A stretch of 39,409 bases of DNA, taken from positions 1 through 39,409 of the forward strand of contig NZ_JAPDOG010000032.1 in assembly GCF_026013545.1 (NCBI RefSeq), written 5' to 3'. A program made the position numbers and the translations under genes. The notes under the pieces were generated by a model. It saw nothing but the letters and a program-made list of their open reading frames with translations, did no database searches and was not told where the DNA came from. Source of the stretch: Defluviimonas salinarum. GTDB taxonomy: Bacteria; Pseudomonadota; Alphaproteobacteria; Rhodobacterales; Rhodobacteraceae. The stretch's first letter is position 1, and each line of letters starts with the position of its first letter. Below are positions 1-39,409 of the stretch, piece by piece.

Positions 1-103
1 CGGCGGTCTTGGCTTCCTCGGCCCTGAGGACGGCGCGGCCGTCCGACACCGGCGCGCCGTAGCTGCGCAGAAGGGCCTTGGCCTGGTATTCGTGGATGTT
101 CAT
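1..103 (-). CDS. sucC: Succinyl-CoA synthetase (ADP-forming) beta subunit, N-terminal fragment
   Basis: Only the first 34 codons lie in the window; the gene runs off the left edge. The reverse strand reads MNIHEYQAKALLRSYGAPVS and continues DGRAVLRAEEAKTA, the typical start of SucC, whose ATP-grasp fold grips the nucleotide. With SucD it interconverts succinyl-CoA and succinate with ADP/ATP in the TCA cycle. As the neighbour of a propionate block it would process succinyl-CoA made by methylmalonyl-CoA mutase. The related malate-CoA ligase beta subunit (MtkA) has a similar start and cannot be fully excluded from 34 residues. A hairpin at 162-186 separates it from the symporter, so it may have its own transcript. 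Confidence 0.85.
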   Translation of the reverse strand, partial: MNIHEYQAKALLRSYGAPVSDGRAVLRAEEAKTA

Positions 104-161
104 CGCTGATCCCCGTATGCTCTGTCTCCGGATCACCCGGAGCGTCGATCCGGGCCGTGAC

Positions 162-186
162 GGCGCGCCCCCCCTGGGGACGCGCC
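162..186 (-). terminator. GC-rich hairpin between symporter gene and sucC
   Basis: On the minus strand an 11-base arm starting GGCGCG, a 3-base loop and an 11-base arm ending CGCGCC can pair with one G-T wobble. It lies 14 bases after the symporter stop and 58 bases before the sucC start. There is no clear U-tract on the minus strand, so it may be a weak or factor-assisted terminator or an mRNA stabiliser. Confidence 0.45.
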
Positions 187-200
187 GATTTCTGTGGCGG

Positions 201-1943
201 TCAGTGCCCGGTGGCCACACCCGCACCCTTCGGGACGCGGATCGATTCCACAAGCTCCTGGACCTCGACCGGCGGTTCTTCGGTCACGCTGGAAACGACG
301 TAGGCGACAACGAAGTTGATCAGCGCTCCGACGGCGCCGAACGAGGTCGACTTGATCGACAGCAACAGCGGATCGGCATCCGTGAAGCTGTTGGTGTCGG
401 GCACGAAGAACCAGCCCTTGTGCAGGAAGATATATACCGTCGTGACGATCAGACCGGCAAGCATGCCCGCAATGGCGCCCTTGTCGTTCACACGCTTGGA
501 GAAGATGCCCATCATCAGCGCCGGAAAGATCGACGCCGCGGCGATTCCGAAGGCAAGCGCCACCGTCTGGGCTGCGAAGCCCGGAGGGTTGAGGCCGAGA
601 TAGGTCGCGACCGCGATGGCAATCCCCATCGAGATCCGCGCCGCCAGAAGTTCTCCCTTTTCCGAGATGTTGGGATTGAGTTGCCCCTTGATGAGGTCGT
701 GCGACACCGCCGACGAGATTGCCATCAGAAGACCGGCCGCGGTCGATAGCGCGGCGGCAAGACCACCCGCGGCCACGAGCGCGATGACCCAGCCCGGCAG
801 GTTGGCGATTTCCGGGTTGGCCAGAACGATGATGTCATTGTTCACGGTCAGCTCGTTGGCGTCCTTGTCGCCGACATACTGAATCAGGCCGTCCCCGTTC
901 TTGTCTTCGACCGTCAGGAGTCCGGTCTTCTGCCAGTTGCGGACCCAGTCAAGCTCGGACTTGGTCTCGATGTCGGCAAGCGCGAGGGCATCCGCGCCGG
1001 TACCGTTGGGATAGAATGTGGTGATGAGATTCACGCGGGCCATGGCCCCCACGGCGGGAGCGACCAGGTAGAGCAGCGCTATGAAGACAAGTGCCCAGCC
1101 CGCCGACGACCGCGCATCGGCGACCCGCGGAACGGTGAAGAAACGGACGATGACATGAGGCAGGCCCGCGGTGCCGATCATCAGCGCCACCGTGAAGAGG
1201 AATATGTTGAGCGTCGTGTCCTCCTGGGTCAGGTAGGACTTGAATCCAAGATCGGTCACCAGCCCCTCGAGCGTTACCAGGAGCGGTTCTCCCGTCGACT
1301 TGGCGTCGGCGAAGAGACCGAGCGGCGGGATCGGGTTTCCCGTCAGTTGCAACGAGATGAATATCGCCGGGATCGTGTACGCGAAGATCAGCACGACGTA
1401 TTGCGCAACCTGGGTATACGTGATGCCCTTCATGCCGCCGAGAACGGCATATGCGAACACGATCGCCGCGCCTATGTAGAGACCCGTCGAACTCGACACT
1501 TCCAGGAAGCGCGAAAACGCGACGCCGACGCCAGTCATCTGACCGATAACGTAGGTGATCGACGCGATGATGAGGCAGATGACGGCCACAAGCCGCGCTG
1601 CCTTCGAATAGAACCGGTCACCAATGAACTCCGGCACCGTGAACTTGCCGAACTTGCGCAGGTAAGGTGCAAGCAGCATCGCCAGAAGCACGTAGCCGCC
1701 GGTCCAGCCCATGAGATAGGCCGAGCTGTCGTATCCCCCGAAAGCGATAAGGCCCGCCATCGAGATGAATGAGGCTGCCGACATCCAGTCGGCTCCCGTT
1801 GCCATGCCGTTCAGGACCGGGTGAACGCCGCGGCCGGCGGCGTAGAACTCCGCGGTCGAGCCCGCGCGAGCCCAGATAGCGATGCCAATATAAAGCGCGA
1901 AAGTCGCACCGACGACGAGAAGGTTAAGCGTATACTGGTCCAT
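201..1943 (-). CDS. Sodium/solute symporter, VC_2705-type large subunit (acetate/carboxylate-like permease)
   Basis: The protein has 580 residues and is a polytopic inner-membrane protein of the SSS family, with about 13 hydrophobic segments. It resembles ActP-type permeases, for example TGADWMSAASFISMAGLIAF near residues 47-66 and the segments around GGMKGITYTQ. A polar insert near residues 290-370 falls between membrane segments. The start at 1943 is chosen because the longer reading to 2180 only reads through the preceding gene in another frame, and GAGGTG stands just upstream of this ATG. It follows the DUF4212 gene by 5 bases, the standard small/large subunit pair of this subfamily. The substrate is not shown by sequence; acetate, propionate or a similar carboxylate fits the neighbours. 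Confidence 0.9.
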   Translation of the reverse strand: MDQYTLNLLVVGATFALYIGIAIWARAGSTAEFYAAGRGVHPVLNGMATGADWMSAASFISMAGLIAFGGYDSSAYLMGWTGGYVLLAMLLAPYLRKFGKFTVPEFIGDRFYSKAARLVAVICLIIASITYVIGQMTGVGVAFSRFLEVSSSTGLYIGAAIVFAYAVLGGMKGITYTQVAQYVVLIFAYTIPAIFISLQLTGNPIPPLGLFADAKSTGEPLLVTLEGLVTDLGFKSYLTQEDTTLNIFLFTVALMIGTAGLPHVIVRFFTVPRVADARSSAGWALVFIALLYLVAPAVGAMARVNLITTFYPNGTGADALALADIETKSELDWVRNWQKTGLLTVEDKNGDGLIQYVGDKDANELTVNNDIIVLANPEIANLPGWVIALVAAGGLAAALSTAAGLLMAISSAVSHDLIKGQLNPNISEKGELLAARISMGIAIAVATYLGLNPPGFAAQTVALAFGIAAASIFPALMMGIFSKRVNDKGAIAGMLAGLIVTTVYIFLHKGWFFVPDTNSFTDADPLLLSIKSTSFGAVGALINFVVAYVVSSVTEEPPVEVQELVESIRVPKGAGVATGH

Positions 1944-1948
1944 GACCG

Positions 1949-2209
1949 TCACACCTCGTCGACGCCGTGTTCGCGGTCGAGCCGGTTCATCCGCCAGGCG
2001 TAGAAGAAAATCAGTGCGAGGAAGACGAGGATCGAGCCCTGCTGGGCGAACCAGAAACCGAGATCGGCGCCGCCGACATTGATGCCCATCAGCATCGGCC
2101 GCAGGATGATCCCGAAGCCGAAGGACACCAAAGCCCAGACGACGAGGCTCCACAGGATGATGCGGAGATTGGCTTTCCAATAATCGTTTGCGTGTTGTTG
2201 TGCGATCAT
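1949..2209 (-). CDS. DUF4212 small subunit of sodium/substrate symporter
   Basis: The product has 86 residues with two membrane helices (about residues 15-38 and 55-75) and a short charged tail. The N-terminal YWKANLRIILWSLVVWALVS pattern is typical of DUF4212 proteins. Members are nearly always encoded just before a VC_2705-type symporter and are thought to be its small subunit, as is the case here with a 5-base gap. AAGGAAC precedes the ATG. The two genes are almost certainly co-translated. The role of the small subunit (assembly, stability or transport) is not visible from sequence. Confidence 0.9.
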   Translation of the reverse strand: MIAQQHANDYWKANLRIILWSLVVWALVSFGFGIILRPMLMGINVGGADLGFWFAQQGSILVFLALIFFYAWRMNRLDREHGVDEV

Positions 2210-2270
2210 TTCACGTGTTCCTTGTTACGTTCGCCCGACAATGCATCCGGATGCGGGCCGTCCGTTTTGA

Positions 2271-2954
2271 CTAGGATTTCGCCGTATCAACCATTGTCGT
2301 CAGCACGGATGCGATCTCGTCGATATCGGCCATGGCATCGACCCTCACTAGCACTCCGCGTGTGTCGTAGAAGGCGATCAGCGGCGCCGTTTCGGCGTGG
2401 TAGGCCTTGAGCCTCTGGCCCGCCGTCTCGGCATTGTCGTCGGCGCGACGCTTGAAACTCGTGCCATCGCACTTGTCGCAGACGCCGTCTTTCGACGGTC
2501 GCTTGCTCACCTCGTGATAACCCTCGCCGCACGCCGCGCAGGTATAGCGTCCGACCACCCGCTCGATCATCGCCGCGTCGTCGACGTCGAGAGAAATCAC
2601 GAGGTCGATGCCGGATTGCCTTGCGTCCAGCAGCGCCTCCAGCGCTTCGGCCTGACCGATGGTCCGGGGAAAGCCGTCGAGGATCACGCCGGCGCCGGTG
2701 TCGTCCCGGTCGAGGCGCTCCATGAGAACCCGAAGGACCACATCGTCAGGGACGAGACCACCCGCCTCCATGACTGCTTTAGCGGCGCGTCCCGCCTCGG
2801 TTCCCGCTGCGACCGCCTCGCGCAGGAGGTCGCCGGTGGAAAGCTGGACGAGGCCGTGCGCCTCGGCGAGCATCCGCGCCTGCGTACCCTTTCCCGCACC
2901 GGGCGGTCCCAGCAGGATCAGGTTGACCGGCCGGGCTTCGACTTCCGCATTCAT
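2271..2954 (-). CDS. adk: Adenylate kinase
   Basis: Interconverts ATP plus AMP and two ADP in the cytosol. The 227-residue protein shows the P-loop GPPGAGKGT (16-24), the DGFPRT motif (93-98) and a long LID. The LID carries four cysteines (139, 142, 159, 162) in a CxxC...CxxC zinc-type arrangement. GGAGGA lies 8 bases before the ATG. In this family the housekeeping adk is usually in the ribosomal-protein cluster; this copy sits between a phasin and a carboxylate symporter in a block with the AMP-forming PrpE, so it may serve AMP recycling during acid activation. Whether another adk exists in the genome cannot be seen. Confidence 0.95.
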   Translation of the reverse strand: MNAEVEARPVNLILLGPPGAGKGTQARMLAEAHGLVQLSTGDLLREAVAAGTEAGRAAKAVMEAGGLVPDDVVLRVLMERLDRDDTGAGVILDGFPRTIGQAEALEALLDARQSGIDLVISLDVDDAAMIERVVGRYTCAACGEGYHEVSKRPSKDGVCDKCDGTSFKRRADDNAETAGQRLKAYHAETAPLIAFYDTRGVLVRVDAMADIDEIASVLTTMVDTAKS

Positions 2955-3010
2955 CGTGGATCCTCCATCTGTCGCGCGTGTCGGGTGGGATGCCGGGAAC
3001 GCTTGCCCGG

Positions 3011-3451
3011 TCAGCCCTTCCGCACTTCGCGCACGGCTTCCTTCACCCGGGCCTCCATGATGGCGGCGGCGTCGTCCTGAGCCTTTCGGGCGGCACTCGC
3101 GAATTCCGCCATCAGGATCAGCGCCTTTTCGACGGCGCGACGGTAGACCTCCTTCGGATCCAGCGTCCCCGTACCGCCGGGCTTGTTCGCCTTCTTGATC
3201 TCCTCCTGCGCGCCCGAGGTCACCTCCTCGAAGATCGCCATCTGCTTGCGATAGAAGTCCTGGTAGGCTTCGGCGGCGGCCCGGTTCGCGGCCATCATCG
3301 CCTCGAAGTTCTTCTGGTTGCTGGCGATAAGTTCGCCCATGTCGAAGGGCTGGTCGGCGGCCGATTTCAGCGCGGACTGGAACTCTTCCGCGTTGAACAT
3401 CTTCGCGATCCGGTCGGGATCGAACATCTTCATGATTTCCTTGTAGTCCAT
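3011..3451 (-). CDS. Phasin family protein (PHA granule-associated)
   Basis: The 146-residue protein is alanine-, glutamate- and lysine-rich, mostly helical, without a signal peptide or membrane segment. It has a phasin-like core around residues 35-110 with FDMGELIASNQKNFEAMMAA, followed by AYQDFYRKQ. Phasins coat polyhydroxyalkanoate granules and control their size. The start at 3451 (MDYKEIMKMF) is preferred over the longer frame to 3634 because AGGAGA lies just upstream and the extension only reads through lpdA in another frame. It begins 10 bases after lpdA ends and shares the block with phaC and phaB, which supports the granule role. Gene name phaP would be reasonable but the family is diverse. 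Confidence 0.85.
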   Translation of the reverse strand: MDYKEIMKMFDPDRIAKMFNAEEFQSALKSAADQPFDMGELIASNQKNFEAMMAANRAAAEAYQDFYRKQMAIFEEVTSGAQEEIKKANKPGGTGTLDPKEVYRRAVEKALILMAEFASAARKAQDDAAAIMEARVKEAVREVRKG

Positions 3452-3461
3452 TGGCTCTCTC

Positions 3462-5198
3462 CTATGTCTTCCGCTTGGGCGGGATGAGATCGGTAATCGT
3501 GCCTTCGAACATTTCGGCGGCGAAGTTGACGGTTTCGCTGAGCGTCGGGTGCGGGTGGATGGTGTGGCCGAGGTCGACGGCGTCGGCGCCCATTTCGATG
3601 GCGAGTGCGACTTCGGCGATGAGGTCGCCGGCATTGGGGCCGACGATGCCGGCGCCGATGACGCGGTCGTCGGTCTCGTCGAAGAGGACCTTGGTCATGC
3701 CCTCGGAGCGGCCCAGAGACAGCGAGCGGCCGGAGGCGGCCCAGGGGAAGCTGCCCTTGCCGACCTTGATCCCGCGCTCCTTCGCCTGCGCCTCGGTGAG
3801 CCCGACCCAGGCGACCTCGGGGTCGGTATAGGCGACCGAGGGGATGACGCGGGCGTCGAAGTGTCGGTTCTGCCCGGCCGCGGCCTCGGCGGCGACCTTG
3901 CCCTCATGCACCGCCTTGTGGGCGAGCATCGGCTGGCCGACGACATCGCCGATGGCGAAGATGTGGCGCTGGCCGGTGCGCTGCTGGCTGTCAACGGCGA
4001 TGAAGCCGCGCTCGTCGACCGCGACGCCGGCCTTTTCGGCGTCGATCAGCTTGCCGTTCGGCCGCCGCCCGACCGCGACGAGCACCTTGTCGAACGTGTC
4101 GGTGATTGTCCCGCCCTTCTCGTCCTCGAAGGTGACCTTGAGGCCGCCTTTCTGTGCCTCGACCGCCGTGACCCTGGTCTTCAGCAGGATCTTCTCGTAG
4201 CGGCCCTCGATCCGTTTGTGCAGGGGCTTCACGATGTCCTTGTCGGCGCCGGGGATGATCTGGTCCATCAGCTCGACGACGGTGATCTTCGAGCCGAGCG
4301 CGTCGTAGACGCAGGCCATCTCGAGCCCGATGATGCCGCCGCCGAGCACGAGCAGGCGCTTGGGGATGCCGTCGAGCTCCAGGGCGCCGGTGGAGTCGAT
4401 CACGCGGGGGTCGTCATGCGGGATGAAGGGCAGCGTCACCGGCTCTGAGCCGGCGGCGATGATGCACTGGTCGAAGCTGACCTTCGTCACCTTGCCGTCC
4501 TTCTCGACCGCGATCATGTTCGGGCCGGTGAAGCGGCCATAGCCGTTCACGATCTGAACCTTGCGCCCCTTGGCGAGGCCCGAGAGCCCGCCCGTGAGCT
4601 GCTTGACGACAGAGGCTTTCCAGCCTTCGAGCTTCTTGATGTCGACCTTGGGCTTGGCGAAGGTGATGCCGTGATCGGCCATCTCCCCGGCCTCGGTGAT
4701 GACCTTGGCGGCGTGGAGAAGCGCCTTCGAGGGGATGCAGCCGACATTGAGGCAGACGCCGCCGAGCGTGGCGTCCTTCTCGACCAGCACGACCTTCTTG
4801 CCGAGATCGGCGGCGCGGAAGGCGGCCGTGTAGCCGCCGGGGCCGGAGCCGAGCACGACGACCTCGCCGTGGATGTCGCCGGCTCCCGTCGCGGTGCCAC
4901 TTGCGGCCACGGAGACCGGCGCGACGGGAGCGGGACTTTCGGCGCGGGCGGGGGGAGCAGCCGCCGCGCCTTCAACGTCAAGGACGAGGATCGGGGCGCC
5001 TTCGGAGACCCTGTCGCCCTCCTTGACCTTGATCTCCTTGACCTTGCCGGCGGCGGGCGAAGGAACCTCCATCGTCGCCTTGTCGGACTCAAGTTCGATC
5101 AGCGGGTCCTCGGCGGCGACGGTGTCGCCAACCGAGACGAGAATCGCGATGACCGGGACGTCGGAGAAGTCGCCGATGTCGGGCACTTTCACTTCCAT
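3462..5198 (-). CDS. lpdA: Dihydrolipoyl dehydrogenase (E3) with N-terminal lipoyl domain
   Basis: E3 of the pyruvate dehydrogenase complex; it reoxidises dihydrolipoyl groups and reduces NAD+. The 578-residue chain begins with a lipoyl domain (1-75; lipoyl-lysine K40 in ELESDKATME). An Ala/Pro linker follows, then the FAD domain with GSGPGGYTAA (118-126) and the redox disulfide CLNVGC (C149, C154). The interface His-Glu pair is H550 and E555 in HPHPTLSE. A lipoyl domain on E3 is a known variant, often seen in PDH operons with an AceE-type E1. Its first 65 residues are almost identical to those of the adjacent aceF product. The start follows aceF by 10 bases with GAGGGGG upstream. Confidence 0.95.
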   Translation of the reverse strand: MEVKVPDIGDFSDVPVIAILVSVGDTVAAEDPLIELESDKATMEVPSPAAGKVKEIKVKEGDRVSEGAPILVLDVEGAAAAPPARAESPAPVAPVSVAASGTATGAGDIHGEVVVLGSGPGGYTAAFRAADLGKKVVLVEKDATLGGVCLNVGCIPSKALLHAAKVITEAGEMADHGITFAKPKVDIKKLEGWKASVVKQLTGGLSGLAKGRKVQIVNGYGRFTGPNMIAVEKDGKVTKVSFDQCIIAAGSEPVTLPFIPHDDPRVIDSTGALELDGIPKRLLVLGGGIIGLEMACVYDALGSKITVVELMDQIIPGADKDIVKPLHKRIEGRYEKILLKTRVTAVEAQKGGLKVTFEDEKGGTITDTFDKVLVAVGRRPNGKLIDAEKAGVAVDERGFIAVDSQQRTGQRHIFAIGDVVGQPMLAHKAVHEGKVAAEAAAGQNRHFDARVIPSVAYTDPEVAWVGLTEAQAKERGIKVGKGSFPWAASGRSLSLGRSEGMTKVLFDETDDRVIGAGIVGPNAGDLIAEVALAIEMGADAVDLGHTIHPHPTLSETVNFAAEMFEGTITDLIPPKRKT

Positions 5199-5208
5199 GG
5201 CGGCCCCC

Positions 5209-6489
5209 TCAGAGCATCAGCCGGCGCACATCGCCGAGCAGGTGTTTCAGCGTCGCGCAGAACCGCGCGGCGAGCGCCCCGTCGATGGCGCGGTGGTCGT
5301 AGGAGAGGCTCATGGGTTGCATCAGGCGCGGCACGAACTTCTCGGCGACCGGATCCCAGACCGGCCCGAGCTTCGACCGCGTGAGCCCGAGGATCGCCAC
5401 TTCCGGTGCGTTGACGATCGGCGTGAACGAGGTGCCGCCGATCCCGCCGAGAGACGAGATGGTGAAGCTCGCCCCCGACATGTCGTCACCCTTCAGCTTG
5501 CCGTCGCGGGCCTTGGCAGAGATCTCGCCAAGCTCCTTCGAGATCTCGATGATCCCCTTGCGGTCGGCATCGCGGATCACCGGCACGACGAGGCCGTTCG
5601 GCGTGTCGGCGGCGAAGCCGATATGGTAGTAGGACTTGCGGATGAGCTTGTCGCCATCGGGATGGATCGAGCTGTTGACCTCCCAGTGGGTCTTCAGCGC
5701 CGACACGCTCGCCTTGATGGCGAAGCTGAGCAGTGTCACGCGGTAGCCCTCGGCCTTGGCATCGGCGTCGAGTTCCTTGCGATACTTGTCGAGCCCGGTG
5801 ATGTCGGCCTCGTCGTTGTGGGTGACATGCGGGATGTTGAGCCAGGAGCGGTGCAGCGCGGGGCCCGAAAGCTTCTTGATCCGCGGCATCTCCACGTCCT
5901 CGACGGGGCCGAACCTGGTAAAGTCGACCGCCGGGATCGGCGGGATGCCCATGCCGCCCGGCGCGGCCGCGCCAGCGGCCGGCGCGGCGGTCGCCTTGAA
6001 GAAGTTCGTCACGTCCTCGCGCAGGATGCGGCCCTTGCGGCCGGTGCCGTTGACCCGCGCGAGATCGACGCCGAGTTGCCGGGCGAAGGCGCGCACCGAG
6101 GGAGAGGCATGGGACTTGCCGAAGCCCGCATCGGTGACGGCGGACGGCGCCGCCGCGACGGGCGCGGCCGGTGCGGCGGGGGCAGCCGGGTGCGCGCCGG
6201 CCGGCGCGGGGGCGGCGGATTTCTTCTCGTCCCCTGCCGGCGCCGCGCCCGCGCCGTCGCCCTCCAGCAGTAGGATCAGCGAGCCTTCGGAGACCTTGTC
6301 GCCCTCCTTTACCCTGATCTCCGCAACCTTGCCGGCGGCGGGAGAGGGTACCTCCATCGTCGCCTTGTCGCTTTCCAGCTCGATCAGCGGGTCCTCCGCC
6401 GCGACGCTGTCGCCGACACTGACCAGGATGGTGATGACCGGAACGTCGGAGAAGTCGCCGATATCGGGCACTTTCACTTCGATTGCCAT
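5209..6489 (-). CDS. aceF: Pyruvate dehydrogenase complex dihydrolipoamide acetyltransferase (E2)
   Basis: Core of the PDH complex; it passes acetyl from lipoate to CoA. The 426-residue protein has one lipoyl domain (1-78, lipoyl-lysine K42) and a long Ala/Pro-rich linker (about 79-125). The peripheral-subunit-binding domain follows (129-166, SPSVRAFARQLGVD...GRILREDV), then the catalytic domain with the HxxxDG active-site motif (H399, D403). It carries one lipoyl domain where E. coli AceF carries three. The ATG at 6489 is chosen because GAGGAG sits 7 bases upstream; the longer reading to 6516 would start inside the intergenic gap. It follows aceE by 23 bases. Confidence 0.95.
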   Translation of the reverse strand: MAIEVKVPDIGDFSDVPVITILVSVGDSVAAEDPLIELESDKATMEVPSPAAGKVAEIRVKEGDKVSEGSLILLLEGDGAGAAPAGDEKKSAAPAPAGAHPAAPAAPAAPVAAAPSAVTDAGFGKSHASPSVRAFARQLGVDLARVNGTGRKGRILREDVTNFFKATAAPAAGAAAPGGMGIPPIPAVDFTRFGPVEDVEMPRIKKLSGPALHRSWLNIPHVTHNDEADITGLDKYRKELDADAKAEGYRVTLLSFAIKASVSALKTHWEVNSSIHPDGDKLIRKSYYHIGFAADTPNGLVVPVIRDADRKGIIEISKELGEISAKARDGKLKGDDMSGASFTISSLGGIGGTSFTPIVNAPEVAILGLTRSKLGPVWDPVAEKFVPRLMQPMSLSYDHRAIDGALAARFCATLKHLLGDVRRLML

Positions 6490-6512
6490 GATCTGTCTCC
6501 TCGTTTCGGCCG

Positions 6513-9171
6513 TCACGCGAGCCGCGGGTTCGGCTTGCCGCCGTCGATGTCGTATTTCTTGAGCGCCGCCTCGAGGTCCTTCTTCGTCACCGCCCCTTCG
6601 CGGTAAAGTTCGACCATGGCCGCGGCGGCGATGTGGTTCGCGTCGACCTCGAAAAATCGCCGCAGGTTCACCCGGCTGTCCGAGCGGCCGTAGCCGTCGG
6701 TGCCGAGAACCGTGAAGCGGTTCGGCACGAAGGCACGGATCTGCTCGGCGTAGTTCTTCATGTAGTCGGTTGCGGCGATCACCGGGCCCTGCGCCTTTTG
6801 CAGCTGCCGCGTCACGAAGGGCACGCGTTCGTCGGCGAAGGGGTTGAGCCGGTTGTGCCGCGCACAGTCCTGACCGTCACGGGCAAGCTCGTTGAGGCTG
6901 GTGGCGGACCAGATGTCGGAAGTGACCCCGAAGTCGGCCTTCAGTATCTCGGCGGCCCTGATCGCCTGCATCAGGATCGTGCCGGAGCCCACGAGGTTGA
7001 CGTGCTTCTTGCCCGGCTTCTTCGTTTCCCGGAACCGGTAGAGACCCCTGATGATGTCCTCCTCGACGCCCATCGGCATGTCGGGATGGGCGTAGTTCTC
7101 GTTCATCAGGGTCAGGTAGAAGTAGACGTCGTCCTGGTCGACGAACATCCGCTTCAGCCCGTGATGAACAATCACCGCCACCTCGTAGCTGAAGGTCGGG
7201 TCGTAGCTGATGCAGTTCGGGATCGTGCCCGCGAGGATGTGGCTGTGGCCGTCCTCGTGCTGGAGCCCCTCGCCGTTCAGCGTCGTCCGGCCCGCCGTGC
7301 CGCCGAGCATGAAGCCCCGCGCCCGGCTGTCACCGGCGGCCCAGGCCAGATCGCCGATCCGCTGGAAGCCGAACATCGAGTAGTAGATGAAGAACGGGAT
7401 CATCGGCACGCCGTGATTGGAATAGGACGTTGCTGCCGCAATCCAGTCGGCCATGGCACCGGCCTCGTTGATGCCCTCCTGCAGCACCTGGCCGTCGGTC
7501 GTCTCCTTGTAGAACATCATCTGGTCGGCATCCTCGGGCGTGTAGTTCTGCCCGAGCGGATTGTAGATGCCGGCCGAGCGGAACAGCCCCTCCATCCCGA
7601 AGGTGCGGCTCTCGTCCGGCACGATCGGCACGACATGCTTGCCCACGCCCTTGTCCCTGAGAAGCGTCGTCAGGATCCGCACGAAGGCCATCGTCGTCGA
7701 TATCTCGCGGTCGCCGGTGCCCTTGAGCTGGCCCTCGAACTTGTCGAGCGCGGGGATGTCGAGCTTCGGTGCATTCCGCCAGTCGCGCTTCGGGAAGTCG
7801 CCGCCCAGCGCCTTGCGGCGGTCGGCGAGGTAGGATTTCTGCGCGTTGTTGAGGCTGACGAAGGGCGCCTTCGGCAGGTCCTTGTCCTCGACCGGGATCT
7901 TGAAGCGGTCGCGGAACTCGCGCAGCTGCTCCTCGGCCAGCTTCTTCTGCTGGTGTGTGACGTTCTGGCCCTCGCCGGCCGAGCCCATGCCGTAGCCCTT
8001 GACGGTCTTCACCAAAAGGCAGGTCGGCTGGCCGCGGGTTTCGGCCGCGCGCTTGAAGGCGGTATAGACCTTCTCGGGGTCATGCCCGCCGCGGCTCAGC
8101 GACCAGACCTGCTCGTCGCTCCAGTCCTCGACCAGCGCCGCCGTCTCGGGATACTTGCCGAAGAAGTGCTTGCGGATATAGGCGCCGTCCTTCGACTTGA
8201 AGGTCTGGTAGTCGCCGTCCACCGTCTCGTCCATCAGCTGGCGCAGCCGGCCGGTCACGTCCTTCTCCAGCAGCGCGTCACCAGCCCTTGCCCCACAAGA
8301 GCTTGATCACGTTCCAGCCCGCGCCGCGGAAGTCGCCTTCGAGCTCCTGCACGATCTTGCCGTTGCCCCGGACCGGCCCGTCGAGCCGCTGCAGGTTGCA
8401 GTTGACGACGAAGATCAGGTTGTCGAGCTCCTCCCGCGCCGCGAGGTCGATGGCGCCCCGGCTTTCCGGCTCGTCCATCTCGCCGTCGCCGAGGAAGCAC
8501 CAGACCTTGCGGTCGGCCATGTCGATCAGGCCGCGGTTGTGCATGTATTTCATGAACCGCGCCTGGTAGATCGCCATCAGCGGGCCGAGCCCCATCGAGA
8601 CGGTCGGAAACTGCCAGTAATCCGGCATCAGCCAGGGATGCGGGTAGGAGGAAAGCCCGCCGCCCGCGACCTCGGAGCGGAAGTTCTCCAGTTCCTTCTC
8701 GCTGATCCTGCCTTCCATGAACGACCGCGCGTAGATGCCGGGGATCACATGGCCCTGGAAGAACACCAGGTCGCCGCCATGGATCGCGGATTTCGAACGC
8801 CAGAAATGGTTGAGTCCGATGTCGTACATCACCGCCGAGGAGGCGAAGGACGCGATATGGCCGCCATATTCGCTGCTCTCCTTGTTGCGGCGAACCACGG
8901 TCGCCATCGCGTTCCAGCGGTTGATGGTGCGGATGCGCCATTCCATCTTCAGATCGCCGGGAAACTCCGCCTGATCGTCGGCCGGGATCGTGTTCTGGTA
9001 CGGGGTCGTCGACGAAAACGGCAGCATCGCACCCGCCGCGCGGGCCTGGCTCACAGCCCTGTCCAGAAGAAAATGCGCCCGATCCGCGCCGTCGCGCTCG
9101 ATCACGTCGGCGATAGCATCCTGCCATTCCCGGCTTTCGACGGGGTCTATGTCGGTGGTGCGTTCGTTCAT
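6513..9171 (-). pseudogene. aceE: Pyruvate dehydrogenase E1 (homodimeric AceE type), single-base frameshift
   Basis: ThDP-dependent decarboxylation of pyruvate and acetylation of E2 lipoate. The N-terminal part (8278-9171, 297 residues) carries catalytic-type histidines H105 and H141 and the ThDP motif GDG (228-230) to NCN (257-259). It ends at ...LLWGKGW followed by TGA. The rest (6513 to about 8277) continues in another frame with DALLEKDVTGRLRQLMDETV, which is what AceE proteins show next. One extra T after the TGG codon explains the break; without it the product would be 885 residues, normal for AceE. Both halves are well conserved and the downstream E2 and E3 genes are intact. A recent mutation or a sequencing error is therefore more likely than old decay. 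Strict recoding is considered in the findings. Confidence 0.9.
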
Positions 9172-9207
9172 CTCTGCGGCCCTCGTCTGCGGGGTGGTAC
9201 CGGTCGA

Positions 9208-9930
9208 TCAGCTGAAGTACTGGCCACCATTGGCCGAGATCGTCGAACCGGTGATGAAGCCGGCTTCGTCGGACGCGAGGAACGTCACGCAGCGCGCGAT
9301 CTCGTCGACCTCACCGAGCCGGCCGACCGGGATCTGGCCGACGATCGCCTCGCGCACCTGCTCGGGCACCGCCATCACCATCTCGGTCGCGATGTAGCCC
9401 GGACAGACCGCGTTGACCGTGATCCCCTTCGCCGCGCCCTCCTGCGCAAGCGCCCGGGTAAACCCGATATCGCCGGCCTTTGCGGCCGAGTAGTTCACCT
9501 GTCCGAACTGGCCCTTCTGGCCGTTCAGCGACGAGATGTTGATGATCCTTCCGAAGCCGCGCTCGCGCATTCCCGGCCAGACCGGGTGGGTCATGTTGAA
9601 GATGCCCGACAGGTTGGTGTCGATCACGTCGCGCCACTTCCCGGCCGTCATCTTGTGAAACGGCGCGTCCCGGGTGATGCCCGCGTTGTTCACCAGAACC
9701 TCGATCGGGCCAAGATCGGCCTCGACCTTGGCGATGCCCGCGGCGCAGGCGTCGTAGTCCGCGACCGACCACTTGTAGGTCGGGATGCCGGTTTCCTTGG
9801 TGAAAGCGGCCGCCGCCTCATCGTTGCCGGCATAGTTCGCCGCTACCTTGCAACCCGCGGCCTGAAGGGCCTTCGAGATCGCCGCGCCGATACCGCGCGA
9901 CCCTCCGGTGACGATTGCTGTCCGTGTCAT
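9208..9930 (-). CDS. phbB: Acetoacetyl-CoA reductase
   Basis: Reduces 3-ketoacyl-CoA (acetoacetyl- or 3-ketovaleryl-CoA) to the (R)-3-hydroxy form with NADPH, the second step of PHA synthesis. The 240-residue short-chain dehydrogenase has TGGSRGIG (8-15), NNAG (81-84) and the S134-Y147-K151 triad. It ends in the SANGGQYF sequence common to PhaB. CGAGGAGAA precedes the ATG. The gene lies between phaC and aceE. A general FabG is the alternative, but the close fit to PhaB and the neighbours make PhaB much more likely. Confidence 0.93.
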   Translation of the reverse strand: MTRTAIVTGGSRGIGAAISKALQAAGCKVAANYAGNDEAAAAFTKETGIPTYKWSVADYDACAAGIAKVEADLGPIEVLVNNAGITRDAPFHKMTAGKWRDVIDTNLSGIFNMTHPVWPGMRERGFGRIINISSLNGQKGQFGQVNYSAAKAGDIGFTRALAQEGAAKGITVNAVCPGYIATEMVMAVPEQVREAIVGQIPVGRLGEVDEIARCVTFLASDEAGFITGSTISANGGQYFS

Positions 9931-9957
9931 CTTGTTCTCCTCGTTGTTAGGTATCGG

Positions 9958-9980
9958 TCCCGCGCCGGCCGGCAGCGGGA
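9958..9980 (-). other. Hairpin between phaC and phaB
   Basis: TCCCGC (9958-9963) and GCGGGA (9975-9980) are inverted and enclose a self-complementary GCCGGCCGGC. It lies just after the phaC stop, 28 bases before the phaB start. No U-tract follows, so read-through or mRNA processing is more likely than full termination. Confidence 0.35.
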
Positions 9981-9987
9981 TGAAAGA

Positions 9988-11754
9988 TCATCTCGCGAGT
10001 ACATAGGAGCCGGGCGCAGACTCGATCACGTCGAGACCGCCGCCGCCGGGCACGCGGGCCGGCACCTTCTTCGCTCTGTCCTGAGATTCCAGCCATTCGG
10101 CCCAAACCGGCCACCACGACCCGGCATTGTACTCCGCCCCGTCGAGCCAAGCCTCGGGATCGTCCGGGTAATCGTCCCTGACCCAGTAGCCGTATTTCGC
10201 CTTTTCGCCCGGCGGGTTGATGACACCCGCGATATGGCCCGACCCTCCGAGCACGAACCTGACGTCGCCGCCGAAGACCTTCGTCGCGGGATAGACCGAC
10301 TGCCAGGGCGCGATGTGGTCGTCCTTCGTGCCAATCGCGAAGCACGGCACCTTGACCTTTCCAAGGTCGATGGGCGTGCTGTTGAGCGTGATCGCGCCCG
10401 GCGTCCCGAGCCCGTTGCGGATGTGGATGTTCTCCAGGTACCAGAGGAACATCGCCGCGGGCAGCCGCGTAGAATCCGAATTCCAGAACAGCAGGTCGAA
10501 GGCGGGCGGCTTGTCGCCCATCAGGTAGTTCGCGATGTAGAACGGCCAGATCAGGTCGTTCTCGCGCAGCATCGCGTACATGTCGCGAAGCTGGTGCTCC
10601 TCCAGATGCCCGGTCTTTTCAAGATGTGCGCGCATCGTCTCCAGCCGGACCTGATCGACGAATATGCCAATCTCTCCCACCTGTTTGAAATCGGTCATGG
10701 TGACGAGGGTCGTCGAGGTCGCGATGCGGTCGGACCCCGTGGCGGCGAGATGGCCGAGCGTGGCATTCACGAGAATGCCGCCAATGCAGTAGCCGATCGT
10801 GTTGACCTTCTTCTCGCCGGTCGCCTTCTCGATCGCGTCAAGCGCCGCGATCACGCCTTCGTTCATGTAGCTTTCGAAGCTCTTTCCGGCATGCTCCGGA
10901 CCCGGATTGACCCAGCTGATCGCAAAGACGGTGTGGCCGCGTTCCAGCGCGTAGCGGATCAGGCTGTTCTTCGGCCGCATGTCGAGAATGTAGAACTTGT
11001 TGATCCAGGCCGGCACGAAGAGAAGCGGCCGCTTGAACTGCGTTTCGGTCATCGGCTCGTACTGGATGAGCTGGATCAGATCGTTCTGGAAGACGACCTT
11101 GCCCGGCGTCGCGGCGAGGTCACGGCCGACGACGAAGGCGTCGGGGTCGGCGGTGCTGATGGCCAGCCGGCCGCCACCGCGCTCGATGTCGTCAAGGAGG
11201 TTGCTGAAGCCGGTGATCAGGCTCCTCCCCCGCGTCGCGAGGAAACGGGCGCGCGCCTCGGGATTGAGCGCGAGGACGTTGCTGGGCGACAGCGCACTCA
11301 GGATCTGGCGGGTGTAGAACTCGACGCTGAGGCGTTCCCGGGAATCCGCAGGAAAGCGGTCGAGAACCTCCTTGGTGGCCTCCTCGATCGCGAGATGCAC
11401 GTCGCGCGACACGCGTGCGACCGGATCGCTTTCCCAGGCCTCGCCGCTGAACCGGCGATCCCTCGCCGCCTGCCCGTTCGGAGCCCAGCCCGCCGTCCAA
11501 AGCTTGGCCATATTCGACAGGACCGAGGCCTGCATGGCGGCGAGGTCGCCTGGGCGCCGAAGCATCGACAGGCCGAGGGTGAGGTAGGCACGCCCGATCG
11601 CAGTCGGATCGACTGCCGCGAAGTCCCGGTCGAAGATCCGGGTCACCGAAGCCGCGCCGGCACGCAGCATCACCTGCTGAACCCGGAGCATGAGATCCCA
11701 ATAGTCGCTCATGTGCTCGGCACCCCTGCCGTTCGATGCATTGTTTTCCGTCAT
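9988..11754 (-). CDS. phaC: Class I poly(3-hydroxyalkanoate) synthase
   Basis: Polymerises (R)-3-hydroxyacyl-CoA at the granule surface. The 588-residue alpha/beta-hydrolase-type protein shows the lipase-like box GYCIGG with nucleophile C323. It also has an Asp in DDHIAPWQS and a His in GGSGHIAGVINPP, the expected triad. Length and the single-subunit form match class I enzymes. The start at 11754 (MTENNASNG) is chosen for GGAAGGA just upstream; the longer frame to 11913 runs into an inverted repeat and the preceding gene. A 107-base gap with a strong inverted repeat separates it from bktB, so phaC and phaB may be tuned separately. Confidence 0.95.
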   Translation of the reverse strand: MTENNASNGRGAEHMSDYWDLMLRVQQVMLRAGAASVTRIFDRDFAAVDPTAIGRAYLTLGLSMLRRPGDLAAMQASVLSNMAKLWTAGWAPNGQAARDRRFSGEAWESDPVARVSRDVHLAIEEATKEVLDRFPADSRERLSVEFYTRQILSALSPSNVLALNPEARARFLATRGRSLITGFSNLLDDIERGGGRLAISTADPDAFVVGRDLAATPGKVVFQNDLIQLIQYEPMTETQFKRPLLFVPAWINKFYILDMRPKNSLIRYALERGHTVFAISWVNPGPEHAGKSFESYMNEGVIAALDAIEKATGEKKVNTIGYCIGGILVNATLGHLAATGSDRIATSTTLVTMTDFKQVGEIGIFVDQVRLETMRAHLEKTGHLEEHQLRDMYAMLRENDLIWPFYIANYLMGDKPPAFDLLFWNSDSTRLPAAMFLWYLENIHIRNGLGTPGAITLNSTPIDLGKVKVPCFAIGTKDDHIAPWQSVYPATKVFGGDVRFVLGGSGHIAGVINPPGEKAKYGYWVRDDYPDDPEAWLDGAEYNAGSWWPVWAEWLESQDRAKKVPARVPGGGGLDVIESAPGSYVLAR

Positions 11755-11793
11755 GTGATCGTCCTTCCCATCGGTCCACGCGCATGTCCGGTT

Positions 11794-11850
11794 GCCCCCG
11801 CAACGGGCCGCCCCGGGGAGCGAGGGGCACGCACCGTCCGTTGCGGGGGC
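11794..11850 (-). promoter_or_regulatory. Perfect 13-bp inverted repeat between bktB and phaC
   Basis: GCCCCCGCAACGG (11794-11806) and CCGTTGCGGGGGC (11838-11850) are exact reverse complements with a 31-base GC-rich spacer. The element sits in the only gap above 100 bases between the genes from mcm down to the symporter. It can form a strong hairpin in the transcript (attenuator or partial terminator) or serve as an operator. No U-run follows on the minus strand. Confidence 0.5.
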
Positions 11851-11861
11851 TTCCCGCCGCG

Positions 11862-13046
11862 CTACCGCAGGCGTTCGATGGCCAGTGCGATCCCCTGTCC
11901 GCCGCCGATGCACATGGTGACGAGCCCGTAGCGCCCGCCGATCCGCTCCAGCTCGTACATCGCCTTGATGGTGATGATCGCGCCGGTCGCGCCGATCGGA
12001 TGGCCGAGCGCGATCGCGCCGCCGTTCGGATTGACCTTGGCCGTATCGAGACCGAGCCCTGCATTGACCGCGCAGGCCTGCGCCGCGAAGGCCTCGTTCG
12101 ACTCGATCACGTCGAAATCGCCGGCCTCCATGCCGAGCTTCGTCAGGAGCGTCGTCACGGCGGGGATGGGGCCGATGCCCATCACTTCGGGCCGGACCCC
12201 GGCATGGGCGTAGCCGAGAAGCCGCGCCCGGGGCTTCAGCCCTGCCTTCTCGGCCGCCTCGGCCGAGGCGAGCACCACCGCCGCCGCGCCGTCGTTGAGT
12301 CCCGAGGCGTTGCCCGCCGTCACCGAACCTTCCTTCCGGAAGGCGGGTCTAAGCTTGCCGAGGCTTTCCATCGTCGTGCCGGCCTTGGGGTGCTCGTCGG
12401 TGTCGAACGGCACCATGTCGCGCTTCACCTTCACCTCGATGGGCAGGATCTGGCTCTTGAACCTTCCCTCCGCGATGGCCTTCGTCGCGCGCGCCTGGCT
12501 TTCGACCGCGAAGGCGTCCTGCGCCTCGCGCGAGATCTGGTGCTCGTCCGCGACATTCTCGGCGGTGACGCCCATATGGCCATTGCCGAACGGATCGCTG
12601 AGTGCGGCAACCATCATGTCGGTCATCGACATGTCACCCATCTTCTGGCCCCAGCGCGCGGCTTGCGTCGAATAGGGCGAGCGCGACATCGACTCTGCCC
12701 CGCCGGCGAGCGCGAAGTCAGTATCGCCGAGCATGATGTGCTGCGCCGAATTGACGATGGCCTGCGCGCCCGAGCCGCAGAGCCGGTTGACGGTCAGCGC
12801 CGGTGCCTCGGGCGGCACGCCCGCCTCGACGGCCGCGACGCGGGCGAGATACATGTCGCGCCCTTCGGTGTTGATCACGTGGCCGAAGACCGAATGGCCG
12901 ATCTGGCCCGGCTCGACCCCGCTGCGCGACAGCGCCTCCTTTGCGACCGCCGCGGCAAGCGCGGTCGGCGCCACGCCCGACAGCGATCCCCCGAAGGTTC
13001 CAATCGCGGTCCGCGCGCCGTCCAGAATTACAACGTCTCGTGTCAT
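11862..13046 (-). CDS. bktB: Beta-ketothiolase, BktB type
   Basis: Condenses two acetyl-CoA, or acetyl-CoA with propionyl-CoA, to 3-ketoacyl-CoA. The 394-residue thiolase has the nucleophile C90 in NRLCGSG, the GHPIGATG histidine and the CIGGGQG cysteine near the C-terminus. Stretches such as [17 protein letters not shown] and [10 protein letters not shown] resemble Ralstonia BktB more than PhaA as I recall them, and BktB accepts C5 substrates. The context beside prpE and phaC suits a thiolase for 3-hydroxyvalerate monomers. GGGAGAA lies before the ATG. Plain PhaA (acetoacetyl-CoA thiolase) is the alternative name. Confidence 0.85.
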
Positions 13047-13070
13047 CTTGGTTCTCCCATTCCAAAAAAT

Positions 13071-14966
13071 TCAGCCGGCCGGATGCCCCAGCCCGCCGAT
13101 ACGTTCCTTGATCTCGTCGAGGATGGCGGGATCGTCGATCGTCGCCGGCATCTTCCACGGCGCCCCGTCCGCAATGGCGACCATCGTGCCGCGCAGGATC
13201 TTGCCCGAGCGGGTCTTGGGCAGCCGGTCGACAGCCATGCAGAGCTTGAAGGCGGCGACCGGCCCGATCTCCTGGCGGATCAGCTTGACGCATTCCTTCT
13301 CGATCTCGGCCGGATCGCGCGTCACACCGGAGTTGAGGCAGATGAGCCCGAGCGGCGCCTGGCCCTTGAGCTGATCGCCGATCCCGATCACCGCGCATTC
13401 GGCGACATCGGGATGGCTCGCCAGAACCTCCTCCATCGCGCCGGTCGAAAGCCGGTGTCCGGCGACATTGATGACGTCGTCGGTGCGCGCCATGATCGAG
13501 ACGTAGCCGTCCTCGTCCATGATGCCCGCATCTCCGGTCTCGTAGTAGCCGGGGAAGTGGCTGAGATAGGACTTCCGGAACCGGTCCTCGGCGTTCCAGA
13601 GCGTCGGCAGCGTGCCCGGCGGCAGCGGCAGCTTGATCGCGATGGCGCCAAGCGTGCCCGCCGGCAGCGGATGACCGCCCTCGTCCAGAATCCGGATGTC
13701 GTAGCCCGGCATCGGCACGGCGGGCGAGCCGGGTTTTACCGGCAGCTCTTCGATCCCGAGGGGGTTCGCGGCGATGGCCCAGCCGGTCTCGGTCTGCCAC
13801 CAATGGTCGATGACCGGCTTCTTCAGGTGCTTCTGCGCCCAGAGGATGGTGTCGGGATCGGCGCGTTCGCCAGCGAGGAAGAGCGCCTGAAGGCCCGACA
13901 GGTCGTAGCGGCCGACATGTTCGGCGCTCGGGTCGTCGCGCTTGATGGCGCGAAGTGCGGTCGGCGCGGTGAACAGGACCTTGACGCCGTGTTCCTCGAT
14001 TACGCGCCAGAAGGTGCCGGCATCGGGCGTGCCGACCGGCTTGCCCTCGAAGACGATCGTGGTGCAGCCCATCAGCAGCGGCGCGTAGCAGATGTAGCTG
14101 TGACCGACGACCCAGCCGACATCCGAGGCGGCCCAGTAGACGTCGCCCGGCTTCACGTCGTAGAGGTTCCTCATCGTCCAGAGCAGCGCCACCATATGCC
14201 CGCCATTGTGGCGCACGACGCCCTTCGGCTGACCGGTCGTCCCCGACGTGTAGAGGATGTAGAGCGGATCGGCGCCGCCGACAGGCACGCAATCCGCGTG
14301 CGTCGCGGCGGCCACGGTCTCGTCCCAGTCAAGGTCGCGGCCCGGCTCCATCGCCGCCTTGCACATGGGCCTCTGGTAAACCACGGTGAAGTCGGGCTTG
14401 TGGGCCGATTGGCGGATCGCCTCGTCGAGCAGCGGCTTGTATTCGACGACCCGTCCCGGCTCGATCCCGCAAGAGGCGGCGATCACGGCCTTCGGCTTCG
14501 CGTCCTCGATCCGGACGGCGAGTTCATGCGCGGCAAAGCCGCCGAACACCACCGAATGCACCGCCCCGATCCGGGCGCAGGCGAGCATCGCGACGAGCGC
14601 CTCGGGCACCATCGGCATGTAGATGATGACGCGGTCGCCCTTGGTGACACCCCGCCCGCTCAGCGCGCCTGCGAGCCGCGCGACGCGGTCCTTCAGCTCG
14701 GCATAACTGATCGTCGTCTTGCTGTCGGTGACGGGGCTGTCATGGATGATGGCGGGCTGATCGCCGCGCCCGGCCTCGACATGGCGGTCGACGGCGTTCC
14801 AGCAGGTGTTGCAGGTCGCGTCCGGGAACCATTGGTAGAGCGGCGCGGTCGATCCGTCGAGCGCGCGCTCGGGCGCCTTGATCCAGTCCACCGCCTTTGC
14901 GGCGTCGAGCCAGAACGCCTCGGGATCGGCTTTCCAACCGTCGTAGACTTCGCGATATGTTGCCAC
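13071..14966 (-). CDS. prpE: Propionyl-CoA synthetase (propionate-CoA ligase, AMP-forming)
   Basis: Activates propionate with ATP and CoA, releasing AMP and PPi. The 631-residue ANL-superfamily enzyme shows the N-terminal YREVYDGWKADPEAFW segment typical of PrpE, the P-loop-like YTSGTTGQPKGVVR and the A5 region. The C-terminal lysine K589 in KTRSGKILRGTM is the usual acylation-control and catalytic site. The start is GTG at 14964-14966 with AAGGGAGG five to six bases upstream. It follows maeB by 83 bases and precedes bktB by 24. Acetyl-CoA synthetase is related but the N-terminus and neighbours favour propionate. Confidence 0.93.
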   Translation of the reverse strand: MATYREVYDGWKADPEAFWLDAAKAVDWIKAPERALDGSTAPLYQWFPDATCNTCWNAVDRHVEAGRGDQPAIIHDSPVTDSKTTISYAELKDRVARLAGALSGRGVTKGDRVIIYMPMVPEALVAMLACARIGAVHSVVFGGFAAHELAVRIEDAKPKAVIAASCGIEPGRVVEYKPLLDEAIRQSAHKPDFTVVYQRPMCKAAMEPGRDLDWDETVAAATHADCVPVGGADPLYILYTSGTTGQPKGVVRHNGGHMVALLWTMRNLYDVKPGDVYWAASDVGWVVGHSYICYAPLLMGCTTIVFEGKPVGTPDAGTFWRVIEEHGVKVLFTAPTALRAIKRDDPSAEHVGRYDLSGLQALFLAGERADPDTILWAQKHLKKPVIDHWWQTETGWAIAANPLGIEELPVKPGSPAVPMPGYDIRILDEGGHPLPAGTLGAIAIKLPLPPGTLPTLWNAEDRFRKSYLSHFPGYYETGDAGIMDEDGYVSIMARTDDVINVAGHRLSTGAMEEVLASHPDVAECAVIGIGDQLKGQAPLGLICLNSGVTRDPAEIEKECVKLIRQEIGPVAAFKLCMAVDRLPKTRSGKILRGTMVAIADGAPWKMPATIDDPAILDEIKERIGGLGHPAG

Positions 14967-15049
14967 TGCAGCCTCCCTTGACTTGTGTGCGTTAGCGTTT
15001 CCTCGCCGGCGCGGGACCCTTCGGCGGGTGTCCTAATTGGGGTCGTCCG

Positions 15050-17347
15050 TCACGCATAGGACTGCACCGGCGCCCGCGCCAACGCGGCGATATTGAACAG
15101 CCCCCGGGCGGAGACCGAACTGTTCACCACATGCGCCTTGTTGCCCATGCCCATCAGGATCGGCCCGATCTCGAGCCCGCCCGCGAGCTGGCGCAGGACG
15201 TTCGCAGCGCCGGACGCAGCATCGACATTGGCGAAGACGAGGCAGTTCGCAGCGCCGTGAAGGCGGGAATTTGGAAACACTCGCGCGCGCAGGTCGGGGT
15301 TCAGCGCGTGATCGGCCTGCATTTCCCCCTCGAAGGCGAAGTCCACCCCGGCCGCATCGAGGATCTCCACCGCGCGACGCATCTTGCGTCCCGACGCGAT
15401 GTCGAGGTTGCCGAAGACCGAATGGCTCACGAGCGCGATCTTGGGCTCGATCCCGAAGCGCCGGATGTGGCGCGCGGCGGAGATCGCGGTTTCCGCGACC
15501 TCTTCGGGGCTGGGATCGGGGCGCACCTGCGTGTCGGCGATGAAGATCGCCCCGTCGTCGAGAATGATCGTCGAGAGCGCGCCAGTCGGATGAAGCGTCT
15601 GGCCGTCGCCATCCGGCAGGCCACCCAACACCTGCTCGACGTGTCGGAGATGATCGAGGTAGAGACCGTAGCTGCCGCAGATGAGGCTGTCCGCCTCTCC
15701 GCGATGGACCATGATCGCCGCGATTGCGGTGTTGCTGGTCCTGAGCCGGGTCCGGGCGAGGTCGGGGGTGACGCCGCGGCGCTCCAGTATCGCGTGGTAG
15801 CTCTGCCAGTAGTCGCGGTAGCGCGGGTCGTCTTCGGGGTTGCAGACCTCGAAATCGGTATCGGGCTTCAGCGAGATGCCGGCGCGGTCGATGCGCTGGC
15901 GGATCACGTCGGGCCGGCCGATCAGGATCGGCGGCCCCATGCCGTCGAGCAGCATCGACTGGGTGCAGTGCAGCACGCGCTCGTCCTCGCCCTCGGCGAA
16001 GACGATGCGGCGCTCGCTCCGGCGCGCGAGTTCGAAGACCGGCCGCATGATCATGCCGGTGCGGAACACCGAGCGGTCGAGCTCGGCCTTGTAGGCGGCG
16101 ATGTCCGCGATCGGACGCTTCGCGACGCCGCTGCCGATCGCGGCCCTGGCCACGGCGCTTGCAACTTCACCGAGAAGCCGGGGATCGAACGGCTTGGGGA
16201 TCAGGTACTCGCGGCCGAAGACCATGCGCTCGCCGCGATAGGCGGCAGCGGTTTCCGCCGCGGTCGTCTTGCGCGCGAGGTCTGCGAGCGCCTTGGCGCA
16301 GGCGACCTTCATCGCCTCGTTGATCTGGGTCGCGCCGACATCCATCGCGCCGCGGAAGATGAAGGGGAAGCAGAGGACGTTGTTGACCTGGTTGGGATAG
16401 TCCGAGCGCCCCGTCGCGATGATCACGTCCTCGCGCGCCGCCTTCGCCTCTTCCGGCAGGATCTCGGGCGTCGGGTTGGAGAGCGCGAAGATCACGGGAT
16501 CCTTGGCCATCTTCGCGACCATCTCGCCGGTCAGGTTGCCGGGGCCGGAGAGGCCGAGGAACATGTCGGCGCCCTCGATGACCTGCTCCATCGGCCCGTC
16601 ATCGGCATCGCGCGCGTAAAGCGCCTTGGTCGCGTCGACGTTCTCGCGCCCCTTGTAGATCACGCCGCGCCGGTCGAAGAGCCAGACGTTCCTCCGCTTC
16701 AGCCCCATGTCGCAAAGGAGGTTGAGACAGGCGATCCCGGCGGCACCGGCGCCGATGGCGACCATCTTGATGTCGGAAAGAGATTTCCCGGCGAGCCGCA
16801 TCGCATTCAGCGCGGCGGCGGCAACGACGATGGCGGTGCCGTGCTGGTCGTCGTGGAAGACCGGGATGTTCATCCGCTCCTTGCAGATGCGCTCGACCTC
16901 GAAGCAGGCGGGCGCGCCGATATCCTCGAGATTGACGGCGCCGAAACTCGGCTCGAGCGCGATCACGATCTCGGCGAGCCTTTCGGGATCGGTCTCGTTC
17001 ACCTCGATATCGACGCCGTCGATATTGGCGAACTTCTTGAAAAGCGCGACCTTGCCCTCCATCACGGGCTTCGAGGCGGCCGCCCCGATATTGCCGAGGC
17101 CAAGCACCGCGGTGCCGTTCGAGATCACCGCGACCTGATTGCCGCGCGAGGTGTAGCGGTAGGAATCCGCCTCGTCCTCGGCGATCCGCGTGCAGGCCTC
17201 GGCGACGCCGGGACTGTAGGCGAGGCTCAGATCGCGCTGGGTCGCCATCGGTTTCGTCACCCGGGTCGCAAGCTTTCCCGGTTTCGGGAACTCGTGGTAG
17301 CGAAGGGCCGCGTCGCGGAGCGTCTCGCTGGGTGTCTGGTCGTTCAT
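15050..17347 (-). CDS. maeB: NADP-dependent malic enzyme with C-terminal phosphotransacetylase-like domain
   Basis: Oxidative decarboxylation of malate to pyruvate with NADPH formation. The 765-residue protein has the malic domain (SLAYSPGVAEAC, 41-52), the metal-binding FHDDQHGTA (164-172) and the NAD(P) Rossmann motif GAGAAGIA (199-206). A phosphotransacetylase-like domain runs from about residue 430. In this MaeB class that domain is generally regulatory, responding to acetyl-CoA, rather than catalytic. In this block the enzyme would convert malate from the propionate-to-succinate route to pyruvate and supply NADPH for PhaB. The gene starts 10 bases after mcm with AAGGGGG upstream. Confidence 0.95.
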   Translation of the reverse strand: MNDQTPSETLRDAALRYHEFPKPGKLATRVTKPMATQRDLSLAYSPGVAEACTRIAEDEADSYRYTSRGNQVAVISNGTAVLGLGNIGAAASKPVMEGKVALFKKFANIDGVDIEVNETDPERLAEIVIALEPSFGAVNLEDIGAPACFEVERICKERMNIPVFHDDQHGTAIVVAAAALNAMRLAGKSLSDIKMVAIGAGAAGIACLNLLCDMGLKRRNVWLFDRRGVIYKGRENVDATKALYARDADDGPMEQVIEGADMFLGLSGPGNLTGEMVAKMAKDPVIFALSNPTPEILPEEAKAAREDVIIATGRSDYPNQVNNVLCFPFIFRGAMDVGATQINEAMKVACAKALADLARKTTAAETAAAYRGERMVFGREYLIPKPFDPRLLGEVASAVARAAIGSGVAKRPIADIAAYKAELDRSVFRTGMIMRPVFELARRSERRIVFAEGEDERVLHCTQSMLLDGMGPPILIGRPDVIRQRIDRAGISLKPDTDFEVCNPEDDPRYRDYWQSYHAILERRGVTPDLARTRLRTSNTAIAAIMVHRGEADSLICGSYGLYLDHLRHVEQVLGGLPDGDGQTLHPTGALSTIILDDGAIFIADTQVRPDPSPEEVAETAISAARHIRRFGIEPKIALVSHSVFGNLDIASGRKMRRAVEILDAAGVDFAFEGEMQADHALNPDLRARVFPNSRLHGAANCLVFANVDAASGAANVLRQLAGGLEIGPILMGMGNKAHVVNSSVSARGLFNIAALARAPVQSYA

Positions 17348-17357
17348 ACGTGCCCCC

Positions 17358-19541
17358 TTACCCGGTCGTGTTGCGCGCCGGCTTTTGCGGCGTCGCGGGG
17401 AAGCGGTCGCGGCGCATCGCCTCTTCGGCGCGCGCGCTGCGTATGAGCGCGAGGATATTCTTCGCGGCGGCGGGAATGTTGGTTCCCGGCCCGAAGATCG
17501 CCTTGACGCCCCGTTCGTAGAGGAAGTCGTAATCCTGCTGCGGTATCACCCCACCGCAGATCACGAGGATGTCGCCCGCGCCCTTCTGCTTCAACGCCTC
17601 GACGAGCTGGGGCGCGAGTGTCTTGTGACCCGCCGCCTGGGACGACACTCCGACGACATGAACGTCGTTGTCGATCGCATCCTGCGCCGCTTCCTCGGGC
17701 GTCTGGAACAGCGGCCCCACATCGACGTCAAAGCCGATATCGGCGAAGGCCGTGGCGATGACCTTGGCGCCGCGGTCGTGGCCGTCCTGGCCCATCTTCA
17801 CCACGAGCATCCGCGGGCGGCGGCCCTCCTCCTCGGCGAAGGCCTCGACGTCCTTCTGGATCGCCGCGAAGCCCTCGTCGCCCTCGTAGGCCGCGCCGTA
17901 GACCCCGGCGAGCGTCTTCACCTCGGCCCGGTGCCGTCCGAACACCTTTTCCATCGCCATCGAAATCTCTCCCACCGAGGCGCGCGCGCGGGCGGCGGCG
18001 ACGGCCGCCTCCAGCAGGTTGCCGCCGTCTTTCGCGATGCGTTCGACATCCGCCAGCGCCTTGTCGCAGGCGGCCTGATCGCGGGTCGCCCGGATCCGTT
18101 CAAGCCGCGCGACCTGCGCCGCGCGGACGGCGGAATTGTCGATCTCGCGCACCTCGATCTCGTCTTCGCGTGCCAGCCGGTACTTGTTGACGCCGACGAT
18201 CACCTCGTCGCCGCGGTCGACCGCCGCCTGCCGCCGTGCGGCGGCCTCCTCGATTCGAAGCTTCGGCATGCCCGACGCGACGGCCTTGGTCATGCCGCCC
18301 ATCGCGTCGACTTCCTCGATCAGCTTCCAGGCCGCATCGGCGAGATCGGCGGTCAGCTTCTCGACGTAGTAGGACCCGGCGAGCGGATCGACGACGCGGG
18401 TCACGCCCGTCTCGTTCTGGAGGATAAGCTGGGTGTTGCGCGCGATCCGGGCCGAGAACTCGGTCGGAAGCGCGATCGCCTCGTCGAAACTGTTGGTGTG
18501 CAGCGACTGGGTGCCGCCGAGGACCGCGCTCAGCGCCTCGTAGGCGGTGCGAACGACATTGTTGTAGGGATCCTGTTCCTGAAGGCTCACGCCCGAGGTC
18601 TGGCAATGGGTGCGCAGCATCAGGCTGCCCGGCTTCTTCGGGTTGAACTCGGACATGATCCGGTGCCAGAGGAAGCGCGCGGCGCGGAGCTTCGCGGCCT
18701 CCATGAAGAAGTTCATGCCGATGGCGAAGAAGAACGACAGCCGCCCGGCGAAGGCATCCACATCCATGCCCCGCGCGACCACGGCCTTCACGTATTCCTT
18801 GCCGTCCGCAAGCGTGTAGGCCAACTCCTGCACGAGGTTCGCGCCGGCCTCCTGCATGTGGTAGCCCGAGATCGAGATCGAGTTGAAACGCGGCATCTCG
18901 CGCGACGTGTACTCGATGATGTCGGCGACGATCCGCATCGAAGGTTCGGGCGGATAGATGTAGGTGTTCCGCACCATGAATTCCTTCAGGATGTCGTTCT
19001 GGATCGTGCCCGACAGGTCCCTGCGCGCGACGCCCTGTTCCTCTCCAGCCACGATGAAGCTCGCGAGAACCGGGATCACCGCGCCGTTCATCGTCATCGA
19101 CACCGAAATCTCGCCGAGCGGGATGCCGTCGAAGAGGATCTTCATGTCCTCGACCGAGTCGATGGCCACACCCGCCTTGCCGACATCGCCCACGACGCGC
19201 GGGTGGTCGCTGTCGTAGCCGCGATGGGTGGCGAGGTCGAAGGCGACCGAGACGCCCTGCTGCCCCGCGGCAAGCGCCTTGCGATAGAAGGCGTTACTCT
19301 CCTCGGCGGTCGAGAAGCCGGCATATTGCCGGATCGTCCAGGGGCGGCCCGCATACATGGTCGCGCGGGGGCCCCGGGTAAAGGGCGCGGCGCCCGGCAG
19401 CGAGCCCATATGGGGCAGGTTCGCAGCATCATCGGCCGTGTAGACCGGCAGGACGTCGATCCCCTCCGGAGTGTGCCAGACCAGATCGTCCGGCGTCCGT
19501 GTCTTCAGTTCGCGTGCAGCGAGTGCTTTCCAGGCGTCCAT
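17358..19541 (-). CDS. Methylmalonyl-CoA mutase (single-chain, adenosylcobalamin-dependent)
   Basis: Rearranges (R)-methylmalonyl-CoA to succinyl-CoA. The 727-residue chain has the TIM-barrel substrate domain ([29 protein letters not shown]). The C-terminal B12 domain carries GQDGHDRG with the cobalt-ligand H588, followed by [12 protein letters not shown]. Length and fusion of both domains match the homodimeric ScpA/Mcm type. It follows pccA by 18 bases, with AAGGAAG before the ATG. Ethylmalonyl-CoA mutase is a close relative in this bacterial group, but the tight linkage to pccAB favours methylmalonyl-CoA. No epimerase gene (needed to supply the R isomer) is in the window. Confidence 0.93.
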
Positions 19542-19559
19542 GACTTCCTTCTCGGTGGG

Positions 19560-21560
19560 TTATTCGAACTCCATGATGATCTGGTCCACGGCGAGCGAGT
19601 CGCCGGGGGCCGCGTTGATCTTCGTCACCCGCACCTTCTTCTCGGCGCGGAGCACATTCTCCATCTTCATCGCCTCGATGGTGGCAAGCGCCTGACCCTC
19701 CTGGACCTCGTCGCCCTCGATGACCGCGACCGCGACGAGCTTGCCGGGCATCGGGCAGAGCAGCATCCTCGAGGTGTCCGGCGGCAGCTTCTCGGGCATG
19801 AGCGCGGCAAGCTCGGCGATCCGCGGCGTGTAGATGCGCACGTCCAGGGCCGCGCCGCGTGTCCGGACCCGGAACCCGGCGGTAATCTTGCCGACCTTCA
19901 GCACCAGAGGGGCGCCGTCGACGTCGAGCGTCGCGAGCGGGTCGCCCGGGGTCCAGTCGCTTTCCACCCGGTGAATCGTGCCGTCGCCGAACTCCACAGT
20001 GGCGCCGCCGCGATCCGCGCGGATCGCCACGGGAAAGCGCTGGTTCTGCGCGATCACGACCCAGTCCGTGCCGACGCGGCGCTCGTGGTTGTCCATCCGG
20101 CCCGAGACGCGGGTGCGCCGGATCTCGGCCACCCGGTGCATCGCCGCCGTAGCGGCCACGACGCGGCGCAAAGCCTCCTGCGGCAGGTCGACCCCGGAAA
20201 AGCCGTCGGGATATTCCTCGGCGATGAAGGCCGTCGTCATGTCGCCCGAGATGAACTTGGGATGGTCCATGACGGCGGAAAGGAACGGCAGGTTGTGACC
20301 GATCCCCTCGATCTCGAAACTGTCGAGCGCGACGCGCATATGCTCGATCGCCTGCGCCCGCGTCGGCGCCCAGGTGCAGAGTTTCGCGATCATCGGGTCG
20401 TAATACATCGAGATCTCGCCGCCCTCGTAGACCCCGGTGTCGTTGCGCACGACATGGTCTGCCGTCGCAATCTCGGCCGGGGGACGGTAGCGGCTCAGCC
20501 GCCCGATCGAAGGCAGGAACCCGCGATAGGGATCCTCGGCATAGACGCGGTTCTCGATCGCCCAGCCGTTGATGCCGATATCCTTCTGGCCGAAGGGCAG
20601 CTTCTCGCCGGCGGCGACCCGGATCATCTGTTCGACAAGGTCGACACCGGTGATCAGTTCGGTCACCGGATGCTCGACCTGAAGCCGGGTGTTCATTTCG
20701 AGGAAGTAGAAGTTCCTCTCGCCATCGACGATGAACTCGACCGTGCCGGCCGAGCAGTAGCCCACCGCCTTCGCGAGCGCGACCGCCTGTTCGCCCATCG
20801 CCTTGCGGATCGCGGCATCGAGGAAGGGCGACGGCGCCTCCTCCACGACCTTCTGGTTCCGGCGCTGGATCGAGCATTCGCGTTCGTTCAGATAGACGCA
20901 GTTGCCGTGCGTGTCGCCGAGCACCTGGATTTCGATATGGCGCGGCTTGGTGACGAACTTCTCGATGAAGATGCGGTCGTCGCCGAAAGAGGACGCCGCC
21001 TCGTTCTTCGACGACTGGAACCCCTCTCGGGTCTCCTGGTCGTTCCAGGCGATCCGCATCCCCTTGCCGCCACCGCCGGCAGAGGCCTTGATCATCACCG
21101 GATAGCCGATCTCGCCCGCGATCTTCACCGCCTCGTCGGCATCCCCGATCAGGCCCATGTAGCCCGGAACGGTCGAGACATTCGCCTCCATCGCGATCTT
21201 CTTCGAGGTGATCTTGTCGCCCATCGCCTCGATAGCGCCCTTCGGCGGGCCGATGAAGGCGACGCCTTCCCTCTCCAACGCCTCGGCGAACTTCGCGTTC
21301 TCGCTGAGGAAGCCATAGCCAGGATGGACAGCCTCTGCGCCGGTCTCGCGGATCGCGCGCATCACGTTGTCGATCACGATATAGGACTGGTTCGCCGGCG
21401 GCCGGCCGATACGCACCGCCTCGTCGGCCATGCGGACATGAAGCGCGTCCCTGTCGGCGTCGGAATAGATCGCGACCGTCGCGATGCCGATCTTCCGAGC
21501 GGACTTGATGACCCGGCAGGCGATTTCGCCCCGGTTGGCTATCAATATCTTCCTGAACAT
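19560..21560 (-). CDS. pccA: Propionyl-CoA carboxylase alpha subunit (biotin carboxylase and BCCP)
   Basis: Carboxylates biotin and carries it to PccB. The 666-residue protein has the biotin carboxylase fold (KILIANRGEIACRVIK near the start, ATP-grasp KASAGGGGKGMR, EMNTRLQVEHPVTE). A linker (BT) domain follows, then the BCCP tail with biotinyl-lysine K632 in EAMKMEN. I choose ATG at 21560 because MFRKILIANRG is the usual family start. A GTG at 21576-21578 would add six residues and overlap the pccB stop (GTGA), so translational coupling with pccB is possible. Confidence 0.95.
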   Translation of the reverse strand: MFRKILIANRGEIACRVIKSARKIGIATVAIYSDADRDALHVRMADEAVRIGRPPANQSYIVIDNVMRAIRETGAEAVHPGYGFLSENAKFAEALEREGVAFIGPPKGAIEAMGDKITSKKIAMEANVSTVPGYMGLIGDADEAVKIAGEIGYPVMIKASAGGGGKGMRIAWNDQETREGFQSSKNEAASSFGDDRIFIEKFVTKPRHIEIQVLGDTHGNCVYLNERECSIQRRNQKVVEEAPSPFLDAAIRKAMGEQAVALAKAVGYCSAGTVEFIVDGERNFYFLEMNTRLQVEHPVTELITGVDLVEQMIRVAAGEKLPFGQKDIGINGWAIENRVYAEDPYRGFLPSIGRLSRYRPPAEIATADHVVRNDTGVYEGGEISMYYDPMIAKLCTWAPTRAQAIEHMRVALDSFEIEGIGHNLPFLSAVMDHPKFISGDMTTAFIAEEYPDGFSGVDLPQEALRRVVAATAAMHRVAEIRRTRVSGRMDNHERRVGTDWVVIAQNQRFPVAIRADRGGATVEFGDGTIHRVESDWTPGDPLATLDVDGAPLVLKVGKITAGFRVRTRGAALDVRIYTPRIAELAALMPEKLPPDTSRMLLCPMPGKLVAVAVIEGDEVQEGQALATIEAMKMENVLRAEKKVRVTKINAAPGDSLAVDQIIMEFE

Positions 21561-21574
21561 CTTGCCATCCGATC

Positions 21575-23107
21575 TCACAACGGAATGTTGTCGTGCTTCT
21601 TCCAGGGATTGCTGAGTTTCTTGGTCCGGAGCGAGGCGAAGGCGCGGGCCACCCGCTTGCGGGTTCCGTGCGGCATGATCACCTCGTCGATGAAGCCCTT
21701 CTCGGCGGCGACGAAGGGGTTGGCGAAGCGGGTCTCGTAGTTCTTCGTCCGCTCGGCGATCTTGTCCTTGTCGGCCAGTTCCGAGCGGTAGAGGATCTCG
21801 ACCGCGCCCTTGGCGCCCATCACCGCGATCTCGGCGGTGGGCCAGGCGTAGTTGAAATCGCCGCGCAGGTGCTTGGAGGCCATGACGTCATAGGCCCCGC
21901 CATAGGCCTTGCGGGTGATCACCGTGACCTTCGGCACCGTCGCCTCGCCATAGGCGAAGAGCAGCTTCGCGCCGTGCTTGATCACGCCGCCGTATTCCTG
22001 CCCGGTCCCCGGCAGGAAGCCCGGCACGTCGACGAAGGTCAGGATCGGGATCTCGAAGGCGTCGCAGAACCGCACGAAGCGCGCGGCCTTGCGGCTCGAG
22101 TCGATGTCGAGACAGCCGGCAAGCACCAGCGGCTGGTTGGCGACCACGCCCACGGTCTGGCCCTCGAGCCGGATGAAGCCGGTGATGATGTTGCCCGCGT
22201 AATCCTTCTGGATCTCGTAGAAATCGCCCTCGTCCGCGACCTTCAGGATCAGCTCCTTCATGTCGTAGGGCTGGTTCGGGTTGTCGGGGATCAGCGTGTC
22301 GAGGCTGTCCTCGACCCGCGCCACGTCGTCGAAGAAGGGCCGGGTCGGCGCCTTGTCGCGGTTGTTGAGCGGCAGGAAGTCGACGAGCCGGCGCACCTCG
22401 GCCAGGGCCTCGACGTCGTTCTCGAAGGCGCCGTCGGCGACCGAGGATTTCTTCGTATGGGTGGAGGCGCCGCCCAGTTCCTCGGCGGTGACGATCTCGT
22501 TCGTCACGGTCTTCACCACGTCGGGGCCGGTCACGAACATGTAGGAGGTGTCCTTCACCATGAAGATGAAGTCGGTCATCGCCGGCGAATAGACCGCGCC
22601 GCCGGCGCAGGGCCCCATGATGACCGAGATCTGCGGCACCACCCCGGAAGCCATGATGTTGCGCTGGAACACCTCCGCATAGCCCGCGAGCGAGGCCACG
22701 CCCTCCTGGATCCGCGCGCCGCCGGAATCGTTCAGCCCGATCACCGGGGCGCCGTTCTGCATCGCCATGTCCATGATCTTGCAGATCTTCTGGGCATGGG
22801 TCTCCGAAAGAGAGCCGCCGAAGACGGTGAAGTCCTGGGAAAAGACATAGACCATGCGGCCGTTGATCGTGCCCCAGCCGGTCACGACGCCGTCGCCCGA
22901 GGGCCGGTCGGCCTCCATGCCGAACTCGGTGCAGCGATGCGCCACGAACATGTCAAATTCCTCGAACGAGCCCTCGTCGAGCAGGAGCTCGATGCGCTCG
23001 CGCGCCGTGAGCTTGCCGCGCGCGTGCTGCGCGTCGATCCGGCGCTGGCCGCCGCCGAGATTGGCCTCGTTCCGCCGCGCTTCGAGATCGACGAGAATGT
23101 CCTTCAT
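21575..23107 (-). CDS. pccB: Propionyl-CoA carboxylase beta subunit (carboxyltransferase)
   Basis: Moves the carboxyl group from biotin to propionyl-CoA, giving (S)-methylmalonyl-CoA. The 510-residue carboxyltransferase shows both crotonase-like halves. [12 protein letters not shown] and [18 protein letters not shown] lie in the N-half, and [19 protein letters not shown] and [15 protein letters not shown] in the C-half. The start at 23107 ([12 protein letters not shown]) is chosen because its ATG overlaps the bioY stop as ATGA, whereas the longer frame runs through bioY. A G-rich stretch provides a plausible ribosome site. It is the second gene of the bioY-led operon. Confidence 0.95.
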
Positions 23108-23676
23108 GGTGCCCCCCAAAGATGCCCAAGCCGCGTTGCGCCCCGGGAAAAAAGAACGGCGATCACTGCCTTGACCAGATCGCCCGCCACAAAGGGATAG
23201 AGCCCCCATTCGAGTACCGGCTTGTCCCAGCCGACGACGGCACCGAGCCGGAGAAGACCCGTTGGATATACCAGCGCCGCGCCGATCAGTGCGACGGCGA
23301 TGCAGCCAGAATTGGCCCGTGTAAGCCCAAGGTCGCGCGCCAGGCCGCAGAAGGCCGCCGCGAGGACGAATCCGGCGAGGTAGCCACCCGTCGGCCCGAA
23401 CAGGATTGCAATGCCTCCGGTGCCACCGGCGAAGACCGGCATGCCCAAGGCACCGGCCGCAAGGTAGATGCCCATCGCCCCCAAGGCGCGCCGGAAACCG
23501 ACGATCAGGCTCGCGCTCAAGACCGCGAGAGTCTGCAAAGTCATCGGAACAGGATAGAACGGCACTTCGATCTGCGCCGCCACCGCAATCGTCGCCGCGA
23601 CCAGAACCGCGACCGATATATCTCCCAGGCTTATCTTTGTACTGGCACGACCACGCTCACGCTGGTAAATCCGCAT
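23104..23676 (-). CDS. bioY: Biotin transporter S component BioY
   Basis: Membrane S-unit for biotin uptake, alone or as part of an ECF transporter. The 190-residue protein has about six hydrophobic segments and family landmarks: [16 protein letters not shown], then [14 protein letters not shown] and [10 protein letters not shown]. Its stop overlaps the pccB start in an ATGA, so biotin import and the biotin enzyme are coupled at translation. No energising BioM or BioN gene is visible. The ATG at 23676 has only a G-rich stretch upstream; a start a few codons later cannot be excluded. Confidence 0.92.
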
Positions 23677-23790
23677 TGCAGCCCCCCCGGCGCCTGCTCG
23701 CTCGACTCTCTCTTCTGCCTGCTGCCTCCGCGCTGTTGACCAGACGTAACAACCGCGGAAGGGTGCGGATAGGAGCAGTCAGGTTACCCT

Positions 23791-23827
23791 GCAAATCTTC
23801 GCATCCGTCACGTTCGCAATTGCAAAC
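23791..23827. promoter_or_regulatory. GCAAA-type boxes between bioY operon and PccR-like regulator
   Basis: Read on the minus strand, TTTGCAATTGCGAA (23813-23826) is a near-perfect inverted repeat around GCAATTGC. About 10 bases further on, TGCGAAGATTTGCA forms a second, looser pair. RamB/PccR-type regulators are reported to bind GCAAA/TTTGC-type palindromes, as I recall. The position just before the regulator start and within 150 bases of the bioY start fits an operator serving both directions. No clear -35/-10 pair could be assigned. Confidence 0.5.
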
Positions 23828-23841
23828 AGGTGATTAAACCG

Positions 23842-25260
23842 ATGCACGACAGGAAAATCTTCGCCGGAGCCAAGCTGCGCAACATCCGACAGGCGAAGGA
23901 GCTCACCCAGCGCGAATTCGCTCAGCTTCTTGATATTTCAGCGAGTTATCTCAACCAACTCGAGAACAACCAGCGCCCGATATCGGCCGCGGTCATCCTC
24001 GCCCTGATGAACAAGTTCGGGATCGAGATTGCATCCCTGGCAACGGATGACGATGAGCGGTTTGCAGCCGATCTTCACGAGGCGCTTGCCGATCCATTGT
24101 TCGCGAAGGCGGCGCCGTCGCGTCAGGAAATCAACTCTGCGATCACGAACTCGCCCGAGTTCACAAAGGCGTTTCTTGCGTTGCATCGCAGCTATCAGTC
24201 CTTGAAGGAACGAATCGCCCAGTATGATTCCGAACTGTTGAGCGACGCGACCGGAGTGGAGCCACAGCCCTACGAGGAGGTACGAGATTACTTCCACTAC
24301 CACGACAACTATTTCGACGAGCTCGACCGCGCGGGCGAGCGGCGTGCCGAGGAAGCGGCCATCGACGGCACGACCAACAAGGAAGCCGCGCTGGAACGGC
24401 TTGCCACCCGGCACGGCATATCCGTAACGTTCGAGCGCCGCGGCATGGCGCTCGACGAGATCAGCGACCTCGACATGAAGCGGCGGCTTCTGCGCATCAA
24501 TGCGGGAATGCCCGGCGAGAGCCAGAGCTTTCACTTGTGGCACCGGATCGCCGAGATCGAGGACCGCGAGATCATCGACGGAATTCTCGGCGAGTCGAAA
24601 CTGCACAGCCGCGAAGCCAGGGAAGTTGCGCGCATCGCACTCGGCAATTTCGCGGCGGGTGCCACCGTCATGCCTTATCGTCGATTCCTTGCAGCCGCGC
24701 GGGATAGACGCCACGATATCGAGATCCTCGCCGCCGACTTCGGTGCCAGCCTCGAACAGGTCGCACATCGGCTGAGCACACTTCAGCGCCCCGGCGCGCC
24801 CGGCGTGCCCTTCTACTTCGTACGTGTCGACCGGGCGGGAACGATCACGAAACGCCATAGTGCAACCCGCCTTCAGTTCCCGCGGTTCAGCGGCGCATGC
24901 CCGCTCTGGAACGTACACCAGGCCTTCGAGACGCCGGGCGAGATCGTACGTCAACTTGCAGAGACGCCTGACGGTGAACGCTACATCAGCGTCGCGCGTA
25001 CGATCACCAAGAGGAGCCGCGGGTATCGGGCACCGATCCGCCGCTACGCCATCGCCCTCGGCAGCCCCGTCGCCTATGCACGCTCGATCATCTATGCCGA
25101 TGACCTCGCAGTCGATCAGAGTGACGCCTACGACCTCATCGGCCTGTCCTGCCGGCTATGCGAGCGAGAAAACTGTCCGCAGCGCTCCGTACCCCCCACT
25201 GATCGGAAAATCCTCGTCGACTCTCGCTTGCGCAAGGTCGTGCCTTTCAAGATCGGCTGA
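23842..25260 (+). CDS. pccR: Short-chain fatty acyl-CoA regulator, PccR/ScfR (RamB-like) family
   Basis: Transcription factor expected to sense propionyl- or other short acyl-CoA and control the divergent pcc genes. The 472-residue protein starts with an XRE-type helix-turn-helix (about 10-65; LTQREFAQLLDISASYLNQL). A middle region resembles the IrrE/ImmA fold but has a degenerate metal site (FHLWHRIAEIE, 230-240). The DUF2083-type C-terminal domain ends in a conserved cysteine set (C437, C440, C445 in CRLCERENC). ATG at 23842 is preferred over GTG at 23830 because AGGTGA stands 8 bases before it. Divergent placement from bioY-pccB-pccA strongly supports the PccR name. Confidence 0.9.
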   Translation: MHDRKIFAGAKLRNIRQAKELTQREFAQLLDISASYLNQLENNQRPISAAVILALMNKFGIEIASLATDDDERFAADLHEALADPLFAKAAPSRQEINSAITNSPEFTKAFLALHRSYQSLKERIAQYDSELLSDATGVEPQPYEEVRDYFHYHDNYFDELDRAGERRAEEAAIDGTTNKEAALERLATRHGISVTFERRGMALDEISDLDMKRRLLRINAGMPGESQSFHLWHRIAEIEDREIIDGILGESKLHSREAREVARIALGNFAAGATVMPYRRFLAAARDRRHDIEILAADFGASLEQVAHRLSTLQRPGAPGVPFYFVRVDRAGTITKRHSATRLQFPRFSGACPLWNVHQAFETPGEIVRQLAETPDGERYISVARTITKRSRGYRAPIRRYAIALGSPVAYARSIIYADDLAVDQSDAYDLIGLSCRLCERENCPQRSVPPTDRKILVDSRLRKVVPFKIG

Positions 25261-25353
25261 CCAGTTATCCGGCAATCGAACGATACCTTGCGTAGAACGA
25301 GAGACTGATGATTGCGAATCCCGGAGACAAAACGCTCAGCGGAAACGGTCTGA

Positions 25354-25698
25354 TGTCCTGACCGTCGCGGAGTAAGATTCCGCATCTTTCGCCTGAGGCA
25401 ACGAGCTGTAGGCGGGGAGATGTATGCTGCGGACCTTTACGGTCGGGCGGGCCGGGCCTGCCATGTCGGCGGGATGAGCAAGAGCGAAGCCGCGCGGATG
25501 ATTGGCATCGCCCGCAAGACGGTTGCAATGATCCTGAAGCACTCGGTGCCGCCGGGGTATCGTCGGTCGAGGCCACCTGTCCGGCCGAAGCTCGATCCCT
25601 TCATTCCGATCATCGACCAGATCCTGGAGGACGATAAACGCCAGTTGGCGAAGCAGCGGCACACGGCGACGCGGATCTTTGAGCGGCTGCGCGACTAG
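25354..25698 (+). pseudogene. IS21-family element remnant: left end and istA 5' stub
   Basis: A reading frame from 25420 encodes 92 residues, including GMSKSEAARMIGIARKTVAM and RPKLDPFIPIIDQILEDDKR. This is the helix-turn-helix N-terminus of IS21 IstA transposases. It stops at TAG right after IFERLRD, where intact proteins have an acidic residue and continue for about 400 more. TGTCCTGACCGT at 25354 is a likely left terminus. The rve domain and istB are missing, so the element is dead. Confidence 0.8.
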
Positions 25699-25984
25699 CA
25701 CGGGCTGGCGCCTCAAGAACCGCGCCTGAGCCGCTGACTCTGCCCCCGAATGACCTCGGAAGCATGATGGACCCTCGCATCAGGGGGGGCCGTTTGGGCG
25801 CCGATCACCCCAACACAGGGGTCCTTATTCCACGCCGTTCAACACCTCAAAGAATTGGCCTGACGGCCAATGCGCATTGGAACGTGCGTGCCTGATGGGG
25901 GCCGCACGCTCTAAGGCGCACGCCCACAACTGGCCGACTTTTGCTCCGCCACTGTGGCAGGATTTTACGCCGCCGTTGACAGAC
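25699..25984. other. Non-coding debris between two IS remnants
   Basis: No convincing gene. The minus-strand frame of the transposase tail at 25985-26139 stays open through this stretch to 25825, but beyond the conserved HYNTERLH region it has no recognisable protein similarity. It reads like IS 3' flanking DNA. A run of G at 25784-25790 and scattered short repeats are the only other marks. Confidence 0.5.
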
Positions 25985-26139
25985 ATGACGGTTTCTTGGG
26001 TCCGTCCGCCCATGTTTCCGCAGCCCAGATGCAGGCGCTCGGTGTTGTAGTGGACGATCCAGGCGTCAATTTCGGCCTGGAGTGTTTCGACGATCTCGAA
26101 TCTGGTATGTCGGCCCGGCAAAGACTGCGCAAATACCAA
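25985..26139 (-). pseudogene. Integrase-core (rve) transposase, C-terminal fragment
   Basis: About 45 residues are recognisable: FEIVETLQAEIDAWIVHYNT, then ERLHLGCGNMGGRTQETV. The W-x-x-x-Y/H-N-x-x-R-x-H pattern closes the catalytic domain of IS481 and IS3 type transposases. The catalytic core upstream is absent and the reading frame has no proper stop for another 50 codons. The family (IS481 versus IS3) cannot be settled from this piece. Confidence 0.65.
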
Positions 26140-26215
26140 ATACTGCGTCAGAATCCGTCGAATTGCGCCATATCTTCGCCAGAGCTTTTATTGCGCTCCA
26201 ATCAACATTCACACC

Positions 26216-26584
26216 TCAGGTGTCTACGTGCCTCGGGAAGAATAGCTGCGCGGCGGCTATGAGGTAAGCGGCTATGCAGAGCAGCACGACCGGGTTCGTG
26301 ATGTAGGCCAGGGCATAGAGCAGCGCGGCGAAGAAACCGTAGATCGACCCCAGGGCTAGGGCTATCCAGCCCATATACACCATGAACTCGGTCACGCCGC
26401 GGAGATTGCGTATGTAGCCCAGAGTCCACACGACCAGGCCAAGGAAGGCGAGCATGAGGAGGACGGACGACCACTGCGACAGGTGCGGATCATCCCTATA
26501 GGAGGATTTGCCGACAACAGCGCCCGTAGCCATGAACCAGGTCACGCCGAAGCCTATGACCCAGACCGGGGTCAGCAGCAGCAT
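26216..26584 (-). CDS. Small four-helix membrane protein, unknown
   Basis: Not recognised. From ATG at 26584 the product is 122 residues with four hydrophobic stretches (about 1-25, 40-62, 69-98, 101-118). An Arg-rich turn (YIRNLRGVTEF) lies between helices 2 and 3. An upstream GTG at 26653 would give 145 residues, but those codons run up to the edge of the IS110 remnant and may not be native. No ribosome site stands out at either start, so the 5' end may have been lost or altered by the IS. Codon positions look like coding sequence and there is no matching ORF on the other strand with known content. Orphan between two dead IS elements. Confidence 0.55.
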   Translation of the reverse strand: MLLLTPVWVIGFGVTWFMATGAVVGKSSYRDDPHLSQWSSVLLMLAFLGLVVWTLGYIRNLRGVTEFMVYMGWIALALGSIYGFFAALLYALAYITNPVVLLCIAAYLIAAAQLFFPRHVDT

Positions 26585-26668
26585 GTTTTTTTCAGGGCTT
26601 TCATCTCTCAGCCTCTTCGCTATTCGTATTCCTGGAACAAGGCCTAGTTGCACAAATCTGGTGAGGGC

Positions 26669-26953
26669 CTAAGTTCCCGTTACCGGAATGAGCGAGGGCG
26701 CCACGACCATGCAGCCATGCCCCAGTTCCGTGAGTTTGCGGTGGAGGCCGTAACCGCAGGGTTCAGCCTCGTAACAGAAATGCAGGCGGCATCCATCGCC
26801 CGCCAGCTTCTCGGCCAGCTTCCGGATGTGGTCGGAACGGTGCGGGAGCGTGCCCCAATGGCGGACCTCTCCGCTGCGCGCCCCCCCGCGGGCAATGGCG
26901 ACGGACACTGTCGCCTTGTGGACATCCAGCCCGATGAACATGGTATCCTGCAT
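26669..26953 (-). pseudogene. IS110-family transposase, N-terminal stub
   Basis: From MQDTMFIGLDVHKATVSVAI (start 26953) the frame shows the DEDD transposase start, with the first catalytic Asp in GLDVHK and the Glu region CYEAEPCGYGLHRKL. It breaks off after VVAPSLIP, where the full protein would carry on for about 250 more residues including the Tnp20 domain. The break at about 26680 marks the junction with the DNA carrying the orphan membrane protein. Confidence 0.8.
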
Positions 26954-27380
26954 CCGGTCTCTCCCCCATTCCTGAGGCCAGGCGCCAGCCATTCTGGCGC
27001 AACCCTCGATCAGAGAATGCCGCAGGAGAGGCCACACATCCGGTCAGCTCACCCCGCGATCATGGGGTCTAGGGTCCGAGGGCTCTGCAGACTAGGTCGA
27101 ACGCGCAGCGGTTCCACCATCTCGACGTAGTGAGCCACAATCCCGTGGGGCAAGGTTTCGTTGCAAGGTTTCGCTGCAAAGTTTCGACACAAGCTATGGA
27201 AATGTCCGTGGTCTTCTGCCTGCGCAGAAGGAATCCAGAGAGTTTCCGCCATTCGGAACTGGTAAAACGCTTGCAGCGAAAATGTAGCTTCGCCAGACTG
27301 AACTTTGTTTGGGGGGGCGGTCGGCCGCATTGGGGGGAACGCAACCAGCCTTTCGGGCATATCCAGGGAACAGCCGCGGC
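26954..27380. other. Upstream region of the cyanophycin genes
   Basis: No gene is supported here. The right-hand part of the IS110 remnant extends to about 27050, after which comes the leader region of cphB. It holds three 13-bp tandem repeats (27151-27189) and an inverted copy of their core at 27269-27282. The base composition is visibly less GC-rich than the metabolic block. A clear promoter could not be assigned by eye. Confidence 0.5.
27151..27189 (+). repeat. Three 13-bp tandem repeats upstream of cphB
   Basis: CAAGGTTTCGTTG, CAAGGTTTCGCTG and CAAAGTTTCGACA follow each other without spacers. The core TTTCGCTGCAA reappears inverted at 27269-27282 (TTGCAGCGAAAA). Such iterated and inverted boxes 100-230 bases before a start codon suit a transcription factor binding array for the cph genes. 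A replication or partition function is less likely with so few units. Confidence 0.6.
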
Positions 27381-28253
27381 ATGTGTCCAGCTCCAGTTAG
27401 TAAAAACCTTCCCCGCGGCTTCATCATCCCGATCGGAGGCGGCGAGGATCGCGTGAAGGAATTGCACATCCACCGCCGCTTCGTTGACCTTTCGGGCGGC
27501 AAGGATGCCAATATCGTTGTCATCCCGACGGCATCGGAACTCGAGACGACGGGAGCGGATTACAACCGGATTTTCTGTGATCTCGGCGCCGCCGAGGTTG
27601 ACTTCCTGCCGATCAGCCGACGCGCTGATTGCGAAAACCCGCGCTATCTCGACATGCTTGACAAGGCATCTGGTATCTTTCTGACAGGTGGCAACCAGTT
27701 GCGCCTCTCGACCATCCTCGGCGGCACTGGAATTGCCCAGAAGATCCGGCGCCGCAACGCCGCTGGCGTCGTCGTCGCGGGCACGTCGGCCGGCGCTTCG
27801 ATCATGTCGGAACATATGATAGCGGGGGGCGCCAGCAATTCGGCCCCCACCGAAGGCGCAGTGAACCTCGCGCCGGGCCTCGGGCTGACGAACGCGGTGA
27901 TCATCGACCAGCACTTCACCGAGCGGAACCGGCTCGGCCGACTGCTGGCCGCTTCATCCTACAATCCGTTCCTGATCGGCCTCGGCATCGACGAGGATAC
28001 AGCTGCCTTCATCGGACCCGATGGCGTCCTGGAAGTAGTCGGCTCAGGTACGGTCACCGTTGTCGATGCTTCGAGCCTTTCTCATTCATCGATGTGGGAC
28101 GCCTCGCGCGGTCAGGCGCTGACGCTGCTCGACCTGAAGGTACATGTGATGGGGGAAGGTTGCCGCTACGACCTGGTGGGACGGCACGCCTATCCACCGG
28201 ATGAACACGCAGCGTTCTGCGCGCTGCCAAACCAGAAGGTCACGACCAGCTGA
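27381..28253 (+). CDS. cphB: Cyanophycinase
   Basis: Exo-type serine peptidase of family S51 that cuts cyanophycin (multi-L-arginyl-poly-L-aspartate) to beta-Asp-Arg dipeptides. The 290-residue cytosolic protein starts MCPAPVSKNLPRGFIIPIGG. It carries the GGNQ motif (103-106), the nucleophile S136 in AGTSAGASIMSEHMI, and DQHFTERNRLGRL, all typical of CphB. ATG 27381 is chosen over the open frame from 27309 because the family starts here and AGGGAA lies upstream. It is followed 28 bases later by cphA, so storage and retrieval are encoded together. Confidence 0.93.
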   Translation: MCPAPVSKNLPRGFIIPIGGGEDRVKELHIHRRFVDLSGGKDANIVVIPTASELETTGADYNRIFCDLGAAEVDFLPISRRADCENPRYLDMLDKASGIFLTGGNQLRLSTILGGTGIAQKIRRRNAAGVVVAGTSAGASIMSEHMIAGGASNSAPTEGAVNLAPGLGLTNAVIIDQHFTERNRLGRLLAASSYNPFLIGLGIDEDTAAFIGPDGVLEVVGSGTVTVVDASSLSHSSMWDASRGQALTLLDLKVHVMGEGCRYDLVGRHAYPPDEHAAFCALPNQKVTTS

Positions 28254-28281
28254 CCGCGCGATAAAGGGGAGGAGATCCGCA

Positions 28282-31086
28282 ATGAAAATCGTTTCGACGA
28301 ACGTGTTTGTCGGCCCGAACGTGTGGGCGGGATTTCCCGTCATTCGCTACGTCGTCGACCTTGGTATCCTGGAGGACTGGCCTTCGGCAAGGATCGGCGA
28401 GGACTGGATCAATGCGCTCGTCGCGGCGTTGCCGGGATTGCAAGAGCATGGCTGCTCCTACCGCGAACCGGGTGGCTTCATCCGACGCTTGCGCGAAGGC
28501 GAAGGCACCTGGCTCGGCCATATCGCCGAACATGTCGCGCTGGAGATACAGGGCGTCGCGGGATCCGAGGTCACGTTCGGCCGCACCCGCTCGACCGGCG
28601 TGCCGGGGCAGTACAATCTCGTCTACCAATACCACCAGCGCGATGTCGGGCTGGAAGCCGGACAGTTGGCGATCCGGCTTCTGATGCATCTCCTGCCCGA
28701 TGAACTGAAGGCGCAGGTCGAGTATGAATTCGACCCCGAATTCAACTTCCCGGACGAATTGAAAAGCTTCGTCCTGATGGCGCAGCGCAAGGAATTCGGG
28801 CCCTCGACCGGATCGCTCGTCAAGGCGGCCGAGGATCGTGACATCCCGTGGATCCGGCTCAACAACAACTCGCTCGTGCAGTTCGGCCACGGCAAGTTCC
28901 AGCAACGCATCCAGGCGACCATCACGAGCGAGACCAAGCATATCGCTGTGGAGATATCCTGCGACAAGGAAGATACCCACAACATGCTGAACGACCTCGG
29001 CCTGCCGGTGCCGCAACAGCGGTTGGTCTATTCGCCGACCCAGGCCGTCCGGGCGGCGCGACGCATTGGCTTTCCGGTCGTGGTCAAGCCGCTCGACGGC
29101 AATCACGGTCGCGGCGTTTCGATCAACCTGACCGAAGAGGCGCAGGTGGAAACCGCCTTTGACGAGGCCAAGGCGCACTCCAAGAGCCGCGGTATCCTCG
29201 TCGAGAGTTTTGTCACCGGCATGGATCACCGGATGCTGGTGGTCAACGGCGAGTTGGTGGCGGTGGCCAAGCGCGTGCCCGGCCATGTCATCGGCGACGG
29301 CAAGCACACGATCGCGGAGCTTGTCGAGATCGTGAACTCCGACCCGCGCCGGGGCATCGGGCACGAGAAGGTGTTGACCAATCTCGAACTCGACAATCAG
29401 GCAGAACGGCTGATGGCTGATGCCGGGCATACCGCCGAAACCGTCCTTCCGGCAGGCGAGACGTTTTACCTGCGCTCTACCGCGAACCTGTCGACCGGCG
29501 GGACCGCGATCGACATGACCGATGTCTGCCACCCCGACAACAGGGACATGGCGGAGCGGACGATCAAGTCGGTGGGGCTCGACGTCGGTGGCGTCGATTT
29601 TCTCACGCAAGACATCACCAAGAGTTACAAGGATATCGGCGGCGCGATTGTCGAGGTGAACGCGGCGCCCGGATTCCGGATGCATGTCGCGCCGTCCGAG
29701 GGCAAGGCGCGCGACGTGGCCGGCAAGGTCATCGACATGCTCTTCCCGAAAGGCAGGCGAACGCGGATTCCGATCGGCGCCATCACTGGTACGAACGGCA
29801 AGACGACCACCTCGCGCATGCTTGCCCATATCATGAAATCCTCTGGCAAGATCGTCGGCATGACCTCGACCGATGGCGTCTATGTCGACGGCAAGCTCAC
29901 CGTGAAGGGCGACATGACCGGCCCCGCCTCGGCGCAAATGGTCTTGCGTGACCCCTCGGTCGATTTTGCGGTGATGGAAACCGCTCGCGGTGGCCTCGTG
30001 CGCTCCGGCCTCGGCTATCAGCGCTGTGATGTCTCGGCCTGTCTGAATGTCGCCGCCGACCACCTCGGAATGGGCGGGATCGACACGCTCGAACAGCTTG
30101 CCGTGGTGAAGCGCGTCGTCGTTGAAACCGCGACCGATACGGTCGTCCTGAACGCCGACGATCTTCTTTGCCTGCGCATGGCCGATTTCTGCAAGGCCAC
30201 GCATATCTGCTACGTGACGACGAACTCCGACCATCCGCTGGTGAAGGAGCACATCCAGGCCGGGGGCCGTGCCGTGGTGCTTGAAAAAGCCATGAACGGC
30301 GACATGATCACGATCTACGCCAACGGTCTTCACATGCCGGTTCTCTGGTCGCATCTCATCCCGGCCACGCTGGAGGGCAAGGCGCTCTACAACGTGCAGA
30401 ACGCCATGTTCGCTTGCGCCATGGCCTATGCGTTCGGGCTTGATCTCGACAATATCCGCCACGGGCTCAGGACCTTCGATACCTCTTTCTTCCAGGTGCC
30501 GGGTCGGACGAACGTCTTCGACGAACACCCGTTCAAGGTCATCCTCGACTATGGTCACAATCCCGCCGCCATCGCCGCCATGGCGGGCCTCGCGGACCGG
30601 CTCGACGTCAAGGGGCGCAGGCTTGTCGTCTCGGCCATGCCGGGTGATCGCCGCGACGAGGATATCGTGGCGGCGGCACAGGCGCTTGCCGGGCATTTCG
30701 ACCACTACTTCCTGAAACCGGACGATGACCGCCGGGGACGCGGGCCGATGGAAGTGCCCGAGATGATCCGCGACGAGCTTTTAAAGGGGGGTGTCGAAGG
30801 CAATCGCATCACGCTCGTCGAAAGCGAAACAAAAGCCGTCGACTTGGCCTTGCAGGCGGCGCAGCCGGGCGATCTCCTCGTCGTGTTCGCCGACGAACTG
30901 GCGCGTTCGTGGAAGCAGATCATCTACTTCAAGAAGGCAGAGCGCGAGGCCATCGTCACCGCCAAGCCGATCCGCGTCGAGCGCCCCGCCCCCGAATTCG
31001 AGGAACTGATGTCCGGGGCGGATCAACTGATCCGCGACGAACGCGGCGTGCGCCTCGCGCGGGTCGAGACCGAGGAGTCGGACTGA
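28282..31086 (+). CDS. cphA: Cyanophycin synthetase
   Basis: Makes cyanophycin by alternately adding Asp to the backbone and Arg to each side chain using ATP. The 934-residue protein has an N-terminal domain (1-160), an ATP-grasp domain (about 170-490; KPLDGNHGRGV 269-279) and a Mur-ligase domain with P-loop GTNGKTTT (503-510). METARGGLVRSGLGY, NVAADHLG and DYGHNPAA follow within it. Length and order match CphA1. ATG 28282 follows a strong GGGGAGGAG; the open frame back to 28201 overlaps cphB. The gene sits in a cphB-cphA-Mur ligase trio flanked by IS debris, which suggests acquisition by transfer. Confidence 0.95.
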   Translation: MKIVSTNVFVGPNVWAGFPVIRYVVDLGILEDWPSARIGEDWINALVAALPGLQEHGCSYREPGGFIRRLREGEGTWLGHIAEHVALEIQGVAGSEVTFGRTRSTGVPGQYNLVYQYHQRDVGLEAGQLAIRLLMHLLPDELKAQVEYEFDPEFNFPDELKSFVLMAQRKEFGPSTGSLVKAAEDRDIPWIRLNNNSLVQFGHGKFQQRIQATITSETKHIAVEISCDKEDTHNMLNDLGLPVPQQRLVYSPTQAVRAARRIGFPVVVKPLDGNHGRGVSINLTEEAQVETAFDEAKAHSKSRGILVESFVTGMDHRMLVVNGELVAVAKRVPGHVIGDGKHTIAELVEIVNSDPRRGIGHEKVLTNLELDNQAERLMADAGHTAETVLPAGETFYLRSTANLSTGGTAIDMTDVCHPDNRDMAERTIKSVGLDVGGVDFLTQDITKSYKDIGGAIVEVNAAPGFRMHVAPSEGKARDVAGKVIDMLFPKGRRTRIPIGAITGTNGKTTTSRMLAHIMKSSGKIVGMTSTDGVYVDGKLTVKGDMTGPASAQMVLRDPSVDFAVMETARGGLVRSGLGYQRCDVSACLNVAADHLGMGGIDTLEQLAVVKRVVVETATDTVVLNADDLLCLRMADFCKATHICYVTTNSDHPLVKEHIQAGGRAVVLEKAMNGDMITIYANGLHMPVLWSHLIPATLEGKALYNVQNAMFACAMAYAFGLDLDNIRHGLRTFDTSFFQVPGRTNVFDEHPFKVILDYGHNPAAIAAMAGLADRLDVKGRRLVVSAMPGDRRDEDIVAAAQALAGHFDHYFLKPDDDRRGRGPMEVPEMIRDELLKGGVEGNRITLVESETKAVDLALQAAQPGDLLVVFADELARSWKQIIYFKKAEREAIVTAKPIRVERPAPEFEELMSGADQLIRDERGVRLARVETEESD

Positions 31087-31098
31087 ACGGGGCGCCAG

Positions 31099-32841
31099 GT
31101 GACACATTCCGATGCTTTGCAGGACCTCTTGGAGATCCCGGTGCCCGATCATCCAGCGCTGGTTCTGGATGGCTGCCGCAGGCTGCTTGGACCGAACCTT
31201 TACGGGCCGGAACCGGGCGCTGTTGGCGATGGTCTGGTCTCCGGGTTCGATCCGCATGCAATGCTGCAAGCCTGGGTCCATCACGCTCGTGGCCTACTCG
31301 ACGGGCTTGGCTGGACTTCCACGCAAATCCGCACGCGGCCCTTTGATGGCGGTGCGAGCCTCTTCTTTCCCGCCGCGGTGGACCAGCTCTTTACCGCCGC
31401 CTTTATCGTCGAGGCGGCGTGGTACTACACGGCGACCGGCCTGTTGCAGATCGATCAGATCCCAATCGAGCGTATGATCGCGGATCTGCGCCGCGTCAGC
31501 AAAGCCGAGGAGAACCCCGCACTGGTCGCCCTCGTCGCGGAAGCCGCACGACGCGGGGTCGACCGGCTGCTTGACGATGATGCTCTGACGCTCGGGCATG
31601 GCGCGGGATCAGCGACTTGGAAAAGTGGCGATCTTCCGGGATCCCCCGACTGGTCGCATCTTCATGACATTCCAATTGCGCTTGTCACCGGAACGAATGG
31701 CAAGACGACGACGACGCGGCTCATTACGGCGATGGGCAAGGCGGCCGGGCTGGTGTCCGGCCTGTCCTCCACCGAATTCGTGAAGGTCGGCGACGATATC
31801 CTGGACAAGGGTGATTATTCCGGCCCCGCGGGTGCAAGACTTCTGTTGCGCGACACGCGACTGGAGCTTGGCGTGCTCGAGGTCGCGCGGGGCGGCATCC
31901 TGCGGCGCGGGGTGCCGGTGACGCGGGCTCGGGCGGCTGTCGTGACGAATATCGCGGCCGATCACCTCGGGCAGTACGGCATCAACACGGTGTCCGAACT
32001 CGCCCATGTCAAACTGGCCGTACACCGGGCACTCGCGCCGCACGGCGTTCTGATCCTGAATGCGGACGATCCCCACGTTGTTGAGGCCGCCCAAAAGGCT
32101 GTCGCGCCAAAAGCGTGGTTCTCACTCAGCACCGATAATGCCGAGGTCCGGACCGCCCGTTCGCGCCGCGCCCCCTGCGCCTGGCTCGAAAACGGCCTGA
32201 TCATGCTGTCAGACGGTCATACAGAAACGGCGTTGATTGCCGTCGAGGACGTGCCCCTGACCCTGGGCGGCGCGGCGCGCTACAACATCGAGAACGTGCT
32301 TGCCGCGGCGCTTGCTGCGCGCGCCCTCGACATTCCCGACGGAGCGATTTCCGCGACCTTGTCGCGGTTCAGAAGCGATCCCACAGACAACCCCGGCCGG
32401 GCCAACGAATTTGCGGTGCGTGGTGCGCGGATCTTCGTCGACTTCGCGCACAATCCTCACTCGATTGCGGCCGTGGCGTCGGCGATGGCCGTGCTGCCAG
32501 CGCGGCGGAGATTCGTTCTTCTGTCTCACGCGGGCGACCGGTCCGACGCGGATATCCGCGCCCTGACGGCGGGTGCCCTGGCTTTCGATCCGGACTACGT
32601 CGTGGCCGCGGAGAACCCGAAATATCTGCGGGGCCGACGGCCGGGGGAGGTTTCGGGGATCATTCGCCAGGCAAGCCTCGACCTCGGCCTTCCGGAGGAT
32701 CGGATCCTGATGGCTGACAGCCCTTCGGATGGTGCCCGTCAAATCTTGCAGCGCGTGAAGGTCGACGATCTCGCATTGCTTCTCGTACATGATGAAAGAC
32801 CAGAAATCATCGAGATGCTACGACGCGACGCCTTACGGTAG
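31099..32841 (+). CDS. Mur ligase-family protein paralogous to the CphA C-terminal half
   Basis: Probable ATP-dependent amide ligase linked to cyanophycin metabolism; its exact substrate is unknown. The 580-residue protein has a roughly 190-residue N-terminal domain I do not recognise, then a Mur-ligase core. The core has P-loop GTNGKTTTT (198-206), EVARGGILRRGV (261-272), NIAADHLGQYG (284-294) and DFAHNPHS. These align motif by motif with CphA (ETARGGLVRSGL, NVAADHLGMGG, DYGHNPAA), but the ATP-grasp domain is absent. The start is GTG, 12 bases after the cphA stop, in one operon. It is not cyanobacterial CphA2, which keeps ATP-grasp. It could complete, branch or prime the polymer, or act on a dipeptide. 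Confidence 0.85.
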   Translation: MTHSDALQDLLEIPVPDHPALVLDGCRRLLGPNLYGPEPGAVGDGLVSGFDPHAMLQAWVHHARGLLDGLGWTSTQIRTRPFDGGASLFFPAAVDQLFTAAFIVEAAWYYTATGLLQIDQIPIERMIADLRRVSKAEENPALVALVAEAARRGVDRLLDDDALTLGHGAGSATWKSGDLPGSPDWSHLHDIPIALVTGTNGKTTTTRLITAMGKAAGLVSGLSSTEFVKVGDDILDKGDYSGPAGARLLLRDTRLELGVLEVARGGILRRGVPVTRARAAVVTNIAADHLGQYGINTVSELAHVKLAVHRALAPHGVLILNADDPHVVEAAQKAVAPKAWFSLSTDNAEVRTARSRRAPCAWLENGLIMLSDGHTETALIAVEDVPLTLGGAARYNIENVLAAALAARALDIPDGAISATLSRFRSDPTDNPGRANEFAVRGARIFVDFAHNPHSIAAVASAMAVLPARRRFVLLSHAGDRSDADIRALTAGALAFDPDYVVAAENPKYLRGRRPGEVSGIIRQASLDLGLPEDRILMADSPSDGARQILQRVKVDDLALLLVHDERPEIIEMLRRDALR

Positions 32842-32871
32842 CCGGTCGTTCGATAGAAAAGTCAGACGGAT

Positions 32872-33023
32872 GGTGTCAGACGAATTCGAACCACTCTCAG
32901 CTTGGACAGTGACGGCGTTCCTTACACCGCGTAGAGACCGCGCCGCTCGGCAAGAGCGGCGGCGCGGTCGGCCTTGAATAGGGGCGGCTGGAGAGGCCGA
33001 GCTCGGAGTTGAAGCGGTTGGTT
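32872..33023 (-). pseudogene. IS6-type element remnant: end plus transposase C-terminus
   Basis: The minus strand encodes a degenerate C-terminus, NRFNSELGLSSRPY then, after a one-base shift, FKADRAAALAERRGLYAV and a TAA at 32922-32924. This parallels FNHFNLERSFYSRVNFKK and RAAALAEWRGLGAS of the copy at 38834. The end repeat GGTGTCAGAC at 32872 extends for 21 bases with 20 identical to the stretch at 38784-38804. Only the 3' end of the element remains. Confidence 0.75.
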
Positions 33024-33143
33024 ACGGGGGCCTGTCAATCGGCACGCAATCCTGCCCCGGATTGGAGTACGCCCCTGCGGGTGGACCAGTCGGATCGGTT
33101 GAATTGACTCCCCTTGGTCTTGCCCCTGTCTTTGATCCGGGCT

Positions 33144-34009
33144 TCATGCGACCTTCCGGGCTGGTTTCAGCCGGGCCGCAAGGGCGCTCGGCGTCAAGTT
33201 TCCGAGTGCCGAATGCGGCCGCTGGTCGTTGTAGTCGATCCTCCAGTCATTGATCCGCCGGCGGGCATCATCCATCGACAGGAACCATGACGCGTTCAGG
33301 CATTCCTGACGCAGGCGGCTGTTGAACGCCTCGATGAAGGCATTGTCCGTGGGCTTTCCGGGGCGGGAGAAGTCGAGCTCGACCTAGTTCAGGTAGGCCC
33401 AATGGTCGAGCAGCCGCCCGGCGATCTCGGGGCCGTTGTCCACGCGTATGCTCCGCGGCTTGCCTCTGGTCCTGACGATTCGGTCGAGCTCCTCGATGAC
33501 CTGGTAGGCACGGAAGTTTGTCCTCGCACAGGTCGCGAGAGCCTCTCTCGTGTGGCAGTCGACGATGGTCAGGATCCGGAACCGCCGACCGTCGAAGAGC
33601 TTGTCCGACTGAAGTCCATGGCCCAGACATCGTTCATGGCATCGGCCTCGGAGCGCGCCGACCGATAGCGGCAGGCGCGCCGCCGCCTGAGGCTCCGGGT
33701 TCGGATCGACGGGCCTTCCTCGCAATAGAGCCGGCAGGTCCGCTTATGGATCACGTTCCACCCCTCCCGTTACAGCAGGACATGCAGGCGCCTGTAGCCG
33801 TAGCGGACCCGGCTTTCGGCCAGCTCCTTAAGCCGCATCCGCAGTTCCACCGCCGGATCGCGCCGTGACCGGTATCTGTGGGAAGACCGTCCGAAGCCCA
33901 TGGCCCGGCACGCCCGACGTTCCGACAGCGCGAAGACCTCCGGGTAATGACGGACGACTTCGCGGTGACAGACAGGCTTCACCACTTTTTCTCAGGGCAT
34001 CCTGCAGCA
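33144..34009 (-). pseudogene. IS3-family transposase orfB with multiple lesions
   Basis: Pieces in two frames rebuild an IS3 orfB: VKPVCHREVVRHYPEVFALS (near 33980), RYGYRRLHVLL, ACRYRSARSEADAMNDVWAMDF, SDKLFDGRRFRILTIVDCHT, GKPRSIRVDNGPE, VELDFSRPGKPTDNAFIEAF, and RPHSALGNLTPSALA at the 3' end. Lesions are a TAA at 33770-33772 (where CAA is expected), a frameshift near 33605 and a TAG at 33384-33386 (where CAG is expected). A run of five A near 33987 may be the old orfA/orfB slippery site. orfA is cut off by the next element. Confidence 0.85.
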
Positions 34010-34380
34010 TGTCCGCCGTCAGATAAAGTGGGCGTCCTGACGTGATGGGCCTTTGGAGGATCTGGCTCATCGGTTTCGATCCTATGCGGCGTGCTGTTGA
34101 TTGAGCAAGCGGCGCCGCTTCATGGTCAGCTCCTTGATCTTCCTCCTCTCGCTGAGAACGTCGTTGGCGCGGCCGAAGTAGACGTCGGCCGGGGTGAGGT
34201 TGCCGAGGCTCTCGTGGTAACGGCGATGGTTGTAATGCTCGACGAAGGCGTCGATGGCCTGTTCGAGCGCGCCCGGCAGGTAGTCGTTCTCGAGCAGGAT
34301 GCGGTTCTTCAGCGTCTGGTGCCACCGCTCGATCTTGCCCTGGGTCTGGGGGTGGTTCGGCGCACCACGGACATGCTTCA
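34010..34380 (-). pseudogene. Second IS3-type transposase, C-terminal remnant with right end
   Basis: The frame ending at 34082 encodes MKHVRGAPNHPQTQGKIERW, HQTLKNRILLENDYLPGALE and HYNHRRYHESLGNLTPADVY, the last third of an IS3-family DDE transposase (the GKIERWHQTLK glutamate region). Upstream of about 34380 the frame meets unrelated DNA, an integrase tail on the other strand. A likely element end, TGTCCGCCGTCAG, lies at 34010. It differs from the orfB next door and appears inserted into it. Confidence 0.8.
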
Positions 34381-34585
34381 TGTCCTGACCGCGACGAGTA
34401 TCGCCGAATGCGACCCCGCCCATGCCGGCATCACCCGCGACGTCCTCGGACACGCCACCCTGGACATGGCTTACCGGCACTACAACCGGGCGCAGCCACT
34501 GCACGCGCTCAACAGGTATCAGCAGGTCGCGGACCGGTTACGGGAACGCGCAAGCGAGAGGGAGCGCAGGGCGAGGGTGCGGTAG
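34379..34585 (+). pseudogene. Tyrosine recombinase (phage integrase family), C-terminal fragment
   Basis: The plus strand encodes LTATSIAECDPAHAGITRDV, then LGHATLDMAYRHYNRAQPLH, ending at TAG 34583-34585. The LGH...YRHY stretch matches the end of tyrosine recombinase catalytic domains: the second conserved His and the nucleophilic Tyr are present, while the Arg-bearing upstream box is missing. The fragment starts exactly where the IS3-type remnant ends, so the IS truncated the integrase. It hints at a former integrative element near here. Confidence 0.7.
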
Positions 34586-34814
34586 CGGCGGCGCGTTCGC
34601 TGAGCGATCGCGGGCGACGCGGAGCCTGACGGGTCGGCTTCTACGTGGCTTCTAGGCGACAGCAGGCAATTGCTGCGGTGCGAGATTTTTCTGCGAGACG
34701 CTGTGCACCAGATAGGCGCACACGGCCCTTAGCGGACCTTCGACTTGCGAGTAGTGGAGGCCGAAAGCAACTCGAAGTCCACGTGTATCGCCTCCCCGAG
34801 CGCCCTTCGGAAAT
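34586..34814. other. Intergenic stretch after integrase tail
   Basis: No gene is supported. The last 100 bases follow the stop of the substrate-binding protein gene and would be its 3' untranslated region. No strong terminator hairpin was found; a short palindrome around GCAATTGC (34666-34673) is the only marked element. Confidence 0.4.
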
Positions 34815-35816
34815 TCAGTTCGATACGATATCTGCAATCTGTAGAAAGGCAAATGGCGGGATCCGATTGAGGTCTCTCGCTACATCCATGTTGACCACAT
34901 ATGCGAAATCGGACGCCCGCAGGATAGGCAGGTCGCCCGGCACGGCTCCATCACGCAAGATGGCAAGAGCCTGATCAGCAGCCAGTTTCCCGACATCGTA
35001 GTATCGGGCAGCAATAGACAGAAGAGCACGATTTTCCCGAACGAGGCTCTCATAGGGACTGACAATCGCGATGCCATTCTCAACGGCGGACGAGGTGTAA
35101 AGATCACCGTTGAAGCGAAGGAACGAGCTCGATCCGAGATACATCCAGCGCACGCCGAGTTCCCGAAACTCGGCCATACGGTCCGGAATCAGCGCTGGGT
35201 CCGGCACGCCTGGATTGCCTGGATCAAGTTCCAGAGCAACAAACTCGATTCCAAGGTCGGGCAGCAGGGTCTCCAGCTCTTCTTTCTTGATCACGGAGTT
35301 GCGCTCATTGGCATGGTAAAGAAGTCCGAGTTTTTTGAAGCTGGGATCGTATTGCCGGATGATCTCGATATTCACGGCTTCCGGGACGCGATTGAACGTG
35401 CCGGCCACGTTTTCCCGGCCGCTGCGCTCAAAGCTTTCGGCGATGCGCGTGCCGAATGGATCAGCAACCACCGTGAAGACCACTGGAATATCGTCAAGAA
35501 ACCGAGGGTCCCCGACCTCGTCGAGCGTGCCGATAATCCCGAGAGTCACACTTGTCCCGAACGTGACAACCAGATCGACATGATCATTTCGCGCGGTTTC
35601 CACCACGCCCCGCAAAAGGCTCTTGTCCTGAGCAATATCAACACTTCGAACCTGTGCATCGAAACCGCTTTCAGCAATAGCATCCTTCAAACCCTCGCAA
35701 AGGTGCTCGCACCCCTCGTACCAGACACCAAGGATCGTCTTGGTTTCGGCAGCCGCCTCGAACGTGGACGAAAAGATCAGCGTAACAACGGCAACACATG
35801 CACTTACGAGCTTCAT
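34815..35816 (-). CDS. ABC_sub_bind-type periplasmic substrate-binding protein
   Basis: The 333-residue protein has a signal peptide (MKLVSACVAVVTLIFSS, cleavage likely after A23 of FEAAA). Two alpha/beta lobes follow, as in the ABC_sub_bind (TrpX/YtrF-like, PF04392) family: DLVVTFGTSVTLGI, then IPVVFTVVADPFGTRI and WMYLGSSSFLRFNGD. ATG 35816 is chosen for AGGAG 8 bases upstream and because the signal peptide begins there. No ABC permease or ATPase gene is adjacent; instead it lies 42 bases downstream of a sensor-MFS gene in the same direction. It may feed ligand-state information to that protein rather than to an ABC importer. The ligand is unknown. Confidence 0.85.
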   Translation of the reverse strand: MKLVSACVAVVTLIFSSTFEAAAETKTILGVWYEGCEHLCEGLKDAIAESGFDAQVRSVDIAQDKSLLRGVVETARNDHVDLVVTFGTSVTLGIIGTLDEVGDPRFLDDIPVVFTVVADPFGTRIAESFERSGRENVAGTFNRVPEAVNIEIIRQYDPSFKKLGLLYHANERNSVIKKEELETLLPDLGIEFVALELDPGNPGVPDPALIPDRMAEFRELGVRWMYLGSSSFLRFNGDLYTSSAVENGIAIVSPYESLVRENRALLSIAARYYDVGKLAADQALAILRDGAVPGDLPILRASDFAYVVNMDVARDLNRIPPFAFLQIADIVSN

Positions 35817-35858
35817 GGAATCGCTCCTATCGACAATCAAGATAGCTGACCGTCCAGC

Positions 35859-38660
35859 TTACCTTCTTGTCAACAAATGCCTGAAATTCAGGGCGCCAAA
35901 GACGACGCCACCTGTCATCGTCCATAGGGCGACCGCGAGAATCGCAGCGGTATATCCTGCCACGCCGGCAAGCCCGGCGATAAGGACTAGGCCGACGATG
36001 CTTCCAAGCCTTTCGCCGGTGCGCAGAACGCCCAGAACTGCGGTCGGTCCGATCTCGGCGAGGTCGGTCTCGGCCACCAGCAACGCGATGGAAACCTGCG
36101 CACCCCGTATCATGGCGCTACCGGCACCCGTGGCGACCATCGCCAGAGCCATCGAAAGCTGTGACGGGTGGAGGGCTGCCGGCAGCAGCGCGACTCCGCA
36201 AACACCAGCGGCGCCGACACAAAGGAGAGCGTGAGAGCCCTTCAGGTGCTGCGATAGCCGACCCGCCAGCGGGCCTACTGCCATCAAAGTCAGGAAGAAC
36301 AGCATCAGGATCCGACCTATCTCGGCGGCGGATGCCCCCTGCGCATCGAGCGTGAGCGCAACGAGATAGGAGATGAAAGCTTGCAGAACGACAGCAGAAG
36401 GAATGACGATTCCCAGTATCAAGACGATTAGGCGCGGGTGCCTGAGCGCTGTCCACTTCGTCCGGACCGTTCGAATTGCGTGCGGATCATGGCGTTTGCC
36501 GACGTCCGGTGCGATCAGCCATGTGCTGAGCAGGGCGGAGGCCGCTATCAGACCGGCGCTGACCAGAAATACGTTGGCCGGGCCGAGGCGGTCGGCGAGG
36601 ACGCCACCCAGAGCGACGCCGGTGAACACGCCGCCGAAGAGAACCAGCGTGAAGACACCCAGCAAGCTATCGCGGTTCGATTTCGACGCGACACTCAAAA
36701 CATAGTCCTGCGCCGCGAGAGTCACAATCGCGTAGCCGAAACCGGTAACGGTGCGCCAGAAGATGATCTCTTGCGCGGTTGCGGCCGCGAAAAGCCCCAG
36801 ATGGGCTATTGCCGTCGGGATGGATGCCGCAACAAACAGCCGTCTGACGCCGAACCGTTCCACGAGCACCCGCGCATAGGGCGACATCATAACGATTGCC
36901 AGCAGATAGCCGGCGAGCGGCAGCGCGATCAACACGGCCTGGTCGAGCCAGGGCCACAGGTTTTCCGCTGCGCGCGTGTAAATCGGGAGAAAGGCCAATG
37001 GAAGTTCATCCGCTGCAGCAAAGAGGACAAGTGCCAGCCGAATGTCCCCAAACGACGAGGATTCGAGCAGGCGCGGCGCACCAGAGGTCAATCCGAACCG
37101 GTCGCCAATACGCCGCAGGGCGGCCTGCCGTTGTCCACCGGCCACTTCGACCGCCTCGCTAAAGGAAGCGTGAAGGACGATGGCGCGTTCTGACAATGTC
37201 CTCAAAATGATCCCGATAGTGCCTTGGCCCTTCGCGATCACTCTGCGCGAGAAATTCCCGGCTGCTTGCATCGCACTCAGCCTTTGCACTTGTTCGAGGC
37301 CCTCGGCGAGGGCACGTCCCGAGAGCAGAAGCATGACTTCGCTGGCCAGCAGCATGGTAACCAGCAGGATCACGACTGCATCAAGGAACACGCTGTGAAA
37401 CCGTTTGGTGATCAGCCGCGGATCGATGTCGATGACCACATACGCGACCTCTTCTCCATCGTGGACGATTGGATGGCTGCGAACATCCCGTCGTTCCCGC
37501 GGCGGCGCGAGATACGGGTCGATGCGGTTCCCGGCTTCGATCACAATCCGTCCCGTGGCGACGGCGATGTAGGCGACCTCAGGCAACCTCTTGAGCATGT
37601 CACCGAAGAATTGGTCAGCGCCTACGATCTCGTTCAGCGCTATGCCGCTGTCGAGCGCGCGCTGGACGTTCTCGCTGACGACGTTGCCGATCAGGTCTGT
37701 GCGCGCAGCCAGCTCCGGCTCGATGGATCGTGTCACGGCTCGGGTTGCGACGGTGCCTAGCATGATGGCGGAGATGACGAGAAGCAACACCGTGATCGGA
37801 AGAAGGCGCGCCATGATCACGGCCTTGAGCCTGCCCGCGTTCAGGTTCCCCTCATCCCCATCGTCTTTAGACGACCTGTCCTCGGACTGCAAATGAGCAC
37901 CATCGGGTTGCGCAATGGCCAACTGCAATTTTCGATACGCGGCGTCCGCGTCCTGCAGGTTTTGTCCCAGTCGGAGCAGTTCATGATTGAGACTGCCCGC
38001 CTTCGCCTCCGCTAACCCGGCATCATAGGATTGCCCGGCGCGGGTGGCTTCGAAGATGGTTCGCAAGTCGGCCAGTCTGCGCCTAGGACGGTCGAGAACG
38101 AGGTAGATCAGAACGAAAGCCAAGGCCGATGTCGCCAAAAGTATGACAAGGGCGCTGCGCAGCGTGATCCGCGCGATGTTTCGGGAGGCGGCATCCAACT
38201 TGTCATGCGGATACTCCACGACGACCGCACCCGAAGGCGGGGCGCCCTCTGCCGGGCGGATCGAGAAACCGCTATAAATCAAATCGCTGGTTTCGTGCCC
38301 CCAGACATCTTGATCGGCAAGCCGCATTGCCGTGAGCACATTGTCGTCAATTGTTCCTGGTTTCGATCCGGTCGTGTGGGCCACGATGCCCGTAGGATTG
38401 ATCGCGTGAACAGCGACAATGCTTGGATCAATGGCGATGCCGCGCGCCAGGATGGCATCGCCATCGCGGAGCATCGAGATTGGCAGGCCCAGGTCAAGGA
38501 TCGGACGAAACGTCTCTGCTGTCGTTTGCGCTATCACGGCGACCCGTTGCCGGAGAAGCTCGGAATAGATGGCATCGTGCTGAAGGATCAGGAGAAGCGA
38601 CAGCAAGGCTTGCGTGATTGCAATGACTAAGGTCGTGACAATCCAGCCCTTGAATCGCAT
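35859..38660 (-). CDS. Sensor-permease fusion: two extracytoplasmic sensor modules plus MFS transporter
   Basis: The 933-residue protein has an unusual order. Helix 1 (6-27), an extracytoplasmic domain (28-166), helix 2 (167-189) and a HAMP-like segment (190-250) come first. Then helix 3 (281-306), a second extracytoplasmic domain (307-422), helix 4 (424-447) and a clearer HAMP-like segment (447-505; AAGNFSRRV) follow. Last is a complete major facilitator domain (about 538-930, 11-12 helices) with an A-type loop PYARVLVERFGVRR. No kinase, cyclase or receiver domain is present. The sensors probably gate or tune the permease directly. The ATG at 38660 has AGGCGGG upstream. The substrate is not predictable; export or uptake cannot be told from sequence. 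Confidence 0.85.
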   Translation of the reverse strand: MRFKGWIVTTLVIAITQALLSLLLILQHDAIYSELLRQRVAVIAQTTAETFRPILDLGLPISMLRDGDAILARGIAIDPSIVAVHAINPTGIVAHTTGSKPGTIDDNVLTAMRLADQDVWGHETSDLIYSGFSIRPAEGAPPSGAVVVEYPHDKLDAASRNIARITLRSALVILLATSALAFVLIYLVLDRPRRRLADLRTIFEATRAGQSYDAGLAEAKAGSLNHELLRLGQNLQDADAAYRKLQLAIAQPDGAHLQSEDRSSKDDGDEGNLNAGRLKAVIMARLLPITVLLLVISAIMLGTVATRAVTRSIEPELAARTDLIGNVVSENVQRALDSGIALNEIVGADQFFGDMLKRLPEVAYIAVATGRIVIEAGNRIDPYLAPPRERRDVRSHPIVHDGEEVAYVVIDIDPRLITKRFHSVFLDAVVILLVTMLLASEVMLLLSGRALAEGLEQVQRLSAMQAAGNFSRRVIAKGQGTIGIILRTLSERAIVLHASFSEAVEVAGGQRQAALRRIGDRFGLTSGAPRLLESSSFGDIRLALVLFAAADELPLAFLPIYTRAAENLWPWLDQAVLIALPLAGYLLAIVMMSPYARVLVERFGVRRLFVAASIPTAIAHLGLFAAATAQEIIFWRTVTGFGYAIVTLAAQDYVLSVASKSNRDSLLGVFTLVLFGGVFTGVALGGVLADRLGPANVFLVSAGLIAASALLSTWLIAPDVGKRHDPHAIRTVRTKWTALRHPRLIVLILGIVIPSAVVLQAFISYLVALTLDAQGASAAEIGRILMLFFLTLMAVGPLAGRLSQHLKGSHALLCVGAAGVCGVALLPAALHPSQLSMALAMVATGAGSAMIRGAQVSIALLVAETDLAEIGPTAVLGVLRTGERLGSIVGLVLIAGLAGVAGYTAAILAVALWTMTGGVVFGALNFRHLLTRR

Positions 38661-38833
38661 CGATGACGGCCCGCCTACTCACGAAGTCGACTTGAGGTGC
38701 CACGCAAGTAGGCCCCACAACAACCGTGCGACGAGTCTGCTTGAAACCTCAAGGAAATTCGCAAACGCAAGGGTCCAAGTGGTGGTGTCAGACCAATTCG
38801 AACCCGTCTCCACAAGGGCAGGATTGCTGTCCC
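38661..38833. promoter_or_regulatory. Upstream region of sensor-MFS gene, with IS6-type end
   Basis: The 5' flank of the minus-strand sensor-MFS gene runs into the 3' end of an IS6-type element. The end repeat GGTGTCAGAC starts at 38784 and leaves about 123 bases of native upstream DNA. Any native promoter must lie there, or the IS may have supplied one. No clear promoter was assigned. Confidence 0.4.
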
Positions 38834-39296
38834 TTATGACGCGCCGAGGCCGCGCCACTCGGCGAGAGCGGCGGCGCGGTTCTTCTTGAAATTTACCCTC
38901 GAGTAGAAGCTGCGCTCCAAGTTGAAATGGTTGAAGACGGAGGCGTGGACGGCGGCGAACATCTGCAGACTTCGCATACGCCGAAACCGCTGCATCGCCC
39001 GTTCTCGTCGTCGGAACGGCAGGTGCGAATTCTCCGCCCGATTGTTGAGCCAGCGACCAGTTGCCTGGCGGTCGGCCGCACCGACCTCCTTCAATGCGGC
39101 GCTATAGGAGCGCAGCTTGTCGGTGACGAAAATGTGCGGACGACCGTAGCGCTTCATTGGTTTCTTGAGGAATTTCAATGCCGCCTTCTTGTCCCGCGTC
39201 TTCGTCACGAAGCTCTCGAGAACCTCGCCCTCATGATCGACGGCCCGCCAGAGGTAGTGCCGCTCGCCGTTGATCTTCACAAACATCTCGTCGGGC
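38784..39296 (-). mobile_element. IS6-type insertion sequence, 5'-truncated
   Basis: The element runs from its 3' end repeat (GGTGTCAGAC at 38784) through the transposase stop at 38834 up to about 39296. There it is cut by the left end of another copy on the opposite strand. The missing part would encode roughly the first third of the transposase. Confidence 0.75.
38834..39296 (-). pseudogene. IS6-type DDE transposase lacking its N-terminus
   Basis: About 150 residues remain: DEMFVKINGERHYLWRAVDH (first catalytic Asp), VTDKLRSYSAALKEVG (second Asp) and NNRAENSHLPFRRRERAMQR (catalytic Glu), closing with RAAALAEWRGLGAS. The DDE core is complete but the N-terminal helix-turn-helix region is absent upstream of 39296. 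The sequence there changes to the flank of the plus-strand copy. Probably inactive. Confidence 0.85.
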
Positions 39297-39409
39297 GGTG
39301 TCAGAGGAACCTGGCTTGCGGCGAGGCAGGGCGCCGACTAGCGCCGCTTGATGTCGAAACCTGACCCGTTCAAATACTTCAAGACGAGCCGCGAGATCAT
39401 CCGCCTGGC
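39297..39409 (+). mobile_element. Start of a second IS6-type element
   Basis: A left end GGTGTCAGAGGAACC (39297-39311) shares its first nine bases with the end repeats at 32872 and 38784. It is followed 39 bases later by a transposase start. The element continues beyond the window. Confidence 0.7.
39351..39409 (+). CDS. IS6-type transposase, N-terminal fragment at window edge
   Basis: ATG at 39351 opens a frame of 19 full codons, MSKPDPFKYFKTSREIIRL, the usual start of this IS6 transposase group (short N-terminus, then the helix-turn-helix). It runs off the right edge of the window. It is head-to-head with the truncated minus-strand copy, whose missing N-terminus would have read the same way. 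Confidence 0.8.
   Translation, partial: MSKPDPFKYFKTSREIIRL

Follow-up and report, generated by a model that had tools for sequence, protein, structure and literature searches.

Why an MFS permease should carry two receptor-like hairpins at its N-terminus, and what those hairpins act on, is the question raised by a gene of Defluviimonas salinarum. The gene lies in a stretch of DNA of 39,409 nucleotides that was analysed as a whole (hereafter, the window). A preliminary description had claimed a reading frame of 933 residues at positions 35859–38660, and the frame was recovered at exactly these coordinates; it runs on the minus strand, which had gone unstated, and the plus-strand reading of the interval contains several stops in the same frame. 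Next to it on the same strand is a gene for a solute-binding protein, absent from that description, and together they form a two-gene operon.

The hairpin-permease chain and its relatives

From N- to C-terminus the chain comprises two hairpins, made up of four helices and two extracytoplasmic domains, followed by a 12-helix MFS domain. Hydropathy analysis places the sensor helices at residues 7–25, 171–189, 286–304 and 428–446, and the twelve MFS helices between residues 542 and 910 (35931..37037, minus strand). The MFS helices at 632, 833 and 858 pass the lower threshold only, and this threshold also flags residues 69–87 within the first extracytoplasmic domain. A Pfam search returned MFS_1 (PF07690) at residues 576–863 (E 4.6e-27, 95.3 bits against a cut-off of 33.4), which places the permease half in that family, and no other family at E ≤ 0.01. 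The earlier remark that the chain has no output enzyme domain agrees with this search, in which none was detected. When the whole chain was compared with PDB sequences, 17 chains were returned, all MFS-type transporters by name, with a best E-value of 0.006.

The order of sensor and permease is found again in other genomes, with 53 such proteins in 51 of 55 loci. Three parts recur among the homologues, namely a hairpin protein (A), a hairpin joined to an MFS domain (B) and a binding protein (C); the window gene encodes A and B as a single chain. The loci come from three genome sets, each of which includes the window's genome: 101 genomes of relatives (25 matched at E ≤ 1e-3) and 385 of the class (73 at E ≤ 1e-15), many of the matches in both being to the MFS part only, and 398 of the phylum (12 at E ≤ 1e-30). 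From these, 11, 28 and 8 regions were taken as a subset of the listed matches, and one further region of the window's own genome, three from named genomes and four plasmid records were added. Two of the loci hold the MFS only (L092 and L123) and two the sensor pair only (L093 and L102). Three relatives were confirmed by a peptide-pattern genome scan and the remainder by profile searches. The module profiles with which the loci were examined had been made from the fetched proteins. L103, a repeat of L043, was excluded from the counts, and the near-duplicates L044/L101, L098/L119, L077/L078 and L080/L081 are counted without being independent events.

Both hairpins are present in one chain in 23 of the 53 B-type proteins, the window protein included. 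The other 30 have one hairpin, and in all but one of these (29/30) A is a separate gene directly upstream of B; the exception, L045, is on a contig of 4.6 kb. One module of L085 is broken into two profile matches, and this protein was assigned to the split group by hand. The pattern of homologues all split into separate genes, which the preliminary description had linked to a fusion artefact, is thus not the one observed. On the tree the window sequence forms a group with L033, L036, L034 and L035 (support 100), most of the surrounding relatives being split. L037 too is a single chain, in contrast to L004 and L041, its closest kin, which are split. Five changes between the two states are counted, at least four of them forced by starred branches, and the count is a soft one, the tree having been made by a quick method with a program warning of long branches. 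The one-chain form recurs across the tree, whether through fusion or through fission, between which the count cannot distinguish.

Copies over the full length are found at 84, 65 and 51% identity in three named records, so that the one-chain arrangement is not due to chance. A chance fusion or an assembly artefact, with no functional link between the parts, would fit the location of the operon at a contig end and between two transposase genes (34082–34504, of rve_3 type, and 38834–39286, of IS240 type). Against it stand the full-length orthologues in L033, L034, L035 and L036 and the further one-chain forms elsewhere on the tree. An artefact is very improbable, and chance fusion was rejected on the grounds of the orthologues.

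Sensor modules and the linker to the permease

By profile comparison the two hairpins are versions of one homologous module, as the module-1 and module-2 profiles (24 and 20 sequences, respectively) match in hhalign with 99.1% probability and an E-value of 9e-19. The module-1 set consists of the window sequence and 23 separate A genes. The extracytoplasmic domains of module 1 (residues 28–166; 38163..38579, minus strand) and module 2 (residues 305–427; 37380..37748, minus strand) are both predicted to be distantly Cache-like, the second of sCache_3 type, in each case by way of relatives only. Cache and HAMP profiles of Pfam gave no match in the sensor domains of the window protein itself. Three of the 24 module-1 sequences matched dCache_1 and one matched sCache_3_2 at E ≤ 0.01, and the best PDB match of the module-1 profile, to the Cache domain of CitA, is weak (E 0.07). 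The module-2 sequences were matched at E ≤ 0.1, in a result that does not include cut-off scores, by HAMP (9/20), sCache_3_2 (7/20) and dCache_1 (2/20). The family check proposed earlier for the two domains gave no Cache match in the window protein and gave matches in some relatives (dCache_1 in 3/24 module-1 and sCache_3_2 in 7/20 module-2 sequences).

The preliminary description had placed two sensor units, each with a HAMP-like part, ahead of the permease. The pair of hairpins stands; a HAMP domain in the first unit is not supported, as none of the 24 module-1 sequences matches one at E ≤ 0.01. The cytoplasmic linker after module 1 (residues 190–285; 37806..38093, minus strand) is 96 residues long by hydropathy, and no HAMP was detected in it by profile. 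In module 2, transmembrane helix 4 (residues 428–446; 37323..37379, minus strand), defined by hydropathy and alignment, bears Glu441, which is kept in 43 of the 53 B-type proteins. It leads into a HAMP-like linker (residues 447–497; 37170..37322, minus strand), to which the HAMP of a relative aligns in a profile alignment. The last 60 or so positions of the module-2 profile also match PDB entries, best of all a histidine kinase-Gcn4p chain (E 7e-9) and then Aer2 (E 1e-4), stretches that we read as HAMP; AF1503, which is named as HAMP, matches the profile at E 0.02. From the profile matches in relatives, the HAMP of module 2 is likely and that of module 1 unsupported.

In 13 of the 53 proteins helices 2 and 3 begin just 31–47 residues apart. 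With this spacing and no detectable HAMP in module 1, HAMP signalling between the hairpins cannot be general. The division into short and long linkers was set at 60 residues, which is arbitrary: the window protein and L033–L037 have values of 113–120, and L046, L116, L117 and L124 reach just 63–75.

The permease and the neighbouring binding protein

The residues kept in the permease half are those that a working MFS protein should show: Arg636 (52/53), Gly685 (53/53), Arg880 (49/53), Glu883 (47/53) and Arg884 (47/53). We take Arg636 to be the motif B arginine and the glycines of TM5 to be motif C, in which the proline position holds proline in 15 of 53 proteins and valine in the window. In PDB and NCBIfam the MFS half comes closest, though weakly in every case, to DHA-type drug:proton antiporters such as VMAT2 and EmrB. 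With these it shares an arginine in TM4 and a motif-C-like glycine pattern. It differs from them in some 530 additional N-terminal residues and in the conserved binding-protein gene, and its 12 helices set it apart from EmrB, which has 14. Efflux models lead the NCBIfam matches (TIGR00880 at E ≤ 1e-5 in 34 of 40 members), and importer models match too, with the aromatic acid symporter TIGR00895 in 21 of 40. The window protein does not reach the DHA and EmrB cut-offs (TIGR00880, 37.9 of 131 bits; TIGR00711, 32.5 of 230.2 bits). As efflux models are matched most often, export is slightly favoured over import for the predicted permease.

A profile of five divergent sensor-MFS paralogues still aligns with the main family across sensor and MFS. 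Such paralogues were seen in L077 (9581–11473) and L078 (4448–6343), both with a cyclase gene beside them, in L079 (8637–10664), with SpoIIE beside it, and in L087 (9570–11078) and L088 (1528–3702). In the cyclase-linked paralogues of L077 and L078 the positions of Arg880, Glu883 and Arg884 are gapped in the alignment.

The efflux-type matches would also suit an exporter under feedback control, in which the MFS exports a product made by the cell while C and the Cache pair measure that product outside. ATP-grasp ligase genes in 9 of the 51 loci, seven of them of the short-linker class, point the same way, as do L043, with a gene resembling glutamate-cysteine ligase, and L099, with a TauD gene. 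The ATP-grasp genes lie in L080, L081, L094–L098, L119 and L120, and those of L080 and L096, the only two checked with Pfam, are of the D-Ala-D-Ala-ligase type. No ligase gene was seen beside the window operon, and an ATP-grasp match at 19560–21887, more than 12 kb away, was excluded from the neighbour counts. A cyanophycin set identified by Pfam at 27309–32841 (peptidase S51, a cyanophycin synthase-like protein and a second Mur-ligase-type protein) is cut off from the operon by transposase genes. Feedback-controlled export is a decidedly unlikely explanation of the window set.

The binding-protein gene occupies 34815..35816 on the minus strand, in a reading frame that opens from TTG at 35840. 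With the ATG at 35816 as start codon, the gene would begin 42 bases past the stop of the MFS gene and its product would have, by eye, a Sec-type signal sequence at the N-terminus. The protein belongs to the periplasmic solute-binding family PF04392 (E 3.5e-21, 76.2 bits against a cut-off of 25.9), and its PDB matches are 3lkv, 3lft and 6hni. There are just two PF04392 proteins in the window's genome, one adjoining each of its two sensor-MFS genes. Throughout the family C adjoins B on the same strand in 39 of 53 cases (adjacency being taken as the same strand and a domain gap of at most 350 bases). It lies elsewhere in the fetched locus in 13, on the opposite strand in seven of these, and is absent from one, L057, which is at a contig end. 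In L036 (7847–9992) a tandem pair of binding-protein genes follows the one-chain gene. A plasmid of Nitratidesulfovibrio vulgaris DP4 (Thermodesulfobacteriota) has overlapping genes annotated as an ABC transporter substrate binding protein and an MFS transporter, and by profile this pair carries the same modules as the window set.

The association is also seen in the reverse direction. At E ≤ 1e-50, and with at most five candidates from each genome being scored, the C profile found 25 proteins in 24 of the 385 genomes, and a sensor-module gene is present in the same locus in all 25, a result favoured by the derivation of the profile from sensor-MFS loci. Nineteen of these loci include the MFS, five have a sensor pair and, within the stretch fetched, no MFS (G133, G250, G345, G423 and G110), and in G127 the MFS gene sits on another contig. 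Judging by these five, the set does not require the MFS. Sensor pairs with C, and no MFS in the fetched stretch, were seen in L093 (4044–6123) and L102 (904–3010), both with adjoining BatD genes, and in L126 (4959–7056), L127 (118–2200) and L125 (4020–6148).

Three solved PF04392 relatives bind tyrosine, phenylalanine and tryptophan in the account given in passages of PMC6816091, which suggests that an aromatic amino acid or a relative of one may be the ligand of C. TrpX and CD0873, of the same Pfam family as C, are described together with ABC transporters. Among the reading frames of 33000–39409, the last position being the contig end, no ABC permease or ATPase gene was recognised by eye, four of the frames having been checked with Pfam.

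A transport-type binding protein of this kind makes a TRAP-like importer a serious alternative, all the more as L092 has two beside a bare MFS. C would deliver the substrate, the Cache hairpins of A and B would serve as a docking platform and the MFS would import, with A, B and C corresponding to Q, M and P. The aromatic ligands of the solved relatives speak for such an importer, and C-type proteins adjoining a bare MFS fit substrate delivery better. In L092 (2184–5995) the bare MFS of the family is accompanied by two divergently placed PF04392-type proteins and no sensor module. A and B, moreover, are either split or in one chain, as are the small membrane subunit Q and the M subunit of TRAP systems (PMC8276074, in part). 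TRAP and TTT systems resemble the window set in combining a secondary-type permease with a binding protein, and differ from it in the families of both. Of DctM, DctQ and DctP none was found with Pfam, as above the cut-offs the chain has MFS_1 only and C has ABC_sub_bind only. We know of no sensor domains in a TRAP small subunit. Efflux models outnumber importer models among the matches of the MFS half, the same module is attached to SpoIIE in L080, an attachment that a docking platform would not call for, and C also accompanies sensor pairs whose fetched surroundings lack an MFS. On balance a TRAP-like importer is unlikely.

Signalling enzymes and a proposed mechanism

Genes for signalling enzymes are found at several of the related loci. 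Among the 51 fetched with neighbours, a SpoIIE phosphatase is present in 14, a cyclase (Guanylate_cyc) in three and a histidine kinase in six, the last count not being taken as evidence because kinases are common and a base rate is lacking. A control for SpoIIE covered 42 genomes at E ≤ 1e-10, with G066 and the named records excluded; some of the 42 are close kin and eight have no SpoIIE. SpoIIE was found at 70 places. Sixteen of these, each in a different genome, are no more than 10 kb from a sensor-MFS gene, against 0.33 expected at random. In eight genomes the SpoIIE near the sensor-MFS gene is the only one.

A sensor module with HAMP of this family is fused to SpoIIE itself in L080 and likewise, by profile, in L081. 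As the same module and HAMP precede SpoIIE in these two, the comparison supports the prediction that the MFS occupies the output position held by SpoIIE in such relatives. At L046 (2958–6392) a Cache-Cache-MFS chain carries a fused HATPase_c_2 domain at its N-terminus, and the locus has in addition a free HATPase_c_2 gene and a SpoIIE gene; we assume the HATPase_c_2 to be of the anti-sigma type. The adjacent C, the split A and B genes and the enzymes next door at other loci make this a multi-component set.

The enzymes raise the possibility that the MFS no longer transports: it would act as a sensor, or would stabilise a receptor complex with SpoIIE, a cyclase or a kinase as its signalling target. 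The SpoIIE association in 16 of 42 genomes, the HATPase_c_2 fusion of L046 and the divergent sensor-MFS paralogues adjoining SpoIIE or a cyclase would all fit this, and there are precedents for transporter-based receptors in the SLC5/STAC histidine kinases and the Amt kinase of Kuenenia (PMC9100948 and PMC8534201, in part). These also resemble the window chain in having transporter and signalling parts in one polypeptide. In them, however, the transporter is the input and the enzyme the output, whereas the window chain has its sensors at the input end and a permease at the output end. The main family, furthermore, keeps the MFS core residues, and no SpoIIE, cyclase or kinase was found by profile in the 39 kb of the window; a partner may lie beyond the end of the contig, which is 749 bases upstream of the gene. 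None was found by profile within the fetched stretches of L033–L037 either, and the one SpoIIE of the window's genome is on a different contig. We consider a non-transporting receptor improbable.

The explanation we tentatively favour, a little short of an even chance, is that of a transporter controlled by its binding protein, in which C acts on the Cache pair, the attached permease is the output and transport is under control of the ligand. In LuxPQ and HptSA a binding protein is reported to act on a tandem Cache/PDC sensor (PMC8534201, in part). Those systems resemble the window set in pairing a periplasmic binding protein with a tandem Cache/PDC membrane sensor, and differ in that their output is a histidine kinase where the window chain ends in an MFS permease; Pfam detected no kinase domain in that chain. 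The interaction of binding protein and sensor is reported for them; contact of C with the Cache pair would be its counterpart in the window set. By this analogy the simplest account of A, B and C would be a receptor of the LuxPQ/HptSA type with a permease in place of the kinase. The conserved gene set, the recurring one-chain and split forms, the SpoIIE association, the MFS at the output position and the efflux-model matches speak for this explanation. Against it weigh the lack of Cache and HAMP matches in the sensor domains of the window protein, the short-linker proteins together with a first module in which HAMP is not detectable, the C loci with a sensor pair and no MFS in the fetched stretch, the bare MFS of L092 and the matches to importer models.

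In such a transporter, secreted C would bind a small molecule, perhaps an aromatic amino acid or something related to one, and would act, with or without this ligand, on the paired Cache-like hairpins. These would belong to two proteins, A and B, in most relatives and form a heterodimer; in the window protein a single chain would unite the two halves and fix the pair, which would explain why the sensors look tandem. The change would then travel through helices 2 and 4, Glu441 and the HAMP-like linker of module 2, and the MFS that follows this linker would be opened, closed or biased. Where a relative has a Cache-HAMP-SpoIIE phosphatase or a cyclase encoded nearby, this ligand would probably set a cytoplasmic signal as well.

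The open-access literature matches listed include no description of a Cache-HAMP-MFS protein and none of an MFS working with a binding protein, which is weak evidence of absence; a word search of the main text of a Cache survey (PMC4822843) gave no instance of MFS, transporter or permease. That C, a heterodimeric or single-chain Cache receptor and a secondary transporter as output constitute a new multi-component system, with related systems wired to SpoIIE, is a possibility that we put forward with some doubt.

If true, the set would be a direct case of receptor-gated secondary transport and, to our knowledge, the first MFS coupled to a binding protein. The families that use solute-binding proteins are given as ABC, TRAP and TTT transporters in passages of a survey of these proteins (PMC9602780), a list that would grow by one with the MFS set. 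The set also provides a testable example in which a Cache/HAMP signal would act on a permease, and it links permeases of this type with SpoIIE phosphatases across many genomes.
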